The notes beneath the pieces were generated by a model. It was given only the letters and a program-made list of their open reading frames with translations. It searched no databases and was not told where the DNA came from. A program made the position numbers and the translations under genes. Shown here one piece after another: positions 1 to 64,000 of a stretch of DNA of 64,000 bases (positions within the stretch are counted from its first letter, which is position 1; the number at the start of each line of letters is the position of its first letter). The DNA comes from a virus. The stretch lies in IMG/VR virus record IMGVR_UViG_3300043436_003696, positions 26,099 to 90,098 of that record; one strand, written 5' to 3'.

Positions 1-1
1 A

Positions 2-205
2 GAATTAGTTAATACTTATAATAAAATGTCTTCTACTAGAAAAACAGAATTTGCTAATAGTACTGGAATTAAAAACTCACAACAATTTGAAAGTAATGTA
101 ACTGAAATTGTAAATAAACTTTCTGAAAATGAAAATTTAACAACAAAAGATATTGATACAATAATTAGAGATACAATTAATAAATGTTTTAAAGGAAAAG
201 TATAA
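2..205 (+). CDS. partial small protein, 3' end only
   Basis: An open frame enters from the left edge and ends at TAA 203-205, which overlaps the ATG of the next gene (TAATG), a sign of translational coupling. About 67 residues are visible, rich in Asn, Lys and Thr, ending FKGKV. A start at the ATG at 26 would give about 59 residues, but the frame is open to the edge, so the gene probably begins outside. I do not recognise it. Tight coupling to the giant gene suggests a shared late transcript. Confidence 0.6.
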   Translation, partial: ELVNTYNKMSSTRKTEFANSTGIKNSQQFESNVTEIVNKLSENENLTTKDIDTIIRDTINKCFKGKV

Positions 206-3200
206 TGGCTACATGTATAAACAGAAATCACCCTAATTTTAAACAAATTAGTGAAGCTAATAATAATAATGATATATTAGCTAATATTTTAATTGATAAT
301 TGGCAACAACGTAATAATACGGATATTATACCAACTTTAGAAGAATTAAAAGGTAAATCTTTTAGTGTTATTAAACCAGGTGTAGAAGAATTATTTGATT
401 CTAACCCTGAATTACCATCTCAAGTATATGAAGCTTTAGGGTTTGAAAATTTAACAAGAGACCAATTTAATAATATTACGAATATGAATTCTGATATTAA
501 TAATGGTTGGAAGTTACATTTATCTATAAAAGGAGTAGAAGAATATGAATCAACTGAAGACAGTACACCATCTAAAGAAATTGAAAAAAGAGCTACTAAA
601 ACAATTTCTATTTTAAATACTTTAAAAAATAGAAATTTAATACAAGATTATAAAATAGGAAATGATGGAGGGCAGCCAGGTAAAAACATTACAGTCTATA
701 TCGGAAATTCAAAAACTATAGATGAAGTTGTTAAAATATTATCAACAGATGAATTAAGAGAGTCTAACATAGAAGGAAATTTAAGTTTAGCTAAAGGTAT
801 TTCTGCAAGATTTGATTCTCATAGAAACGATTTAAAAGTAGATTCTGAAAAATATAAACTATTTAGATATGGTGTAAATGGAATACCAAATATAAGATAT
901 GGCTCTAGTGGAGTTAATCAATATTCAAATGAAGAAATTCCTTATAGTTTAGAATTGTTACAAGCATCATTAGGTAGTTATTTTAATAGTTCGTCTATTA
1001 TAAATAATAAACTTAATAAGCTATATCCTAATACTGTACAGATTAGCAGTCAAATAACCCCACAACAAAAACAACAAGCTTTACAACAATATTCTCAATA
1101 CTTAGATACTATATTTCCTGATAGTAAAGTAAAAGATATTGTTTATCATGGTACAGAAGATAAATTTGACAAATTTGATATAAAGTATTTTGGAAAAAAT
1201 GATTTCGGAGATTTAGGTAAAGGTTTTTATTTTGCTTTTGATAAAGCTAGTATATTTAATGAACCTATTGTTGTATCTGCTATTGTTAATGATACTAACA
1301 GTAAACAAAGTCCTGGATATGAGATAATGATTCCCAATGCAGAACAAATTCATATACTAGGAAATAAACAAGATATAGAAGGGTTTAAAGAGTTTGTAGG
1401 CAAAAAAAATAATTTAGAATCTTTTCAAAAAGATAAAGAAGGCAAAGTAATTAAAGTAGAAAGTAGTGACGAATTAATTGATTGGTTAAAACAAAATAAT
1501 ATAATTACAAAACAAACTGAAAAAGGTGATTGGTTATTAAAAGTTTCTATTGATGCAACACCTACAGGTATTCAAACTAATAAAAACTTAGATAAATTAA
1601 AAAGTATTAAAGGTAAAAATATAATAAGAATTAATAAAACCAATGAAAAATTTAAAGAAACTTTTAAAACTAATTTAAATATAATTGAACCTAATTTATT
1701 AAATAGTGGTATAGTTAAATTTAATAAAGAAGCTTTAACTTTATTAAATAGCCCCACTATAAATTTTCAATTATCTTCTAAAGATACTGAAAATTTTATA
1801 CCTGATGAACAATTAGATTCTCGTATTAGAGAATTTTGTACTAAACTTGGTATTAAAGTAAATATTGATTCTGTTTTAGATGCAGAAGGTAATCCTATAC
1901 CAGACGTTGTAGCCAGAGCTAAATTTGTTAGAGAAAACTTATCTGCTATTATTGATATTGCTCAAAATAAACAAGGTTATGACACGTTAACAGAAGAAGC
2001 TGTACATTTTTTAGTATGGATGATGCGAGGAACTCCTTTATATAATTCTATGATTAATGATGTAATAAAAACAGATACTTATAAACAAGTTAAAAAAGAA
2101 TATGCAAATGTATATTCTTCTGAAATACAGTTTAAAGAAGAAGCTATTACTAAATTAATAACTGAATCTGTTATTCAACAACACCAAAAAGGAACTAAAC
2201 TTACTTTTGATGAATATACCAATATTAATAATAGAATAAATCGTTGGTTTAATAAAGTAATGTCGTTTATAAAAGATTTATTAGCTAAATATTCTGTTAA
2301 TGAATATGATGTAGCTGCTATGAAACTTTTATTTAATGATACATCTGATTTATCTTTAAATAATATAAATAACAATGAAGAAATGTATCAATTAGAAACT
2401 AATGATATATCTTCTAAAATTAATGATGCGATTAATAAAATTAAAAGTAGACATATTAAAAGAGATTCTAACCATAAGTATAGTGAAGATGGTTTTGAGT
2501 ATTCAAAAAGTGTTACTGAATATATTCAAAGAAATAAACAATTTCCTGATAGAAGCCCTTCTGAAAAAGAACAAGACGAATTTGCTAGAAAAATAGGAGA
2601 TTTAGGTCACGCTGATTTTAATAACTCATTAAAAAGAGCAATTGAATTAAAAGAAATTGGTAGTTATAAAACAGCAATAGAAATATACACTAATCCCTCT
2701 ATTAGAAGTAAAATTGATACTTTAGTAGATGATATAGTTTCTTCTTATGGAGAAAATGCTAGATTCTTAACTGAACAAATGATTGGTGATAAAAGTAAAG
2801 ATATTGCAGGAGCATTTGACTTTTTAGTAGTTTATGAAAAAAATAATCAGGTAGAAGCAGAAATTTTAGATTTTAAATTTACTCAATTTAAAAAAGAAAA
2901 AAGTAAAGTAATTGCTGATGAAATACCTGCTTATAAAAAGAAAGATTATCAAGAACAGTTAAAAACATATAAAAATATTTTACAAAATGCTTATGGGTTA
3001 AAATTTAATATTAATGCGTCATTAATACCTATTGGATTAAACACTATTAAAAAAGACAATAATTGGTTTTTAACTGGTGTTGAAATAGGTTCTACTAAAT
3101 TTAATGAAGAAAAAAAATATTTAAATCCTATACCTTTAGAAACAAATAAAACAGGTAATGATTCTGTAGATTCTATAGTAGCTGGTTTAGTGGCACAAAA

Positions 3201-6141
3201 AAATATAATTACAAAACAAGAACCTGAAACAGAAGAAGAAAAAAATAAAAAAATTATACGTCTTAAATCAATTAATGCAACTATTAAAAAAATTATTCTT
3301 ACAAAAGATTTAGAAGAATTTTTTAACGAAGCTAAATTTGAATTAGATAATATTTTATCTGGTAATATAACACCTGAAAAATTAGAAGCTGCTGGAGAAA
3401 TTTTACCTTTTTATAAAAACTTAAACTTTAGTGATTATATTAGTTCTTTTTCAGAAGATAAAGAATTACAAAAAACAGCTGTAAATAATTTAGGTAATTT
3501 TTTAATTAAAATACAAAAAATAGAAAAAATTTATAACGAAAATTTAGATAAAATAGCTGATAGTATTGGAGAAAAACTTGGAGTTGATGGTATAAATATA
3601 CCACAAAAAGATATTGGGTGGTGGTCTAAAATACTTAGTTACTTTTCAAGTAGCCAAAATCCGCATATACAAAGTTTATATAAATTATGGATTTCTGCAA
3701 AAGATACTGCAAGATTAGCTTTTGAAAAAGATTTAACAGAAATTGAAAAACTTCATAAAGATGTTTTAGAGTATGCTTCTAAAAACGGTATTGAATCTAA
3801 AAATGCTTATAAATTCATGCTTAAAAGAGATAAATTTAATAATCTTATTTTAATTGATAAATTTAGTAAAGAAGCTAGAAAAAAAATAAATAAAGCTAGA
3901 GAAGAAAAAAATTACTCTTATCTAAAAAAAGTTTTAGAATTTGATGAAAAGAAATACCTTGAAAAATATGAACAAGATAAAGCTTTTTATGAAAAACGAT
4001 ATGAAGGGGATAATAAAAAAATAAAACAAATGTTAGAGTTAACTAAAAAACAATTTGATGTTAGAAAATCTGAATATGCTTTATTAAATAAAAATAATCG
4101 CTTTGTAAAACTAAATGAAAAAGAAGTAGAAAAATCTAGTGAGTATGAACACATACAAAAAACACCTGAATTAAAAGCTTTTTACGATTATTTTGTAGAT
4201 AAAGTTTCTAATACTAGAAAAGAATTAGGTTTAGAATATGATTATAAGTTTGTACCACAAATAGGTAAGTCTATTATAGAAGCTATAACAGATGACGATA
4301 CTAAATTTAGTTTTGGAGATAATTTTTGGAATAGTGTTTCTACTAATAAAAATGGTAGTTATGGTGAAGTAAATGTTTTAACAGGTAATGTTGAATACCA
4401 AATATCTATGCCTTATCAAACTAAAATTGGTGAAAATTCTTCAGCAGATTTAGGTAAAGTTTTAGCATTATGGAGTAAAGCTGCACATGATACTAACCAA
4501 CTTAAAAAAATAGAAACTAGTAGTAAAATATTATTACAACACCTTGAAAAACAAGAATTTTATTTAACAGATTTTTTTGGTGACCCCAAAACTAAAAAAG
4601 ATTCACAAGATTTAGCATTAGTCAATGCTGAAAATAGTAACACTCTATCTGCATATATTAGTTATATGCAAGAAGCTATTTACGGTGTACAAAACGCTAA
4701 TGGTATGGCATTACCTAAAACAAGAAAAAGAGCTAAACGTGATTCAGAAGGTAATGTTGTAAAAGATGAAAATGGTAATATTGTAATGGAAGAATATGAA
4801 TTACCTGTTAGTGTAGATAAGTTAGTACAAAAAGTATTATCTTATATATCTGGTAATGCTTTAGGTTTTAATGTAATTTCAGCAGGAGCTAACTTAGGTG
4901 GAGGATTAGCTAACGGTTATTATATAGCACATCAAGATAAATTTTACAATAAAAAACAATTTACTAACGCAATTAGATTATTTAGTGCTGGTAGTATGAA
5001 TCTTCAGACAAAAGCTTTATTAAGGTACTTTGATATTACAGGTAATATGGAAGGTTTTAATAAAGCAAATGCATTATCAGTAAGTGCTGCTGACAGATTT
5101 TTAACTTATGATAAGTTATATACACTACAGAAAAAAGGAGATGATTTAATACATAACACAATTTTATTATCATTACTTCAATCTCATGGTATTTCAGAAA
5201 ATGGTAAAATAAAACTTTTGTCTAAATTACCAGAAGGTACTAAATCTTTACTAGAATCTACTGAAATTAAAGAAGATGAAATTTATATTAAAGGATTAAC
5301 TGATAATAAAGATAAAACAGAATATTTAAATTTTAGACGTAAAGCACATGAACTATCTAAAAAAATAGTAGGTGTTAGTCCTGACCATGATATTAGATTA
5401 GCTAATCAAACTATTATGGGTAGAATATTAATGCAGTTTAGAAATTGGTTGCCTAGAATGGCTGAAGAAAGATTTATGATTGGTACTAGATTTAATAAAA
5501 ATTTAGATGATTTTGAAAAAGGTAGATACATTAGTTTTGTACAGTTTCTTAATAAAAATATAACTGATGGTATGCTACAAATAACAAAATCATATATTGG
5601 TATAGGTGGTAATTTTGATGAAGTACTTTCTAAAAAATGGGAATTATTAAATCAAGAAACTAAAAACAAATATTTAAATAATACAGCAAATGAAGCAGAA
5701 GCAAAAGCGTCTTTCATATCTACTGAAAAAGCTAATTTAAAAGCAACAGTTTTAGAATTACAACTCATGTCTTTATTATTTGCTGCATTAATGCTATTAA
5801 ATGGTGGGGATGATGATGATGATAAATCACCAGTTAAAAAAATGCTTATAGCTATGACAGATAGATTACATAGTGAACTTTCTTTTTTTGTTTTACCACC
5901 ATCATTTTTAACAATTATAAAATCTCCTGTAGCTGCAAGTAGTACACTTAATGATAGTTATAACATAGTTGAAGATATTATAGGTCAAACAGTAGGTTTT
6001 ATTACAAATGATGAAGATAGAATGGATAAAAATAAACCTTTAAAAAGAACAGGTAAAATGTTTCCGCTTTTAAAAGAAGGTATAAAAGATTTTGACATTA
6101 TGTTTGATGACAGTTATCTTGATAATATTAAAAGTTGGTAA
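205..6141 (+). CDS. giant polyvalent protein: ADP-ribosyltransferase, PD-(D/E)XK nuclease, hydrophobic C-terminus
   Basis: A 1978-residue protein of the phage polyvalent type. These are known as large multidomain proteins thought to be injected with the DNA to disarm the host. Seen: an ART-like segment at about residues 310-350 (VYHGTEDKFDKF, then DLGKGFYFAFD), typical of ART-PolyVal enzymes that transfer ADP-ribose from NAD; a TEEAVHFL segment near 595 that resembles the peptidase-like domain of such proteins but lacks a full HExxH; and a RecB-like nuclease at about 800-925 (GHADFNNS, AGAFDFLVV, EILDFKF, YQEQLKTYK), where D-x-K and Q-xxx-Y fit PD-(D/E)XK. Long helical, Lys/Glu-rich stretches follow. 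Near residue 1850 there is one hydrophobic helix (LMSLLFAALMLL) followed by an Asp run. The start ATG overlaps the previous stop. A terminator follows at once. Delivery with the virion is inference. Confidence 0.8.
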   Translation: MATCINRNHPNFKQISEANNNNDILANILIDNWQQRNNTDIIPTLEELKGKSFSVIKPGVEELFDSNPELPSQVYEALGFENLTRDQFNNITNMNSDINNGWKLHLSIKGVEEYESTEDSTPSKEIEKRATKTISILNTLKNRNLIQDYKIGNDGGQPGKNITVYIGNSKTIDEVVKILSTDELRESNIEGNLSLAKGISARFDSHRNDLKVDSEKYKLFRYGVNGIPNIRYGSSGVNQYSNEEIPYSLELLQASLGSYFNSSSIINNKLNKLYPNTVQISSQITPQQKQQALQQYSQYLDTIFPDSKVKDIVYHGTEDKFDKFDIKYFGKNDFGDLGKGFYFAFDKASIFNEPIVVSAIVNDTNSKQSPGYEIMIPNAEQIHILGNKQDIEGFKEFVGKKNNLESFQKDKEGKVIKVESSDELIDWLKQNNIITKQTEKGDWLLKVSIDATPTGIQTNKNLDKLKSIKGKNIIRINKTNEKFKETFKTNLNIIEPNLLNSGIVKFNKEALTLLNSPTINFQLSSKDTENFIPDEQLDSRIREFCTKLGIKVNIDSVLDAEGNPIPDVVARAKFVRENLSAIIDIAQNKQGYDTLTEEAVHFLVWMMRGTPLYNSMINDVIKTDTYKQVKKEYANVYSSEIQFKEEAITKLITESVIQQHQKGTKLTFDEYTNINNRINRWFNKVMSFIKDLLAKYSVNEYDVAAMKLLFNDTSDLSLNNINNNEEMYQLETNDISSKINDAINKIKSRHIKRDSNHKYSEDGFEYSKSVTEYIQRNKQFPDRSPSEKEQDEFARKIGDLGHADFNNSLKRAIELKEIGSYKTAIEIYTNPSIRSKIDTLVDDIVSSYGENARFLTEQMIGDKSKDIAGAFDFLVVYEKNNQVEAEILDFKFTQFKKEKSKVIADEIPAYKKKDYQEQLKTYKNILQNAYGLKFNINASLIPIGLNTIKKDNNWFLTGVEIGSTKFNEEKKYLNPIPLETNKTGNDSVDSIVAGLVAQKNIITKQEPETEEEKNKKIIRLKSINATIKKIILTKDLEEFFNEAKFELDNILSGNITPEKLEAAGEILPFYKNLNFSDYISSFSEDKELQKTAVNNLGNFLIKIQKIEKIYNENLDKIADSIGEKLGVDGINIPQKDIGWWSKILSYFSSSQNPHIQSLYKLWISAKDTARLAFEKDLTEIEKLHKDVLEYASKNGIESKNAYKFMLKRDKFNNLILIDKFSKEARKKINKAREEKNYSYLKKVLEFDEKKYLEKYEQDKAFYEKRYEGDNKKIKQMLELTKKQFDVRKSEYALLNKNNRFVKLNEKEVEKSSEYEHIQKTPELKAFYDYFVDKVSNTRKELGLEYDYKFVPQIGKSIIEAITDDDTKFSFGDNFWNSVSTNKNGSYGEVNVLTGNVEYQISMPYQTKIGENSSADLGKVLALWSKAAHDTNQLKKIETSSKILLQHLEKQEFYLTDFFGDPKTKKDSQDLALVNAENSNTLSAYISYMQEAIYGVQNANGMALPKTRKRAKRDSEGNVVKDENGNIVMEEYELPVSVDKLVQKVLSYISGNALGFNVISAGANLGGGLANGYYIAHQDKFYNKKQFTNAIRLFSAGSMNLQTKALLRYFDITGNMEGFNKANALSVSAADRFLTYDKLYTLQKKGDDLIHNTILLSLLQSHGISENGKIKLLSKLPEGTKSLLESTEIKEDEIYIKGLTDNKDKTEYLNFRRKAHELSKKIVGVSPDHDIRLANQTIMGRILMQFRNWLPRMAEERFMIGTRFNKNLDDFEKGRYISFVQFLNKNITDGMLQITKSYIGIGGNFDEVLSKKWELLNQETKNKYLNNTANEAEAKASFISTEKANLKATVLELQLMSLLFAALMLLNGGDDDDDKSPVKKMLIAMTDRLHSELSFFVLPPSFLTIIKSPVAASSTLNDSYNIVEDIIGQTVGFITNDEDRMDKNKPLKRTGKMFPLLKEGIKDFDIMFDDSYLDNIKSW

Positions 6142-6152
6142 TTAATAAATAG

Positions 6153-6176
6153 AAAAGGGGTTATTAACCCCTTTTT
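6153..6176. terminator. bidirectional intrinsic terminator
   Basis: Perfect inverted repeat AAAAGGGG / CCCCTTTT with a 7-nt centre, starting 12 bases after the giant gene's stop and followed by a T-rich tract on the plus strand. It ends plus-strand transcription and, being symmetric, may also stop leftward transcription. Confidence 0.85.
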
Positions 6177-6191
6177 CTTTGCGATAAAAAC

Positions 6192-6239
6192 TTTTAGCCT
6201 TGCCCTATACTTAAAATTTTTAGTTTCTACTGGCTAAAA
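6192..6239 (-). terminator. probable terminator of the leftward block
   Basis: TTTTAGCC (6192-6199) pairs with GGCTAAAA (6232-6239) across a 32-nt loop. Read leftward, the stem is followed by a T-rich run. It lies just after the last minus-strand gene (stop at 6247), so two terminators sit back to back between convergent blocks. The long loop makes it weaker than the 6153 hairpin. Confidence 0.5.
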
Positions 6240-6246
6240 TTTTTAA

Positions 6247-6786
6247 CTATTTTAAAAAAGTATTAGTTGTTACTATTTCTAAGGTTTTTCGTTCTTCATC
6301 TAAATTTCTATTTAATGCAGCTTCTTCTGTAAACTTTTCTGGATAACGTACTTTTAATTTTTCTATGTTGTTGTATAAACATTTTTCAAAATTTAAATTA
6401 TAATATTCTGCTATACATTTCATAGTAAATATTATATCATTATGATTATTACGTTGTATATCAAAATATAAAAGATGTCTTAATATTTCATCAAAATCTT
6501 CTATTTTATAATTAGCTATATATTTTTCTAATGTTACTTCGAGATTTAAAAAAGTAGCTTCATTACAAGCATACCAAGCTACATCTGCTAATTCTTCACC
6601 TAAATTTACTATATCAATAGATTTTTTATAAGCTAATTCTTTTTTAAATATATCTAATATTTCACCTATTTCTGTTAATACCCCTAATTTCATGTGTAAT
6701 AAATCTTTTTCTAAACTTCCTAAACTTACGCAAGTTCTTTTAGCTAATTGTTGGTATTCTTGTATTGTTAATGTATTATTGCTCAT
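6247..6786 (-). CDS. MazG-like nucleotide pyrophosphohydrolase
   Basis: 179 residues. The first half has the all-alpha NTP pyrophosphohydrolase pattern: an N-terminal YQQLAKRT, then LTEIGEILDIFKKE and NLGEELADVAWY, whose acidic residues (E-x-x-E and E-x-x-x-D) would bind Mg. MazG-type enzymes hydrolyse (d)NTPs to monophosphates. Phage copies are thought to tune nucleotide pools or lower alarmones in the host. The second half is an extra helical region of unknown role. It is the last gene of the leftward block, just before the convergent terminators. Family call is good; the substrate is unknown. Confidence 0.75.
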   Translation of the reverse strand: MSNNTLTIQEYQQLAKRTCVSLGSLEKDLLHMKLGVLTEIGEILDIFKKELAYKKSIDIVNLGEELADVAWYACNEATFLNLEVTLEKYIANYKIEDFDEILRHLLYFDIQRNNHNDIIFTMKCIAEYYNLNFEKCLYNNIEKLKVRYPEKFTEEAALNRNLDEERKTLEIVTTNTFLK

Positions 6787-6859
6787 ATTTTTTTTTCAAT
6801 TAAATTTAAATCCTCATAATTTTACATAAAAAGATAAACTTTCATATAGTTCTTTGTAA

Positions 6860-7156
6860 CTAATTGTTTTCTGTTTTAGTTTTATATTGCTCATAAAGTA
6901 TATCTAATATTTTCATACCTTCTTCAAATTCTTTGTCTAATTCTTCAATAGGTAATTGTTTATCAATTCGTTTTATAAAATAATCATTTCGTTCTATAGC
7001 TTTTTTAATTAATTTTTTATAATCATTATTTATATATTCTTGTAAAAACAAAAATTGTTCATTTAATGCTTTACTAAGTCTATATAAAATAATAATGTGT
7101 TTAATTAATTCTTTTCCAGTTAATTTATTGCTTAAATTACCATTCAATTCTGTCAT
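6860..7156 (-). CDS. small helical protein, unknown
   Basis: About 98 residues, helical, rich in Lys, Leu and Ile. I place the start at MTELNG (7156), which overlaps the 3' end of the uracil-DNA glycosylase gene; an ATG two codons upstream is also possible. The overlap suggests coupled translation. No family is recognised. Confidence 0.6.
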   Translation of the reverse strand: MTELNGNLSNKLTGKELIKHIIILYRLSKALNEQFLFLQEYINNDYKKLIKKAIERNDYFIKRIDKQLPIEELDKEFEEGMKILDILYEQYKTKTENN

Positions 7157-7817
7157 AACCATTATCCATTAAAAATTTATTAGCTAAACTAAAACAATTA
7201 TTATAATTCCATTTTTTATCTTCATTATATAATGAAGCATTAGGGTGTTCACATTCTATAATTAATGCTTTTTTATTTACTATGTGTAATTTAACTTCTT
7301 TGGTTTTTTTACCAAATAATAAATAAAGAACAGGTTCATTTTTTTCTTGTAATTTATAAATAATAGCTGTTATAAATTTATCCCAATCTAAAATAGTATG
7401 ACTTTCAGGTTTTTGTTTTTCAACAGATAATGTTTTATTTAATAATAAAATTCCTTGATTAGCCCATCTTTCTAAATTACCATCTTGTTCTACTTTAAAC
7501 CCTTTGTAAATATCTTCTTCTATTGCTTTAAATATAGTTTCTAAAGCAAAAGGATATTTCATAGCATCTTCTCTACAGCTAAATGCTAGTCCATCTGATT
7601 CACCATTAGTATAAGGTTCTTGACCTACAATTACAATTTTAGTATTTTTATAAGAAGTTAATTTTAAAGCTTTAAAAAAATCTTTAGGTTCTGGATAAAT
7701 TGTTTTACCTAATGTTATTTCATTTTGAATATAAACACCCATTTTATGAAAATAAGGTTTATGTAGTTCATCTTGTAAAATTTCATCCCAATCATTTTTA
7801 AAAAGATTTACTATCAT
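7137..7817 (-). CDS. ung: uracil-DNA glycosylase, family 1-like
   Basis: 226 residues, the usual length for family-1 UDG, which removes uracil from DNA in base excision repair. Seen: the water-activating loop VGQEPYTNGESDGLAFSC near residue 64, LLNKTLSVE and the DNA-intercalation loop region CEHPNASLY. In the canonical family these are GQDPYH, LNxxLTV and HPSPLS. The catalytic Asp is replaced by Glu and the loop His by Thr, so activity may be changed. The gene overlaps both neighbours by a few bases. UDG is common in replication modules of crAss-like and other phages. Fold assignment is firm; activity is not certain. Confidence 0.9.
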   Translation of the reverse strand: MIVNLFKNDWDEILQDELHKPYFHKMGVYIQNEITLGKTIYPEPKDFFKALKLTSYKNTKIVIVGQEPYTNGESDGLAFSCREDAMKYPFALETIFKAIEEDIYKGFKVEQDGNLERWANQGILLLNKTLSVEKQKPESHTILDWDKFITAIIYKLQEKNEPVLYLLFGKKTKEVKLHIVNKKALIIECEHPNASLYNEDKKWNYNNCFSLANKFLMDNGYDRIEW

Positions 7818-8002
7818 TATAATTCAGCTCCTTTTCTTGGTGGTATAATAATTGATACAGGTTCTTTTCTTTTAAAAACTTGTACCCAACTTATTTTTTC
7901 TTCATACATTTTTTCACCAAAAAATTCTTTAGCTTTTTTTTGTGCTTTAAAAATATCTTCAGCTTCTATATTTAATGTAAATTCAAATTGTCGTAACATC
8001 AT
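7817..8002 (-). CDS. small protein, unknown
   Basis: 61 residues, beginning MMLRQFEFTLNIEAEDIFKAQKKAKEFFG, an alternating strand then helix that resembles small ferredoxin-like folds. It overlaps the zinc-ribbon gene upstream and the glycosylase gene downstream. Function is unknown. Confidence 0.6.
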   Translation of the reverse strand: MMLRQFEFTLNIEAEDIFKAQKKAKEFFGEKMYEEKISWVQVFKRKEPVSIIIPPRKGAEL

Positions 8003-8196
8003 ATTTCTATTTCTTCATCTAAATTGTTAATAAACTGTGTATGTAAATGATTAAAAGATTTTTCTTCATCATCAATAAAAGTTGTGCAACCACATGTTGC
8101 ACAACTATGTTTTTTACTTGGAATTGGATTTAAACAATTTCTACATTGATTAAATTTATCAGGATTATTTATTACTTCTTCAATCGTCACTATCAT
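7999..8196 (-). CDS. small zinc-ribbon protein
   Basis: 65 residues with two CxxC knuckles (CRNC and CATC, plus a further Cys in CGCT) spaced as in a zinc ribbon, followed by an acidic tail. Such small phage proteins often bind nucleic acid or RNA polymerase, but no specific role can be read. The start overlaps the small frame upstream (ATGATAG). Confidence 0.65.
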   Translation of the reverse strand: MIVTIEEVINNPDKFNQCRNCLNPIPSKKHSCATCGCTTFIDDEEKSFNHLHTQFINNLDEEIEI

Positions 8197-8284
8197 TTTT
8201 ATGTATTAAATCTACATGTTCATTACAATTATTACACCAAGTATCATTACTTTCCCCATTTACTATTGCACCTAAATCTGCCAT
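8180..8284 (-). CDS. 34-residue CxxC peptide
   Basis: ATG at 8284, TGA at 8180-8182. It encodes MADLGAIVNGES and ends HKNDSDD, with a WCNNCNEH zinc-knuckle-like centre. It fills the gap between two genes and overlaps the next start by a few bases, as its neighbours do. Short length keeps confidence modest. Confidence 0.45.
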   Translation of the reverse strand: MADLGAIVNGESNDTWCNNCNEHVDLIHKNDSDD

Positions 8285-8286
8285 AA

Positions 8287-8502
8287 TTATTCTATTTTTA
8301 GCAATCCTAGTTTTTTACATTTTATTTTAAAATCTTTAACTTTTTCTTGTATTGCTGAAAAAGGTATATCTTGATTATCTCCACCATTTTCTACAAAATC
8401 TACTAAAGAAACTTTAATATACGGTTCTGCTGAATCAGTTTTTAAAATTACCCATCCTGTATCATAAGGGTAACTAATTTCAAGGCTTATAATATTTCCC
8501 AT
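8287..8502 (-). CDS. small acidic protein, unknown
   Basis: 71 residues, with beta-rich start MGNIISLEISYPYDTGWVIL. It sits directly behind the 3' exon of DNA polymerase in a compact leftward run. Not recognised. Confidence 0.55.
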   Translation of the reverse strand: MGNIISLEISYPYDTGWVILKTDSAEPYIKVSLVDFVENGGDNQDIPFSAIQEKVKDFKIKCKKLGLLKIE

Positions 8503-8505
8503 AAT

Positions 8506-9024
8506 TTATTTCTCCCAACATTCGCTTATTTTACAATCTACTTCTACAGGAACACGTTTTAAAACTACTTTAGCCGATTCAATCATTATTCTATTTATTT
8601 CTTCTTTCCACCATTCAGAAATATTTATAGGACATTCTGTTCTAATTTCATCATAAACAGATAATAATATTTTAATAGGTAATTTTTCTGTAGTTATTTT
8701 TGTTTGAATAGTATATAAAGCCCATTTAATAATATCTCCATTAGTTCCTTGTATAGGAGTGTTTTTACCAGCTCGTTCTATTTCTCCTAAAACTGTAAAA
8801 TCATTATTAACTTTTGCAGTTGTCCATTCTGGAAAACGCCTCATTCTTTTAAAAGGTGGTGCTGTTCTAATGTAACCATTAGATTTTGCTACATTACCTA
8901 ATTCATCAAGTAGTTTTTTAACTTTTGGTACAGTGTTAAAAAATTTATCAATAATATTTTTAGCTTCTCTTATAGATATATCCATAGTATCAGCAAGTTT
9001 AAATTCAGACATTCCGTATGCCAA
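8506..9024 (-). CDS. DNA polymerase family A, 3' exon
   Basis: The last 172 residues of the polymerase palm and fingers. The exon starts LAYGMSEFKLADTM, the second half of motif B (O-helix), and holds motif C as SVYDEIRTECP, where the usual VHDE is VYDE. I place the exon start at 9024 because joining it to the upstream exon restores NFG-LAYGMS, matching E. coli INFGLIYGMS, and because the intron would then end in G, as group I introns do. Reading from GTG at 9027 as a separate gene would cut the protein inside its O-helix. Confidence 0.85.
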   Translation of the reverse strand: MAYGMSEFKLADTMDISIREAKNIIDKFFNTVPKVKKLLDELGNVAKSNGYIRTAPPFKRMRRFPEWTTAKVNNDFTVLGEIERAGKNTPIQGTNGDIIKWALYTIQTKITTEKLPIKILLSVYDEIRTECPINISEWWKEEINRIMIESAKVVLKRVPVEVDCKISECWEK

Positions 9025-9057
9025 CACGGTTACCCTGCATTTTCATACAGGTGTGGA

Positions 9058-9582
9058 CTATCCCTTTGCGTATCTTCCTAGTTCATCTCTTGTTTCGTGA
9101 TGTTTTTGGTGACATCTTTTACAAAGTATTTCTAGGTTATCTAACTCATTATTACTTCTATTTTCATCTTTATGATGAACTAATAGATTTTTTAAAGATT
9201 GACATCTGTTACACATATTAGGTAAATTAGCAAAACCTTTTTTACTATAATTACCTATACCTGTTTTGTACTGATGATTTTTTTCTCTTATTTGATTACC
9301 TCCGCTACCTACTCCAGGTTTTTCAAATTTACCTTTTCGTAAACACCATTGATAAGCATTATACGCATTTCTGCATTTAGGAGAACAAAATTTTAATCCT
9401 TTTCTTTTATTAGTAATAACATTATTACATTTAATACACACTCCCTGTCTAGTCTCTACACACGCCTCTACAACATTTATTGTAGTACTTGGTTCGGGAT
9501 TACCATCAGCATTATCTGTTAAGGTTTCCCCGACTTTAAGGAGTTTTACTTCGGCTTGGCTTTTATTTTTTATTTTTTCCAT
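9058..9582 (-). CDS. intron-encoded HNH homing endonuclease
   Basis: 174 residues. C-terminal HNH nuclease: NMCNRCQ, LLVHHKDENRSNNELDNL, then LCKRCHQKHHE, with a His-Asn-His metal site inside paired CxxC zinc knuckles. Upstream are another CxxC pair (CIKC) and FCSPKCRNAY. Such enzymes cut intron-less alleles to spread the intron. The first 45 residues are translated from the ribozyme core and the stop codon TAG lies inside the S element, so the gene and ribozyme share bases. A TAACTTTG box sits four bases before the ATG, suggesting its own nearly leaderless promoter. Confidence 0.88.
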   Translation of the reverse strand: MEKIKNKSQAEVKLLKVGETLTDNADGNPEPSTTINVVEACVETRQGVCIKCNNVITNKRKGLKFCSPKCRNAYNAYQWCLRKGKFEKPGVGSGGNQIREKNHQYKTGIGNYSKKGFANLPNMCNRCQSLKNLLVHHKDENRSNNELDNLEILCKRCHQKHHETRDELGRYAKG

Positions 9583-9585
9583 ACA

Positions 9586-9615
9586 TCAAAGTTAATACTT
9601 TTTGCATAAAAAACA
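9586..9615 (-). promoter_or_regulatory. possible promoter for the HNH gene
   Basis: Read leftward: TTG, 19 bases, TAACTTTG, matching the Bacteroidota TTG / TAnnTTTG pattern. The ATG at 9582 would be at or near the transcript start. Confidence 0.35.
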
Positions 9616-9637
9616 ATAAATTTTAAATATTTATTTA

Positions 9638-11008
9638 ACCGAAATTTATAGTTTTTTGAATATCTCTATATGTAATATCAGGTTTTTGAGGAAATGGTTT
9701 TTTTACATCTTCAACAGGTATACCAAAAGTCATACTACACAAAATACTGTGTAAATCTTTACCATTATCAAAAGCATCTAACCAAATAGGGTCGTTACTA
9801 AATTCAGCTATAATTCTAAGTTCTATACCAGAATAATCTCCACCAACAAGAACATTACCTTTTTCAACTATAAAACAACTTCTAATTAATTTACCAAAAT
9901 TTCCTTTACTAGGAATTTGATTTAAATTAGGATTACTTACACTTATTCTACCTGTTTGTAAAACTTGCCATATATCACAATGTATTCTCTTAGTGTTAGA
10001 ATTAACATTATTTAAAAATTTTTCACCAAAACTTGTTTTAAGTTTAGAAAATTTATTGTATTCTATTAATTCTTTAGCTATTTTATTTTTCTTTTTTATT
10101 TTTTGCAGTTCTCTATCACCAGTAGATTCTAATTTAGGGTTTTCTATTTGTAATATTTTTAATTTTTGTAACGAACTACTCCAATTAATTTTTAATAATC
10201 TATCAGGTTTATCAAATAAGCTTCCTTGTGAGTATAAAGGTAAAAAAGCTTTGTACTTATCATGATTACTTATTAAAATATTATCTAAAGATTTTATTTG
10301 TTCTTTTTCTAGGTTTTTAACTTCTTTTGCAACCTCCATCCATTTAGCTGTATCAATTTTTATACCGTTGTATTCTAAATGCGCAAAAGCAATTACAGCT
10401 TTATTTTCTAAATCAATTGTATTTAATAATTCTTTTGATTCAAGAAGTTTCATTTGTTGTTCTCTTATTAAAGTTAAATACGCAACATCTTCAGCAGCAT
10501 ATTTTATAACTCTATCAGATAATCCTTCTGAATGTATTTTATTTCGTATTGTTTTATTTAGTTCAATGTTTAAGTATTTTTTACATAAAGCTTCTAATGA
10601 AGTACCTATATAATGTTCAGAATCTTCTAGTCTAAACTCATAACCTGTAAATAAAACACATTCAGCTAAAAACACATCAAAAAGATTAACTATGTTTATT
10701 CCTTTTTTAATAAAAAATTTTAAATCAAATTTAGCATTAGCAAATAAAAATAGTTTATTTTTATTTTGTAACAAGTCTTTAAAATAATCTAAATTTTCTT
10801 TAGTATAAGGAATTACAAATTGATTATCAGGATTACCTAATTGAAAACATAATAATTCACAATTATGAACGTCTAATCCAGTAGTTTCTGTGTCTACTTC
10901 TATTATGTCTAATTGTTCCAAGTATTCTTTACAATATAAAAGGCTACAAATTTTATGTTCTGTAGCCTCAAATAAAATAGATTGATTTTCATTTACTAAA
11001 TAACGCAT
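9638..11008 (-). CDS. DNA polymerase family A, 5' exon (3'-5' exonuclease and start of polymerase)
   Basis: 457 residues, giving a 629-residue polymerase with the 3' exon. The proofreading domain is intact: Exo I VDTETTGLD (residues ~37-45), Exo II FANAKFDLKFF, Exo III YAAEDVAYLTL. Polymerase motif A is VGGDYSGIELRIIAE. The exon ends RDIQKTINFG in motif B, where the intron follows. This is the replicative polymerase of T7-like and crAss-like replication systems and would work with the primase and DnaB-type helicase encoded upstream. Without splicing the protein stops at a TAA directly after the conserved Gly and would lack the fingers tip and motif C. Confidence 0.92.
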
Positions 11009-11009
11009 A

Positions 11010-11585
11010 TTATTTTAAAGTTAATCCAAATTTTTCTACTATTGATGCACCTTCGATTTGATTACCATCTTCAATAGCTTTTTTAATATTAGTTTTAAGA
11101 ATTACAATAGTTGTTTCTAAATTTCTACCTAGAACATCAGCAACTTTAGCTAAATCTTCTAAAGATAATTTATCTTTAACAGTTACTTGTTTCCATTCAT
11201 TTCCAATCAATTCTTCATCAATTTGAACAGATTGTGATTTTCTAGTACTTAATTTAAATGTACCTAATTCTAGTCTCCAAATATCTTTTTTAGAGTCTTT
11301 TTGTCCAAATGTGATTAAAGCATCTAAAATAAATTGTTCTAACCTATCTACTAAATTACTTTTAATTAATTTTAATTTAGAAATTCTTTCAATTTCACTA
11401 TCACAAAATTTAATTTCTGATTCTAATGTTTTTACAATTTTAGAATATTCTTCAATTCTTTCTAAATAGTTTTCTTGTACTATTTTTAGTTCTTGTACTT
11501 GACCGTCTTCTAAAATACCTTCTTGTTGTTCAGCTAAACTCATTAGTTCTAGCCATTCTTGTTTTATATTATAAATTGGTTTCAT
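11010..11585 (-). CDS. Gp157-like phage protein
   Basis: 191 residues: a long N-terminal coiled coil (about residues 10-110), then a beta-rich tail with FKLSTRKSQSVQI and a C-terminal GASIVEKFGLTLK. This architecture fits the Siphovirus Gp157 family, found next to recombination and nuclease genes and linked to resistance against phage exclusion; its biochemical role is not settled. It overlaps the nuclease gene upstream and lies one base from the polymerase gene, so it belongs to the replication operon. Confidence 0.65.
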   Translation of the reverse strand: MKPIYNIKQEWLELMSLAEQQEGILEDGQVQELKIVQENYLERIEEYSKIVKTLESEIKFCDSEIERISKLKLIKSNLVDRLEQFILDALITFGQKDSKKDIWRLELGTFKLSTRKSQSVQIDEELIGNEWKQVTVKDKLSLEDLAKVADVLGRNLETTIVILKTNIKKAIEDGNQIEGASIVEKFGLTLK

Positions 11586-12219
11586 TTTTATTTTCTTTTA
11601 AAAAATCTAGTTTTAAATTAATTAATTCTGGTTTTACTATATCAACTGGTTTAATTGATATATTTACAAACTGCTCTAAACTAACAATAGGAAAATGTAT
11701 TATTCTTTGTTGTTTACCAGTATCAGTAAGTAAATATTTTTTAGGTGTGAAAGTATCTTTAAATATATCAGGCACTTTAATTAGATTAACAAATATACTA
11801 TGTTTTTGATACATCCATCTTCTATTTAATTGATTAAGTCTAGTCATATTATTTTTATCAAAAGAAGGTTTAATTTCAATAATAGATTTACAACAAGTTT
11901 CACTATGACGTTCAAATTTAGCTAATAATAAATTTGTATTTATTTTATAATTTGCTCCTAAATGTGGAAATTCATGATAAAATAATTCAAAAGCACTTGG
12001 ATTCCAATTTATTTCAAAATCAGGAGTATATTCAGAACCACTAAGAATAGTTTGTTCTTTTTCTTTAGATTTACTTTTTAGTTTTTCAACATATCTATTA
12101 ATAATTTTTTCACCTAATTCATAACTTTTACATTGATTCCAACTATCTATGTAACCAGCTTGTTCTAATTCCTCACACCACCATGAAAAATATAATTCTT
12201 CTTTACTATCAAATTGCAT
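11569..12219 (-). CDS. PD-(D/E)XK endonuclease, phage replication module
   Basis: 216 residues from the ATG at 12219 (MQFDSKEEL); the frame extends 26 codons upstream but only over the primase gene end. Seen: SKEELYFSWW, then YTPDFEINW and SIIEIKPSFDKNN, a P-D followed by E-x-K typical of restriction-type and TnsA-like nucleases. Likely roles are DNA processing in replication or recombination, or host DNA breakdown. The position between primase and Gp157-like genes supports replication or recombination. Confidence 0.7.
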   Translation of the reverse strand: MQFDSKEELYFSWWCEELEQAGYIDSWNQCKSYELGEKIINRYVEKLKSKSKEKEQTILSGSEYTPDFEINWNPSAFELFYHEFPHLGANYKINTNLLLAKFERHSETCCKSIIEIKPSFDKNNMTRLNQLNRRWMYQKHSIFVNLIKVPDIFKDTFTPKKYLLTDTGKQQRIIHFPIVSLEQFVNISIKPVDIVKPELINLKLDFLKENKNETNL

Positions 12220-12230
12220 ATTTTTTTTGT

Positions 12231-13277
12231 TTAAAATGGTAACTCTAGTCCTTTTTTTAATTCTTTTGTTATTTCTACAGCTTCTTGAAAACCACATATT
12301 TTAGCTACATCTGTAATATCTTTAGGCATATTAGATGGATTACAATAAAAAGGAACTCCTAAATTATTAGATTGTGAGTTCATAGCTTCAATACCTGCTT
12401 TATCATTATTATAATAAAGTACTACGTTTTCATATTTAGATTTAAAAAATTCTATTTTTTCATCAGAAACAGGAGTTGTTTCACTCATAGATGCAACAGA
12501 TTCGTAATCTAAATTATACAGTTTCTCTATTTTTTTTAATAGTTTTACATCTTTATAACTAGACGTTAATATAATAGTAGATTTATTATATTTTAATTTA
12601 GTTTCTCCTTGTAAAACAGTTGCATTATTATGTATAAAACGCAATTCACTTTTCTTTTTATCTGCTAAAGGACAATAAACTTTTTTATCTTTGTTAAATA
12701 TATAAACAAACCCTAAATCTTTAGGTGGGTAAAATTTATTACCGTTTAACCAGTAAGTTTTTATACTAAAAACATCATCTTCTAAATCTTCTAAATCTAA
12801 ATAATATTGTTTCCAATATTTTATATCTTGAATAGTAAAATCTCTTTTTTTAACAAGTAATTCTATTTCAGAAGATGTTTTAGCTAATTTTTTAATAGTT
12901 TCAATTGGTAATACATATTTAAAATCTTTATTTTCTTCAGCAGATAATAAGTTAAAATGGTGGGCAATTAAACATAAAGCGTCAAAATAAGTGCAATTAT
13001 TTGCTATTTTTTGTACTAATCCTATACAATCATATCCTTTAGAATCTGCCCAATCTCTAAAATTAATCATCACACCTTCTCTTGGATAAGATACATTATT
13101 AATATATACAGCAAAACTACATGTTGGATTATCATCATCTCTTAAAGGATTACAAAATAATTTACCATCTAGTAAATCTGCAATACTTATTTGTAAATAT
13201 TTTTCAAACACTTGTTGTTGTGTTATTTTAGAAAATATAAATTCTTTTGTTATATTTGAAGCTCTAGGTTTTATCAT
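12231..13277 (-). CDS. DnaG-like primase with Toprim domain
   Basis: 348 residues from MIKPRAS (13277). A TTG seven codons upstream would start inside a terminator hairpin, so I reject it. The N-terminal part (FCNPLRDDDNPTCSF, NFRDWADSKGYD) matches the folded domain that precedes Toprim in phage primases. The Toprim-like half runs TIILTSSYKDVKLL, VVLYYNNDKAGIEAMN and KDITDVAK, with acidic metal-binding residues in NNDKAG. It makes RNA primers for the lagging strand and would act with the DnaB-type helicase. The usual N-terminal zinc finger is not obvious. Confidence 0.85.
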   Translation of the reverse strand: MIKPRASNITKEFIFSKITQQQVFEKYLQISIADLLDGKLFCNPLRDDDNPTCSFAVYINNVSYPREGVMINFRDWADSKGYDCIGLVQKIANNCTYFDALCLIAHHFNLLSAEENKDFKYVLPIETIKKLAKTSSEIELLVKKRDFTIQDIKYWKQYYLDLEDLEDDVFSIKTYWLNGNKFYPPKDLGFVYIFNKDKKVYCPLADKKKSELRFIHNNATVLQGETKLKYNKSTIILTSSYKDVKLLKKIEKLYNLDYESVASMSETTPVSDEKIEFFKSKYENVVLYYNNDKAGIEAMNSQSNNLGVPFYCNPSNMPKDITDVAKICGFQEAVEITKELKKGLELPF

Positions 13278-13283
13278 ATTAGA

Positions 13284-13314
13284 ATAAAAAAAGGGCAAGT
13301 ATTAACTTGCCCTT
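13284..13314 (-). terminator. strong intrinsic terminator after the SSB-like gene
   Basis: AAGGGCAAGT (13291-13300) pairs perfectly with ACTTGCCCTT (13305-13314), loop of 4; leftward it is followed by T7. It separates the SSB-like gene from the primase gene and would leave primase with reduced read-through expression. Confidence 0.9.
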
Positions 13315-13323
13315 ATTGTTAAT

Positions 13324-14151
13324 CTACAAAAAAGCTGATTTTGTAGTTGGTTGTTCTGAATCTGGTGTGTCTACTTCAATTTTTGGATAAAATACTTTTA
13401 ATTCAAACCCTGTAAAAGGTGATTTAGTATCTCCATATTGTTCTTTAAATGCGTTTGCAAATAAAGTTTCTGGGCTTTTAGCAGTTGGTCTACTAAATGC
13501 TTTTCCATAAATTACTTGATAATGCTTACTATTTTTTTCAGTTACGTCTAAATAAACCGTAATTTCATTATTAGGATGTTGTTTTAAATAACCTCTTAAT
13601 TCTGTAACATCTGCGTTCATAATTTTAGTAACATCAGCAAAATTACATTCATCATTAGTTGCTAAATTTAACCAATTTCTTACAAAAGAAAGCAACATTT
13701 CTTCTCCTATATAAGCATTATGATATGGCGGTTTAAAGAACCATTTCATTTTAGGGTTGCTTAAAATAGTTTCTTTTGTTCCCCAAGAACATTGACCTAA
13801 AGCATTAACTAATTGAGTTTTACCTGTTTGAGAAACTCTTTCTTTAGGAGCTACTAAAAATTCTATTCTAGTTTTAATAACAACATCTTTTAAAGAACTA
13901 TCTTTTTCTTTAGCTTTTGTTGTAGCTTCTAAATGAAAAACTACTTTATTTTGTAAATTACCATCATTTTGTAAATCTAAATCTGTATATTGTGGTTCTT
14001 TTTCTATTTTACCTTCTTCTAATCCTAAAAGTTTTTCTAATTCTGATTTAGAAGGATTAATTGCTACTACTTTCATATTAGCCAATCCTGTAAATTGGTC
14101 TATTGAATTTAAAACTACTTTGTCACTACTGTTTCCTGATATTCCACTCAT
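13324..14151 (-). CDS. probable single-stranded DNA-binding protein
   Basis: 275 residues, beta-rich, with an acidic, disordered C-terminus ending TPDSEQPTTKSAFL, the layout of SSB proteins whose tail recruits partners. It lies between the primase and another abundant-type gene and is bounded on both sides by terminators, consistent with high and separate expression. No motif proves the fold, so another replication or recombination role is possible. Confidence 0.5.
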   Translation of the reverse strand: MSGISGNSSDKVVLNSIDQFTGLANMKVVAINPSKSELEKLLGLEEGKIEKEPQYTDLDLQNDGNLQNKVVFHLEATTKAKEKDSSLKDVVIKTRIEFLVAPKERVSQTGKTQLVNALGQCSWGTKETILSNPKMKWFFKPPYHNAYIGEEMLLSFVRNWLNLATNDECNFADVTKIMNADVTELRGYLKQHPNNEITVYLDVTEKNSKHYQVIYGKAFSRPTAKSPETLFANAFKEQYGDTKSPFTGFELKVFYPKIEVDTPDSEQPTTKSAFL

Positions 14152-14192
14152 TTTTATGTTGTTTTATTATTATGTTAATTTTTAAAGATAAA

Positions 14193-14219
14193 AAAAGGAG
14201 ATATAAAATATCTCCTTTT
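14193..14219 (-). terminator. intrinsic terminator after the 180-aa gene
   Basis: AAAAGGAGATAT pairs with ATATCTCCTTTT with a 3-nt loop, then T-rich sequence leftward. It ends the transcript of the 14242-14784 gene. Confidence 0.88.
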
Positions 14220-14241
14220 AAGGTTTTTGTTTTTACTATAA

Positions 14242-14784
14242 TTATTCAGCAGAATTACTCATTGCAGTTAATTCGTCTGTAGAAACTTCTGATTTACTTT
14301 CTCTAGGATTGTAAACTTTAGGTTGTACAGATGAAGGTATAATTTTTAAATACGAAACACCTTCGTTTTCACCAATTGATTCTAAATCAAAATACTGACT
14401 ACCTTCAAAAGTAATGTCAAGCATACCTACTTGTTCTAAGTATTTAACTAATACTGGAACGCTTACATTACGTGCTTTATCTTCACCACGTTTAGCAGTT
14501 CCTAAAAAGATTGCATTAGCAGCAGGTACTACAGCAATACCAGCAAAAGTTGGGTTTTCAGCATCATCTACAAATGGTACTGCACCTACTTCTTGAGAAG
14601 ATAATCCAAATTTAGCTAAAGCACCTTCAGTAAATGCAAATTGATTTACTTCTTGTGAACCTGATTTAGTATCTTTTGTGTAATGTGCAAAACGGAAAGC
14701 AAAATTTGATTCACGAGTTGCTCCTTTTGTAGATTTACGTACTGTACCTTTTGTTTCTGCTAATTTAAAGTTTGAAAAATTCAT
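14242..14784 (-). CDS. abundant-type DNA metabolism protein, unknown
   Basis: 180 residues. Start MNFSNFKLAETKGTVRKS; the middle is Ala- and Gly-rich (FLGTAKRGEDKARNVSVPV). It has its own promoter (14828-14858) and its own terminator, and unlike its AT-heavy neighbours uses many GCA, GGT and GTA codons, as highly expressed genes do. Its place between SSB-like and Sak4-like genes suggests DNA binding or recombination. No family is recognised. Confidence 0.6.
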   Translation of the reverse strand: MNFSNFKLAETKGTVRKSTKGATRESNFAFRFAHYTKDTKSGSQEVNQFAFTEGALAKFGLSSQEVGAVPFVDDAENPTFAGIAVVPAANAIFLGTAKRGEDKARNVSVPVLVKYLEQVGMLDITFEGSQYFDLESIGENEGVSYLKIIPSSVQPKVYNPRESKSEVSTDELTAMSNSAE

Positions 14785-14827
14785 GTTGTTTTTTGTTTAA
14801 TTGTTTAAAATGTTAAAATTTATGATT

Positions 14828-14858
14828 CAAATATACCTCTTTTAATTTAAATAGTCAA
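14828..14858 (-). promoter_or_regulatory. Bacteroidota-type promoter, leftward
   Basis: Read leftward: CTTG, 20 bases, TATATTTG, matching TTG / TAnnTTTG. Transcription would begin near 14820, about 36 bases before the ATG at 14784. The same combination, CTTG-N20-TATATTTG, is found at 33736-33767. Confidence 0.7.
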
Positions 14859-14978
14859 GTTTTTTTTATTTTTTTTCTATACTTTTTAGTTCCTTTATAA
14901 TTTGTTTTTATAATTACTGACAAGTGCTGCCAATATGACTTAACTATTTATAATTAAAATTAGTATGGTTTTGCTTAA

Positions 14979-15671
14979 TTATTGTTCATTCCAATCTTGA
15001 ATTATCTTATCTGTTATAAGTTGTAAATTGTTTGGAATAAACTCTGTTTCCCACATTCCCATAGGACTTCTTGCTGTATCGTTGGAAGATACTGTTCTTA
15101 ATTGGTATCTAGTAGGGTCTGTATTTTTTTTATCTTCGTCTACATGAGTATAATAAGTATGACTTAATGCACCTTCTATATTATATTTAGTAGCCATTTT
15201 ACCTAATACTTTAAGTCGTTGTCTTAAAATATCTCCTTTTACTTTATAATCTTCTATATGACCTAACATGTAGACAATTAAAGGTGTTTTAGCTGCTCCT
15301 GAAATAGCTTTTAAATTATCTTTAACTTCTTTATAACCAGTTAAAATAGCATAATTCTTTTTTTCTAAATTATACATTTTTCTAGCACCTACAAAAGTTA
15401 AAGGTTTTTTATCTATATTAAAATAAGCTGTTTCATCAGGATTTAAAAAACTTGCACCTACTGTTTTTCCACTACCCTCGTATCCAAGTACTTGAACAGG
15501 TACTACATTAGGTAAAGATTTAATATAATTATATAAATCTAATAAATCTACACCAAAATCACGCCATTCATCGTAAGTTGCACCTCTATTTTTAGCTTCC
15601 ATTAAAGCTACATGTTGGTCATTCATAATTTGATTTATAGTATCAATAACTACATTTCTAAATTTACTCAT
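14979..15671 (-). CDS. RecA-fold ATPase, Sak4-like
   Basis: 230 residues with a Walker A loop VLGYEGSGKTVGASF near residue 64 and a Walker B-like strand TPLIVYMLGH near residue 130. Phage RecA-like ATPases with this size and arrangement (the Sak4/AAA_24 group) assist single-strand annealing together with a phage SSB. The neighbouring SSB-like gene supports this. Later residues HTYYTHVDEDKKNTDPTRY may form the sensor or DNA-binding loop. Family level is inference. Confidence 0.6.
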   Translation of the reverse strand: MSKFRNVVIDTINQIMNDQHVALMEAKNRGATYDEWRDFGVDLLDLYNYIKSLPNVVPVQVLGYEGSGKTVGASFLNPDETAYFNIDKKPLTFVGARKMYNLEKKNYAILTGYKEVKDNLKAISGAAKTPLIVYMLGHIEDYKVKGDILRQRLKVLGKMATKYNIEGALSHTYYTHVDEDKKNTDPTRYQLRTVSSNDTARSPMGMWETEFIPNNLQLITDKIIQDWNEQ

Positions 15672-15893
15672 TTATTTTACCTCCTTAAAATTAAATTCAT
15701 TTTTTGTTACACTAGAACCTATTTCAAATACACCTTCATAAACAATAAAAGAAGATTTATCTGTAAATGTAATTTGTATTTTTTTACGTGTTTTAAAACT
15801 ATCTAAAATGTTACCATCATTTTTATTATATTTTTCATGTGTATCATTTTCTATTTTTAAACAGTCTTCTATTTTAAGTATTAAATCATTCAT
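15672..15893 (-). CDS. small protein, unknown
   Basis: 73 residues; helical start MNDLILKIEDCLKIEND, then a beta-rich half (KIQITFTDKSSFIVYEGVFEIG). It overlaps the 3' end of the helicase gene by 8 bases and abuts the ATPase gene. Not recognised. Confidence 0.6.
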   Translation of the reverse strand: MNDLILKIEDCLKIENDTHEKYNKNDGNILDSFKTRKKIQITFTDKSSFIVYEGVFEIGSSVTKNEFNFKEVK

Positions 15894-16858
15894 TTATTAG
15901 TTCATTAAACGGTTTACTAAAATCAGGTATTTTTTTATACCATTTTGGATTTTCTTTAAAATCTTCTGATTTTGGTATTTCTTCATAATACCCACATATA
16001 CCTAAAAATCTAAATGCTATATAAACACCATCTCTACCACCTCTATTTTTAAGTACAAAAGCAGTTCTAAAACTATCTAATATATCATGACTTTGAGTTT
16101 TTAATTCATAGTCTAAATAATTAGTAATATTGTATCTTTTAGGGTGAAATAATGCTATAACTACATTAGCAGATTCTTGAGTATTACCAGAATCTTTAAA
16201 ATCTGTTAATTGAGGTCGTAACTCTTTAAATTTTTGTCTTTGTATGTCACCTAATTCTCTATTAAATTGACTAATAACTACAGGGCTACATCTATATTTA
16301 TTTCTTAATTCTATTAAATGCTCGTCTAATTTATCTATATTAGCTTTTTTCTGTAGTTTTTGTTCCGCTTTTACTAACCCCACATGGTCTACAATTACAA
16401 TAACATATTCATTAATATTATTTGGTTTATAATATTTTATTTTTTTAGGTTTACCTTCAACTATTTTTTCGTATTCTACAAATTTACCGTTTTCATTACA
16501 ATAATTTTCTACTTGTTTTTTAATGCCTGTAGGATTAATAGGAATATCTTCAAATTGTATTTTATCAAACAATTCTTCAAAATATTTTTTGTAACTTAAT
16601 ACTAATTTATAATTTTCTTCTGAAAGTTTATTTTTGTCATCGTCTTCATCTTTCATATCCATACCCAAAATGTGTTCTGGGTCTATTTCTATTTTATGGT
16701 CTTGAAAAATTCTATATGATACCCATTTAGCTAATTTACTTTCTAAATCAATTTCAAAAGAATAATAAAATACTTTTAAACTTTCTTTTCTATTATTTTT
16801 AATTATTTCTTCATACGGATTTAATATAAACATTTCATCAGCTAAAGCAGTTTTACCA
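15886..16858 (-). CDS. DnaB-family replicative helicase, 3' exon
   Basis: About 324 residues. Exon start at 16858 completes the P-loop: after splicing the sequence reads GAETGVGKTALADEM. Downstream motifs are those of SF4/DnaB helicases: H1a VFYYSFEID, H2 (Walker B) VIVIVDHVGL, H3 SPVVISQFNREL with the sensor Gln, and H4 LKNRGGRDGVYIAF. The two exons total 1119 bases, or 372 residues, without a frame error. It unwinds the fork and loads primase. There is no separate N-terminal DnaB collar domain, so this is a short, T7-like or crAss-like form. Confidence 0.9.
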
Positions 16859-16923
16859 CATTTTATTATCTCATAAGTTCTTTATCTTATGATTCTACAG
16901 TTTCGTTATGTTATATCTGTAGT

Positions 16924-17886
16924 TTAGACTATCTCATCTATTGATTCATTATCAATAGCCGATATTTCGTGGATGAGTTGTATGTCTTTACTATCATCTA
17001 GTCGTTGAACCTCTATACTACTATTTAGACTTTGTATAGTTGGTAACTGATTGTCCTCTTCAGGAGTTTCCAGTTTTAAATCGGTTTTTCGGGGGCAAGT
17101 AAAACTATATCTACTTTTATATAATTTTTTTTTCGATGTTAATATTTGACTTATTGAAGGGCTTGGTAAATTAAAATATATAGAACATTCTTTTATAGAA
17201 TTAAATATTAATTTTTCATTTGTTATTAAATCTGTAACTTCTACTATTTTATTTAATTTAGAAACGTCTTTAGGTTTATAAACAATTTTTGATATTATTT
17301 TTTCAGTATCATTACTTAATTTAAACTGATAACCTTTGTTTTGTTTATGTGTACCTAATAAAACCCTATCTATGCCAGACCTTGAAATATTAAGATTCTT
17401 AGAAGCTTCTTCTATAGATTTATAACTAATTATATAATTACCATCTTTATCATATACATCTACAGCTTTATTAACAGGATTTTCATAACCTAATTCATAA
17501 TTTTTCTTTAATTTTTTAGAAATAGATTTTTTTATATCTTCTGTTATAATTTTATTTAATTCTCCTTCTCCTCTATCATCAGCGTTAGTTAAATTGTATT
17601 TACCTTTATATTTATTTATTAAATTTCTTTCAAAAATATGTGATTCTTTCCAACCATCAACAGTTGTTAACAATTTTATTTTTGGTTCTTTTCCTTCTTT
17701 TAATAAAGATTTTATCCAATTTACTTTATGACTGTATTTTTTATTAGGATAATATTTTTCAAAATATTTAGCTTTAGTTATATGTTCTATTAATCTATAT
17801 TCTAATATTTCTTTTTTAGTTCTTCCTATGTAACGTATTTTACACTCATTGTAATCGTAAAGACAATATATTTTAATTTTTTCCAT
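16924..17886 (-). CDS. intron-encoded GIY-YIG homing endonuclease
   Basis: 320 residues from MEKIKIYCLYDYNE (17886); an ATG five codons upstream is less likely. GIY-YIG core: IYCLYDYNECKIRYIGRTKK, then Arg and His in RLIEHITKAK, with a catalytic-type Glu in HIFERNLINKYKGKYNLTN. Residues ~150-250 hold NUMOD-like DNA-binding repeats (VDVYDKDGNYIISYKSIEEA, and a second copy VTDLITNEKLIFNSIKECS). The last ~55 residues are encoded by the ribozyme core, and the stop TAG lies in the S element, as in the HNH intron. It promotes intron homing. Confidence 0.88.
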   Translation of the reverse strand: MEKIKIYCLYDYNECKIRYIGRTKKEILEYRLIEHITKAKYFEKYYPNKKYSHKVNWIKSLLKEGKEPKIKLLTTVDGWKESHIFERNLINKYKGKYNLTNADDRGEGELNKIITEDIKKSISKKLKKNYELGYENPVNKAVDVYDKDGNYIISYKSIEEASKNLNISRSGIDRVLLGTHKQNKGYQFKLSNDTEKIISKIVYKPKDVSKLNKIVEVTDLITNEKLIFNSIKECSIYFNLPSPSISQILTSKKKLYKSRYSFTCPRKTDLKLETPEEDNQLPTIQSLNSSIEVQRLDDSKDIQLIHEISAIDNESIDEIV

Positions 17887-17890
17887 AAAA

Positions 17891-17914
17891 CAAATATACA
17901 AAATATATATTGAT
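17891..17914 (-). promoter_or_regulatory. possible promoter for the GIY-YIG gene
   Basis: TATATTTG (leftward) lies four bases before the ATG at 17886, in the same position as the TAACTTTG box before the HNH gene. The upstream element is only CTG-like at 20 bases, so support is weak. Confidence 0.25.
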
Positions 17915-17958
17915 TATTCAGCGCAGAAATAATAAATTTTTAAATTTATTAATATTTT

Positions 17959-18104
17959 ACCCCCGTTTCAGCACCTACTAAATAATATTTCTTTTTTTGT
18001 AACCCTCTTAAATATTTATCTAATCTAGGAAAACCCATTGGTATACCAGCATTTAATCCTTTTCTACCATCATCAACGTATCTTATAAAATTGTCATATA
18101 TCAT
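17959..18104 (-). CDS. DnaB-family replicative helicase, 5' exon
   Basis: Encodes 48 residues plus two bases: starts MIYDNFIRYVDDGRKGLN, then GIPMGFPRLDKYLRGLQ, the helix before the P-loop, and YYLVGAETGV, the first half of Walker A. The ATG overlaps the upstream stop (ATGA). Without splicing the frame ends a few codons later at TAA. The exon is too short to be noticed alone, but it supplies the missing half of the nucleotide-binding loop. Confidence 0.88.
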
Positions 18105-18775
18105 ATTTGTGTTCCTACATCTTTGTCAGTTTCTTCTAAAGCTAACAGCTCTTCAATATCATTATAAAGTTTACTTTCTAAAGCTTTAACTAATCCAACA
18201 GGATTTAAAACAGGTACACCACCTTTTTTTGTTTCTGTTAATCTTTTTACATGCTTAAACATTTCAACTATAAATTTATGTTTTAAAATATCTCCTTGTA
18301 TAATACTGTTGTAATATTCATAAAAAGGTTCTTTATCAAAAGGTATTCCTTTTAAATAAGTTCTACTTCCTTTAATTATCATCCAAGATGGATAAGCTTT
18401 TAAAACTTCTTCGGCAGCAATTTCAGGGTCTATATAAACTTTGTTTTTAAACAAAGGAGTTACAATAAGTAAATCTAATAAAACAACATCTTTTAATTTT
18501 TTATATTCTTTTTTATAACCAGATTGTTTATTTATTACAATTTCTACAGTTTTTTCTATTTCATTATTATTACCGCAATCTTCAACATACCCTAAATTTT
18601 CTAGTTTTAAAATATCCATATAATCTATTCCATCATGTTTTTCTATATAGTTATAAAACAATTCTTTTTTATATTTAAAGTTTTGTTCTAAAAGCATTAT
18701 ACATATCCATGCTTGATTAGGCGTAATATTTAATTCTTTTAATATATTATTTGTTCTTTTAAAATCATAGAACAT
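18101..18775 (-). CDS. helical protein beside the helicase, unknown
   Basis: 224 residues. Start MFYDFKRTNNILKELNITP, then NQAWICIMLLEQN, resembling a helix-turn-helix lead-in; the rest is helical and acidic at the end. Stop and helicase start overlap (ATGA), so the two are translated together. A helicase loader or replisome organiser is possible from position, but no motif shows it. Confidence 0.6.
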   Translation of the reverse strand: MFYDFKRTNNILKELNITPNQAWICIMLLEQNFKYKKELFYNYIEKHDGIDYMDILKLENLGYVEDCGNNNEIEKTVEIVINKQSGYKKEYKKLKDVVLLDLLIVTPLFKNKVYIDPEIAAEEVLKAYPSWMIIKGSRTYLKGIPFDKEPFYEYYNSIIQGDILKHKFIVEMFKHVKRLTETKKGGVPVLNPVGLVKALESKLYNDIEELLALEETDKDVGTQI

Positions 18776-18796
18776 AAACCTCCTTATTTTATATTG

Positions 18797-20002
18797 TTAT
18801 AATTCAATTTCATTTATGGATTCAATCCATCTTACATTAGCAAAAGATTTTTGACTAGTTTTTAACCAACCTATTTCCATAGTATTTTTACAATAAAGAC
18901 TTACAAAAACAGCAAATTCTTTATTTTCTTCTTTTCTAATAACTCTACCTAATGTTTGAATCATTCCTCTTTCAGTAGAATCATAAGAAGCTCTAATACC
19001 ACATTGTAACCCTTTTACGTCTAATCCTTCTTGTAAAGCTTTTACAGATAATATACAATTATATTTATCTGTTATTATACCTAATAAAGCAGCTTCTTTT
19101 TCTTTAGGTTTTAAATTAGAATGATATATTGTACTTTTATCAACAAGTTTTTTAGCTTCTTGGCAAAATTTAATTGTTTGTGAAAATACAATAGTTTTTT
19201 TGTTTACTAATTTTACTATATCTGCAATAATTTGTTTTTTGTTAAAAGCATTATAAACAATTGATTTTCTTTTGGATATTGCAGCAGTAGCTCTTACAGC
19301 TCTCATTGCAATATCTTGTTCGTTAAAATCATTTTCATTACAATAATTTAATCTTGCTTCTTTATTTTGTAATAATTCATAAAGTAGTTTTAAATCATTA
19401 TTAAAATAAGGAAAGTGAGACTTGAAAATGTTATCTACTTTAATATATTCTTCTTCTTCTTGTGTAGTTAAATCAATAGCTAAATTATAAATTTTATATT
19501 GGCTAACCCAATTATTTTTTTTAGCTTCTTCAACAGTTATTTTACTAATAAGTTTAATGTCTTTAGATTCTAAAAATAATAATTGTTCAGTTGTAAATTT
19601 AGCTGATAAAATCCAACAATTAACAAAAGTACAAATATCTAAAACTAAACTAAACATTACTGCATCTTTATTTGATATTTTGTGACCTTCATCAATAAGT
19701 AAAAAATCACATACTCTTAATTCCATAACATAAGTATTTATAATAAATACTTTTATGTTATAATTAGGTAATTGTTCAAGTATTAACTTTTCCCATTGGT
19801 TTTTTAAAGCTTCAGTAGGTACAATAACATGAACAATTTTATTAATAGGTATACGTTTAATAGCTAAAAAAGCCATGTAAGTTTTTCCAAACCCAGTTGG
19901 AAATTCACCTGCTACTCCTCTTGATACTCCACTAATAAAATGATTAATTACTTTATCTACTTCTATTGTTTGTCTTGCTAATCTATTCTCGTCTATTTGC
20001 AT
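18797..20002 (-). CDS. superfamily 2 DNA helicase
   Basis: 401 residues with the full SF2 set: motif I FPTGFGKTYMAF (residues ~37-48), Ia VIVPTEALKNQW, motif II LLIDEGHKIS (DEGH), motif III ILSAKFT, motif IV TIVFSQTIKFCQEA, motif V SVKALQEGLDVKGL and motif VI QTLGRVIRKEENK. DEGH and the compact size fit the RAD25/type III restriction-like phage helicases used in recombination or branch migration. Such a helicase is a regular part of crAss-like replication modules. It overlaps the next gene by 20 bases. Confidence 0.9.
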   Translation of the reverse strand: MQIDENRLARQTIEVDKVINHFISGVSRGVAGEFPTGFGKTYMAFLAIKRIPINKIVHVIVPTEALKNQWEKLILEQLPNYNIKVFIINTYVMELRVCDFLLIDEGHKISNKDAVMFSLVLDICTFVNCWILSAKFTTEQLLFLESKDIKLISKITVEEAKKNNWVSQYKIYNLAIDLTTQEEEEYIKVDNIFKSHFPYFNNDLKLLYELLQNKEARLNYCNENDFNEQDIAMRAVRATAAISKRKSIVYNAFNKKQIIADIVKLVNKKTIVFSQTIKFCQEAKKLVDKSTIYHSNLKPKEKEAALLGIITDKYNCILSVKALQEGLDVKGLQCGIRASYDSTERGMIQTLGRVIRKEENKEFAVFVSLYCKNTMEIGWLKTSQKSFANVRWIESINEIEL

Positions 20003-20492
20003 GTTTTAATACTACACTATTTATTTTTGTATGTTTTTGTTTATTACCTATTAAAATATCAACATGTCTTAAAAATCTACTATTCATACAATCAGCAACA
20101 ATATAATAACCATTATAATTACCAGCATTTTCTAATATTACAATTTCACCGTAATGAAATTCTTCTAATAAATCTCTACTTAATCCTATAAATTTTTGTG
20201 TAAATGGATTTTTTTTGTCAATTTTATATTGAGCTGAAGTTAAATTAGGAGTTTTATCTGTTTGTTTATCTGTTGCATTATAAGTAGTTACAGTTACTAA
20301 ATAAGATTCTTTTTCCATTGTATCTACAATAGAATAATATAAATCTTTCCATAAACTATCTTGTTCTCGATTTACTTTATTTACAGTATTTATTCTAACA
20401 TTTGTTATATAATGTGTAGAAGCAGAAAGTATAAACAAAAAAAATGTTAAAAACCATAATTTATTAATTGTTTTTTTTTCTTCGTATATCAT
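19983..20492 (-). CDS. membrane-anchored double-psi beta-barrel (3D/RlpA-like) protein
   Basis: 169 residues. One N-terminal membrane helix (LWFLTFFLFILSASTHYI, residues ~12-29), then an extracytoplasmic domain with VTVTTYNATDKQTD, FIGLSRDLL, YGEIVILENA and YIVADCMNSRFLRHVDILIG. This follows the pattern of 3D-domain/RlpA-like barrels, many of which act on peptidoglycan; the Asp residues in ADCMNS and HVDILI stand where catalytic Asp lie. A role in lysis or cell-wall change during infection is likely but unproven. Confidence 0.65.
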   Translation of the reverse strand: MIYEEKKTINKLWFLTFFLFILSASTHYITNVRINTVNKVNREQDSLWKDLYYSIVDTMEKESYLVTVTTYNATDKQTDKTPNLTSAQYKIDKKNPFTQKFIGLSRDLLEEFHYGEIVILENAGNYNGYYIVADCMNSRFLRHVDILIGNKQKHTKINSVVLKHANRRE

Positions 20493-20712
20493 ATCTATAT
20501 TTATTTATTTTGTTTGATAATTGAGTCACTAATATTTTTTCCATATTCATACCTAATTCTTCTTCTAATTTATATGCTACCGATATACTAATTTGTCTTG
20601 TTCCTAATAATATTTGATTTAAAGTTCCATATTCAACACATAATTTTTCAGCTAATTCTTGTCTTGTAAATTTAGCTATTTCCATTTTTTTAAGTATTTC
20701 AGTACTAATCAT
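20464..20712 (-). CDS. Cro/CI-type helix-turn-helix protein
   Basis: 82 residues: FTRQELAEKLCVEYGTLNQI and ISVAYKLEEELG form a classic XRE helix-turn-helix with recognition helix after LCVEYG. Probably a phage transcription regulator. It overlaps both neighbours by a few bases and lies in the middle of the early block. The target is unknown. Confidence 0.8.
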   Translation of the reverse strand: MISTEILKKMEIAKFTRQELAEKLCVEYGTLNQILLGTRQISISVAYKLEEELGMNMEKILVTQLSNKINKYRYDIRRKKNN

Positions 20713-21446
20713 ATTTTTATTATTCTATTATTGACAACATTTATATAATTTTTAAAAATATTTATTTCATCTTCTTTAATATTCAAAGATTTTAATTTAA
20801 GTTTTAACTCAGCTAATTTTGCTTCAGGAGTAAATTGATTTTTTAAATATTTTACTATTCTGTTAGCATCTATTATTCTTTTTGATATAACATTATAATC
20901 AAATGTCATTTCTCCAATTCTTATTTCACAAGTTTTAAATTCAGATTGAAAATTAACCCACCCCCTAGAATTTAAAAAACATGCAGCAGATGATGATGAA
21001 GTATCTTTAGCAGTACCCCATTTAATTAGTTCATTTATTATATAATCATTATGTTTGTAAATAAATTCTTTGTCAATAGAATCAAAAACATCAGTCATAT
21101 CAATGTGATAATGTATTCCACTACCTTCATTTAATGTAAAATAATCTGGTAATAAATTACATATTTCTTGTAAACAAATTAAACCATTTAATTTAGAAGG
21201 TATTCTAAATCTAACTTCTCCATCTCCACCACTAACGTGCATTATATTCGGTATGTTTGAAAAAACTTCTTCTATTTTATTAGAATCATGTATTGAATTA
21301 CATTCTATTTCAAAACCTGTTGAATATGGTAACATATAATCTACAATTTTAAGTAGATTTTTATTTGTTAATTTTAATAAAGCTTGAGGATGATTATATA
21401 CAGCATCCTCAAGCAATTTTATTATTTTAAACGTATCGTTCTCCAT
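20709..21446 (-). CDS. amidoligase-like enzyme
   Basis: 245 residues. STGFEIECNS, GGDGEVRFRIPS and SGIHYHIDMTDV match the conserved E-x-E and G-x-H-x-H positions of the putative amidoligase family (glutamine synthetase-like fold, COOH-NH2 ligases), seen in phages and mobile elements. They are predicted to form amide or peptide bonds; the substrate is unknown. The gene lies beside a lysine-rich protein that could be a target. That link is speculation. Confidence 0.65.
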   Translation of the reverse strand: MENDTFKIIKLLEDAVYNHPQALLKLTNKNLLKIVDYMLPYSTGFEIECNSIHDSNKIEEVFSNIPNIMHVSGGDGEVRFRIPSKLNGLICLQEICNLLPDYFTLNEGSGIHYHIDMTDVFDSIDKEFIYKHNDYIINELIKWGTAKDTSSSSAACFLNSRGWVNFQSEFKTCEIRIGEMTFDYNVISKRIIDANRIVKYLKNQFTPEAKLAELKLKLKSLNIKEDEINIFKNYINVVNNRIIKI

Positions 21447-22029
21447 TCCAAGTTTTACCTGTTTTAGGATGTTTATAACCTACATATCTTAAATGTCTAG
21501 CTAATTCTGCTATTTGTTCTACTTCTTTTAAATCTTTTTTTTCAACAAGTTTTTCTGGTTTTAAAATTTCTTTTTCTTCTACACCAGCAGCTTTTTGTTG
21601 GTTAATTTCTTTTTTTAAAATCTTTTTAGTAGTTTTAATATTATTAGATTCTTTTTCTTTTTCTACTTTTTTTTGTTCTTCTACAGCAGAAATTTCAGAT
21701 TCAATAGACAATCTTATTTTCATAGCAGCTATAGTAGTTTTATCTTTAAGTTTATTATATTTAGTAATTTTAGTTATAATAACTGCTATTTCATCTGATG
21801 TGCCTTTTTTAGTAAGTATTGTTTTACCTTTTTTTACATTTAAAGTAGATTTTTTACCTGCTTTAATTTCTTGGTACTTAATTTCTGTAGTTTCGGCTTT
21901 AATTTCAGGTTCTTTATTAACTACTTTTTTAGCAGCAGTCTTTTTTGGAGCAGCTTTCTTAGCAGCAGCTTTTTTAGGAGCGGCTTTTTTAGTTACTTCT
22001 TTTTTTGCAGGTGTTTTTTTAGTTCCCAT
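21427..22029 (-). CDS. histone H1-like basic protein with H-NS-like C-terminal motif
   Basis: 200 residues. The first 40 are Lys/Ala/Pro repeats (KKAAPKKAAAKKAAPKK), like histone H1 tails and bacterial H1-like proteins, which coat DNA. A middle domain is beta/helical, followed by a charged coiled coil. The last 15 residues, GYKHPKTGKTWNGERYV, resemble the DNA-gripping end of H-NS-type proteins (TG-K-TW-x-G). It probably binds phage or host DNA. Overlaps both neighbours, so it is in the same operon. Similarity to H-NS is short and may be chance. Confidence 0.6.
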   Translation of the reverse strand: MGTKKTPAKKEVTKKAAPKKAAAKKAAPKKTAAKKVVNKEPEIKAETTEIKYQEIKAGKKSTLNVKKGKTILTKKGTSDEIAVIITKITKYNKLKDKTTIAAMKIRLSIESEISAVEEQKKVEKEKESNNIKTTKKILKKEINQQKAAGVEEKEILKPEKLVEKKDLKEVEQIAELARHLRYVGYKHPKTGKTWNGERYV

Positions 22030-22411
22030 TTTGAATTGTTATTTTAGCTATTATTTTATGAATTGAAAAGTTTTTTTCTTTATTTATTGTTATTTTTTTT
22101 CTAACATCTTCTAATAATTCTTCAACACAAGATTCTTCTATTTGTTTTAAAGATTCTTGACCAAATTCTTTAACTTGAAAATCAGAAATTTCTTTTTCTA
22201 CTACAAAAGTATTTAATTTTTCTAATTCTAATTTTATCTCATTTCTTAATGTAATTAATTCTTCTGCTGATTTTTCTAATTCTTTAATTATTGTTAAATT
22301 CTTTTTAGTATTGGTATAAAATTCTAAATTTAAATTTTGATAATTTTCTTCTGCGCTATGATATTTTTGCATTAAATTATCATACTTTTTTTTACTTATT
22401 AATCCAAACAT
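22019..22411 (-). CDS. coiled-coil protein, unknown
   Basis: 130 residues, start MFGLISKKKYDNLMQKYHS, almost entirely coiled coil with Glu/Lys heptads. It lies one base after the RIIA-like gene. In T4-type phages rIIB follows rIIA, but nothing here shows RIIB similarity. Confidence 0.6.
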   Translation of the reverse strand: MFGLISKKKYDNLMQKYHSAEENYQNLNLEFYTNTKKNLTIIKELEKSAEELITLRNEIKLELEKLNTFVVEKEISDFQVKEFGQESLKQIEESCVEELLEDVRKKITINKEKNFSIHKIIAKITIQNGN

Positions 22412-22412
22412 A

Positions 22413-25067
22413 TTATTCTTCTCCTTCTGATGTGTTAAATTGTTGTAATTCTAATTCTTGGTTTTCTTCTAAATCTTCTTCATAAGTAATATCATCACTT
22501 TCAGGAGTAGATTCTTCACTAGTTAAAAAAGCATCTGCTTGTTTTTGCTGTTCATAAGCTTTTCTATTAGCTTCTTCTTGTTCTTTTGTCATAAATTGTT
22601 TATTTAAATATTTAAAAGAATTTTTTATTACGTCTTCTGGGTCTATTAATCCAAAACTATTAATAAAAACATTTGATAATTCTTTTTGTTTTTGCTGTGG
22701 TATATTTGAATTATTATAATGTATATAATTAAGTTTTTTACCCCTACTTTTTAAATAATCTATTATATATGGTAAAGAATCTTCATCCCAATTTAAGTGT
22801 TGTAGTATTTCACAACCATCAAAATAATTATTTACCCATTCAAAAACATCACAAATAGATTTATCTTCGTATTTAATAATACCAGATTTTGTTAAACTTA
22901 ATAATTCTTTAGCAAATTCTTTATTTTCATCTATTCTCCAATCTACTTTATCTGTATAAGATTCTAATTCTTTAACAGCTAAATAAATATTAAAATTAAT
23001 TTTTTTCAATATATTTAAAGCTGTAGAATTACTAAATAAAGATTGATATTTTTTTCTTATTTGTATTGTTTGTATTAATCTACATACTATTTTATTATTA
23101 CTTTGCATAAATAAATTTACATGTGCCGCATTAGGCATTTTATTAAATAAATATTCATTTGATTGACTTATTCTTATTATTTTAATAGCTTGTTCATTAA
23201 GAACAGATTCAGAATAAATAAAAGATTTATTTAACTGAAGAAGTTTTGAAATAAATTCTAATTTTGTATTATCTTTTAAAAATCCATATATAAGAATACC
23301 TTTAAAATTTTTTAATGTATTTAAATGTAAATCACCTACATAAGAACTTGAAATATTTTTATAAGGTATAATACCATCTAATTTAAGTTTTGGTTGTCTA
23401 TTTGCCTTAGCAATTGCTTTTTGTTTAGCTAACCATTCTTCAGGTATTTTAAAATCTTTATATTCAATTACTTCAAAATCTTTTTTTAATTCTTCAAAAA
23501 TTATATTTCTATATTCTAATAATTCTTTAATAATACCTACAGGTTTATTAAAAACAGTAGTTTTAACTTTTTTATAAGAAACAATTAAATTACCTTCCCC
23601 ATCTCTTTTTTTTACTGGAACTGTTTTATTAATTTCAATTTCATTAAATTTTATACCAACACTTTCTAACCAAGCATTATAATAATATTTAGATATTTTT
23701 TTACGTTTTACAAATATACAATTATTAATATATTTTTTAAATTCCTTACTTTCTGGTATATTATCAGTTTCTTCTAATAAAACTATTTTAGTAATTACAG
23801 AATCATAATTAATTAAATTTAAATCATTATTTTTAACTTCTTTACCATATACTATTTTTTTATTAAGCACGTTAAACGAATATAAAATATTTTCTATTTT
23901 AGCAGGATTAATTACTTTAAAATGTGTTATAGGTTTAAATAAAATAGATGTTAAATTATATAAACAAGTTGCATCTAAACTGTAATTAAAATTATCACTA
24001 ATAGGAAAAATTAAATATTTGTTTTTACCTTTAGAAAAATTTATTTTTTTTACATAATTAATTAAACCTTCTACAGGTAAATTTTGTTCATTATATCTTT
24101 TTATTAAGTTTTTAACTACATCAGCTATTTTATTTTTTATTAATAATATAGTTTCATCTGAATAAAGAATAGATTCTCTAGTCATTGTTACTTGAATATC
24201 ACCAATATTAAACTTAATGCCTATAGGTATATTAATTTTTTCAACCCCTATAGTTTTCCAATCTATTGGATAACAAACTTTTCCTAAAACTAAATGTATT
24301 TCTTTAGAATATTGGTTAGTAGTACGTAATTTAAATAAATCAGATTCAACAATTTTACCTGAATTATATGATTGTTCTAATTTATATAATTTATAATCAT
24401 CGTAATAACAGTAATTATCTTTAAATTCAAAAATAACATTATCAAAAAAAGATAATTCTTTAACAACTATACTAGCAATATAATTTATTTCTTTTACTTC
24501 ACTATAATTATTTATTTTATAATCTTCTTCTTTTAAATAAATTTTTACTGTAGTTCCATTAGTTAAATTAGTTTCTTCATTTTCAATTAATAATGTAACA
24601 TCAGGCATACCTGAAGTTTTACGGTAAACATTAAATTGATTTAATAATCCATTTTTTACACTAGTAACAATAAAATTATTTTGATAAGATAAAGGTGACA
24701 TTCTTCCTATACCAAAACCACCTATTTGTTCATTACTTTGGTCTTTTGTAGAATCTAAAATTTGAGTGTATCTTTTTGTAATAAACTCATAATCCATTCC
24801 AATTCCTTTATCTATAATTTCAATATAATTTCCACCATCATCATCATCTAATTTAACAATAACTGGATTAGGATTATTAGCTTCTTTCATAGCATCCCAA
24901 GCATTTGATACAGTTTCTCTAATAAATGAAGCTCTAGGATTATGATAACCGCCAATTAAAATATCAAATAATTTATCTGTTTTGTCTAATTTAATACTTG
25001 TTTTAAGAGTACTTTCATCATTAAAATTTGTATTAATTTCTGCTAAATTTTCTTCTTTTAATTTCAT
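22413..25067 (-). CDS. RIIA-like GHKL ATPase
   Basis: 884 residues from MKLKEENL (25067; ATG overlaps the upstream TGA). The N-terminal 200 residues are an HSP90/MutL/histidine-kinase fold: N box FIRETVSNAWDAMKE, G1 box EIIDKGIGMDYEF and G2 box QIGGFGIGRMSPL. Phage RIIA proteins share this layout and are linked to protecting infection from resident exclusion systems and to membrane events. The C-terminus is acidic and glutamine-rich (DITYEEDLEENQELELQQ). It is the longest gene of the minus block. Function in this phage is inferred. Confidence 0.8.
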   Translation of the reverse strand: MKLKEENLAEINTNFNDESTLKTSIKLDKTDKLFDILIGGYHNPRASFIRETVSNAWDAMKEANNPNPVIVKLDDDDGGNYIEIIDKGIGMDYEFITKRYTQILDSTKDQSNEQIGGFGIGRMSPLSYQNNFIVTSVKNGLLNQFNVYRKTSGMPDVTLLIENEETNLTNGTTVKIYLKEEDYKINNYSEVKEINYIASIVVKELSFFDNVIFEFKDNYCYYDDYKLYKLEQSYNSGKIVESDLFKLRTTNQYSKEIHLVLGKVCYPIDWKTIGVEKINIPIGIKFNIGDIQVTMTRESILYSDETILLIKNKIADVVKNLIKRYNEQNLPVEGLINYVKKINFSKGKNKYLIFPISDNFNYSLDATCLYNLTSILFKPITHFKVINPAKIENILYSFNVLNKKIVYGKEVKNNDLNLINYDSVITKIVLLEETDNIPESKEFKKYINNCIFVKRKKISKYYYNAWLESVGIKFNEIEINKTVPVKKRDGEGNLIVSYKKVKTTVFNKPVGIIKELLEYRNIIFEELKKDFEVIEYKDFKIPEEWLAKQKAIAKANRQPKLKLDGIIPYKNISSSYVGDLHLNTLKNFKGILIYGFLKDNTKLEFISKLLQLNKSFIYSESVLNEQAIKIIRISQSNEYLFNKMPNAAHVNLFMQSNNKIVCRLIQTIQIRKKYQSLFSNSTALNILKKINFNIYLAVKELESYTDKVDWRIDENKEFAKELLSLTKSGIIKYEDKSICDVFEWVNNYFDGCEILQHLNWDEDSLPYIIDYLKSRGKKLNYIHYNNSNIPQQKQKELSNVFINSFGLIDPEDVIKNSFKYLNKQFMTKEQEEANRKAYEQQKQADAFLTSEESTPESDDITYEEDLEENQELELQQFNTSEGEE

Positions 25068-25339
25068 AAATTTTTGTCTTCGTATAAATGCCAAACAAAT
25101 AAATCTTCTTTTTGTAATATTGTACCTATATAAATTAAATTACCTTTAAAAAACATATCACCTGTGCGTATAATACAAAATTTTCTTTTTACTTGTTTTA
25201 TAATTTCACTTGTTTCAAACTCATACCATATCATAGGTACTTCATTTTGAGTTTTAAAACATAAAATATTAGCATTTTTAGGTAAAGACAAAAAAAAATT
25301 ATCACTAATAGGTATTTCTTTTTTAAGTATTACATTCAT
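25064..25339 (-). CDS. small protein, unknown
   Basis: 91 residues, beta-rich (ILCFKTQNEVPMIWYEFET). Its stop overlaps the RIIA-like start by four bases. Not recognised. Confidence 0.6.
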   Translation of the reverse strand: MNVILKKEIPISDNFFLSLPKNANILCFKTQNEVPMIWYEFETSEIIKQVKRKFCIIRTGDMFFKGNLIYIGTILQKEDLFVWHLYEDKNL

Positions 25340-25647
25340 TTTGTTTCAATATTAAATTCATGTCTCCAAAATCTTACTCCTGTGTATTCTTTTTTACCAT
25401 CAGGTTTTTTTTCTTGAATAAATTCTTTTAAATAAACTATTTTAATACCTTCAGATTCTTTAAATATTTGCTTTAATTTACTTACAAAATAACTTATTTT
25501 AGTTTCAGCTAATTTATCTTTTGGAATAACAAAAGATTCATCTTCTGAAGTAATTTGTTTTAAACATGCTATAGCATTATTAAATACTTCATTTACATCT
25601 TTTTTATTAGGGTGTAGATATTTTTTACCTTTTTCTATTCTAAACAT
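25336..25647 (-). CDS. small protein, unknown
   Basis: 103 residues, start MFRIEKGKKYLHPNKKDVN, helical first half and a C-terminal strand (GVRFWRHEFNIETK). Overlaps the next gene by four bases (ATGA). Not recognised. Confidence 0.6.
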   Translation of the reverse strand: MFRIEKGKKYLHPNKKDVNEVFNNAIACLKQITSEDESFVIPKDKLAETKISYFVSKLKQIFKESEGIKIVYLKEFIQEKKPDGKKEYTGVRFWRHEFNIETK

Positions 25648-25649
25648 AG

Positions 25650-25904
25650 TTATATTTCTTTAAGTTTTTTGGTTTTATAATAATTTTTTAATCCGTGTTC
25701 AGCTAATAATTCTTTATTGTGAGCTTTTATAGCTATATTAAACATTTTTCCTATAAAATGACAATGTTCAAAAGTTCCTTCTGCTAATTTAAACAATTGA
25801 TTATTTTGTTGAACTTCTACCCGCCAATTTTTAGTTTCCATTGTATCACAACTACGACTAAAAGAATTTTTTTTTCTATTTGTATTGAAAAGATTTATTT
25901 TCAT
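25650..25904 (-). CDS. small protein, unknown
   Basis: 84 residues; NWRVEVQQNNQLFKLAEGTF suggests a strand pair, then helices. The start overlaps the macro domain gene by four bases. The first methionine after the basic N-terminus (METKNW) is an alternative start. Confidence 0.55.
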   Translation of the reverse strand: MKINLFNTNRKKNSFSRSCDTMETKNWRVEVQQNNQLFKLAEGTFEHCHFIGKMFNIAIKAHNKELLAEHGLKNYYKTKKLKEI

Positions 25905-26326
25905 AATATTTTTACATTAAAATCAACCAATTCTCTTTTTATTATCTGCTCTAAAATATTCCACCTAACACCTTCTATTTTAGGTATTGCTATAAATTCA
26001 TCACCTTTTAATACAGCACAAATATTTCTTAATCCTAAAGCAAAAGCAGTATATTCAAAATTAATTGGTATTACTTTATATTCATAACTAGTATATATAT
26101 TAAAGATAGTTAAATCTAAATTTTTGTAATAACAACTACTAAATTCACCTAATTTAAATATATCACCTTTTATTGTTTTTAAATCAGCTTTATTAACTTC
26201 TGGAAAAGCTTTAGCTAATTCTTTGTTATTCATATTACAAAAGCAATTACAAAAATTAATTATAACATCAAATTCTCCTTTAATCGCTTCTATAACAATG
26301 TTTTTATTTTGAGTATGTTCAATCAT
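25901..26326 (-). CDS. macro domain protein (ADP-ribose binding or hydrolysing)
   Basis: 141 residues spanning one macro domain. FDVIINFCNCFCNMNNKELA matches the ADP-ribose pocket of phage and bacterial Appr-1-p processing proteins (usually VxNxxNCxxxxGxGIA), KTIKGDIFKLGEFSS is the following loop, and the C-terminal FALGLRNICAVLKGDEFIAI with PKIEGVRW fits the end of the fold. The Gly-x-Gly of the phosphate loop is replaced by Asn-Asn-Lys, so catalysis may be weak. Such proteins remove ADP-ribose from targets or read it. The 1978-aa protein in this phage carries a putative ADP-ribosyltransferase, so the two may oppose each other. Confidence 0.75.
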   Translation of the reverse strand: MIEHTQNKNIVIEAIKGEFDVIINFCNCFCNMNNKELAKAFPEVNKADLKTIKGDIFKLGEFSSCYYKNLDLTIFNIYTSYEYKVIPINFEYTAFALGLRNICAVLKGDEFIAIPKIEGVRWNILEQIIKRELVDFNVKIL

Positions 26327-26337
26327 AAAATTTTTGA

Positions 26338-26904
26338 TTAATCCAATAATTTTTCAAGTTCTTCATATTTTTCAGTTGTAATTATATTTTGTTTTAAAGC
26401 TTCTAAAATTTCTTCTTTAATAACAGGTTTAATTGTACAATATTTATTATTAGAATCCCACCAAACAATAATTGTTTCTGTTTCTAAATTAAGATTGTTA
26501 TTTTGTAACAATTTAATGTATTCACTGTTTTTTAATAATATTAATTGATTAGGTTCTTTAATAGCTAAATGATTATCAAATAAAAAAAGATTAAGATTTG
26601 AAAAATGTTTATCAACTCTTAAAAGTTTATATGTCATAGATTTTCCTGCTTCTACAGCTTCTTCTTTAAAACTTTTTTCTTCCTCTTCACTAAATTTAGA
26701 TATTACTTTCCAATCAATTTGATTACGATGTTCATCTGTAATTTCTTCTTCTTTAGAAACACCTAATTCTTCTAATTTTTTTTCAGCTCTTTTAATAATT
26801 TCTTTTTGTTTTAAATCATCTATTAAAAATTGAGTATATTCATCACTAGCTAACTTTTCTTTTCCTAATCCTTTTAAATATAATTTATTTATTTTTATGT
26901 TCAT
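26338..26904 (-). CDS. acidic helical protein, unknown
   Basis: 188 residues, Glu/Lys-rich helices in the first half (KQKEIIKRAEKKLEELGVSK), then beta-rich with ETIIVWWDSNNKYCTIKPV. No family is recognised. It is separated from the upstream gene by a terminator at 26920-26947. Confidence 0.55.
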   Translation of the reverse strand: MNIKINKLYLKGLGKEKLASDEYTQFLIDDLKQKEIIKRAEKKLEELGVSKEEEITDEHRNQIDWKVISKFSEEEEKSFKEEAVEAGKSMTYKLLRVDKHFSNLNLFLFDNHLAIKEPNQLILLKNSEYIKLLQNNNLNLETETIIVWWDSNNKYCTIKPVIKEEILEALKQNIITTEKYEELEKLLD

Positions 26905-26919
26905 TTTATAATATTTTAA

Positions 26920-26947
26920 AAACCCCTACCATTTCTGATAGGAGTTT
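26920..26947 (-). terminator. intrinsic terminator after the 117-aa gene
   Basis: AAACCCCTA (26920-26928) pairs with TAGGAGTTT (26939-26947) with one G-T wobble and a 10-nt loop; leftward it runs into T-rich sequence. Confidence 0.75.
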
Positions 26948-26967
26948 AACCAACAATTAATTATTAA

Positions 26968-27321
26968 TTAAAATGAAGCTAGCATACTTTCAAAATAAAT
27001 AATTGATTTTCTTACTTCTTCAAGTTTTTCAGTAGATTCATCAAATCTTAATTTATAAGATTGAATGTTTTGAATGTAACTTTGATTATTTGTAAATACT
27101 GTAGTTGGGTATTTAGCGTTATGTAAAGCTTCTAAAGAATCTTCTACCTCATTTTCTAAATCTACTTCTTTAGCTCTTAATGCTGCTAATTGCCCTTCTA
27201 CTGCTGAAATTGCTTTTCTTGCAATTTTTTCTGATAATACAGCTGCATCATCACCCTTTAATTTCGCTAATATTTCTTTTGCAAAACTTTGACCTTTTTT
27301 TACTTTTGTTTCTAATGACAT
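26968..27321 (-). CDS. coiled-coil protein, unknown
   Basis: 117 residues, nearly all helical (LRAKEVDLENEVEDSLEALH). It has its own terminator, suggesting separate high expression. No family is recognised; a structural or chaperone-like role cannot be excluded. Confidence 0.6.
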   Translation of the reverse strand: MSLETKVKKGQSFAKEILAKLKGDDAAVLSEKIARKAISAVEGQLAALRAKEVDLENEVEDSLEALHNAKYPTTVFTNNQSYIQNIQSYKLRFDESTEKLEEVRKSIIYFESMLASF

Positions 27322-27332
27322 AATTTTTAATT

Positions 27333-28373
27333 TTAAATGATAAATAATTGTTTTACTTTTTGTTTTTTGTTGGTTATTATTATAGGTTCTTGAAATTCAA
27401 GATTAATTGTTGGTGTTAATGGATATTGGCTATTTACAGGACTACTAGCTGTATGAATTTTACTTTCATTATCTGTTGAAAATAAAAATGTAGTACCAGA
27501 ATCAATTGTATCTGCTGAAGTTCCCAATGCAGTATTAAAATTACCTGTAATATTATTATAAAGTCCTTCTACTCCCAATGTCGAGTAAAGACAGTTATTT
27601 GTTTTTACTAATTTAGCAGATTTAGCAAATAGAGAATTATCAGAAAAATAATCAAATCTTTTAGTTGTATCAGAATTAATAAGTATATCACCAGATATAT
27701 GTTTGTGTTCATAAATACAAGTATTAGATTTTAAATTCCAAGTAGAATTATTAGAATCTAATAAATTATTCATTTTTTGAATATCTGTATGAATATTTAC
27801 AATTTCTATTATTTCTTTATTATTTTTATCATCTGTAATTTCATAATGATTACCTATTTCTAATTTAACTACTGGTTCTTTTTTGGTTTCAAGATTACTT
27901 TCAGAAATAAAATCTTCGGGTATTAGTTCATATTTAGTTTGATTTTTTTCAAGTACGCCAGAACAAAGATATCCATGTTGACTAGGAAAATTAGCTTCTA
28001 ACGAAGTTTTTTCATGGTTAGTAATTAATCCATATTCTCCTGCTTTAACGTTACCTGCCTGAGGGTAATCAATTAAAGCTTTTAAATATCTACCAACTAA
28101 CGATTTTTTTTCAAGTTCTTCTTTCAATACCCATTTTTTAAATTGCTCAAATGAAATTTCTGTATGCGCAGAACGTTTATAAAAACCCCAATTATTGTTA
28201 GATAATCCTTTTTCTATTACTTCTTCTAATTTTGATGGATAAAATCCGATTTTTCCTTCAATTAACCCACATTCAATTTTGTCAAAATATTCAGCTACAA
28301 TTTTAGCTTCTTCTAATGTATTAGGTTTAATATACCATTTTTCAGGTAATTCTTTTAATTCATTGTCTATCAT
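27333..28373 (-). CDS. phage hypothetical protein, modular
   Basis: 346 residues. The N-terminal part (PEKWYIKPNTLEEAKIVAEY) resembles a short module common in Bacteroidota phage proteins, which precedes unrelated domains. The middle has repeated beta-strand elements (VGRYLKALIDYPQAGNVKAG, EPVVKLEIGNHYEI); the C-terminal third looks like a fibre or baseplate-type sequence (YNNITGNFNTALGTSADT). Function is unknown. It overlaps the next gene by four bases. Confidence 0.6.
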   Translation of the reverse strand: MIDNELKELPEKWYIKPNTLEEAKIVAEYFDKIECGLIEGKIGFYPSKLEEVIEKGLSNNNWGFYKRSAHTEISFEQFKKWVLKEELEKKSLVGRYLKALIDYPQAGNVKAGEYGLITNHEKTSLEANFPSQHGYLCSGVLEKNQTKYELIPEDFISESNLETKKEPVVKLEIGNHYEITDDKNNKEIIEIVNIHTDIQKMNNLLDSNNSTWNLKSNTCIYEHKHISGDILINSDTTKRFDYFSDNSLFAKSAKLVKTNNCLYSTLGVEGLYNNITGNFNTALGTSADTIDSGTTFLFSTDNESKIHTASSPVNSQYPLTPTINLEFQEPIIITNKKQKVKQLFII

Positions 28374-28594
28374 AATTTTGTATCTTCTAATTGTATTACA
28401 ATTTCTAATAAATCATTAACTTCTTTTTCAAGTTTTTCATGTTCATTACGAAGTTCTGTAAAAAACCTAACTGCATCATGGTGTTCAACTTTTACCATAT
28501 CTTGCATAACTTGTAAAACATATTCAAAAGATTTTTCTTCTGCTTTACACCATTGATTTATTGTAGCTAATTTAAGTTTTGTTATTTGTTTCAT
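28370..28594 (-). CDS. coiled-coil protein, unknown
   Basis: 74 residues, helical with a C-terminal heptad region (FTELRNEHEKLEKEVNDLLE). The stop overlaps the following start (ATGA). Not recognised. Confidence 0.55.
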   Translation of the reverse strand: MKQITKLKLATINQWCKAEEKSFEYVLQVMQDMVKVEHHDAVRFFTELRNEHEKLEKEVNDLLEIVIQLEDTKL

Positions 28595-28597
28595 AGT

Positions 28598-28738
28598 TTA
28601 ATATATTTTAAAACATTTTCTTTTTCTTGTACCATACCATATCCAAATCCCTTCCTTAGAAACATCTATTCTAGGTTTAAAGGAAAGTTCTACTATTATG
28701 TAGATTAATAATATTGTTGTTAATAATTCAAAATCCAT
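28598..28738 (-). CDS. 46-residue single-pass membrane peptide
   Basis: ATG at 28738, TAA at 28598-28600. An N-terminal hydrophobic helix (FELLTTILLIYIIVELSF) is followed by a basic, aromatic tail (IWIWYGTRKRK). It fits tightly between the tmRNA and the next gene. Size and composition fit a small membrane protein, but holin or toxin roles are guesses. Confidence 0.5.
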   Translation of the reverse strand: MDFELLTTILLIYIIVELSFKPRIDVSKEGIWIWYGTRKRKCFKIY

Positions 28739-28772
28739 AATTTTATTTTAGTTTAATTCTTTTGTAATTAGT

Positions 28773-29122
28773 TTGTGGAGATGTGGGGAGTCGAACCCCA
28801 GTCCGAATAGTTGCTATAATACAACTTGATTACATGCTTAAATCTATTATTGCTAATTGATTAGTATTAGGCTGAACCGAAATTCAGCTCCACCAGTTAG
28901 TTTAAAGTTCTAACAAACTTTTGATTAAGCAGCTAAAGCTACTTTTTCAGTTTTAGCAAATAAAGCTACAATGTTATTTGTAGTTGTTTCAGCAAAATTC
29001 CTAGAATTTTCTGAAATTGTATTGTTGTTTGCGTTTGTTTTTGATACTAATTTAGATGTAATGTATCTACCATCGCATGATTGTATTAAGGCTTAACACT
29101 CTCGTCAATTCCCGTCATCCCC
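28773..29122 (-). ncRNA. ssrA: tmRNA (transfer-messenger RNA), phage-encoded
   Basis: 350 bases on the minus strand. The 5' end GGGGATG pairs with CATCTCC at the 3' end (one G-U), forming a tRNA acceptor stem; next to it is a canonical T arm, TGGGG-TTCGACT-CCCCA. ACGGGAATTGACGAG follows the 5' end as in the D-like region. An internal frame ends VALAA then TAA (28925-28927), matching the ALAA proteolysis signal of tmRNA tags. The 3' CCA is not encoded (ACA follows). Role: rescue of stalled ribosomes and tagging of unfinished proteins, together with host SmpB. The tag frame is long: if it starts at GCA it is about 35 residues (ANNNTISENS to VALAA). The resume codon cannot be fixed by eye. Confidence 0.9.
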
Positions 29123-29183
29123 ATTATTTTTATTTAAAATTATAAAAAACCTGTTTTATGTCGTGTGTAATTAATGTCTTCTA

Positions 29184-29375
29184 TTATATTTTAAATCTGT
29201 TATTTGGATAAGATGATACCTTAACCCCATTTTCATTAAAAAGTTCAACAAAAATACAACCCTTATCTTCATAGTCGTTAAAAGCTTTTGTGGTTGTTTC
29301 GTAATACTTTTTAAGGGGGCTTTTACCCCTAAAATAAATTATTGCATACTTTTTACTTTTTTTTGTAGTTGCCAT
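29184..29375 (-). CDS. small protein, unknown
   Basis: 63 residues, basic start MATTKKSKKYAIIYFRGKSP, predicted strands and one helix. It stands alone between the tmRNA and a small membrane protein. Less AT-rich than the genes further left. Not recognised. Confidence 0.55.
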   Translation of the reverse strand: MATTKKSKKYAIIYFRGKSPLKKYYETTTKAFNDYEDKGCIFVELFNENGVKVSSYPNNRFKI

Positions 29376-29436
29376 AACATTTATTCAGTTGCCTATATTC
29401 TGAAAGGTTCTAATTTATAAAAGCTATTGGCAAGTG

Positions 29437-29643
29437 CTACAACTCGTCCATAACAGCCATTAACATTAACGGACTAAAGCATACATAGCAAAATATTACA
29501 AACAACATTCCACCTCTTGCATCTTGCGACCATAGAAATGGGTTTGTTTCTGCTTTTAAAAAAGCTATTGCTATGTAAGCAAGTACCGACCAAATAATTA
29601 GTCCTAATGAAACTAATCCTAATGCTTTTACTGTGTTATTCAT
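29437..29643 (-). CDS. two-helix membrane protein
   Basis: 68 residues with two membrane segments (ALGLVSLGLIIWSVLAYIAI and GMLFVIFCYVCFSPLMLMAV) joined by a short polar loop with WSQDARGG. Small phage two-helix proteins include holins, but nothing specific is visible. Confidence 0.6.
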   Translation of the reverse strand: MNNTVKALGLVSLGLIIWSVLAYIAIAFLKAETNPFLWSQDARGGMLFVIFCYVCFSPLMLMAVMDEL

Positions 29644-29663
29644 TTTTCGTTTAATTTAAAGTT

Positions 29664-29888
29664 TTAGTTTTCAAAATAGCCTTCTGGAATTAAAGACATA
29701 AATCTGCTCATTGGTCTTGGTGTTCCTTCTTGTTCTTTTCCGTAAGCGTATTGAAATGCTCGAACACTACTAAACACTTGTTCTTCTTGTTCTCCGAATG
29801 AGCAAATAGTATTGCTTATTGTATCATAAAAAGCAAAGTCGTTTTGTCCTTCGCAGATTTGGTTTTTTAAATTTAAAAATATAATCAT
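29664..29888 (-). CDS. small protein, unknown
   Basis: 74 residues, one Cys near each strand (MIIFLNLKNQICEGQNDFAF), and a C-terminal RPMSRFMSLIPEGYF. Not recognised. Confidence 0.5.
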   Translation of the reverse strand: MIIFLNLKNQICEGQNDFAFYDTISNTICSFGEQEEQVFSSVRAFQYAYGKEQEGTPRPMSRFMSLIPEGYFEN

Positions 29889-29934
29889 ATTTTTGTTGAA
29901 TTTACTTGTGAATAAACCGCACTACTACATAACG

Positions 29935-30156
29935 TTATAACATTCTAATATATGCCTCTTCAAGTTTCCATTCACAATGAGCTATTGCGTTTGCCTGCTT
30001 TTCTTTATTACTATCATCATTGTACCAGTCGTATACTTCGGAGTCGTTTGTGTATGTTTCAACTTCTTCCCCATTTACAGTTCCACTAATTACGTATCTT
30101 CCATAAGATGAAGTGCTAGATACTTTGATGTTTTCTATTGTGTGTGTGAATTTCAT
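29935..30156 (-). CDS. small beta-rich protein, unknown
   Basis: 73 residues; paired strands (TIENIKVSSTSSYGRYVISG, VNGEEVETYTNDSEVYDW) then a helix. The 30157-30286 stretch before it is G+C-richer than the block and holds no gene. Confidence 0.5.
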   Translation of the reverse strand: MKFTHTIENIKVSSTSSYGRYVISGTVNGEEVETYTNDSEVYDWYNDDSNKEKQANAIAHCEWKLEEAYIRML

Positions 30157-30286
30157 TTTGCGAGTTTTTAAATTGTTATTGTTGTTGTTATTGTTATTTA
30201 ACGGTACGAATGTAAATTTATTATTGACAATAGTTTAGTGTTCCAAAATTTTCTACTTCGCCAAGTCCTGTTCGTTGTATGCAATT

Positions 30287-30901
30287 TTATTTTACAGTCA
30301 CTAAATAATTTTCTCCAACGTAGTTACCTAACAATCTAAAAGTTAAACCTTTAGGAAGATATTGTCTTTTTAAATGCTTTATAACTGATTTTACCGATGT
30401 TAAATGTGCAGTATTGGTATTATGAGGATATGGAGTATCATAGCTGACCCATATATTTGTTTCATTATTGTACCAAAAATCACCTTCACATTGTAACCAC
30501 CATTTGCTTTTACCATCTAAAGGTTTTCTACGCAACGGAAATTTAGTGTATTTATCACGTGTAATTTTAATTACTCTATTTTGCTTAAAGGTTTCTTTTG
30601 GTTTTGCTGTTAAATCAATTGTTTTAAACTGTTCAAATGATTCTTCACTATAAACATTTTTCATTCTTTCTAAAACAAAATCATTTTTACAATTTTGGAT
30701 TAAATATATATCTAACCAAGTTGGAGTATTCATAATAGGAATTTCACCATTTAAAAAATCTTTTTCTTCATAAGTCCAAACCCAATCACTAATACAAACT
30801 GTTAACCCATCAAAAAATGTTAATTTTTGACTATCTGCCCAAATTTTAAACTCTTTATAATCTTTATAAGAGTTTGTGTATGTTTTATCTATTCCTGCCA
30901 T
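30287..30901 (-). CDS. protein of unknown function
   Basis: 204 residues, aromatic-rich (DWVWTYEEKDFL, SKWWLQCEGDFWYNN). It begins MAGIDKTYTNSYKDYKEF. There are no membrane segments. Not recognised. Confidence 0.6.
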   Translation of the reverse strand: MAGIDKTYTNSYKDYKEFKIWADSQKLTFFDGLTVCISDWVWTYEEKDFLNGEIPIMNTPTWLDIYLIQNCKNDFVLERMKNVYSEESFEQFKTIDLTAKPKETFKQNRVIKITRDKYTKFPLRRKPLDGKSKWWLQCEGDFWYNNETNIWVSYDTPYPHNTNTAHLTSVKSVIKHLKRQYLPKGLTFRLLGNYVGENYLVTVK

Positions 30902-30928
30902 ATTAATTTCTGCGTTTATTACTTTACG

Positions 30929-31186
30929 TTATAAGTAATGCTTACTAACGCACTCAACTAACTCATTATATTCCTCAATCCATTCAATGTTAATCTTTAA
31001 CCCAGCATTATAGTATCGAGCAATTGCTCCACGCACTTTATTAAATCGTTCTACTTTTACTCGTTCAAAGAAAACATCGTGAAATCTTTTAGGTATCAAT
31101 CCTAATGGTGGTTCGATAGCATTACCGCTAATAGCACTTATATTTAATTGGGCGGTTTTTTGGTTATTCAAATTTTCTACTTTCAT
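30929..31186 (-). CDS. small protein, unknown
   Basis: 85 residues, start MKVENLNNQKTAQLNISAIS; C-terminal helix with GLKINIEWIEEYNELVE. Not recognised. Confidence 0.55.
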   Translation of the reverse strand: MKVENLNNQKTAQLNISAISGNAIEPPLGLIPKRFHDVFFERVKVERFNKVRGAIARYYNAGLKINIEWIEEYNELVECVSKHYL

Positions 31187-31196
31187 CTTTTATTTG

Positions 31197-31571
31197 TTAT
31201 TTAAAGTTTGTACTATTTAATCCTCTCCTTTCATCACTTATAAATAAATTCTTTATAAAATTGTCAATATCTTTAATATTTTCTTCCCAAGAATATTCGT
31301 TGTCTAACATATATAAAGAAACTTCACTTGAATCAACTTGTGAATTTCTACCATAAACACCTTTATAAAACCTCAATAATATATTATCATCTGATTTATC
31401 ACCAAATATATAATAAGCTATTGCATCCGTAGCATAAGGATATTTATTACCATATTTTTTGTATAGTTTTTGAATGTTATCAACAACACTCACATTTTTA
31501 TTTACAAATTGCTTAAAGTTCTTAATTTTATCAATCATTTTTTTAATATCTTTACTCATAGGTTTTTTCAT
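31197..31571 (-). CDS. small protein, unknown
   Basis: 124 residues, basic helical start (MSKDIKKMIDKIKNFKQFVN) and an aromatic middle (YPYATDAIAYYIFGDKSDD). Not recognised. Confidence 0.55.
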   Translation of the reverse strand: MKKPMSKDIKKMIDKIKNFKQFVNKNVSVVDNIQKLYKKYGNKYPYATDAIAYYIFGDKSDDNILLRFYKGVYGRNSQVDSSEVSLYMLDNEYSWEENIKDIDNFIKNLFISDERRGLNSTNFK

Positions 31572-31631
31572 TACATAAAATATTAATAATTAAATAATTA
31601 AGTAAAACTACATATATAATATAGTTATATG

Positions 31632-31871
31632 CTATTTTAACCCATCACACCCAAAATGGTTATAAAGTATTATTTGTTTCTTTACAATCATTATAGTTGC
31701 ATCAGGACTTTCGATTGTATCTGTTTCATATTTTGTTTGGCATTTGTAATACTTTTCTCCATGTACTGTTATATAATATTTAATAGTAGATGGTATAAAT
31801 GCCACCAAAAATATGCAAACAAATAAAATCCATTGCTTAAATAGTAGTATTTTTGAAATTAATCTTTTCAT
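31632..31871 (-). CDS. single-pass membrane protein
   Basis: 79 residues; helix WILFVCIFLVAFIPSTIKYY (~14-33) and a short outer domain with two Cys. The N-terminus is basic, so the C-terminus probably faces the periplasm. Function unknown. Confidence 0.55.
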   Translation of the reverse strand: MKRLISKILLFKQWILFVCIFLVAFIPSTIKYYITVHGEKYYKCQTKYETDTIESPDATIMIVKKQIILYNHFGCDGLK

Positions 31872-31878
31872 ATTTATT

Positions 31879-32067
31879 TTATTTTAACATTTGTTCTTTA
31901 AAAAGTTTCATCGCTTCCTCGCACATTACTTTTATTGTTTTAGAACAAATATTATTTGAAAATGCCCCTTGCACTTCGTTATTATGCCATTCATAGTTAA
32001 TAACAGTATTGTTATTATTGTCATCTACTTCTATTTCAATGTCTTTTACTTTTACTTTTATTCTCAT
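31879..32067 (-). CDS. small protein, unknown
   Basis: 62 residues, KVKVKDIEIEVDDNNNNTVI then a helix with CEEAMKLFKEQMLK. Its leader contains the long hairpin at 32102-32227, so expression may depend on that structure. Function unknown. Confidence 0.55.
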   Translation of the reverse strand: MRIKVKVKDIEIEVDDNNNNTVINYEWHNNEVQGAFSNNICSKTIKVMCEEAMKLFKEQMLK

Positions 32068-32101
32068 TTTGATTAAGTTTTGTTTTTAATTTTAACATTT
32101 A

Positions 32102-32227
32102 AAACAATATCTAAAGCTATATCTATATTAATTATAATGAGTTATAGTCCATTGATTACATTATATGACTTCCGTATACTATGAAAATATATTTTATAGC
32201 TTGTAATTAATATAGTAGATATTGTTT
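32102..32227. other. long two-part stem-loop element
   Basis: Two 12-bp arms pair in register: AAACAATATCTA (32102-32113) with TAGATATTGTTT (32216-32227), and CTATATTAATTA (32123-32134) with TAATTAATATAG (32204-32215), with a 9-base bulge on one side. The apical 69 bases contain further short inverted repeats (ATAATG/CATTAT). It fills the whole gap between two leftward genes. It could be a regulatory RNA, a processing site or a protein site; no known family is recognised. Confidence 0.7.
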
Positions 32228-32238
32228 AATATTTTAAT

Positions 32239-32556
32239 TTAAAAAGTTCTTTCTTTTACTATTGCTTGCACATAAGTGTTTTCAATATAATCAATTTCAA
32301 ACTTTTTTTCTTGAGCAACTTTTTCAAATTTTTCTAATAAATCTTCCCAACCATTAGCTTGTCTGTAAAGTTCAGCTATTTTATGTTGACATTTTAATGC
32401 TGCCTTTTTAATATGTTTTTCGCTCATTTCATGCATATTAAATTTTACAGTTTTTTCAGTTTTTCCTTCCAAATATACTTGTCGCCAAATATAAGGATTT
32501 TTTTCTGTTTTAACTACGTTTTTTTTATTTATAAATAAAGCTTTTTGGTTATTCAT
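32239..32556 (-). CDS. small protein, unknown
   Basis: 105 residues; helical centre (MSEKHIKKAALKCQHKIAEL) with a C-terminal KFEIDYIENTYVQAIVKERT. Followed by the long hairpin element. Not recognised. Confidence 0.55.
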   Translation of the reverse strand: MNNQKALFINKKNVVKTEKNPYIWRQVYLEGKTEKTVKFNMHEMSEKHIKKAALKCQHKIAELYRQANGWEDLLEKFEKVAQEKKFEIDYIENTYVQAIVKERTF

Positions 32557-32583
32557 AATTGTAATTTATTAGATTGTTATTTA

Positions 32584-33126
32584 TTAAAATACTTTTGTAG
32601 TTTCTTTTTCAGGTACTTCTTCTACATTTTTACTTATTACTAAAGCTTGTTCAACATTTTCAGAAGTTAATTTAAAAATACCTTCTTCATCTTTAGTTGT
32701 TAAAAAAGAATGTTCGTAAATAGGAGCGTCTTCAAATAATATTTGTTCTCCTGCTGCTGGATGCGTTGAAGGATATACTTTAGGTGCTTGACTTTCATAA
32801 GCAGGTAATTGTTTTTCTTCTACACGAATACCAAAACCTTCTAAAACATCTCCAATACTAAAAGCGTTAGCAATTTCTGTTGTTGAATTTTGAATACATC
32901 TGATAATACGAGTATTAGACCATCCTAAAAATGTATTTAATACTTTATTATTATTAGCAGTTTTAATACCTTGTACTAAAAACATACTTGTATAAGATTC
33001 ATTTTTAGTTTCTTCTAATGCAAAAATTCTTACTTTACCATCATTTAAAGTTTCTTCACCAAAAGCTTCAATAATTTCTTGGTTAGTGCTGTTTTTTGTC
33101 AATGATTTAATTTTTTCTAAGTTCAT
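32584..33126 (-). CDS. protein of unknown function
   Basis: 180 residues, mixed alpha/beta (VRIFALEETKNESYTSMFLV), acidic C-terminus ending EVPEKETTKVF. Base use (many GCT, GGT, ACT codons) hints at strong expression. A terminator lies just upstream, so it probably has its own promoter in 33127-33150, though no clear -7 box is visible there. Confidence 0.55.
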   Translation of the reverse strand: MNLEKIKSLTKNSTNQEIIEAFGEETLNDGKVRIFALEETKNESYTSMFLVQGIKTANNNKVLNTFLGWSNTRIIRCIQNSTTEIANAFSIGDVLEGFGIRVEEKQLPAYESQAPKVYPSTHPAAGEQILFEDAPIYEHSFLTTKDEEGIFKLTSENVEQALVISKNVEEVPEKETTKVF

Positions 33127-33150
33127 AATGTTAATTTTTAATTTGTGGTT

Positions 33151-33187
33151 AAAATAAAAAAGCTACTAACATTACATTAGTAGCTTT
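33151..33187 (-). terminator. intrinsic terminator
   Basis: AAAGCTACTAA (33159-33169) pairs with TTAGTAGCTTT (33177-33187), loop of 7, with a T-rich run leftward. Ends the 33228-33497 transcript. Confidence 0.85.
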
Positions 33188-33227
33188 AAATCTGCAAGCA
33201 ATTACTTACAAATATTGTTTGGTGTTT

Positions 33228-33497
33228 TTATTTAATTAGTGTTAATGTTAAACTATCACAATTAAGTGTTTTTTGATTTAATATAATAGATAAACATTCA
33301 TCACGTAATTGATTATTAGTTATTTTATTACTAATATTTTTTATTTTTTGTAATTGAATTTTTTCTTCTTTTGTTTTAACAAAAATAGATTTATCTAATT
33401 TAATTAAAGGTAATCTATTGTTATTTTTTACCATCCAATCATCGTTGGTAGGTTTAATTGCATTAGGATGCAAAGCTGTAATTTGATTGTTTGACAT
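33228..33497 (-). CDS. small protein, unknown
   Basis: 89 residues; MSNNQITALHPNAIKPTNDD then a helical, Lys/Gln-rich half. It overlaps the zinc-ribbon gene upstream. Not recognised. Confidence 0.55.
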   Translation of the reverse strand: MSNNQITALHPNAIKPTNDDWMVKNNNRLPLIKLDKSIFVKTKEEKIQLQKIKNISNKITNNQLRDECLSIILNQKTLNCDSLTLTLIK

Positions 33498-33699
33498 TAT
33501 TAGTTAATTTTAATGAGTTTCTATGTTCTTCAATTTCTTTTGAAGACAAAAGAATAAAACCTTCACGCATACCCATATAATCACAGCAAGTACATTTTAC
33601 TGTTTTTATTTTTTGATTGCTTTCGTATTGAGGTAAATGGTCAATAAGAGGTACTGAACATTGTGGGCAGCCAATCATGTTGTAGTTAGGTGTATTCAT
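33463..33699 (-). CDS. small zinc-ribbon protein
   Basis: 78 residues. CPQCSVPLIDHLPQ and KTVKCTCCDYMG give two CxxC knuckles about 25 residues apart. First gene after the promoter at 33736-33767. Small zinc ribbons in early phage operons often modify host transcription, but no such role can be shown here. Confidence 0.65.
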   Translation of the reverse strand: MNTPNYNMIGCPQCSVPLIDHLPQYESNQKIKTVKCTCCDYMGMREGFILLSSKEIEEHRNSLKLTNNVKQSNYSFAS

Positions 33700-33735
33700 A
33701 ATTTTATCTCCTTTCTTTGTTATTAATTAACAATA

Positions 33736-33767
33736 CAAATATAATACATTGTTTTATCAAATACAAG
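33736..33767 (-). promoter_or_regulatory. Bacteroidota-type promoter, leftward
   Basis: Leftward reading gives CTTG, 20 bases, TATATTTG, the same arrangement as at 14828-14858. The start point would be near 33728, about 30 bases before the ATG at 33699. Confidence 0.7.
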
Positions 33768-34025
33768 TTAAAGATAATATTTTTTACCATCTTCAATATT
33801 ATTTTTTATAAGCGTGTTATTTTCTTTTTCTTTTACCTTTTTTTCCTTTTCAATGGTTAAAATATCTGAAAAAATGTCAGTATTATAAAAAATTAAACTA
33901 ATGCTTATTATAAAAGGAGAAAAAATTAAAAAATGATGATTTGTAATAAAACCTATAAAACCTAGTACAGCACTAATAATGTTTAAATATATATTAGTTG
34001 ATATTTCATTTTTATAGTTCATCAT
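33768..34025 (-). CDS. two-helix membrane protein
   Basis: About 85 residues from MMNYKNEIS; a longer start at 34049 would lie inside the preceding small gene. Membrane segments IYLNIISAVLGFIGFITNHH and FLIFSPFIISISLIFY are followed by a charged cytoplasmic tail. Function unknown. Confidence 0.55.
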   Translation of the reverse strand: MMNYKNEISTNIYLNIISAVLGFIGFITNHHFLIFSPFIISISLIFYNTDIFSDILTIEKEKKVKEKENNTLIKNNIEDGKKYYL

Positions 34026-34161
34026 ATAATTCTTCTTTAACTTTTTCAAATTTAGATTTTATTTTAACATAGCCTATATTAACTACATATCGTATTTTTT
34101 TTAAGCTAATTAACCAATCCATTAAAGCATTTGTGTTTTGTTGATGTGTATTTTTACTCAT
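34012..34161 (-). CDS. 49-residue protein, unknown
   Basis: ATG at 34161, TAA at 34012-34014. Starts MSKNTHQQNTNALMDWLISL and ends EELYDEL. It fills the apparent gap between two genes and overlaps both, as is usual in this block (ATGAGTAA with the gene upstream). No family. Confidence 0.5.
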   Translation of the reverse strand: MSKNTHQQNTNALMDWLISLKKIRYVVNIGYVKIKSKFEKVKEELYDEL

Positions 34162-34567
34162 ATTGTTTTAATTCTTTTTTTAATTTACTTAATACATGAA
34201 GACTTATACTATCAAATATAAATAATATAATTATTCCAATTACAATGTCGTTAATAGTTGTTGTTAAACAAATTAATAAACAAGTTAATAAAATCCCTAT
34301 TCCAAAATAAAGTATAATAAATAATAAAAAATTTAAAACATTAAATAAGTTTTTATTTTCTATTTTTAACATTGTATTATTATAATTATTTATTACATAA
34401 TCACCAACAGCAGAAAAATATTCTTCAACAGGTACATTAATATTACCGTCTTTAATAATATTAATATTATTATCTTTTAAAAATTTAATTCTTTTAGATA
34501 ATTGTATTATATTATGTTTTTCTTTTGAATAAAGATTATTTAAATCTTCAACCATTATGTATTTCAT
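34154..34567 (-). CDS. two-helix membrane protein
   Basis: 137 residues. A helical soluble half, then two membrane segments (NVLNFLLFIILYFGIGILLT and IVIGIIILFIFDSISLHVL). The layout is like the neighbour at 33768. Role unknown. Confidence 0.6.
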   Translation of the reverse strand: MKYIMVEDLNNLYSKEKHNIIQLSKRIKFLKDNNINIIKDGNINVPVEEYFSAVGDYVINNYNNTMLKIENKNLFNVLNFLLFIILYFGIGILLTCLLICLTTTINDIVIGIIILFIFDSISLHVLSKLKKELKQYE

Positions 34568-34568
34568 A

Positions 34569-34838
34569 TTAATTATTTACATGTTTAATAACTTTACCTT
34601 TAATACCTAATTTTTTATTACCTACAATAATTTGATTATAAGTTTTAGGTTTTTCACTAGGTGATTTTTTATTTAGTAAAGCAGGTTCTCTATATTCTGT
34701 TTCTACTACAACAGTTTTACAATCTCCTGTTTTTTTATCACATAATAAAGAATGTATTGTGTGTTTTACATTTTCTTGATTTTTTAACATTCTTTTACCA
34801 CCAATAATAGCGTAGGTTTTTGAATTACGATTACTCAT
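34569..34838 (-). CDS. small basic protein, unknown
   Basis: 89 residues, start MSNRNSKTYAIIGGKRMLKN; strongly basic and beta-rich, with a repeat-like pair IIGGKRML and IIVGNKKLG. Not recognised. Confidence 0.55.
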   Translation of the reverse strand: MSNRNSKTYAIIGGKRMLKNQENVKHTIHSLLCDKKTGDCKTVVVETEYREPALLNKKSPSEKPKTYNQIIVGNKKLGIKGKVIKHVNN

Positions 34839-34876
34839 TTTTATTTGTTATTAAGTTATTAATTAAATTTGTTTTT

Positions 34877-34957
34877 GTTAAAACAGCAGAACTACATTTC
34901 AACCTAGTAGTTATTTGTATTATAAAGAACGATAATTGGTTTTAAACTGCTGTTTAA
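34877..34957. other. inverted repeat element
   Basis: AAACAGCAG and CTGCTGTTT form a perfect 9-bp stem with about 60 bases between, in which a smaller ACTAC/GTAGT pair occurs. It lies between two minus-strand genes. A terminator is unlikely because of the long loop; a structured leader or small RNA is possible. Confidence 0.4.
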
Positions 34958-35125
34958 TTAATTGATAGGGATAATTCTAATTTTCCCATATTCTTTATCA
35001 TCAGTAAATCCTTTTCTAACTAAATTACAATCTAAATAATAAGATAATCCAATATATTTATCAGGAGTTACATTATAAACTAACTTATTTGGTTTATTTG
35101 TTGGTACGTGTATATTTTGTTTCAT
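34958..35125 (-). CDS. 55-residue member of the local paralogue family
   Basis: ATG at 35125, TAA at 34958-34960. Begins MKQNIHVPTNKPNKLVYN, related to the starts of the 36632 (KNIHVLPTDKPSRLYL) and 37230 (IKNIHLIFTNKLSRLGL) proteins. It seems to be a short version of the same N-terminal module. Function unknown. Confidence 0.6.
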   Translation of the reverse strand: MKQNIHVPTNKPNKLVYNVTPDKYIGLSYYLDCNLVRKGFTDDKEYGKIRIIPIN

Positions 35126-35135
35126 ATCTTATTTG

Positions 35136-35384
35136 TTAAAGGTTTTGTTGTAGTATTACTACAACAAAACCTTGTTTTGCTGTAATTACTTCATAAGGTC
35201 TATCTTTAAAAAAAGTTATACCCTCAATAATCTGTTGCTTTTCCATTTCTTTGGCTTGTTTTTTTAACTGCAAATAATCTTCAACCTTAATTGAAATTTT
35301 AATTGTTCCCATACTCACATTTTCCCAAGAGTCACCTTGTTTCTCAAGTTGCTCTATAAATTGTTCTACTGCTGTTTGTTTCAT
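35136..35384 (-). CDS. MKQTAVE-family small protein
   Basis: 82 residues, start MKQTAVEQFIEQLEKQGDSW, then KQAKEMEKQQIIEGITF. Together with the genes at 35653 and 35858 it shares MKQTAVE and the AKEMEKQQI/M helix. The family is common in Flavobacterium phages as hypothetical proteins. Role unknown. Confidence 0.65.
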   Translation of the reverse strand: MKQTAVEQFIEQLEKQGDSWENVSMGTIKISIKVEDYLQLKKQAKEMEKQQIIEGITFFKDRPYEVITAKQGFVVVILQQNL

Positions 35385-35387
35385 ATC

Positions 35388-35648
35388 TTATTTCTTTTTA
35401 AATTGTTTAACAAGCATACTAAATTCAGCTTCTATTGCTTCCTCACAAGTACTTACTGATTCTTCTTTAAATAATATTGCGTGTTTAAAAAATATTTTTA
35501 CTTCTTCCTCACTATAACCTTTTTCTTGTTGATTTGCATATTCATCCATTGCATCAATTATTGTTAAAGGTAAAAGTTCAATAGTTTCTGACTGGTTTAC
35601 ATCTTCAAATTGTATATATTCTCTTAAAACACTTTCTGTTGTTTTCAT
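35388..35648 (-). CDS. small paralogue-array protein
   Basis: 86 residues from MKTTESVLREY (35648). YSEEEVKIFFKHAI and a C-terminal VKQFKKK recur in neighbouring genes (YSEED/EEV, EQFKKK). Role unknown. Confidence 0.6.
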   Translation of the reverse strand: MKTTESVLREYIQFEDVNQSETIELLPLTIIDAMDEYANQQEKGYSEEEVKIFFKHAILFKEESVSTCEEAIEAEFSMLVKQFKKK

Positions 35649-35652
35649 AATG

Positions 35653-35856
35653 TTATTTCTTTTTAAATTGTTCATCCCAATAAGATATTACTAGTCTATC
35701 TTGCATCATAAAACCTACTGCAAAATCACACATTTGTTTCTTCTCCATTTCTTTGGCTTTTTCAAAAGTTTGTTCTAATTTTACCCATTGACTATTATAT
35801 AATTCTAATTCAAAATCTAATTGGTCAATTAAGTATTCTACTGCTGTCTGTTTCAT
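35653..35856 (-). CDS. MKQTAVE-family small protein
   Basis: 67 residues, MKQTAVEYLIDQLDFELEL, AKEMEKKQMCDFAVGF, ending DEQFKKK. Spaced one base from the next family member. Role unknown. Confidence 0.65.
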   Translation of the reverse strand: MKQTAVEYLIDQLDFELELYNSQWVKLEQTFEKAKEMEKKQMCDFAVGFMMQDRLVISYWDEQFKKK

Positions 35857-35857
35857 T

Positions 35858-36073
35858 CTATTCTGATTTAAAGGTTTCGTTGTAATATTGTTCTGCTATT
35901 TGTTGATTGTCTAATACATGTTCAGATGGGTATGTATTTTGCCCTTTTATAAAAAAATCAACTATCTGTTGCTTTTCCATTTCTTTGGCTTGTGGTAAAC
36001 ATTTTTTGATTTGTTCTAAATTTGCTCCACATTCAATTAATTCTTCTAACCATTCTACTGCTGTTTGTTTCAT
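35858..36073 (-). CDS. MKQTAVE-family small protein
   Basis: 71 residues, MKQTAVEWLEELIECGANLE, AKEMEKQQIVDFFIKGQN, ending YYNETFKSE. Third copy of the family in tandem. Role unknown. Confidence 0.65.
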   Translation of the reverse strand: MKQTAVEWLEELIECGANLEQIKKCLPQAKEMEKQQIVDFFIKGQNTYPSEHVLDNQQIAEQYYNETFKSE

Positions 36074-36076
36074 ATC

Positions 36077-36385
36077 TTATTTCTTTTTAAATTGTTCAAA
36101 CCATTTATCAATTTCATTACCATTTATTACAATGTTATGTTGATATGCAAAGTGTCCTAAACACTCATATAGTTTTACTAAAACTTCTTCCTCACTATAC
36201 TTATTCTTGTCTTGTTGAAATTCTTTAAACCAATAGTCTCTTGCTGCATATGATTTAGCACCTTGTTGAAATCCTCTATATACCTGTTGATGTTTTAAAG
36301 TATTATTAGAATTACCAAAATAGTTTAACAAATATTTTTCAGCTGCTTCTTCAATTGTTTCTTGTTTAGGTTCTTCTTGTTTCAT
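36077..36385 (-). CDS. paralogue-array protein
   Basis: 102 residues from MKQEEPKQETIEEAAEKY (36385). Shares EEAAE, YSEEEVLVKLY and the FEQFKKK end with 36387 and 37230. The frame extends upstream over the previous gene but that part is overlap. Role unknown. Confidence 0.6.
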   Translation of the reverse strand: MKQEEPKQETIEEAAEKYLLNYFGNSNNTLKHQQVYRGFQQGAKSYAARDYWFKEFQQDKNKYSEEEVLVKLYECLGHFAYQHNIVINGNEIDKWFEQFKKK

Positions 36386-36386
36386 C

Positions 36387-36635
36387 TTATTTCTTTTTAA
36401 ATTGTTCAATGATTTTATCTTCTTTTTCTTTAGAATAGATACCTCTATCAACTCCTAATAAAAATGATGTTAATATTGCTTTCCTTAAATCTTCCTCACT
36501 ATACATTCTTTCAGCTTGCCATTTAGCACCATCCGTCCAAATCATTCTTATATCTTCATTTGTATCATAGTCCAATATAATATTAGTAGGATATAATCTT
36601 TCAGCAGCTTCTTCAATTGTTTCTTTATTTTTCAT
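36387..36635 (-). CDS. paralogue-array protein
   Basis: 82 residues, MKNKETIEEAAERLYPTNI, then AKWQAERMYSEEDLRKAI, ending EQFKKK. It looks like the C-terminal half of the 37230 protein as a separate gene. Role unknown. Confidence 0.6.
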   Translation of the reverse strand: MKNKETIEEAAERLYPTNIILDYDTNEDIRMIWTDGAKWQAERMYSEEDLRKAILTSFLLGVDRGIYSKEKEDKIIEQFKKK

Positions 36636-37228
36636 CGTTTTGATATATTAAAGTTTTGTTTAAGAACAGTCAATACTTCATAATTAAGTCCATACTGTTT
36701 TATTTTAGCAAACACATTACCCCATAACTCGTTTTCAAGTGTTTCTTGTTTAGCTTTTTCTTGTGGAATGATGATTTTCCAACCATATTTAGTTTGGAAT
36801 TGTCCATTATGTTTTGACAAATCAACTTCAACCTTAACTTCCTCACACTTTGGATTTTTAATAAACCATTCAAGAAACTCATCATCAATAGCTTGTACAC
36901 CGTCTTTGATTAAGTTTTGGTCTGTTGTTAAGATGATTTTTTTGCAATTATCTTTATGTCTTGTAGAAATTACATCAAAATTGTTACACCAAACATCATC
37001 AAGTTTAGTACATTTTTCAATATGAAACCCATCAGATTCTCCTGTGATTTTGAATAATTCAACCAAATACCAATCTCCTTCTTTAATTTCTGAATCATCA
37101 GTGATGTAGATGTTTTTGTTTTGACACTCATCTGTTGATAAAGCATATCCTTTTTCAAAAATATATTCATGTGTTGTTAAATATAACCTACTTGGTTTAT
37201 CTGTTGGTAATACGTGAATGTTTTTCAT
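36632..37228 (-). CDS. paralogue-array protein, long form
   Basis: 198 residues. Starts MKNIHVLPTDKPSRLYL, then YITDDSEIKEGDWYLVEL and KIILTTDQNLIKDGVQAIDD. The same blocks occur in the 37230 gene. DGVQAIDDEFLEWF is nearly identical in both, so this is a recent duplication. Role unknown. Confidence 0.65.
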   Translation of the reverse strand: MKNIHVLPTDKPSRLYLTTHEYIFEKGYALSTDECQNKNIYITDDSEIKEGDWYLVELFKITGESDGFHIEKCTKLDDVWCNNFDVISTRHKDNCKKIILTTDQNLIKDGVQAIDDEFLEWFIKNPKCEEVKVEVDLSKHNGQFQTKYGWKIIIPQEKAKQETLENELWGNVFAKIKQYGLNYEVLTVLKQNFNISKR

Positions 37229-37229
37229 C

Positions 37230-37979
37230 TTATTTCTTTTTAAATTGTTTAAACCATTCTTTACCTTGAATTAATTTACCTCTAACATTTAATGCTTGTC
37301 CTTCATTAAAAGCATTTATTAAATCTTCCTCACTATACATTTTCTTGTCTTGTTCTTGTTGCCATTTAGCACCTGCAATAAAAGAATCACGTTGCGTTTT
37401 AAATTCATCATACACCCTTGCACTTTTCCCACTACCTATCCAAAAGGGTTTATGTGGGTACATTCTTTCAGCAGCTTCTTCAAGTGTCTCTTGTTTAGGT
37501 TCTTCTTTAGGAATGATGAGTTTGTAATCACCATATTCAGTAGCAATTCCTCCTAAGTGATTTCCAACTTCTCTTTCGTCTCTATCAACCTCAACTTCAT
37601 TACAACTTGGATTCTTAACAAACCATTCTAAAAATTCATCATCAATAGCTTGTACACCATCTTCGATTAGGTCGGTGTCTGTTGTAAGAATGATTTTTTT
37701 AAAGTATTCTTTGTGAATATTAATATTTACTAAATCAGTATTTTCATTAACTTTACTAATGATATCTTCTCCAAAATGTTTATAGTAAAACCAATCTCCT
37801 TTTTTAATATCTTCTGAATTAGTGATGTAGATGTGTTGGAATTTTGTAGGATAATCTTTATGACCTACTAAGATATTTTGATGATTAGGTAAAAATGTTA
37901 ATTTATTATTACATAATCCCAATCTACTTAGTTTATTTGTGAATATTAAATGTATGTTTTTTATGTTATTTCTTTCCAT
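37230..37979 (-). CDS. paralogue-array protein, longest form
   Basis: 249 residues, with the KNIHLIFTNKLSRL start, YITNSEDIKKGDWFYY, DGVQAIDDEFLEWFVKNPS, and a C-terminal EEAAERMYPHKP, MYSEEDLINAF and EWFKQFKKK. It joins the modules found singly in the neighbours, so it may be the ancestral form. Widespread in Bacteroidota phages as a hypothetical; role unknown. Confidence 0.65.
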   Translation of the reverse strand: MERNNIKNIHLIFTNKLSRLGLCNNKLTFLPNHQNILVGHKDYPTKFQHIYITNSEDIKKGDWFYYKHFGEDIISKVNENTDLVNINIHKEYFKKIILTTDTDLIEDGVQAIDDEFLEWFVKNPSCNEVEVDRDEREVGNHLGGIATEYGDYKLIIPKEEPKQETLEEAAERMYPHKPFWIGSGKSARVYDEFKTQRDSFIAGAKWQQEQDKKMYSEEDLINAFNEGQALNVRGKLIQGKEWFKQFKKK

Positions 37980-38048
37980 GATGTATTATTTAAAATATGT
38001 GTTATAATAGATAGGAGTAATATTTCTACTACTCCTATACATGTTTGT

Positions 38049-38153
38049 AGTCAGGACAGGATTTGAACCTGTATGGGATTCTGAGCCAATTACTTCCTCT
38101 CGATGTTCCTCCCAGTTTATTTCAACTTGCGTCTATCATTCCGCCACCTGACT
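38049..38153 (-). tRNA. tRNA-like gene, class II type, anticodon unresolved
   Basis: 105 bases. Acceptor stem AGTCAGG/CCTGACT (7 bp, perfect), T arm ACAGG-TTCAAAT-CCTGT (perfect), and a Leu/Ser-like D region (TGGCGGAATGATAGACGC). The centre is about 20 bases longer than in a normal tRNA-Leu and gives no clean 5-bp anticodon stem with a 7-base loop; TGGGA/TCCCA may form a long variable arm. CCA is not encoded; ACAAAC follows, as it does after the tmRNA. Either an odd tRNA-Leu or tRNA-Ser, or a decayed copy. Confidence 0.6.
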
Positions 38154-38269
38154 ATATTTTAAAATGTAGGTTGTTAATAAACTATATTATAGCAATTATT
38201 AACAACACTACATTTAATGCTACTATGATGTTTTTAGGTAATCATTAATGTTACTTATCACATTTTCCC

Positions 38270-38293
38270 CTAGTCAATTGTAGCTTCTGACTA
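38270..38293. repeat. short inverted repeat
   Basis: TAGTCA and TGACTA flank an 11-base centre. It adjoins the first structured block. Role unknown. Confidence 0.35.
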
Positions 38294-38303
38294 ATATTTT
38301 AAT

Positions 38304-38377
38304 TCCCTCTGCACTCAGTTGTAATAGCTCTTTTTGGGATTTAAGACTAACACTATTACAACTGCTCATTCTTGGGA
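38304..38377. repeat. structured repeat element, copy 1
   Basis: TCCCTCTGCACT, then CAGTTGTAATAG (38316-38327) which pairs perfectly over 12 bp with CTATTACAACTG (38353-38364), then CTCATTCTTGGGA. TCCC and GGGA close an outer stem. Blocks ATTAAGAAG-CTACATG and GAGTTGTGGTGCATTA follow at 38498-38540. All recur in copy 2. No RNA family is recognised. Confidence 0.7.
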
Positions 38378-38547
38378 GCTGATTAATTGTGGTTTATTTA
38401 TTTCTGAATCATTTACACACATTTAGCAAGACCATTGCTTATTAATCAGGTAGTTTCACATCTTAATAAATACCTTATTCAGGTGTCCGGGAATTTAAAC
38501 TATTAAGAAGTCTTTATATCTACATGAGTTGTGGTGCATTAGTAATA

Positions 38548-38585
38548 TAATCAGTCAACCCAGCATTACCTGTAATTGACTGATT
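38548..38585. repeat. perfect 10-bp hairpin
   Basis: AATCAGTCAA and TTGACTGATT with a 17-base loop. It lies just after the stop of the 38595 gene and may end its transcript, but there is no clear T run leftward. Confidence 0.5.
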
Positions 38586-38594
38586 AAAGTGTTG

Positions 38595-38960
38595 TTATAC
38601 TTTTGCTTCTTTTAATTTATAACCAAATCTTTCAATTAATTTATCTCTTTCAGATATTTTAATTGGTTTATCGTTATATTTATAAGCATATTCAAGGTCA
38701 TAGATATTTTTAGTTAATAATAAATCATCACTCGAATAATTAGCTTTAGTATTTGATATTTCAATTACTTCATTTACTGAACAATATTTAGGTAAATCTC
38801 TAACTAAATTTTGTATAGTTTGTTTATGTTGTAATGCTCTATTAGATAATTCTTTAAGAAGTCTAAAATTACCATCAGCTATTTCACTAAGTATTGAACT
38901 TTGTGTTGATTCTAATTGAGATAAACTATCTTTAAGTTTGTCAATGAAATATTGTTTCAT
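38595..38960 (-). CDS. helical protein between structured repeats, unknown
   Basis: 121 residues, starts MKQYFIDKLKDSLSQLEST and is mostly helical; ends with KLIERFGYKLKEAKV. It lies between the two structured repeat copies and so may depend on them for expression. No family. Confidence 0.6.
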   Translation of the reverse strand: MKQYFIDKLKDSLSQLESTQSSILSEIADGNFRLLKELSNRALQHKQTIQNLVRDLPKYCSVNEVIEISNTKANYSSDDLLLTKNIYDLEYAYKYNDKPIKISERDKLIERFGYKLKEAKV

Positions 38961-39173
38961 AATTTTGTTATTTAATCAGTTAATAATTTATTTGTGTTTT
39001 ACACCTAAAACTTTGATAATAAACAATATGTTGTGGTTATTTTATTGTAACAAAACTTATTTCAACGCTTTTATACCTTGAGTATATGCGAACCTGAAAC
39101 TTGCTTCATTCTGTTCAATTAATCAAAGAAACTGGTGTCCTCAACATCTTGGAATGTTATTGAGTTTTTTATC

Positions 39174-39315
39174 TCCCTCTGCACTCAGTTGTAATAGGTT
39201 TAAACTAACAATTACTAACGCATAGGAATACCTACTAGGATATTAAGAAGATTTACTTGCTAACTTCTCAACTCTACATGTTTCATTGTTCTATTACAAC
39301 TGCTCACCCTTGGGA
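39174..39315. repeat. structured repeat element, copy 2
   Basis: TCCCTCTGCACT and CAGTTGTAATAG (39186-39197), then 93 bases containing ATTAAGAAG and CTACATG, then CTATTACAACTG (39291-39302) and CTCACCCTTGGGA. The arms are identical to copy 1. The right arm covers the last codons and stop of the 39294 gene, so the stop codon lies in the stem. Confidence 0.7.
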
Positions 39316-39491
39316 AGTGAGTTGTGGTGCATTAATAAAGCAGATTCATAAAGCATTTCAATCTCTTTTCCTGTTAATGTTTCCCATCTACGAACACTTC
39401 CAACTAATTCTGTACTAGTGTCGCAAATTTGAGTTTTACGCAAAGATGAAAGTCCGTTCCACCATTGCATTGCTTCTTTTCTTTTAGTCAT
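39294..39491 (-). CDS. small protein, unknown
   Basis: 65 residues, MTKRKEAMQWWNGLSSL, then GSVRRWETLTGKEIEML. Its last codons (MHHNSLPKGEQL) and stop form one arm of structured repeat copy 2. Function unknown; translation would disturb the stem, which suggests coupling between the two. Confidence 0.5.
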   Translation of the reverse strand: MTKRKEAMQWWNGLSSLRKTQICDTSTELVGSVRRWETLTGKEIEMLYESALLMHHNSLPKGEQL

Positions 39492-39914
39492 TTTGTTTTC
39501 AAATTAATTTAGTGCTGATAATCCACCCAGTACATAACAGCAGATTATAGTGATGCTAGCACTAATTGTTTTTACAACTTGTAGGTTTAAAGGTAAAAAT
39601 GCTTGAATAATGGGTAGGTAAAATTGATTAAAAGTAAAAAACCTTTATAATCTATGATTGAGTAAGAGATAATTGAGTAATAGTTACGATAAATGTGTAA
39701 GGAGGAGTTCCTACACATCCTATTCCATCACTTTTAACTCCATCACTTTTAATTCAATTAACTTTAACTCAATCACATTCTATTCAAGTAAGTTAAATCA
39801 ATCAGTAACTGGATGAACTAAATCATCATCAATTACAATCACTTTCTTTTTCATAATGAGTATGTTTACACGTTAGTTATAATTGAGTAGTACACACGAA
39901 AAATTAATAGAAGC
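39492..39914. other. non-coding stretch with tandem repeat
   Basis: No credible gene. A 22-bp imperfect hairpin (GTGTAAGGAGGAGTTCCTACAC) lies near 39697-39718, followed by the tandem repeat at 39726-39785. AATTGAGTAAnAG-like blocks occur twice near 39655-39690. On the minus strand an 18-codon frame (MKKKVIVIDDDLVHPVTD) is too short to call. Confidence 0.5.
39726..39785. repeat. 15-bp tandem repeat, four units
   Basis: Units CATCACTTTTAACTC, CATCACTTTTAATTC, AATTAACTTTAACTC and AATCACATTCTATTC follow head to tail with no spacers. On the minus strand three units read ELKVM or ELKLI, but a stop breaks the frame and there is no start, so it is either a decayed coding repeat or a protein-binding array. 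Confidence 0.75.
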
Positions 39915-40163
39915 CTAAGCTTCTATTAATTTACTTGTGTCAGCACTCATGATAACGAATGTTGCATCATCATTAAACTTAATCTCACCTTTCGCTTCTC
40001 TTTCAATGATTGATTGTAATAACCACCACTTAGGCTCTCCACCTTTGCTTGATTTTACTTTTACCCATTCACCAGTAGTATCTTGTGATACTACTGTGAA
40101 TACTGTTTTTTGTGCTGTTTTTTTTGCAGCATATTGTGCTGCGATTTCTTTCATGGTTGTCAT
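39915..40163 (-). CDS. first leftward gene, small protein of unknown function
   Basis: 82 residues, MTTMKEIAAQYAAKKTAQKT; then a TGEWVKVKSSKGGEPKWWLL beta-rich middle. Less AT-rich than neighbours. It faces the control region, so it may be an immediate-early product. Not recognised. Confidence 0.6.
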   Translation of the reverse strand: MTTMKEIAAQYAAKKTAQKTVFTVVSQDTTGEWVKVKSSKGGEPKWWLLQSIIEREAKGEIKFNDDATFVIMSADTSKLIEA

Positions 40164-40450
40164 AGTACGGTATAGTTGGTTGTTAAGGTTTCATGGGGGT
40201 CTAGTGGTTTAGTACATACCCTTCTTCTAACATATTTATTATTTTAAAAATGTAAAAAAAAATTTAATTTACTTGCTTTTTAACAACGTAAAATAACTTA
40301 CTTAATTAATGATTTTCACAACCACCTTCATTTGATTTTATTTGCTTGAAAGTTAACAATAAAAAGATAACCCACCACGTCATATCGGTGTATTACTATA
40401 CAAAAAAATTATACCCTTTTGAGGATTAACAGGGCTTTAGAGCCTCTTTT

Positions 40451-40489
40451 ACTGTAACCCCATTACAGTTCAGATAGAACCCCATTACA
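40451..40489. promoter_or_regulatory. palindromic operator or iteron, copies 1 and 2
   Basis: ACTGTAACCCCATTACAGT (40451-40469) is an inverted repeat; ACCCCATTACA recurs directly at 40479-40489, 22 bases after its first occurrence, about two helix turns away. Confidence 0.65.
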
Positions 40490-40578
40490 TTAACTACCCT
40501 ATTTTGACCCCTCGTAAGATAATGTAATAATTAAATAAAGCAAGAAAAAAAATAAATTATTTCAAATAGGAAAATAAA

Positions 40579-40610
40579 TTTGCATTTAAACTGTAAATTC
40601 GCTAGCTTTG
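40579..40610 (+). promoter_or_regulatory. rightward late-block promoter
   Basis: TTTG (40579-40582), 20 bases, TAGCTTTG (40603-40610): both boxes match the Bacteroidota consensus. Transcription would start near 40617, inside the adjacent palindrome. Confidence 0.8.
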
Positions 40611-40611
40611 T

Positions 40612-40630
40612 ACTGTACCCCCGTTACAGT
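40612..40630. promoter_or_regulatory. palindromic operator, copy 3, at the start point
   Basis: ACTGTACCCCCGTTACAGT, with the same arms as 40451. It lies directly after the -7 box and covers the likely start of transcription, where a bound protein would block it. Confidence 0.7.
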
Positions 40631-40651
40631 TAAAGTGTACTCAAAATTACA

Positions 40652-41116
40652 ATGGAAAATAAAAGATTAAACATTAGGTATATAGATAGGTTTATAGAAG
40701 AAGATGGTATTAAATTACCTGTCTATAAAAAGTTTAGTGCCACTACATCACACACTAAAAGGTATCATAATACATTATATTTATTAGCTGATTTAAAAGG
40801 TTGTGCTAGAAATTTAATGGATTTTTTTACAGAAGTAATGGATAATGATAATTATGTTAGTAGTAATAAAGGTATAATAGAAAAATTTATATCTGATATG
40901 AATGACGTTAATGTAAAGTACGGTGTAGATTCTATTAATAAAGCTATTAAAAAATTAAAAGATAAAAACTTTATTATATTAGTAACTAGAGGATATTATC
41001 AAGTTAATCCTAAATATTTTATGAAAAACAATGATAATAAACGAGAAGAATTAATTAAAATTAATTTAGAGTTTAATAAAAATAAAGATTACACTGATAT
41101 AGAAATAGAAGAATGA
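40652..41116 (+). CDS. RepL-like winged-helix replication or regulatory protein
   Basis: 154 residues. LYLLADLKGCARNLMDFFTE, YVSSNKGIIEKFISDMNDVN and SINKAIKKLKDKNFIILVTR form a winged helix, ending GYYQVNPKYFM, the G-x-Y-x-x-N-P-x-Y-F signature of plasmid RepL-type initiators and related regulators. It is the first rightward gene, 22 bases after an operator palindrome, so it may bind those repeats and control its own promoter or start replication. RepL-like genes occur in crAss-like phages to my knowledge. Confidence 0.75.
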   Translation: MENKRLNIRYIDRFIEEDGIKLPVYKKFSATTSHTKRYHNTLYLLADLKGCARNLMDFFTEVMDNDNYVSSNKGIIEKFISDMNDVNVKYGVDSINKAIKKLKDKNFIILVTRGYYQVNPKYFMKNNDNKREELIKINLEFNKNKDYTDIEIEE

Positions 41117-41325
41117 TACATATAGTAATAACTGAAAAAGAATTTAAATTTAAATTCACTGGTGGCATATCGTTAAAAGATATACTTACTTTAAAAGAAA
41201 AATATTTACAAGCTACAGGTAAAGATAAATTATATGAATCAACTGAAAAGTATTTTAATACTACTGAGTTTTTTCCTTCTACTAAAAGATTTGATAATAG
41301 TATAACCATAAGTTTAAAACAATGA
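41113..41325 (+). CDS. small protein, unknown
   Basis: 70 residues, MIHIVITEKEFKFKFTGGIS, then LKDILTLKEKYLQATGKDK. Overlaps the RepL-like stop by four bases (ATGA), so it is co-translated. Not recognised. Confidence 0.6.
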   Translation: MIHIVITEKEFKFKFTGGISLKDILTLKEKYLQATGKDKLYESTEKYFNTTEFFPSTKRFDNSITISLKQ

Positions 41326-41409
41326 ACAAAAACTTAAAAAATATAAACTAATACAAGAAAAAAATAGATTACAAACTAAATTTAATTAAACAATTTAATA
41401 CAAAACAAC

Positions 41410-41841
41410 ATGATTAAGAATCAACAAACATTTAACATTTCATTAGAAAATCACGATACAGATATTATCGTATTTCCAGTTCCTTCATTAGAATCAATTA
41501 AAAAATTAAATTCTACTATTCATGTAGATGAAAAAACTAAAAGACAATTACAAGAAGATGCCCAAAAAGAATCAGCTAGACCTTATGTAGTATCTAAAGT
41601 AGGTAAAGGTGTTGAAGGATTAAAAGCAGGAGATTTAGTATTTTGTAACCCTGATGCTATGGGAGTTGCTACTGTAATTAGATTTAATCCTTCTACATTT
41701 TGGTTAAATCCTATTATTATTCCTGCGTTTTATGCTTATAAAGTAGTATATACAGAAGAATATGAAAAAGAATTTGATGAAATAATTGACTGGTATAATG
41801 CTGAACAAATTAAAAAAGAACAAATTTTAGCAAATTCATAG
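41410..41841 (+). CDS. GroES-like co-chaperonin candidate
   Basis: 143 residues. The middle (PYVVSKVGKGVEGLKAGDLV) follows the GroES/gp31 pattern, in which a VGKG strand leads into LKxGDxV. The C-terminal half has further strands then an acidic helix. GroES-like phage proteins let host GroEL fold the capsid protein; a position before head genes fits. Similarity is short, so the role is tentative. Confidence 0.5.
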   Translation: MIKNQQTFNISLENHDTDIIVFPVPSLESIKKLNSTIHVDEKTKRQLQEDAQKESARPYVVSKVGKGVEGLKAGDLVFCNPDAMGVATVIRFNPSTFWLNPIIIPAFYAYKVVYTEEYEKEFDEIIDWYNAEQIKKEQILANS

Positions 41842-41842
41842 C

Positions 41843-42181
41843 ATGGAAAAAACAATAACATTATTAGTACAATTACAAACAGTTATAAAACTGTTTCACT
41901 GGTCTAGTAAATCTTATAGTGAACATATAGCTCTTGGTGAGCTATATGATTCATTATCAGAATCAATAGATACTTTAGTAGAATCAGTACAAGGAGAAAC
42001 TGGTATATTAGATATTAAAATACCACAAGTTTCTAAAGAAGGGTTAAACCCTATAACAACTATTACTAATGTTTGTAAACAATTAGAAACTGTTAAAGAA
42101 GAAGATTGGATTACAAATCAAATTCAAGAAATACTTAAAGATTTATATAAAACTAAATATAAACTAATTAATTTAAAATAG
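41843..42181 (+). CDS. ferritin-like or Dps-like helical protein
   Basis: 112 residues. LLVQLQTVIKLFHWSSKSYS and EHIALGELYDSLSESIDTLV look like the first two helices of the Dps/ferritin-like fold, with HW and an acidic LYDSL. Seen in crAss-like and Flavobacterium phages as hypothetical proteins. Iron binding is not shown. Confidence 0.55.
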   Translation: MEKTITLLVQLQTVIKLFHWSSKSYSEHIALGELYDSLSESIDTLVESVQGETGILDIKIPQVSKEGLNPITTITNVCKQLETVKEEDWITNQIQEILKDLYKTKYKLINLK

Positions 42182-42182
42182 T

Positions 42183-42362
42183 ATGGCACAAGCTAAATTA
42201 TCAATGTTAGATTTTATTGAAGGATTTAAATATAAAGTATTAACAAGTATTAGTAAAGGTATTTGGGAAAATAAAATTGTAACTAAAGAAACTTTAGAAG
42301 ATGTTGAATATTTAAGATTCATTGAGAATGAAATAAAAGTTAATAGAGTAAAACACGTATAA
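42183..42362 (+). CDS. 59-residue protein, unknown
   Basis: ATG 42183, TAA 42360-42362. MAQAKLSMLDFIEGFKYKVL and an acidic helix ending NRVKHV. It starts one base after the previous gene's stop. Not recognised. Confidence 0.6.
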   Translation: MAQAKLSMLDFIEGFKYKVLTSISKGIWENKIVTKETLEDVEYLRFIENEIKVNRVKHV

Positions 42363-42389
42363 AAACAGTAAACTTAATAAAAAATTTTA

Positions 42390-42467
42390 ATGGTTACGAA
42401 AGAATTAATAAGCGTATTAAAAAAACAACTTGATGCAAGAAATACAAATAACACAAGCAACAACTAA
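42390..42467 (+). CDS. 25-residue frame, possible leader peptide
   Basis: ATG 42390: MVTKELISVLKKQLDARNTN, TAA at 42465. It overlaps the next gene's start by 35 bases. It may be a leader, or the N-terminus of the following protein split by a frameshift, since KELISVLKKQLDA looks like a normal protein start. Confidence 0.3.
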   Translation: MVTKELISVLKKQLDARNTNNTSNN

Positions 42468-42666
42468 TAACGTACCTGAAACTAGAACTATGTATATTGG
42501 TGTTTGGGAAGGTGAAAACGGAAGTGTAAATGTTGTTGGACTACCACAACAAGATATTAAAATCGCAGAACACCATTTAATTATTTCTAGTAGACAAAAT
42601 AAAGGTTGGAAAAGAATTATAAGTTTTGAAGTACCATATTTTAAAAAAGCAGATAATGATTATTAA
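42430..42666 (+). CDS. small protein, unknown
   Basis: 78 residues; MMQEIQITQATTNNVPETRT, then beta-rich MYIGVWEGENGSVNVVGLP. The start is uncertain because the 42390 frame may be its true beginning. Not recognised. Confidence 0.55.
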   Translation: MMQEIQITQATTNNVPETRTMYIGVWEGENGSVNVVGLPQQDIKIAEHHLIISSRQNKGWKRIISFEVPYFKKADNDY

Positions 42667-43096
42667 AATAGATAATAATTGGTTTAAAAATGTAGAAAAA
42701 AATGATTATAAGAACTATATTAAAGAATGTAATGAAGCTAAAGAGAAAGTTACATTTAAAATACATGAAGGCAAAGTAGTTTATAAAGTAGTAAATTCTG
42801 TAGAATTAAAAAAATTAAATGTAGCGGAAGAACCACAAAAAGAACAAAAACAAATTAAAGATAATCCTGTTGATAGTCTTTTATCTGTTGTATTGTTAAC
42901 AACAGGGGGTAAAACTATTAGCGTGCCTAAAATAAATATACCAGTATTAAATACTTCTATTAGTAAACAAGTTCCTTTTATAATAGGACAATCTTTAAAT
43001 TACCAATATTGTGATAGATGTAATACAACTGTTAATCATTATAAAGTAATGGGTGTACTAGCTTGTGGTAATTGTAGATACGGTGTTGTTTTGTAA
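42656..43096 (+). CDS. zinc-ribbon protein, unknown
   Basis: 146 residues from MIIKIDNNW (42656), overlapping the previous stop. The C-terminus YCDRCNTTVNHYKVMGVLAC with GNCRYG has four Cys in two CxxC pairs, a zinc ribbon; the middle is low-complexity. Role unknown. Confidence 0.6.
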   Translation: MIIKIDNNWFKNVEKNDYKNYIKECNEAKEKVTFKIHEGKVVYKVVNSVELKKLNVAEEPQKEQKQIKDNPVDSLLSVVLLTTGGKTISVPKINIPVLNTSISKQVPFIIGQSLNYQYCDRCNTTVNHYKVMGVLACGNCRYGVVL

Positions 43097-43160
43097 AAAT
43101 AAATTTATACCTAAAAAGTAAAAAGTAAATAATCGACGTAAAATTATTAAATTTGTAACA

Positions 43161-43412
43161 ATGTCAGATAAAATTTTAGATAAAAATATTAAACTTATAG
43201 CTCAAAAACATGGTGTTGAAGAAAGTTTAGTTAAAGAATTATGGGATTTTCAAAGTAGACAAGTAGGTAAATTTTTATCTAGTATACCTGTTGATGAAAC
43301 ACCTGATAAAATAAAAATGACATGGATAGGCAGTTTTAAATTTAAAAAAACGCAATATGATAAATTTAATGAAATTAAAAAACTTAAACAAGAAAGCTCC
43401 ATTAAGGATTAA
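43161..43412 (+). CDS. small protein, unknown
   Basis: 83 residues. LIAQKHGVEESLVKELWDFQ suggests a helix-turn-helix-like pair of helices; the next half (MTWIGSFKFKKTQYDKFNE) is basic. A TAAATTTG box lies six bases before the ATG, but no upstream box supports it. Such DNA-binding-like proteins upstream of terminase may be part of packaging. Confidence 0.55.
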   Translation: MSDKILDKNIKLIAQKHGVEESLVKELWDFQSRQVGKFLSSIPVDETPDKIKMTWIGSFKFKKTQYDKFNEIKKLKQESSIKD

Positions 43413-43617
43413 CTTAAAAATAACTTTAGACTTTTGGGCATTTAAACCGTATAAAGAAAAATTAACTTACGGTATTGATGGATTAACATATTCACCAACT
43501 TCTTATAGATTCTTATGTTTTGCAATTACAACTGTAAAAGAATCTGATAGAGTAGTATTTGAAGTTGCTAGTTATAAAGTATCTGGTAATGAAGGTAAAA
43601 AATTTAATAAATCATGA
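43357..43617 (+). CDS. small beta-rich protein, unknown
   Basis: 86 residues with start uncertain (43357 or 43369, both inside the previous gene). The reliable part is LKITLDFWAFKPYKEKL to the end, beta-rich. The stop overlaps the next ATG. Not recognised. Confidence 0.5.
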   Translation: MINLMKLKNLNKKAPLRINLKITLDFWAFKPYKEKLTYGIDGLTYSPTSYRFLCFAITTVKESDRVVFEVASYKVSGNEGKKFNKS

Positions 43618-44204
43618 TTAAACTTATTAGTATACAAGATGAAAAACCTGTAATATCTGCTGAAGCTAGAACTATTGCTATTTTTAGAAAAATAATAGAA
43701 AGAGATAGAGGTCAATGGAAATTACAAGGAGATTCAGACGGTAGAAAAAAAATTCTAGCTATGCTAGAACTTTCTTTTATTTATTTTTTTGCTGACCCAA
43801 GAAGTCAATATACTGAAACTTATGCAGGTGATAATGATTTACGTGCAGAAAAAGTTAAACGTATTTTAGGATTACCAGAAACTTGGAAACCAGATGAATT
43901 AATAAAAGAAGCTATTGAATTTTATGTATCAGAATTAAAAGAAGATTTTGATATAGGGTTTTTAGAAGATTCTTTATTAGCTGCTAAAAAAACAAGAGAA
44001 TATTTTAGAAATGTTGATTACGATGAAACTATTCAAGTAGGTAAATCAGTAGTATTAAAATATAAAATTAAAGAAGTTACATCAGCACTTAAAGAAGTAC
44101 CTAGCGTAATTGAAAATTTAAAAATAGCTAGAGAAAAAGCTTTTAAATCTGAAAAACTTAATACTAAAGTTAGAGGTGGTGGTGCTGTAGGTAGATACGA
44201 ATAA
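43614..44204 (+). CDS. terminase-linked protein, candidate small terminase
   Basis: 196 residues. IFRKIIERDRGQWKLQG and RAEKVKRILGLPETWKPDEL are helical; the C-terminal third is basic with RGGGAVGRYE at the end. It lies three bases before the large terminase. Position suggests small terminase or a packaging partner; the sequence does not prove it. Confidence 0.5.
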   Translation: MIKLISIQDEKPVISAEARTIAIFRKIIERDRGQWKLQGDSDGRKKILAMLELSFIYFFADPRSQYTETYAGDNDLRAEKVKRILGLPETWKPDELIKEAIEFYVSELKEDFDIGFLEDSLLAAKKTREYFRNVDYDETIQVGKSVVLKYKIKEVTSALKEVPSVIENLKIAREKAFKSEKLNTKVRGGGAVGRYE

Positions 44205-44207
44205 TCT

Positions 44208-46436
44208 ATGAGAAAAGAAGATGTTAAATTAATTGACTTTACTGCATTAGGTATAAATACTAAATTATTTAGTCCTGCTGCTGCATACTATGATACTCAT
44301 GGTAATTATCCTGATTTTAAAGATACAATTTATTGGGATGAAGAAGAACGTAGATGTATTGAAGGTTATAGCATAACTAGTACTAAAGGCGTAACAATCA
44401 ATATAACAGGGGAACATTACAGTTATCTTAATTACACAAGAATTAAATTAACTGATGACCCAGATGCTAAAAGTAAAAAATCGTTCTTTAAACGAGCAAC
44501 AACTAAAAAAGAAGCTTTTCCAGATTTTTGGGATGGTGATTATATTTTTTATTGGTGTAAAATAATTGCACGATATGGTGCAAGTAATTACCCTGAAATT
44601 AAAAAACAAGGTGGTATTACTTTAGAAGAATTTACAAACTTACATTTTCCAGACGAAGTAAAAATAAAAAAGCAATCATTTTTTGTAAATGGTATTGAAC
44701 AAGATTATTTTGAAGAAGATGGAATTAAATATTATTTGTATGGTTCTGGTAAAAATGTAGTAGTAGGTAAAAAAAGACGTGGTGGTTATTCATATAAAAT
44801 GGGTAATGCTGGTAGTAGAAGATACCATTTCTTTAAAAAATCTACAACTTTATTAACTGCTTATGACAATGCGTATCTTTTAGATGATGCGTTAATGACT
44901 AAAACAGTTGAATGTATTGACTGGATAGATAGTAAAACACCGTTTACTAAACGAAGATTAATAAATCTTGATGACCATAAAATGTGTGGTTACAAAGAAA
45001 ATGTTGGTGGTGTAGAAGTACATAAAGGTAGAAAAAGTCAAATTATTGCTATTTCATTTAGGGGTAATAAAGGTGCTGCAAGGGGTAAAGATGCTGATGA
45101 AATATACGTAGAAGAATCTGGTAAAGCACCTAACCTTATTGAATTTAGTGATGCTACTATAGATTCATTAAGTGATGGATTAATGAATAGTACTGGGCAA
45201 ATTATTTGGTTTGGTACTGGTGGTGGTGATAATACAGATTGGGAAGGTTTTAAAGAAATTTTTTACAACCCTAATAAATATAATTGTCTTGAATTTGAAA
45301 ATGTTTGGGATGAAGGTGCTACTGGTACTTATTGTGGAATGTTTATTCCTGATTATTGGACTGCTGTAGGATTTATTACACCAAATGGTGAATCTTTAAT
45401 TGAATTAGCAAAAGAAGCTGAATTAGAATATCAAAAAAATAAATATTTAACTAAAGGAGATGGTAAAGGATTAGTTGCTCGTAAAATGGAGCATCCAATG
45501 TGTCCAGCAGAAGCATTTGCAATTTCTAGTAGTAATATATTTGATGTTTTAACTGTTAGAGAATGGCGATTAAAAGTAGAAAGAGAAAAACTACATCAAA
45601 AATTTGCAACTGTAGGTTCATTTAGTTACGATAGTTCTGGTAAATTAAAATTTAATGTTGACGATACTGGAACATTACAACCTTTTTGGGATTACCCAAT
45701 TAATGAAAATACTCCTAATAAAAAAGGAGCGGTAGTTATTTGGAATCCACCTTTAAAAGAAGGTGGTCAAGTACCAGCAAATAGATATATTATAGATGTA
45801 GATACATACAGGTATGACCAAAGTACAGGTAGTTCTGTTGGAGCAGCTTATGTAAAAATACTATCTGGTGCTAAAGTACCGTTTAATTTAGATAACAGAA
45901 TTGTTGGGCAATATGTTGGAAGACCTGCAAAAAAAGATGACTTTTGTAGAATTATATTTCAATTAGCTGATTACTATAATGCTAAAATAGGTTATGAAAA
46001 TGATGACCAAACATTATTAGATTACGCTAAAGCTAAAAAATTAGATTTAATGAAATATTTTGAAGGGGAATTTCAATTAGCTTTTGATGAAAAAATAGCT
46101 ACAAAAAATTCTAAAGTTAGGCGTAAATTTGGTATGCACATTGGTGATGGTAAGTTATCACAACGTAAGTATACTGGAGATGAATATATAAAAGATAGTA
46201 TTGAAGAAGTTAGAGGAACTTACGAAGACGGTTCAACACAAACTAATTTAATGACTATATATGATATTGGATTATTAAAAGAAATTGAATCATATAATCC
46301 AGAAAAAGGTAATTTTGATAGAATTGCTGCTTTAAGAATACAAGCTTACCATGAACGAGAAATTGTTTATGAAAATAGAAAAGAAACTGTAAAAAGAAAA
46401 ACATTCTTTTTAGATAACCACCAATGTTTTAAATAA
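44208..46436 (+). CDS. terL: terminase large subunit
   Basis: 742 residues, long as in crAss-like phages. The ATPase half has a P-loop region VVVGKKRRGGYSYKMGNAGS (an atypical Walker A), Walker B DEIYVEESGKAPN and coupling region IIWFGTGGGDNTD. The nuclease half starts RYIIDVDTYRYD, with acidic residues of an RNase H fold, then IGYENDDQTLLDYAK and NFDRIAALRIQAY. It cuts and pumps DNA into the head, docking on the portal encoded next, six bases away. Confidence 0.85.
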   Translation: MRKEDVKLIDFTALGINTKLFSPAAAYYDTHGNYPDFKDTIYWDEEERRCIEGYSITSTKGVTINITGEHYSYLNYTRIKLTDDPDAKSKKSFFKRATTKKEAFPDFWDGDYIFYWCKIIARYGASNYPEIKKQGGITLEEFTNLHFPDEVKIKKQSFFVNGIEQDYFEEDGIKYYLYGSGKNVVVGKKRRGGYSYKMGNAGSRRYHFFKKSTTLLTAYDNAYLLDDALMTKTVECIDWIDSKTPFTKRRLINLDDHKMCGYKENVGGVEVHKGRKSQIIAISFRGNKGAARGKDADEIYVEESGKAPNLIEFSDATIDSLSDGLMNSTGQIIWFGTGGGDNTDWEGFKEIFYNPNKYNCLEFENVWDEGATGTYCGMFIPDYWTAVGFITPNGESLIELAKEAELEYQKNKYLTKGDGKGLVARKMEHPMCPAEAFAISSSNIFDVLTVREWRLKVEREKLHQKFATVGSFSYDSSGKLKFNVDDTGTLQPFWDYPINENTPNKKGAVVIWNPPLKEGGQVPANRYIIDVDTYRYDQSTGSSVGAAYVKILSGAKVPFNLDNRIVGQYVGRPAKKDDFCRIIFQLADYYNAKIGYENDDQTLLDYAKAKKLDLMKYFEGEFQLAFDEKIATKNSKVRRKFGMHIGDGKLSQRKYTGDEYIKDSIEEVRGTYEDGSTQTNLMTIYDIGLLKEIESYNPEKGNFDRIAALRIQAYHEREIVYENRKETVKRKTFFLDNHQCFK

Positions 46437-46442
46437 AATACA

Positions 46443-48761
46443 ATGAATATATCAAGACCAGAACAACGATTACTTTTAAGTAAAAAGAATCAAGATTGGA
46501 AAGAAAAAAACGTAATATATTGGTGTGGTAGAACTAATTTATATCCTGTTGTTAATAGCGATGCTTTAGTTTTATACGCAGCAGCAGCAGGTAAAATGGA
46601 TGAAAGCGTATATACTTACGTTACAAATCCATTAAATACTAACGACACTAAATTAAAAGGGTATCCAGCTAAAATGCGTAATATTGACATTTTATCTGGT
46701 AATATTCAAACTCTTCTTGGAGAATTAAGTGAAAGATTGTTTAACCCAATGGTTATAGCAATTAATTCTAATATTGAAAGTTTAAAAGAAGAAAAAGAAT
46801 ATGAATTACTTCTACAACAATTAAAACAAGAATTTGTAAATAATTTAGTAAAAGAAGGATTAGCTCCGCAAGAAATAGCTCAAACACCATTATCTGATGA
46901 TATTATTAGAAAAACTGTTTCTAATATTAAAGACCAATTAGCATTAATGGGTCAACAAGGGTTAGATGTTATTTTAAAAGATTCTGAAGTTGATTTAATT
47001 AGACGTAAAACACTTTATGATTTTATTGTTTTAGCTCGTATGTTTACTTACAGAGATATACAATATAATGATATAGTTTATAATTGGGTTAGTCCATTAG
47101 AAATTAGTTTTACTAATACACCTAATGTTGATTTTATAGAAGACTGTGAAGCAGTTAAACGTGCTGTAACATTACCTATGTCAGAAATAATGGATATTTT
47201 TTCTGATAATAAAGATTTTCAAAAAATATTACCTGAATTAGAATTACGTATTGGTAATGTTGGCTATCAATCTGTTTATACAGGTATAACTACAGATATG
47301 TTAAAAGGAGATATGTCACAACCATTTACTACTCAAACCGAAGGATTAATGGTAGAGCATATTAATTGGACTTCTATGAAAATGATGAAACGTGTTACTG
47401 GTAAAGACGTTTTTGGAAATTTTTATAAAGAAGATTACGATGAAACTTATATAGCTTTAGATACAGAAGAAGTAGAAGAATATTGGGTTAATGAAAAATG
47501 GGAAGGGTATAGAATAGATGGTCAACATATATTAGGAGTACAACCAATTGAATTTCAACGTGGTACTTATAATAACCCTAATAAATGTAAAAATTTATAC
47601 AACGGTAGAATATTTATGAATAATTATATTATTCCTCAATCTATTATAGAAAAAGGAATTGTATATCAAATTAAATATAATATAATACATTACCATTTAG
47701 AAAAAATTATAGCTAAAAATAAAGATAAAATAATGACTATTCCTTTAGGGATTATACCTCAAAAAGAAGGTTGGGATGAATTTACTATGATGTATTATGC
47801 TGATGCTCATGGTTACTTATTTATGGATGAAACTAATCCACAAACAATGCAAGCTATGCAATACATGAAAAGTATTGATATGGGGTTAACACAATACATT
47901 AAAGAAATGTATGGTATTCTTAGGCAGATAAAAGAAGATTGGGATGAATCAGTTGGTATAAGTAGACAAAGAAAAGGTCAAAATATGGCTTCTGATGGAA
48001 AAGCTGTAAATGAAGAAGCTATATACAGAAGTTCTGTTATTAGTGAAGAATTTTTTAAACAACATGAAGAAACAATTATTAGAGATTTACAATGTTTATT
48101 AGATTTCTCTAAAGTAGCTTGGGCTAATGGTAAAAAAGGTGCTTATGTAAATAGTGATATGAAAGAAGTTTATTACAATTTAGACCCTACTGTTTATCCT
48201 TTTTCAGAACATGGTATTTATGTAGAAAATAGTACAAAAGCTACTAAAGAACTACAAATGATGAAACAACAATTAGGTAATGTAGCACAACAATCTAACC
48301 AAATAGGATTATTACCTAGAATTGCTAGAGCTACTAATATGAGTAAATTGATTGAAGAAATAGATGCGATAGAAGCTAAATTCAATGAACAACAACAAGG
48401 TAATGTTCAAGCAGAACAACAATTAAAAGCAGAAGAAGTTGCTGATAAAGAAAAAGATAGACAGCTTAAAATATATGAAATTGATGAAAACAATGATACT
48501 AAAAAATATATAGCTGTTTTACAAGCACAAGCACAAGCATTATCTTTTCAAATGGGTGAAGAAGGTACTGTAGATGCTGTTAAAATACAAGAACTTGCTA
48601 TTAAACAACAAGAAATTTTTAGAAAAATTGATTTAGAACAACAAAAATTAGAAGAATCGAAACAAAAAAGAATGGATGATGTTAAAATAGCTAGAGAAAA
48701 TATGGTAAATGATTTAGAAATAGCAAAGAAAAATGCTTCAAATAGAGGAGCAAAAAAATAA
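46443..48761 (+). CDS. portal protein
   Basis: 772 residues, directly after terminase. Large, with long helical C-terminal half (QQQGNVQAEQQLKAEEV, heptads, Gln/Lys-rich, ending NASNRGAKK) and an N-terminal half with RRKTLYDFIVLARMFTYRD and YNWVSPLEISFTNTPN. Size and placement are those of crAss-like portals (dodecameric ring at the head vertex). No catalytic motif is expected; assignment rests on synteny and shape. Confidence 0.75.
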   Translation: MNISRPEQRLLLSKKNQDWKEKNVIYWCGRTNLYPVVNSDALVLYAAAAGKMDESVYTYVTNPLNTNDTKLKGYPAKMRNIDILSGNIQTLLGELSERLFNPMVIAINSNIESLKEEKEYELLLQQLKQEFVNNLVKEGLAPQEIAQTPLSDDIIRKTVSNIKDQLALMGQQGLDVILKDSEVDLIRRKTLYDFIVLARMFTYRDIQYNDIVYNWVSPLEISFTNTPNVDFIEDCEAVKRAVTLPMSEIMDIFSDNKDFQKILPELELRIGNVGYQSVYTGITTDMLKGDMSQPFTTQTEGLMVEHINWTSMKMMKRVTGKDVFGNFYKEDYDETYIALDTEEVEEYWVNEKWEGYRIDGQHILGVQPIEFQRGTYNNPNKCKNLYNGRIFMNNYIIPQSIIEKGIVYQIKYNIIHYHLEKIIAKNKDKIMTIPLGIIPQKEGWDEFTMMYYADAHGYLFMDETNPQTMQAMQYMKSIDMGLTQYIKEMYGILRQIKEDWDESVGISRQRKGQNMASDGKAVNEEAIYRSSVISEEFFKQHEETIIRDLQCLLDFSKVAWANGKKGAYVNSDMKEVYYNLDPTVYPFSEHGIYVENSTKATKELQMMKQQLGNVAQQSNQIGLLPRIARATNMSKLIEEIDAIEAKFNEQQQGNVQAEQQLKAEEVADKEKDRQLKIYEIDENNDTKKYIAVLQAQAQALSFQMGEEGTVDAVKIQELAIKQQEIFRKIDLEQQKLEESKQKRMDDVKIARENMVNDLEIAKKNASNRGAKK

Positions 48762-48797
48762 ATCTATACACAATTAATACACTTAAAATAGTTTAAA

Positions 48798-48824
48798 ATA
48801 ACTGTTGTAAATTGTGTAAATTTG
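48798..48824 (+). promoter_or_regulatory. possible promoter of the scaffold and capsid genes
   Basis: TAAATTTG (48817-48824) matches TAnnTTTG; about 20 bases upstream only TTTA is seen. It lies 44 bases before the scaffold-like gene in the longest gap of the head cluster, as expected for abundant capsid transcripts. Confidence 0.45.
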
Positions 48825-48867
48825 TATTCGGTTTTAAATAAATACACACAACTTAAATTTAATAATT

Positions 48868-49944
48868 ATGGTAGAACCACAAATTTTTGTTTCAGACGAA
48901 ATGGCTGAAATGATGAACCAAAAGTTTAATCTGGAAGACCCAGAAAAAACCCCTGATGCGCCTAGTAACAATGCAACTAACAATGCAACTAATGATGAAC
49001 CTGATGGTACTGATTTATCTTGGGATGAAGAATCATCAACATCTAAAGATTTAAATTTTGCATTTAACAACGATTCTAACAACGATGATGATGAAGATAA
49101 AGATGAAGATGAAGATGAACCATCTACATTAAAAACTTTATTAACTAATTACGGTTACGAAGATGATGATGATTTTAAAGAACTAGATTTAAAAGACAAC
49201 TCTGTTGAAGCAATTAAAAAGTTTTACGAAATTAGAGATGTTAAAAAAGTTAAAGAAATAGCAGCTCAAATCTTAGAAGAGGATGAAGACATTAAAAGTC
49301 TTTCTGAATGGAAAAAAGAAGGTAAATCAGTAGCTAGTTGGAAAGCTCAAAAAGAAGCTGAAGCTTTTACAATTGAAATTTCTGATGATGATATTGAAGG
49401 GCATGAAAAATTTGTTCGTTCAGTGTATGAACAACAAGGAATTAAAGGTAAAAAACTTGATGCAATTATTGAACAATTAAAAGATGATGATGAATTATTA
49501 ACTGAATCTAAAGATTTTCAAGAAAAAATTAAGCAGAGTGTAAAACAAAATGCTGATGCTATTGCAAAACAAGAAGCGGTAAAAGCTAAAACAGAACAAG
49601 AACTTAGAGATAAAGAAATAAAAGAAGTTAATGAAATTATTAAAACAGGTAAATTAGCAAATAGATTAATTATACCTGAAACAGAAAGAACTACTTTTAA
49701 CAAATATCTTTTTTCAAAAGACCGTGAAGAAAAATGGAATAAATTAGATACAGAAACACAATTACTTATTGAATATATGCTTTATAAAGATTTTAATATC
49801 AAAGGTGTAGAAAAAAAACAAGTAGTTGCAGCATCTAGTGGAAATAGAAAACCAGCATTAGCTGGTAAAGCAGGTGATTCTAAAGATATTCCAGAAATGT
49901 CTTTTGAAGAATTAAAAAGAAAACTAGGTAATAAACAAACCTAA
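48868..49944 (+). CDS. acidic scaffold-like protein
   Basis: 358 residues. Very acidic N-terminal third (DDDEDKDEDEDEPSTL), central helices (SLSEWKKEGKSVASWKAQKE), coiled coil with KAKTEQELRDKEIKEVNEI and basic end FEELKRKLGNKQT. Together with the location between portal and capsid this fits an internal scaffold. A protease activity is not visible. Confidence 0.7.
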   Translation: MVEPQIFVSDEMAEMMNQKFNLEDPEKTPDAPSNNATNNATNDEPDGTDLSWDEESSTSKDLNFAFNNDSNNDDDEDKDEDEDEPSTLKTLLTNYGYEDDDDFKELDLKDNSVEAIKKFYEIRDVKKVKEIAAQILEEDEDIKSLSEWKKEGKSVASWKAQKEAEAFTIEISDDDIEGHEKFVRSVYEQQGIKGKKLDAIIEQLKDDDELLTESKDFQEKIKQSVKQNADAIAKQEAVKAKTEQELRDKEIKEVNEIIKTGKLANRLIIPETERTTFNKYLFSKDREEKWNKLDTETQLLIEYMLYKDFNIKGVEKKQVVAASSGNRKPALAGKAGDSKDIPEMSFEELKRKLGNKQT

Positions 49945-49974
49945 TAACTATAAACAACTAAATAAATAAACAAC

Positions 49975-51489
49975 ATGAGTGGAAAAATTAAACCAGAGTT
50001 GAAGCTTTATCAAGATACATATAAAGATAAAGACTACAGTTCTATTACTGAACTATCAAGAGCAATGCAGTCAGAAGCTACATTGTTAACTCCTATTGTA
50101 ACTCACATGATTTACAATGACAAAGAATATGGTAAGAAAAACTTTCCTATTCTAGCTTACACAGAAGGAAGCAAAGCAGGTATTGAAGGTAAAGCTAAAA
50201 CTATTACCAAAGTAAAACTTGATGATGCTAACTTTGAATATAAATATCCAGTAATGGGCGCACCTAAAAAATCTTCTTTAGTAGTAAGAAGCTATTATAC
50301 TGCTGGTGATAGACCAGGTTTAGGTGGAAGTATTTTTAAAATTGTGTTTGCAGATAGATGGTTTTATCGCCAACAAACATTGTACCCACCTACAATTAAT
50401 AGAGCGCAACTACAATGTCGTGTACAAGAAGACCCTATTCCAGTATCAGATGGTTGGGAATATACTGTTAAAATCTTTGCAGGCACTTCTGGTTTATATA
50501 TGCCACTTAGCTGTTTAGCGCAAGGTAGTGTTTGGACTGGTGGTGTTGCTAAAGTACCTTTTGAAGGTTCAAAAGGAACTGAATCACGTTCACAAATGCC
50601 TAGTATGGCTACTAACATGATTAGCATGCATCGTAATTCTTACAAATACAAAGGAAATCTTGCTAAAAAAGTAATGCGTTTTCATATTCCTATTGATGGT
50701 AAACTATTCAAATCTTATATGGATTATGAATTGTACATGTCAATGTTATATTTTAATGAGGCTCGTGAACATGATATTTGGTGGTCGCAATACGCAAAAT
50801 CAAATACAGGTGAATTTTATACAGTAGATAATGAAACATCTATTCCAATTACATCTGGAGCTGGTATTGACCAACAAATTCCTACAAGTAATATTGATAC
50901 TTACTCAATATTGACCTATAACAAGTTCTTTAACATGGTTCGTGATGTTACTTTTAACATTACAGATGAAGTATCTGATATTCACGTTTACACAGGTAAA
51001 GGTGGTATGGAAGGATTTGATAAAATGATTAAAAATGAGTTAAAAGGATTTACTCAACTTATTGATAGTAGACAATTCTCTAAAGGAGAAAATACTTGGG
51101 ATATGGTTTACGGTTCGTTCTTTAGTTCATTCCGTCATATTGATGGTCAAATGTTAACAGTACATTATCATCCAATGTTTGATAGAGGTGTATATGCAGA
51201 AGGTCAACCTAAACATCCAGTTTCAGGATTACCAATTTGTTCACATCACTTCTACTTTATAGACCAAACAGTATATCAAGGAGAAGCTAATCTTCAATAT
51301 ATTGTTCAAGATGGTGCTGAGAACATTAACTTTGTAGTTCCGGGTGTTTATACCCCAATGGGTTACCCAGAAACAGTTTATCGTGCTACTGATAGAGATG
51401 CAACAAGTATTGAAAATGTAAGAACAGGTGGTATTCAAATTAAACGCCCATCATCTTGTTTCAAATTGTTATGTAATCTTGGTCAATAA
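49975..51489 (+). CDS. major capsid protein
   Basis: 504 residues. Codon use differs from neighbours (more C-ending codons), as in the most abundant protein. Beta-rich, no long helices; LSRAMQSEATLLTPIVTHM at the start, RPGLGGSIFKIVFADRWFY in the middle, and a C-terminal VYRATDRDATSIENVRTGG. HK97-like fold is inferred from size, synteny (terminase, portal, scaffold, this gene) and high-expression signs. Confidence 0.75.
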   Translation: MSGKIKPELKLYQDTYKDKDYSSITELSRAMQSEATLLTPIVTHMIYNDKEYGKKNFPILAYTEGSKAGIEGKAKTITKVKLDDANFEYKYPVMGAPKKSSLVVRSYYTAGDRPGLGGSIFKIVFADRWFYRQQTLYPPTINRAQLQCRVQEDPIPVSDGWEYTVKIFAGTSGLYMPLSCLAQGSVWTGGVAKVPFEGSKGTESRSQMPSMATNMISMHRNSYKYKGNLAKKVMRFHIPIDGKLFKSYMDYELYMSMLYFNEAREHDIWWSQYAKSNTGEFYTVDNETSIPITSGAGIDQQIPTSNIDTYSILTYNKFFNMVRDVTFNITDEVSDIHVYTGKGGMEGFDKMIKNELKGFTQLIDSRQFSKGENTWDMVYGSFFSSFRHIDGQMLTVHYHPMFDRGVYAEGQPKHPVSGLPICSHHFYFIDQTVYQGEANLQYIVQDGAENINFVVPGVYTPMGYPETVYRATDRDATSIENVRTGGIQIKRPSSCFKLLCNLGQ

Positions 51490-51490
51490 G

Positions 51491-51498
51491 TAGCTTTG
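51491..51498 (+). promoter_or_regulatory. possible -7 box after the capsid gene
   Basis: TAGCTTTG, identical to the -7 box at 40603; a TTG lies 22 bases upstream (51466-51468), slightly too far. It stands 49 bases before the next gene. Confidence 0.35.
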
Positions 51499-51546
51499 TA
51501 AAAATCCAAATAAAATAAATTTCAACTTAAACTTAATAAAATAAAA

Positions 51547-52497
51547 ATGGAAGCAATAGCTAAACAACAAGAAAAACCAACTGAAATAAAAACAGTTGAA
51601 CAAATCTATAAAATCACAGTTAATAGGAGAGAGGATGATTATCATCCTCTCCCTAAACAACTGCGAGATAGTTCATATTACAAAGGTAATATAAGTTCTC
51701 AATATAAAGTTATTAACGGTTATACTACTACCGCAATTATTAGAGGATTAGATACAAATCAAGAACGATTTTATTCTTCTCAATTAATTAATAAAAATCC
51801 TAAAGATTTAGGATTTGATGATGCAATGACAACTTTTTGGGCAGAATTTACTTTAGCTGTACCAGAAAGAGGTTTAATTTTAGATGCTTCTTACACTGAA
51901 GAAAAAGTTAAATTAGATGGTGAAGAAATATTTATTAAAAAACCTAAATATTTAGACCAGTATATTAAAGCTGAATTTGCAAAACAATCTAATGGAGTAG
52001 CTTTCTTACCAGAAGAACGTGATAATCCAGATTTGTTTAAATTCATTATGAATGATTTATCTGTAGCTAAAGCAGAAAGTCGTAAGAAATTTGACCAAAT
52101 ATCTATAGCAGATGCTAAATATGTTGAATTAGTTACTTTAGTAAAAGAAACTGGTAAAACTGAAAAAGTAGAATACATGTTAGACTTATTAAAAGAAGAC
52201 CATGAATTATTCTACAATGTAGATTTAACAGATAAATTAATGCGCCTTAAAGAAATAGCTAACCAAAAACCTGTTGAATTTGTTACAAAATACAACGATG
52301 ACTTATTGGAAGTAAAAGCTTTATTATATAGATTAACTCAAACAAGATTAATAACACTAGAAGGTGGAACATATTTCCTAGATAATAAACAAATTGGTGC
52401 GTATAAAGAAGCAATTACTTATTTAAATGACCAAACTAATTCTGGAGAAGTATCAAAACTAAAAGCTAGATTAAAAGATATTTTACTTAAAAAGTAA
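51547..52497 (+). CDS. virion-block protein, unknown
   Basis: 316 residues; Lys/Glu-rich helices in the second half (ADAKYVELVTLVKETGKTEK, LDLLKEDHELFYNVDL). It lies between the capsid and a Gly/Thr-rich protein, so a head or connector role is likely. Family not recognised. Confidence 0.6.
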   Translation: MEAIAKQQEKPTEIKTVEQIYKITVNRREDDYHPLPKQLRDSSYYKGNISSQYKVINGYTTTAIIRGLDTNQERFYSSQLINKNPKDLGFDDAMTTFWAEFTLAVPERGLILDASYTEEKVKLDGEEIFIKKPKYLDQYIKAEFAKQSNGVAFLPEERDNPDLFKFIMNDLSVAKAESRKKFDQISIADAKYVELVTLVKETGKTEKVEYMLDLLKEDHELFYNVDLTDKLMRLKEIANQKPVEFVTKYNDDLLEVKALLYRLTQTRLITLEGGTYFLDNKQIGAYKEAITYLNDQTNSGEVSKLKARLKDILLKK

Positions 52498-52528
52498 AAA
52501 CAAATAAACAATCTAATAAAACAAAACA

Positions 52529-53851
52529 ATGAAAAAAATCTTAATCTTTACAGGCAACCAAGCCTATGCACCATCTAAAACTTCTAGTACTACTTTAACT
52601 GGTACTAACACAGAAAATTTAGCAAGTGGAGCAGTTGGTATTTACGGATTAGTTGAAATTGATGCAACTACCGCAGCTAACAACAATCGTTTTACATTAC
52701 TAACTAATGGAACTTCTTCAGCAGGTCTATGTCATGTAGATGATTTTATAACAGGTGGTGGTTCATTATTCCGTATTGTACAAGGTTACACTGAAACACC
52801 TGTTCAAACAGGTGATATTCAATGTAAAGGAATTACACGTATTATTAAACAAGCTTATACTGCTCCTGTACAAGGTGTGGCTGTAATTGGTTACAATGGT
52901 ACAAGCGGTTCTTTAAATTTACCTACTATCGTACAAAATGATTCAGCTACTTTGTTAGCTGTTCAACAAGAAGTTTCTACAAATGACCAGATTAGAGAAC
53001 AATTGCAATTTAATACTGCAACATTAGCCCCTTCTACAGCTGCTTATGACATTTTAGTACAACTTGCAAATGCAATTAATAGTGTTGCTAATATTGGAGT
53101 TGTAAGAACACATATTGCTGAAATTTTAGCTAATGGTGCTAGAACTACAATTGCAATTGGAGGTTCAATTACTGGTACTGGTGCTGCTGCTGTACAATTA
53201 GGTACAGCTACAAACGGTAGTAAAACAGTAACAATTACTTCAACAACTTTAACAGCTACTACAATTGCAGCCGGTAGTTTAATTACTATTGGTGGTGTAA
53301 CTTACAAAGTTGTTGGTACTCCTAACATTGCTGCAAATGTAATGACTATTACTTTAGATAACCCTTATGAAGGTGTTACTACTACAGCAACTCGTTTAGA
53401 TGGTAATGGTGGAGCTTCTCCAGTATTTGCTACTCAAGCAGCTTCTACAGAATTTGGATTACAGCTAACTACAATTAGCCCTAATTCAGTATTTAATTAT
53501 GCTAAACAAGGTGTTATTGAAAACGCTACTGTAACTTACACAGTTAATCCAAGTCAAGGATTAGGTACTGGTGCAGAAATTGTTAAAATTGAAGAAGGTC
53601 TTATTGCTTATAGAGGTCAGTTTGATACTTTCAGCAAATGGATGAAACAACTTCCTCGTTTTGCTAATGCAGATACTAATTACAATATCTACAGTATCTT
53701 ATTCCGCAATACTACTACTGAAAGTGGTGTAGAACATAATAAAGGAGATAATTCAGCAATTCAAATTGCTGTACCTACTACATGGACTGCCGTTACTACT
53801 TTTGAAGCTGTTTTGAAAAAATTAGCTCCAAACGCTATTATTAATTTTTAA
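52529..53851 (+). CDS. Thr/Ala-rich beta structural protein
   Basis: 440 residues, almost only beta-strand and turn residues (TTLTGTNTENLASGAVGIYG, KTVTITSTTLTATTIAAGSL). No coiled coils. Such composition is typical of capsid decoration, head fibre or tail tube proteins. Codon use looks like the capsid gene (abundant product). Exact role unknown. Confidence 0.6.
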   Translation: MKKILIFTGNQAYAPSKTSSTTLTGTNTENLASGAVGIYGLVEIDATTAANNNRFTLLTNGTSSAGLCHVDDFITGGGSLFRIVQGYTETPVQTGDIQCKGITRIIKQAYTAPVQGVAVIGYNGTSGSLNLPTIVQNDSATLLAVQQEVSTNDQIREQLQFNTATLAPSTAAYDILVQLANAINSVANIGVVRTHIAEILANGARTTIAIGGSITGTGAAAVQLGTATNGSKTVTITSTTLTATTIAAGSLITIGGVTYKVVGTPNIAANVMTITLDNPYEGVTTTATRLDGNGGASPVFATQAASTEFGLQLTTISPNSVFNYAKQGVIENATVTYTVNPSQGLGTGAEIVKIEEGLIAYRGQFDTFSKWMKQLPRFANADTNYNIYSILFRNTTTESGVEHNKGDNSAIQIAVPTTWTAVTTFEAVLKKLAPNAIINF

Positions 53852-53860
53852 TCTTAACTA

Positions 53861-54544
53861 ATGACAGTTAAAGAAGCGTATATTTACATACAGCAAGGGG
53901 TGCAAGCAATTGCATCCTTTGCTTATGCAAATGTGCAATTACAAGAACTAGATTACAATTGGAATTATTGTACGGATTTATTTATTCAATTAGCTTTTCC
54001 TGATAAATATGCAGTACAAAAACCAGAAAAATATCAAGATGTACAAGCATCTATTGATGATTTAAAAATATTAGAAGTATTAGGAAATACTAATACTTTA
54101 TTAACAACTACTATAGGTAGTTATCCTGTTAGTTACATAACATTACCTGAAAATTACAGGCATTTGTTAAACGACAGTACTTTAGTAAAACCATTAAATT
54201 GTGATATTACAAGAGAAGTACCTAACAGATTAACAGAAACAGAAGATATAAAAACGATATTAGAAAACTCAATATTTAAAACTAGTCAAGAAAGCCCTAT
54301 TTCTCATTTATCTGGTAATAATTTATATGTTTATAATTTTTATAAAAACATAAAACAGTTTAATATAGAAGCTATTTATATGGATTATCTATCTAAACCT
54401 ACTAAAGTAGCTTTTGGTAATAATGGTAGTACAGTATTACAATTTCCTGACCAAACATGTTTTAAAATTATAAAAACAGCTATTATATACATGTCTATAA
54501 TAGCAGAACAAAACCCAAATAAAATACAATTATTAAAACAATAA
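53861..54544 (+). CDS. connector-like protein, unknown
   Basis: 227 residues; helical start MTVKEAYIYIQQGVQAIAS, then a mixed middle. In crAss-like and P22-like clusters a helical adaptor of about this size follows the head genes. No motif proves it. Ends one base before the next start codon. Confidence 0.45.
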   Translation: MTVKEAYIYIQQGVQAIASFAYANVQLQELDYNWNYCTDLFIQLAFPDKYAVQKPEKYQDVQASIDDLKILEVLGNTNTLLTTTIGSYPVSYITLPENYRHLLNDSTLVKPLNCDITREVPNRLTETEDIKTILENSIFKTSQESPISHLSGNNLYVYNFYKNIKQFNIEAIYMDYLSKPTKVAFGNNGSTVLQFPDQTCFKIIKTAIIYMSIIAEQNPNKIQLLKQ

Positions 54545-54545
54545 T

Positions 54546-55436
54546 ATGGCTTTAGAATTAATTGCTACAGGAACATTAGATAAAACAGGTAAAATTATTA
54601 CAATAAATGATGTTACTGGCGGAGATAATTTAGCAGGTAGTAAAAAATATTCTACTGGAATAACTAATCTTAATAGAAGTAAAAATAATACAGTAACAGA
54701 AATTGTTATAACAATGGCTAATGGTACTGTGCATACTTTTTATAAAAATGCTTCTTTTAATTCTGTTGATATTAATATTTCAGCAACAGATGAAAATAAT
54801 TTAATGCCTAAAACAGTAGTATCCGTAGATATTAGTAACCTTGAATTAGGTATTAATACTGTTTTACCAGTTGGTATTATAAAAGTAGAATATTATGTTT
54901 GGTATATTTTAAGTGGTTTAACTAGTGGTCAAGGTAAAAAACTTACTACTACTACTATTAGTGTAGCTGGTACAACAAATTTAAATTTAAATAGTTTTTT
55001 ATATGATACTGATTTAATTAAAGTAATTTATTCAAGTACTACAGTACCAATATCTCAAGCTAAAGTAGTTACTAATGTTGTAACTAATATAGATACTTAT
55101 TTAAATACAAAAGTAATTAATTTAAATAAACCTATATTAAATGAGCTAATACCTGAAAATTCTTCTGTAATTATAATGGCTGGTTATAAAACTACTGTTT
55201 ACATAAAATCTGATGTAGAATTATTAGAATGTTTTCAACCAAAAATAGCTAAAACATCTATACAAAAAAAATCTTGTTGTAGTACATGTAAAGGTTCTGA
55301 TATTGATGCTTTAAAAGACGTTTTAGACGGTCTTTTTATTGTAGATGCTCAACTAGAGGCTGAATTATATGTTCAAGCTGATAGTAATTTAAAAACACTT
55401 TTAAAAATATGCAAATCTGATGGTTGTAACTGTTGA
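54546..55436 (+). CDS. beta-rich protein with C-terminal cysteine cluster
   Basis: 296 residues. Beta-rich N-terminal 230 residues, then KKSCCSTCKGSDIDALKDVL and a final KICKSDGCNC. The six to seven Cys in the last 50 residues may bind metal or cross-link the structure. It overlaps the next gene by 17 bases. Probably a virion or tail part; family unknown. Confidence 0.55.
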   Translation: MALELIATGTLDKTGKIITINDVTGGDNLAGSKKYSTGITNLNRSKNNTVTEIVITMANGTVHTFYKNASFNSVDINISATDENNLMPKTVVSVDISNLELGINTVLPVGIIKVEYYVWYILSGLTSGQGKKLTTTTISVAGTTNLNLNSFLYDTDLIKVIYSSTTVPISQAKVVTNVVTNIDTYLNTKVINLNKPILNELIPENSSVIIMAGYKTTVYIKSDVELLECFQPKIAKTSIQKKSCCSTCKGSDIDALKDVLDGLFIVDAQLEAELYVQADSNLKTLLKICKSDGCNC

Positions 55437-55692
55437 TGAACTAATTCAAATTAATTCTGACCTTGTATATTATTATGCTAATATAGGAGAACATAAATTT
55501 AATAATTTAAGATTTGCTACAGAATTTTGTCTTGATAAACAATCTGTACTAAAAGAATTAACATTATACCAATGGGTATTAAATTATTGGGAACAATATT
55601 TTGATGGTACGCCTAAAGAAAACAATTATATTACTCAAGAAGAATTTAATATAATGATTAATAGAATAAAATTTATAATTTATAATAGATAA
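55420..55692 (+). CDS. small protein before the tail fibre
   Basis: 90 residues, MVVTVDELIQINSDLVYYYA, helical and aromatic, ending IKFIIYNR. Stop overlaps the fibre ATG (TAATG). Could be a small adaptor or fibre chaperone; unrecognised. Confidence 0.55.
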   Translation: MVVTVDELIQINSDLVYYYANIGEHKFNNLRFATEFCLDKQSVLKELTLYQWVLNYWEQYFDGTPKENNYITQEEFNIMINRIKFIIYNR

Positions 55693-58600
55693 TGAATACT
55701 AATATATTTGGTAAATATTCAAAAAATTCTAAACCTCAAATAGGTTTAATTTCTTACGATAATTTGTTTGATTTACCTAAACCTTCTAACAATGGTGAAG
55801 ATGGATTAGATGGAAAATCTATATATATTATAAGCTATTCTTACACATTACTAGGAGATACAGAAATATTATTTTCTGATGGTAATACAGTTATTGTAAA
55901 AAAAGGAGATAAAGGAAATAAAGGAGATGGTGGTGAAAATGGATTAGCCCCAGAACATGAATGGTCTGGAACTTTTTTACGTTTTAAAAATCCTAATAAT
56001 ACATGGGGTAGTTACACAAATTTAAAAGGAGATAAAGGGAATAAAGGTGATATTGGAGAGTCAGGAGAATCTATAGAAATAGTTTCATATAGTTATGATT
56101 TATTTGGTAATACAGATATATTATTTTCAGATGCTAGTACTGTAAAAGTTTTAAGAGGTCAAACAGGACTTAGTTCATACAATTTTACTAATGGTACAAT
56201 ACTAGATACTATTAATGTTAAACTAGGAGGTAGTTTAACAGAAAATACTACTATTGCAACAGATGGTTATTCTTTTTATTTAGGTGATAATTTTGCTAGT
56301 TTAAGATATAATCAATTTAATGCTGGTAATTTATTTTTAGCGCATGATAAAAATAATGAATTAAGTTTTAGTATAGCTAACGCTAATGCAGGTGAAAACG
56401 CTTCTATAAATTATGGGTTTATAAATGATACAGCAGCTTATGGCTTATCTTTTTCTTATTACTCATCGTTATATGCACAAAATACTTATGATGATGTAGC
56501 TAATACAGCAGAACTTAAATTTTGGAAAAAGGGTAATATATTACATACTCAAAATGTAGGTTTAGATTTTTGGTATGGAAATCCTACTACTTTAGTTTAT
56601 TATAAAATGCTTTCTTTTTATAATAACAAAGTAGGTATTGGTAATTTTAATACAAACTCAACAGATATTAATAGTACATTACATTTAAAAGGTAGTTATT
56701 CAACATCAGGTTTTACAGGTAAAATAGATAATTATACTATAACAGCAGATGATTATATTGTTACTTTTCATTTAGCTGCTATAAATAGAACATGTACAAT
56801 ACCTGTACACTCAACAGCTAATTTTGGGGCAGGTAAAAGATTTATTATTCGTAATTTAAATCTGTCCACAGGTAATTTAACAATACAATTAAGTGGAGCA
56901 GATAAATTTGATGGTGGTATTTCTGCAATAAATTCTTTAGTTTTATTACCTAATCAATCAGTAGAAATAATATCATTTAATAACAGTAATTGGAGTGTAT
57001 TATCTTCAACAATTGCTAATACTGGTAGTGGATTTGTTCCATATACAGGAGCAACTCAAAATGTAAACTTAGGTGGTTATGATTTGATTGCTAATTCGAT
57101 TATTAAAAATGGAGGTACTTCAAGTCAATTCTTAAAAGCAGATGGAAGTATTGATTCAACATCATACTACCCTAACAGCAACCCAAGCGGATTCATAACA
57201 AGTGCAGCGTTAAGCGGTTACATAAGCGGTTCACTAACTACTGGATATTTACCTGTTGCAACAGGAGCAGGTACGGTGGCAAATAGTGTGTTGCGAGAAG
57301 TATCAGGCAATTTAGGATTAGGAGTTACACCGAGTGCGTGGAGTGGAGTTAAAACATTACAAATTGGTAATTCAAGTTTTCTTGATTCTCTAATAAGTTT
57401 GCAATTAACATATAATGCATATTATAATGGTAGTAATTGGATATATATTAAATCTGATGCTGCTTCTAACTATTATCAAGCAAGTGGACGCCATTCTTGG
57501 AGAACCGCCCCTTCAGGAACGGCAGGTAACGTTTTAACAACCTTTCCCGACTTAATGACGTTAGCAGCTACTGGTAACCTACTAATAGGAACAACAGTCG
57601 ATAACGGAGTAGATAGATTACAGGTTAATGGTAGTGCAAGAATTAATAGTACTCTTACTGTTGGTAGTTTAGCAGGAACAGGTACACGAATAGTAACAGC
57701 CGATACTAATGGAGTGTTGGAAAAAATATTAGGTACATCAAGTCAATATGTGCGTGGTGATGGTAGCTTGGCAACATTCCCAAGTATAACGGGATTAGTT
57801 CCATATACAGGGGCAACTGCAAATGTAGATTTAGGAACTTTTGATTTGACCGCAGATGTTATTACAGGTACAATAGGTTCTTATACAAGTTCTGGTAATG
57901 GTAATACTTTAAGCGTTACCCATTCAAGTGGTAGCGGTATTGCTTTGAATATTACTAAAAGTGGTAATGGAGAAGGTTTATACATAAACAAAACAAGTGG
58001 TTCGGGTAACGCTGCAACAATCATAGGTACGTTAAACGCAACTACTTTAGTTAAGTCAGGAGGTACTTCAAGTCAATTCTTAAAAGCAGATGGAAGTATT
58101 GATTCAAATAGTTATCTAACATCAATAAATGGAATAGCTGCTGGTGGTGATTTAAGTGGTACATATCAAAGTCCAAATGTCAGTGGGTTGTTAGGTTCTC
58201 CTTTACCATTTTTTGGGGGAATTAGTGGTGACACTTTATTGTTAGGAAAAGACATTTCAACAGGAGATTGGACAACAATATCTTTGTCCAACATAATTAC
58301 TTTTAGTAAATTATCTGAACCTTTGTATGTATATACAGACCTTTTTGGTAATAAATTTCTTGATATACGAGTTGCAACAGCAAGCCAAAATGGAGTTTTG
58401 TCATCTAGTGCATTTACTACATTTACTAATAAACAAAATGCAATAACACTAACAACTACAGGAACTTCGGGTGCAGCTACTTTTTTAGGAGATACATTAA
58501 ATGTACCCAATTATACTTTAGCAGGGTTAGATGGTGTTCCAACTGGAAGAACATTAACAATAAATGGAACGGCATTTGATTTAAGTGCAAATAGAAGCTG

Positions 58601-59552
58601 GAATGTAGGAACAGTAACAGGTGTTACAGGAACAACTAACAGAATAACATCAAGTGGAGGTGCTACACCAATAATAGATATTGCTTCTACCTATGTAGGG
58701 CAATTATCAATAACTACTTTAGGAACTATTGGAACTGGTGTATGGCAAGGTACAGCAATAGGAGATGCTTATATTTCAAGTGCAGCTATTTGGAACGCTA
58801 AAATAGGTGGCTCACTAACTACTGGTTATTTACCCGTAGCAACTGGAGCAGGTACGGTGGCAAATAGTGTGTTGTTTCAAAATGGTAATAACGTAGGTAT
58901 TGGAGTAAGTCCACTTTATAATTTACATATTCAAGATTCTAAAGCATTGGGGTTGTATTCTTACTTAGAAAATACTAGTTCTAATTCAATTGCAAGTGCT
59001 AGTTATATAGCTAAATCTCAATCAGGTGTTACAATAGGAATGACTGCTTTAAATCAGGGTGGTGGTGCGCTGATTAATTCTTCACATAATTTAACAATAG
59101 AAGCAAGTGGTGGTGGTGGTATGGTGCTACAAACAAATGGTCAAATTATAACTAATGGGGCGGTTAATAGTGGAGAACATTTTATTATTGGTGGTAGTGC
59201 TAGAATTAGTGGAACTCTTAGAGCTGCACAAATAAGCACAACAAAACAAACACTAACACCTACTGGAACAACGCAAACAATAGATTGGAATAACGGAAGC
59301 ATAGTTGACCTTGTATTAAGTTCGGCAACTGGAAACGTTACTCTCACATTATTGAATGCGCAAAACGCTATTTGCCCTTTAATAGAAGTAACTAATGGTG
59401 CAACTCCTAGAAATTTAATCTTCCCAACAGGAACAATTCAAGCTAATGGAGGTGGAAATGTTTACGTTGGAACTGCAAATAGAAAAGACGTTATTGCGGT
59501 ACTATGGGATGGGACTCAATTTCTAATATCTGTTTCACGAAATTTTGCATAA
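55692..59552 (+). CDS. mosaic tail fibre with collagen-like repeats
   Basis: 1286 residues. Two collagen-like Gly-x-y stretches (GEDGLDGKS; KKGDKGNKGDGGENG, KGDKGNKGDIGESGES, residues ~35-125) interrupted by SYSYTLLGDTEI-type modules, then a long beta-rich shaft. FVPYTGATQNVNLGGYDL and LVPYTGATANVDLGTFDL (residues ~449 and ~703) are repeated modules, as are SSQFLKADGSIDS and TTGYLPVATGAGTVANSV. The C-terminus (LTPTGTTQTIDWNNGS, LISVSRNFA) resembles a fibre-tip beta fold. Host-recognition protein; module swaps are typical. Confidence 0.8.
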   Translation: MNTNIFGKYSKNSKPQIGLISYDNLFDLPKPSNNGEDGLDGKSIYIISYSYTLLGDTEILFSDGNTVIVKKGDKGNKGDGGENGLAPEHEWSGTFLRFKNPNNTWGSYTNLKGDKGNKGDIGESGESIEIVSYSYDLFGNTDILFSDASTVKVLRGQTGLSSYNFTNGTILDTINVKLGGSLTENTTIATDGYSFYLGDNFASLRYNQFNAGNLFLAHDKNNELSFSIANANAGENASINYGFINDTAAYGLSFSYYSSLYAQNTYDDVANTAELKFWKKGNILHTQNVGLDFWYGNPTTLVYYKMLSFYNNKVGIGNFNTNSTDINSTLHLKGSYSTSGFTGKIDNYTITADDYIVTFHLAAINRTCTIPVHSTANFGAGKRFIIRNLNLSTGNLTIQLSGADKFDGGISAINSLVLLPNQSVEIISFNNSNWSVLSSTIANTGSGFVPYTGATQNVNLGGYDLIANSIIKNGGTSSQFLKADGSIDSTSYYPNSNPSGFITSAALSGYISGSLTTGYLPVATGAGTVANSVLREVSGNLGLGVTPSAWSGVKTLQIGNSSFLDSLISLQLTYNAYYNGSNWIYIKSDAASNYYQASGRHSWRTAPSGTAGNVLTTFPDLMTLAATGNLLIGTTVDNGVDRLQVNGSARINSTLTVGSLAGTGTRIVTADTNGVLEKILGTSSQYVRGDGSLATFPSITGLVPYTGATANVDLGTFDLTADVITGTIGSYTSSGNGNTLSVTHSSGSGIALNITKSGNGEGLYINKTSGSGNAATIIGTLNATTLVKSGGTSSQFLKADGSIDSNSYLTSINGIAAGGDLSGTYQSPNVSGLLGSPLPFFGGISGDTLLLGKDISTGDWTTISLSNIITFSKLSEPLYVYTDLFGNKFLDIRVATASQNGVLSSSAFTTFTNKQNAITLTTTGTSGAATFLGDTLNVPNYTLAGLDGVPTGRTLTINGTAFDLSANRSWNVGTVTGVTGTTNRITSSGGATPIIDIASTYVGQLSITTLGTIGTGVWQGTAIGDAYISSAAIWNAKIGGSLTTGYLPVATGAGTVANSVLFQNGNNVGIGVSPLYNLHIQDSKALGLYSYLENTSSNSIASASYIAKSQSGVTIGMTALNQGGGALINSSHNLTIEASGGGGMVLQTNGQIITNGAVNSGEHFIIGGSARISGTLRAAQISTTKQTLTPTGTTQTIDWNNGSIVDLVLSSATGNVTLTLLNAQNAICPLIEVTNGATPRNLIFPTGTIQANGGGNVYVGTANRKDVIAVLWDGTQFLISVSRNFA
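57111..57159 (+). repeat. 49-bp direct repeat in the fibre gene, copy 1
   Basis: Identical to 58059-58107; encodes GGTSSQFLKADGSIDS. Such in-frame repeats allow module deletion or exchange by recombination. Confidence 0.85.
58059..58107 (+). repeat. 49-bp direct repeat in the fibre gene, copy 2
   Basis: Exact copy of 57111-57159, 948 bases away. A further diverged 65-bp pair (about 57228-57294 and 58808-58872, TTGYLPVATGAGTVANSV) lies outside it. Confidence 0.85.
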
Positions 59553-59555
59553 CAT

Positions 59556-60425
59556 ATGTTTGGTAACGCTTTCTTTTTTTCATCGAGATTAATACTTGAC
59601 GGCTTAAATAGTGCTGCTGCGTATAGTTTACGAAAACTTCGTACTGAATACTTAGGTGCAGCTATTAATGTAAGAAGAAGTAGCGACAGTGCCACTCAGG
59701 ATATTGGCTTTACAGCAAGTGGTGATTTAGATACTGTAACTTTGCTAGCATTTGTAGGTGTTGGTAATAATGGCTTTGTAACAACGTGGTACGACCAATC
59801 GGGCAATGGTCGCAATGCAACTCAAGCCACGGCAGGATCGCAGCCGCAAATTGTTAGCAATGGTGCGATACAGACGGAAAACGGACGGCCCACGCTGCGC
59901 TTTGACGGCATAGATGATTATTTAGCTGCCCCTTCTCCGCTTATTAACACAACGCACAGTTTGTTTATTCTGTTCACACCGAAGATTGAAAATGAATTCG
60001 GGACTGTTTTTGGGCAGTGGTCTTCTGGGCAAACTGACCGTTTTTACATTATTGCAAACCAAAATTCGGCTGGACCTATTTCGGCTGGGTTCTTAAACGT
60101 AGCCAACATTGCAGCGACAGGAGGCAACGGAACCAACGGTTTAGCCGCAGATGTTGCTATTTCAAATACACCCACTTTAATCACATCTATATCAACCACC
60201 GGAAGCGAGCAGTGGAAACTGTTTAAGAACGGCACACAATGGGAAAGCGCAACAATTACGAGCCTCTATACGGGGGTTAATAGTGCTATAGGTTCGTTGA
60301 ATGGAACTGCATCATTGCTCACATTTGACGGCACTGTATCAGAATTGATTTCGTTCCCCTCCGTCCTCTCCACCACCAACCGCCAAGCACTCGAGCGTAA
60401 CCAAGGGCAATTTTACAGTATATAA
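59556..60425 (+). CDS. LamG/concanavalin-like adhesin, AbfB-catalytic-like
   Basis: 289 residues. AAYSLRKLRTEYLGAAINV, RRSSDSATQDIGF, NGFVTTWYDQSGNGRNATQ, RPTLRFDGIDDYLAAPSPLI: the series seen in LamG-type domains and in the N-terminal part of alpha-L-arabinofuranosidase B-like proteins common in Bacteroidota phages and cassettes. A catalytic activity is not shown. Codon use shifts from AT-rich to balanced from about 59770. Probably binds host sugars, acting after the fibre. It is followed by the change of composition of region 5. Confidence 0.75.
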   Translation: MFGNAFFFSSRLILDGLNSAAAYSLRKLRTEYLGAAINVRRSSDSATQDIGFTASGDLDTVTLLAFVGVGNNGFVTTWYDQSGNGRNATQATAGSQPQIVSNGAIQTENGRPTLRFDGIDDYLAAPSPLINTTHSLFILFTPKIENEFGTVFGQWSSGQTDRFYIIANQNSAGPISAGFLNVANIAATGGNGTNGLAADVAISNTPTLITSISTTGSEQWKLFKNGTQWESATITSLYTGVNSAIGSLNGTASLLTFDGTVSELISFPSVLSTTNRQALERNQGQFYSI

Positions 60426-60506
60426 CACCTTTGCGGGGGGGGTGTTAGCCTGAACGCTAACGCCTGCCGCCTTGCGAAGCAAAAGCCTTTTGCGTGACAG
60501 CTGCTG
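60422..60506 (+). repeat. cassette-type boundary hairpins, site 1
   Basis: AACACC/GGTGTT (60424-60446), GCTAACG (60456-60462), CTTGCGAAG (60471-60479) and GCAAAA-GCC-TTTTGC (60479-60493). GCTAACG and CTTGCGAAG recur at 61433-61456. GC-rich, unlike the phage. It marks the left edge of the array. Confidence 0.55.
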
Positions 60507-60566
60507 TTTTTTTTCTCGTTGATTTTCAGTGCTTTAGAAAATAATTTGAAAATATATTTGAAAAAG

Positions 60567-60598
60567 TTTGCACAATCAAAACAAGTGTTATTTATTTG
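60567..60598 (+). promoter_or_regulatory. promoter before the first cassette gene
   Basis: TTTG (60567-60570), 20 bases, TTTATTTG (60591-60598), one mismatch to the Bacteroidota -7 box. It could drive the first genes of the array. Confidence 0.5.
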
Positions 60599-60622
60599 TA
60601 CCAACAAAAACGGTAAAACAAA

Positions 60623-60817
60623 ATGACAAATTTAAAAACAACACTTGGACTTAGAAACAACATCGACCAATTTTCAACTTTGGAAGGTGCTAACAGATGG
60701 GCAAACAACTGCGTAAAATTACATATTGTCTTGCTTGGCGATAACGGCAAATATTGGGTTGCTTGTTTTGTAGATGCTCAAAAACTTTCTAAAATGGGTT
60801 ATGAAATTGCAGCATAA
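60623..60817 (+). CDS. array gene 1, small protein of unknown function
   Basis: 64 residues, MTNLKTTLGLRNNIDQFST, ending KKLSKMGYEIAA-like. Beta-rich with CVKLHIVLLGDNGKYWVACF. Balanced GC, one of the array. Resembles small proteins found as cassettes in Bacteroidota; unrecognised. Confidence 0.55.
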   Translation: MTNLKTTLGLRNNIDQFSTLEGANRWANNCVKLHIVLLGDNGKYWVACFVDAQKLSKMGYEIAA

Positions 60818-60970
60818 GAAAAAAAAAGTGGCGGCACTAGAAAAGGTTCGGGTGCTAAACCTAAATATAATGAGCAAACTAAAACAGTTGCATTTCGCTG
60901 TCCGCTGTCAAGAGTAGATGAGCTGAAATTAATCATTAAGTCTAAACTCTCGGATTGGATGGTAAAATAG
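60818..60970 (+). pseudogene. 5'-truncated DNA-binding-like gene fragment
   Basis: Open frame of 50 codons with no start, in frame straight after the stop of array gene 1. It reads EKKSGGTRKGSGAKPKYNEQ, then TVAFRCPLSRVDELKLIIKS and ends KLSDWMVK, the shape of a small ribbon-helix-helix-like protein. The original N-terminus is missing. It looks like a join between two cassettes. Low certainty on its family. Confidence 0.5.
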
Positions 60971-61009
60971 CCTATAACGCCCGCAGCCTTACGCAGTGCG
61001 GCTTAACAA
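60969..61009 (+). repeat. cassette-type boundary hairpin, site 2
   Basis: CTATAACG (60972-60979), CCGCA (60981-60985) pairing with TGCGG (60997-61001), ACGCAGTGCG and GGCTTAACAA (61000-61009). CGCAGTGCG recurs at site 5 and GGCTTAACAA at site 8. Integron attC sites have a comparable inverted-repeat layout. Confidence 0.55.
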
Positions 61010-61023
61010 GTAAAATTTATAGT

Positions 61024-61437
61024 ATGAAAACAGAAGATTATTTTAACGAAGGAACACCATTTGAAAGCATGAAAGCATTAAAAGCAAAAGAGCAACTAAC
61101 AGTATTGCTACCAAAAGAAATCAGCTACGGACACACCATTGAAGAAGCCGAAGATCAAGATTTCATTACAGAGGTTATTGAGCAATTTGCAATGATGCAA
61201 GCGCATAACTTTTTAACATGGTTGGAAAACGAACAATACCAGCATATAGGCTCAGGCGATTGGTCTAATGGTGAACAAGTTTTAAACGCATCGGACTTGT
61301 ACCAAAAGTTTATTGAATCAGACATTAAACCGCTGTTAGCGGCTGTGTTGCCGATTCAGAAAGTGCCAAAAGAGTTTTGTCGGTGTAAAAACCCGCTTGT
61401 TCACGATAGTCAATGTCCATGCGGCATTGACCGCTAA
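61024..61437 (+). CDS. array gene 2, protein of unknown function
   Basis: 137 residues from MKTEDYFNEGTPFESMK (61024); an in-frame ATG upstream lies in the boundary hairpin. A long acidic helix region precedes a C-terminal EFCRCKNPLVHDSQCPC with five Cys, a zinc-binding tail. Function unknown; the Cys cluster suggests nucleic-acid or protein binding. Confidence 0.6.
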   Translation: MKTEDYFNEGTPFESMKALKAKEQLTVLLPKEISYGHTIEEAEDQDFITEVIEQFAMMQAHNFLTWLENEQYQHIGSGDWSNGEQVLNASDLYQKFIESDIKPLLAAVLPIQKVPKEFCRCKNPLVHDSQCPCGIDR

Positions 61438-61466
61438 CGGTTTTGGGCTTGCGAAGGCAGGGATTA
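61425..61466 (+). repeat. cassette-type boundary, site 3
   Basis: GCTAACGG (61433-61440), TTTTG, GGCTTGCGAAG (61446-61456), GGCAGGGATTAAG. It matches site 8 (ATAGCG, TTTTG, GGCTTGGCGAAG) over about 24 bases with small gaps. Confidence 0.55.
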
Positions 61467-61502
61467 AGAAAGAAAAATTATCAACTTAAAACAAAATAAA
61501 TT

Positions 61503-61757
61503 ATAAAAACGAAAATTTCAATTAACCGATTAGCCTTTGCTTTTGCAAGTGTGCTGTTCTGTGCCGTCTTTTCTTCATGTATTGATGAAGAAAAAAAAAG
61601 TAAAAGAGAGAGAGAGTATATTGAGAGAAAAGAGCTAATTTATAAAACAGAACATTGCAGGTATTATTGTTTAGAACGTAATGGACTTGAACAGTGCAAG
61701 GTTGTTATTTGCGAATGTGATAGCGGTTATAACGCTGATGTATCTGTGTCATGGTAA
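61503..61757 (+). CDS. array gene 3, small lipoprotein lacking an ATG start
   Basis: From the ATA at 61503 the frame reads KTKISINRLAFAFASVLFCA, then VFSSC, a complete lipoprotein signal peptide with lipobox Cys, followed by a charged, Cys-rich mature part of about 58 residues (IDEEKKSKREREYIERK; CRYYCLERNGLEQCK). No ATG is present; GTG at 61551 would give a shortened signal. Either a start codon was lost by mutation (ATG to ATA) or a weak start is used. Confidence 0.5.
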   Translation: MKTKISINRLAFAFASVLFCAVFSSCIDEEKKSKREREYIERKELIYKTEHCRYYCLERNGLEQCKVVICECDSGYNADVSVSW

Positions 61758-61772
61758 AAGGTTACCTAAGGG

Positions 61773-61803
61773 TTTGCAAGTATATTTAGTTGCAGTACTT
61801 TAT
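61773..61803 (+). promoter_or_regulatory. promoter before the methyltransferase
   Basis: TTTG (61773-61776), 19 bases, TACTTTAT (61796-61803), one mismatch to TAnnTTTG. It lies 27 bases before the ATG at 61830. Confidence 0.45.
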
Positions 61804-61829
61804 TTAGAACAAATTTAATTTAAAAATAT

Positions 61830-62408
61830 ATGAGAAAAGGAGATTTTACAACACTTGGAGCAACTGCTCATTCTGATGAAGAAAGAGAAGAAAATGATTT
61901 TTATGCTACCGACCCAAAGGCATTAGAATTATTTTTAGACCAAACAGGTATTGAATTACGGAACGTATGGGAATGTGCTTGTGGAGAAGGGCATTTAGCA
62001 AAAGTATTAGATGCAAGAGGATTGCTTGGAAGAGCAAGTGATTTGATTGATAGAGGTTATGGGGTAACAGAAAGTAATTTCTACTACTTTTCTGAAACAT
62101 GGGAAGGAGATATTTTAACAAATCCACCATACAGAGATGCAATGAAATTTTGCCAACACGCTCTTGATTGTGTAGATGAAGGAAGTAAAGTAGTAATGCT
62201 GATGCGTATTCAATTTTTGGAAGGGCAAAAACGTAAACCGTTTTTACTTGCGAACCCGCCAAAGTATGTATATGTAAGTAGTTCAAGATTATTACTTGCA
62301 AAAAATGCAGACTTTGTGAAATACAATACACCCTCTGCCAACTGTTATGCTTGGTATGTTTGGGAAAAGGGATTTAAAGGAGAAACTACTTTGCGTTGGT
62401 TTAACTAA
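61830..62408 (+). CDS. array gene 4, N6-adenine DNA methyltransferase
   Basis: 192 residues. SAM loop VWECACGEGHLAKVLD (motif I, near residue 50) and catalytic motif IV ILTNPPYRDAM near residue 90, in the order found in phage Dam-like N6-adenine methyltransferases. Target site unknown. No restriction partner is beside it, so it is an orphan, probably protecting phage DNA or carried as cargo. GC content is higher than in the phage replication genes. Confidence 0.8.
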   Translation: MRKGDFTTLGATAHSDEEREENDFYATDPKALELFLDQTGIELRNVWECACGEGHLAKVLDARGLLGRASDLIDRGYGVTESNFYYFSETWEGDILTNPPYRDAMKFCQHALDCVDEGSKVVMLMRIQFLEGQKRKPFLLANPPKYVYVSSSRLLLAKNADFVKYNTPSANCYAWYVWEKGFKGETTLRWFN

Positions 62409-62409
62409 A

Positions 62410-62565
62410 ATGTGCATTGATATGGGCTTATCTGAAAATGAAATGAACAAAGTTCTCGAAGGGGAACAGTGTAAAACTCAATGCGTAGCCTGTGCTTGTA
62501 TTGTTGGCGAACAAAGAATGAAAACTCAAAAATTAATCGAAAAGATTAACGAAGGACGTTCTTAG
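62410..62565 (+). CDS. array gene 5, small Cys-rich protein
   Basis: 51 residues from ATG 62410, MCIDMGLSENEMNKVLEG, then CKTQCVACACIVGEQ with four Cys and a helical, basic tail. Starts one base after the methyltransferase stop. An upstream in-frame ATG lies inside that gene. Role unknown. Confidence 0.5.
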   Translation: MCIDMGLSENEMNKVLEGEQCKTQCVACACIVGEQRMKTQKLIEKINEGRS

Positions 62566-62568
62566 TAT

Positions 62569-62611
62569 TACTGCTAACGATGGATATTGGCGCAGTGCGT
62601 ATTATTAACAA
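62569..62611 (+). repeat. cassette-type boundary, site 5
   Basis: GCTAACGA (62573-62580), CGCAGTGCG (62591-62599), TTAACAA (62605-62611). The last two blocks and their spacing match site 2. Confidence 0.55.
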
Positions 62612-62615
62612 TAAA

Positions 62616-62804
62616 ATGATAGAAATTTATAAAAAAACAGAATTAGGAACTCAAATAAGGGTTAACAACGGATCTATTGAAACTCTTATAAAACGTGAAC
62701 TACCTTATGGATTATTCCAAAGCGAAAGTGGGTACAAAGTGGTAAGAAGTATTACCTCTATTAAAGATTCTGATATAGTAAAATGTGAAACATGGGAACA
62801 ATAA
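62616..62804 (+). CDS. array gene 6, small protein of unknown function
   Basis: 62 residues from MIEIYKKTELGTQIRVNN (62616); the in-frame ATG at 62580 lies in the boundary. Beta-rich. Unrecognised. Confidence 0.5.
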   Translation: MIEIYKKTELGTQIRVNNGSIETLIKRELPYGLFQSESGYKVVRSITSIKDSDIVKCETWEQ

Positions 62805-63049
62805 CATATAAGAGGCGTAAAGTAAGCGGTGGTGTTGCAAAATACTACGTTGAAATAGATGCACAAATTGGAACTATTCAAATAATTAAAATTCATTTTG
62901 TGCCAAATAATAGTTTGCATCCAACAGCCCACGTAAGCAGGAAATTTAGCACACATAGCTTAGTAATTCAGTGTATACCGCTATTGGTTGAGGATATAAA
63001 TATAATTTATCAGCAAATAGCGGGAGCAAGCAAATTGGTAAAAAATTAA
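62792..63049 (+). CDS. possible array gene 7
   Basis: 85 residues overlapping the previous gene; the second half (VPNNSLHPTAHVSRKF) is low-quality coding sequence and contains no clear motif. May be spurious or a decayed gene. Confidence 0.3.
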   Translation: MGTITYKRRKVSGGVAKYYVEIDAQIGTIQIIKIHFVPNNSLHPTAHVSRKFSTHSLVIQCIPLLVEDINIIYQQIAGASKLVKN

Positions 63050-63060
63050 ATAGCACAAAA

Positions 63061-63077
63061 CCGCTGTGAGCAGACGG
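63061..63077 (+). repeat. cassette-type boundary, site 7
   Basis: CCGCTG-TGAG-CAGACGG forms an imperfect GC-rich hairpin 20 bases before the next ATG. It is weaker than sites 2, 3, 5 and 8 because the flanking GCTAACG and TTAACAA blocks are missing. Confidence 0.35.
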
Positions 63078-63096
63078 CTTTCTAATATTTTCAATT

Positions 63097-63531
63097 ATGA
63101 CAACATTCGTTTTAATAGTTTCAGAGTTCTTTCCAAAAACTCACAAAAAATCAGGCAAGCCAACAGGTTTTCCTTTGTCAATTAAACATTATGATAAAAT
63201 ACACACTATCAGAGGTAACTATGATTTGTGGGCTAAACGATTTGAAAAAATAAACAAAGGCGAAGCTATTTTGTCAGTTAGAATTTGGTCAGGCAAACCA
63301 TACCAAAGTAAACAGCAAGAGATTTTCAAGTATGATAAAACTCACGGAATAGGTATGCAAAAATTAGAACAACCAAACAATTTTGTATTTGCACCTATTG
63401 AAGGTAAAAAAGTAAACTGGGATTTGGTAGCAAAAAATGACGGATTAAGTTTTGAAGATTTTTGTGAGTGGTTCAAAGTTAGGTCAGACAAACCTATGGC
63501 AATTATTCATTTTACGGATTTTCGCTATTAA
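63097..63531 (+). CDS. array gene 8, conserved protein, ASCH-like shape
   Basis: 144 residues. MTTFVLIVSEFFPKTHKKSG, KIHTIRGNYDLWAKRFEKIN, ILSVRIWSGKPYQSKQQEI: a small beta-barrel pattern with a conserved K-IHTIR, which recalls ASCH domains that bind RNA or modified nucleotides. Occurs in Bacteroidota phages and islands as a hypothetical, as far as I recall. Family level uncertain. Confidence 0.6.
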   Translation: MTTFVLIVSEFFPKTHKKSGKPTGFPLSIKHYDKIHTIRGNYDLWAKRFEKINKGEAILSVRIWSGKPYQSKQQEIFKYDKTHGIGMQKLEQPNNFVFAPIEGKKVNWDLVAKNDGLSFEDFCEWFKVRSDKPMAIIHFTDFRY

Positions 63532-63663
63532 GCTGTCTGATAGCGTTTTGTGGCTTGGCGAAGTACCGCCTTGCAGAATGTTGAATTATAGTACAAAGGC
63601 TTGTGGCGGTATTTTGCCAAACCACTGTTATAAGCCGTTTTTTATTCGTGTTTGGCTTAACAA
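63523..63663 (+). repeat. cassette-type boundary, site 8, with long imperfect hairpin
   Basis: CGCTAT/ATAGCG (63523-63545) then TGGCTTGGCGAAGTACCGCC (63551-63570) pairing with GGCGGTATTTTGCCAAACCA (63605-63624), 17 of 20 matching and mostly G-T at the rest. GTTATAAGCC (63627-63636) and GGCTTAACAA (63654-63663) flank it. Long imperfect stems with extra-helical bases are typical of integron attC sites. Confidence 0.65.
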
Positions 63664-63678
63664 TTTAATTTAAAAACA

Positions 63679-63963
63679 ATGACAAGATTAGAAGAAATTA
63701 TCAGAACAACAAGAGCAACTGGAAACACAACTTGGATTTTACAGTCAGCTATCAAAAGACCTAATTGCATAATCGTTTCAAGAAATATGCAACAGGCAAA
63801 ACATTTAGAACAAGCATATAAAAGTTTGTTGTCAAAAAGTGCTTGGTATAAAAAATTATGGTGGAAATGGTTTGGTCGTAAAAGTCCAAAGTTTGTTTCA
63901 CTTGATTTCAGATTTGATGGGTATCGTCTGCCTGTTATTTTTGATAACGGGTCGTTGTTCTAA
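63679..63963 (+). CDS. array gene 9, protein of unknown function
   Basis: 94 residues: TRLEEIIRTTRATGNTTWIL, then CIIVSRNMQQAKHLEQAY and basic, Trp-rich KKLWWKWFGRKSPKF. Strand-helix pattern of a truncated nucleotide-binding fold (TRATGNTT resembles a P-loop-like TGxTT). Stop at 63961-63963. Confidence 0.55.
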   Translation: MTRLEEIIRTTRATGNTTWILQSAIKRPNCIIVSRNMQQAKHLEQAYKSLLSKSAWYKKLWWKWFGRKSPKFVSLDFRFDGYRLPVIFDNGSLF

Positions 63964-63967
63964 AATG

Positions 63968-63998
63968 GCTTATAGCGCAAAAACTGCCGATAGTTCGG
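63968..63998 (+). repeat. cassette-type boundary, site 9, at the window edge
   Basis: GCTTATAGCG (63968-63977) then CCGA-tagt-TCGG (63987-63998). The same right-hand pattern (ATAGCG after a stop codon) as site 8, so the array continues beyond the window. Confidence 0.5.
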
Positions 63999-64000
63999 TA

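What the first reader, a model, noticed from the sequence alone, without database searches (positions are those of the whole stretch)
38304..39330. Two copies of an undescribed structured repeat, with blocks in different order
A 12-bp perfect stem CAGTTGTAATAG/CTATTACAACTG, flanked by TCCCTCTGCACT and CTCA(TT/CC)CTTGGGA, occurs at 38304 and 39174, with loops of 25 and 93 bases. Two more shared blocks (ATTAAGAAG-CTACATG and GAGTTGTGGTGCATTA) lie outside the stem in copy 1 but inside or next to it in copy 2. In copy 2 the arm covers a gene's stop codon. The stems are conserved while loops are not, which points to selection on structure. They could be paired regulatory RNAs, a replication structure or a mobile hairpin.
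Basis: seen in the sequence. Interest (0 to 1): 0.65.

Follow-up and report, generated by a model that had tools for sequence, protein, structure and literature searches.

The report
Twister-like phage ribozymes with swappable arms
The two repeats are copies of an uncatalogued structured RNA that closely resembles the self-cutting "twister" ribozyme, is common in crAss-like and other environmental phages, and carries side arms whose contents are exchanged between phages like cassettes.

Summary
The repeats are real and are two members (long form 38304-38541, short form 39174-39334) of a widespread phage RNA family read on the minus strand, the direction of the neighbouring genes. Helices P2, P4, P5 and a variable P1 are supported by covariation, and wobble pairs fix the RNA strand (P5 core: 32 G-U against 2 A-C). 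The core 5' UAAUGC..CA-P4(UUCCCAAGG)-P5-A-GUGCAGAGGG 3' is that of a twister ribozyme opened at P1: 23 of 26 core positions equal Rfam's Twister-P5 consensus, including the U^A cleavage step and both catalytic bases. It is not a clean family member: the conserved GC of pseudoknot T2 is missing and no Rfam model matches. I call it a twister variant that probably cuts phage transcripts between genes; cleavage is untested. New are an always-present P5 arm, a long form with three extra helices inside P4, and hairpin cassettes swapped between phages and between arms. The "different block order" is simply long form against short form.

The parts
39174..39334 (-). Short-form element (copy 2), RNA on the minus strand
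   Evidence: CM R1 match 39169-39340, 97.8 bits (it is one of the model's own sequences); fold z = -3.55
39332..39334 (-). L1 5' strand UAA; predicted cleavage between U39334 and A39333
   Evidence: A conserved 44/44 and U 39/44 in A1; cleavage inferred from twister
39327..39331 (-). P2 5' strand UGCAC, pairs with 39180-39184
   Evidence: covariation in 3 of 5 pairs
39303..39321 (-). P4 hairpin CUCAC-UUCCCAAGG-GUGAG; loop 39308-39316 = L4
   Evidence: all 5 P4 pairs change on both sides in relatives; L4 matches twister L4
39186..39302 (-). P5 arm: 12-bp stem 39291-39302/39186-39197 with a variable 93-nt cassette loop 39198-39290
   Evidence: cassette 89% like that of L110
39180..39184 (-). P2 3' strand GUGCA
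39175..39179 (-). L1 3' strand GAGGG: first G (39179) = predicted general base; GGG = T1 partner of CCC in L4
   Evidence: conserved 41-43/44; identical to Rfam Twister-P5
39335..39340 (-). Possible P1 5' strand (6 bp with 39167-39172, two-base offset)
   Evidence: P1 is significant across the family; in this copy only with an offset
38304..38541 (-). Long-form element (copy 1), RNA on the minus strand
   Evidence: same architecture in about 45 long-form relatives; partial R1 match 59.6 bits
38539..38541 (-). L1 5' strand UAA; predicted cleavage between U38541 and A38540
   Evidence: by homology with copy 2
38534..38538 (-). P2 5' strand UGCAC, pairs with 38310-38314
38524..38528 (-). P4 5' strand CUCAU, pairs with 38365-38369
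38450..38523 (-). Long-form insertion, part 1: P6 GUAG/CUAC (38520-38523/38450-38453), conserved internal loop AUAUAAAGAC/UGUGAAA, P8 UCUUAAUA/UAUUAAGA (38501-38508/38461-38468) with a variable loop
   Evidence: P6 A-U or G-C in 37 of 38 readable members
38379..38449 (-). Long-form insertion, part 2: P7 CUGAUUAA/UUAAUCAG (38442-38449/38379-38386) with a variable loop
   Evidence: P7 8 or more of 10 pairs standard in 38 of 42 members
38370..38377 (-). L4 of copy 1 (UCCCAAGA)
38316..38364 (-). P5 arm of copy 1 (12 bp, 25-nt loop)
38305..38314 (-). P2 3' strand GUGCA (38310-38314) and L1 3' strand GAGGG (38305-38309)

Best explanation
Both repeats belong to a large phage family of twister-type self-cleaving ribozymes in P1-type order, transcribed from the minus strand. 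P1, L1 (UAA/GAGGG) and P2 stack; the P4 loop (UUCCCAAGG) folds back so that its CCC pairs with the GGG of L1 (T1), and the RNA cuts itself between U and A of UAA. Cleavage would cut polycistronic phage transcripts in intergenic leaders and leave the downstream mRNA with a folded 5'-OH start. The arms P5, P7 and P8 are tolerant sites whose hairpin cassettes are exchanged by recombination between conserved arm bases. Shown: structure, RNA strand, core identity with twister, intergenic same-strand placement, cassette exchange. Inferred: catalysis, transcript processing, recombination as the mechanism.
For: P2, P4 and P5 covary: 20 of 31 pairs with two-sided changes, no shuffle of 500 as good, sliding the partners destroys it. 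135 of 136 hits found without any P5 constraint have the predicted 3' half, with compensated P5 arms. Strand: 32 G-U against 2 A-C in RNA sense. P1 pairs only in the register next to UAA and GAGGG (z 2.5, 5.7, 4.7, 2.8). 23 of 26 core positions are identical to Rfam's Twister-P5 consensus after rotation, including the conserved A and less conserved U at the cleavage site (44/44, 39/44) and the catalytic G (42/44), as described for twister in PMC5408937 and PMC9901934. Same strand as genes, next ATG most often 20-60 nt downstream. Cassette swap at one locus (L159/L170) and gain or loss of a whole unit (L096/L168).
Against: No Rfam twister model scores any member. The T2 dinucleotide GC is absent; only C15-G33 could remain. 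T1 changes are too few for a covariation test and the search patterns fix one side. P1 is weak in the two window copies. A few members replace L1 by a helix. No expression or cleavage data.
Confidence: 0.72

Rival explanations
1. A twister-derived scaffold with little or no cleavage, used as a stable mRNA leader, protein-binding platform or RNA decoy; the exchangeable cassettes are the working part.
For: T2 is reduced; some members (L021, L009, L019, L030, L040) can pair the GGG of L1 with a 5' UCC strand instead, and some lack UAA or the L4 CCC while keeping P4 and P5. The P5 stem is conserved in sequence beyond pairing.
Against: Catalytic A 44/44 and G 42/44 stay conserved in otherwise divergent members, which a dead scaffold would not need.
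Confidence: 0.17
2. An unrelated three-way-junction RNA with a loop-strand pseudoknot that resembles twister by convergence.
For: Rfam twister models do not match; T2 not met.
Against: 23 of 26 identical core positions (binomial P about 1.6e-11 at one quarter per site), same topology, even the same P2 core UGC/GCA as Twister-P5.
Confidence: 0.06
3. A mobile DNA hairpin (REP/IS200-type or similar non-autonomous element) acting as DNA.
For: Multiple copies with unrelated flanks; precise extra unit in L096 against L168.
Against: Strong RNA-strand wobble asymmetry; fixed orientation with genes; no shared neighbouring protein found.
Confidence: 0.03

Closest known systems
Twister ribozyme (Rfam RF02684 Twister-P5, RF03160 twister-P1, RF03154 twister-P3)
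   Same: L1 UAA/GAGGG, P2 with UGC/GCA, L4 UCCCAAG, T1 complementarity, variable P1, U-A cleavage dinucleotide, catalytic A and G positions
   Different: T2 GC absent (at most one pair C-G); P4 loop bulge shorter; P5 arm always present (1% of annotated twisters per PMC6154101) and carries long cassettes; insertion of three helices inside P4 in the long form; no Rfam score
Twister-sister ribozyme
   Same: Vague similarity of the P4 loop shared with twister (PMC5408937)
   Different: Per PMC5408937 it cleaves on the opposite strand of the internal loop and shows no pseudoknot; the present family keeps the twister L1
Large phage noncoding RNAs such as GOLLD and ROOL (own knowledge)
   Same: Structured phage RNAs, often near tRNA genes
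   Different: No Rfam match to any of them; much smaller, with a ribozyme-like core

Membership tests
Twister ribozyme | Essential stems P1, P2, P4 in twister topology | tested here: met
   P2, P4 covary; P1 significant in the expected register only
Twister ribozyme | L1: conserved A after the cleavage site, less conserved U before it, GAGGG opposite | tested here: met
   A 44/44, U 39/44, GAGGG 41-43/44 per base
Twister ribozyme | L4 with U.A trans pair and CCCA for T1 | tested here: met
   U27, C28-C30, A31, A32, G33 at 42-44/44
Twister ribozyme | Pseudoknot T1 (three Watson-Crick pairs) | tested here: inconclusive
   95.5% of cells complementary; compensated changes seen only in L154, L139 and L167; search patterns bias the test
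Twister ribozyme | Pseudoknot T2 with conserved GC in L2 and two bulged bases in L4 | tested here: not met
   L2 is CA and L4 GG/GA; only C15-G33 is possible, and C14 covaries with P2
Twister ribozyme | Score above the Rfam twister cut-offs | tested here: not met
   No match to RF03160, RF02684, RF03154 even at E up to 10; the same library does find real Twister-P5 in L240 and L243
Twister ribozyme | Self-cleavage at U-A | not testable with these tools
   Needs in vitro transcription
Mobile DNA hairpin element | Structure acts as DNA, with no strand preference of wobble pairs | tested here: not met
   32 G-U against 2 A-C on the minus strand

The most novel reading that the evidence does not exclude
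Phages keep a twister-type ribozyme as a standard socket for interchangeable RNA modules: hairpins with functions of their own (some tRNA-like) are plugged into arms P5, P7 or P8, traded between unrelated phages, and released or displayed by self-cleavage, a cassette system made of RNA.
Probability: 0.25. Interest if true: 0.85.

Novelty: new variant of a known kind. Interest (0 to 1): 0.63.

Why it matters
It adds a numerous ribozyme group, missed by standard RNA annotation, to crAss-like and other environmental phages. What bacterial and phage twister ribozymes are for is an open question; here there are well over a hundred natural members in clear gene contexts, with same-locus comparisons showing arm replacement and gain or loss of whole units, so a transcript-processing role becomes directly testable. 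The altered T2 and the insertion inside P4 also test which parts of the twister fold are really needed.

Tried and rejected
Rfam at gathering and permissive thresholds gave no family for the elements. No copies in annotated phages or plasmids; one MAG contig in genome contigs (L177). A search for Twister-P5 in 299 genomes rang nowhere, an uninformative negative. Group I/II intron: dropped, elements are intergenic with unrelated flanks and show no intron match. tRNA intron: dropped, only L161 has a tRNA-like loop. Shared neighbouring protein: downstream proteins fall into many small clusters. T-arm-like hairpins in cassettes: 6 loops against 1.2 expected, suggestive only. Gut crAss-like regions that share a block next to copy 2 do not contain this element. 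The idea that cleavage before the stop codon of ORF 39294-39491 feeds the phage tmRNA was set aside: only a few of 146 elements have an upstream ORF reading in. Literature searches for twister together with crAss-like phages found nothing in the library.

Full report
OBSERVATION. Both 12-bp inverted repeats and the shared blocks are present at the stated places. Flanks and loops of these hits are unrelated, while the arms and the blocks next to them are conserved. A third scan with a block found only in copy 1 (TCAGGTRGTTTCACATCT) gave 49 stretches, nearly all with the whole copy 1 architecture. So there are two forms. The short form (copy 2) ends right after the CTCAC...GTGAG hairpin; the long form (copy 1) has a conserved insertion inside that hairpin.

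STRAND AND STRUCTURE. Plus-strand helices show A:C 'mismatches' far more often than G:T (P5 core 17 against 2, P4 6 against 0). Read on the minus strand these are G-U wobbles: 32 G-U against 2 A-C in a wider set. The functional molecule is therefore RNA from the minus strand, also the direction of the neighbouring genes. An alignment of 44 short forms (A1) supports P2, P4 and P5: over the whole tested structure 89.7% of cells pair, 20 of 31 pairs have two-sided changes, none of 500 shuffles reaches any measure, and sliding the partners destroys it. The flanks pair as a short variable helix P1 only in the register next to UAA and GAGGG (z = 2.5, 5.7, 4.7, 2.8; runs of 4 or more bp in 31% against 6.6% in shuffles). 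Among hits retrieved with no P5 constraint, 135 of 136 carry the predicted 3' half, and P5 arms change with compensation, e.g. CAGTATGT/GCATACTG and CAGATGTA/TACATCTG. In the long form, P6 is A-U or G-C in 37 of 38 readable members.

WHAT IT IS. RNA sense, short form: 5' P1-UAA-UGCAC-CA(CAA/UAA/UU)-CUCAC-UUCCCAAGG-GUGAG-[CAGUUGUA..cassette..UACAACUG]-A-GUGCA-GAGGG-P1' 3'. A twister ribozyme has stems P1, P2, P4, an internal loop L1 with the U-A cleavage step (A highly conserved, U less so), and a P4 loop that forms pseudoknot T1 with L1 and T2 with L2 (PMC5408937, PMC6154101); the catalytic bases are the A after the cut and a G 39 nt from it in the rice twister (PMC9901934). A printed construct reads acactgccaatgccggtcccaagcccggataaaagtggaggg (PMC12236469). 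Rfam's Twister-P5 consensus, printed when real twisters were found in L240 and L243, is cGCAGAGgG-[P1]-UAAUGCgGCAagacCGGUCcCAAGCCCGg. Rotated to P1 order, 23 of 26 core positions (GCAGAGGG, UAAUGC..CA, UCCCAAG) are identical to the consensus here. Conservation at the key bases in A1: A 44/44, first G of GAGGG 42/44, U 39/44, L4 bases 42-44/44. The resemblance was first recalled from memory and then tested against these sources.

WHERE IT DIFFERS. The T2 dinucleotide GC is absent; only C15-G33 could remain, and U26-R34 seems to replace the invariant G-C of the twister P4 loop. No Rfam twister model matches, even for a 91-base stretch around a minimal member. By the membership rule I do not file it as an Rfam twister; I call it a twister-type variant that most likely works like one. 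P5 is always present, against 1% of annotated twisters (PMC6154101). The long form adds three helices inside P4. T1 is complementary in 95.5% of cells, but changes are rare (compensated in L154, L139, L167) and the search patterns bias this test.

DISTRIBUTION AND CONTEXT. All 30 whole records searched hold the element, one to four copies on one strand, often clustered; opposite-strand rows are the palindromic P5 arm. The window phage is a distant relative of crAss-like phages (major capsid protein 27-29% identical). No annotated phage or plasmid holds it, and one bacterial MAG contig does (L177). In the 12 loci inspected, elements lie between genes in the direction of the surrounding gene runs. 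The next ATG lies most often 20-60 nt downstream of GAGGG (36 of 120), and downstream proteins share no family. In the window the two predicted cuts would release an RNA of 793 nt that carries the 121-aa ORF 38595-38960 behind a folded leader.

CASSETTES. P5 loops (median 70 nt) and the two long-form loops are mostly unique, but about 40 pairs are alike, many more than 94% identical in elements whose flanks show no similarity over up to 2 kb (e.g. L038/L141, L013/L150, L001/L101). Three pairs match a P5 loop to a P7 loop (best L113/L167, 89% over 65 nt) and one matches a P7 loop to a P8 loop (L035/L159), so cassettes also change position. L159 and L170 are the same locus (98% and 86% identical sides) with completely different P5 cassettes; L096 has a whole extra element between GGTGCATTA and AATAGTAGAG where L168 has none. 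One loop (L161) is read by ARAGORN as a tRNA with an insertion.

MECHANISM AND LIMITS. Most likely these RNAs cut themselves at U^A and so separate phage messages in intergenic leaders; recombination at the conserved arm bases would explain the exchange of loops. Structure, strand, core identity and exchange are shown; cleavage, processing and recombination are inferred. The main rival is a scaffold that has lost cleavage: T2 is reduced, and a few members (L021, L009) replace or block L1.

Noticed in passing
window 38985-39171 (minus strand): A second conserved noncoding block (AAAAAACTCAATAAC.TTCCAAGA..TTGAGG.CACCAGTTTCTT ... AAAGTTTTAGGTGTAAAA) lies between copy 2 and the next gene and is shared with gut crAss-like phages (cr6_1, cr115_1 and others) in unannotated gaps of about 1 kb. 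It may be another structured RNA.
   Followed up: partly
window 38048-38153 (minus strand): A class-II-like tRNA found by Rfam (36 bits) but not by ARAGORN, with no clear anticodon stem.
   Followed up: no
window 28773-29122 (minus strand): Phage-encoded tmRNA with tag AKTEKVALAA.
   Followed up: no
window 39294-39491 (minus strand): A 65-aa ORF reads into copy 2 and stops inside P5, so the predicted cleavage would remove its stop codon.
   Followed up: partly
L161 2183-2569 (RNA sense): The P8 loop of a long-form element in a 345-kb phage record holds a tRNA-like sequence with a 53-nt insertion.
   Followed up: partly
L089, L096, L164, L168, next to elements: A separate small hairpin GUAGAGAUAUAAAGCGAAGUGAAACUCUAC repeats the internal-loop motif AUAUAAAG/GUGAAA of long-form P6 (seen).
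   Followed up: no
L240 5786-5851; L243 367-429 and 874-934: Canonical Twister-P5 ribozymes in viral contigs (Rfam, 49-57 bits).
   Followed up: no
L021, L009, L019, L030, L040: Variants in which the GGG of L1 can pair with a 5' UCC(C) strand, some with no UAA or no L4 CCC: possibly locked or inactive forms.
   Followed up: no
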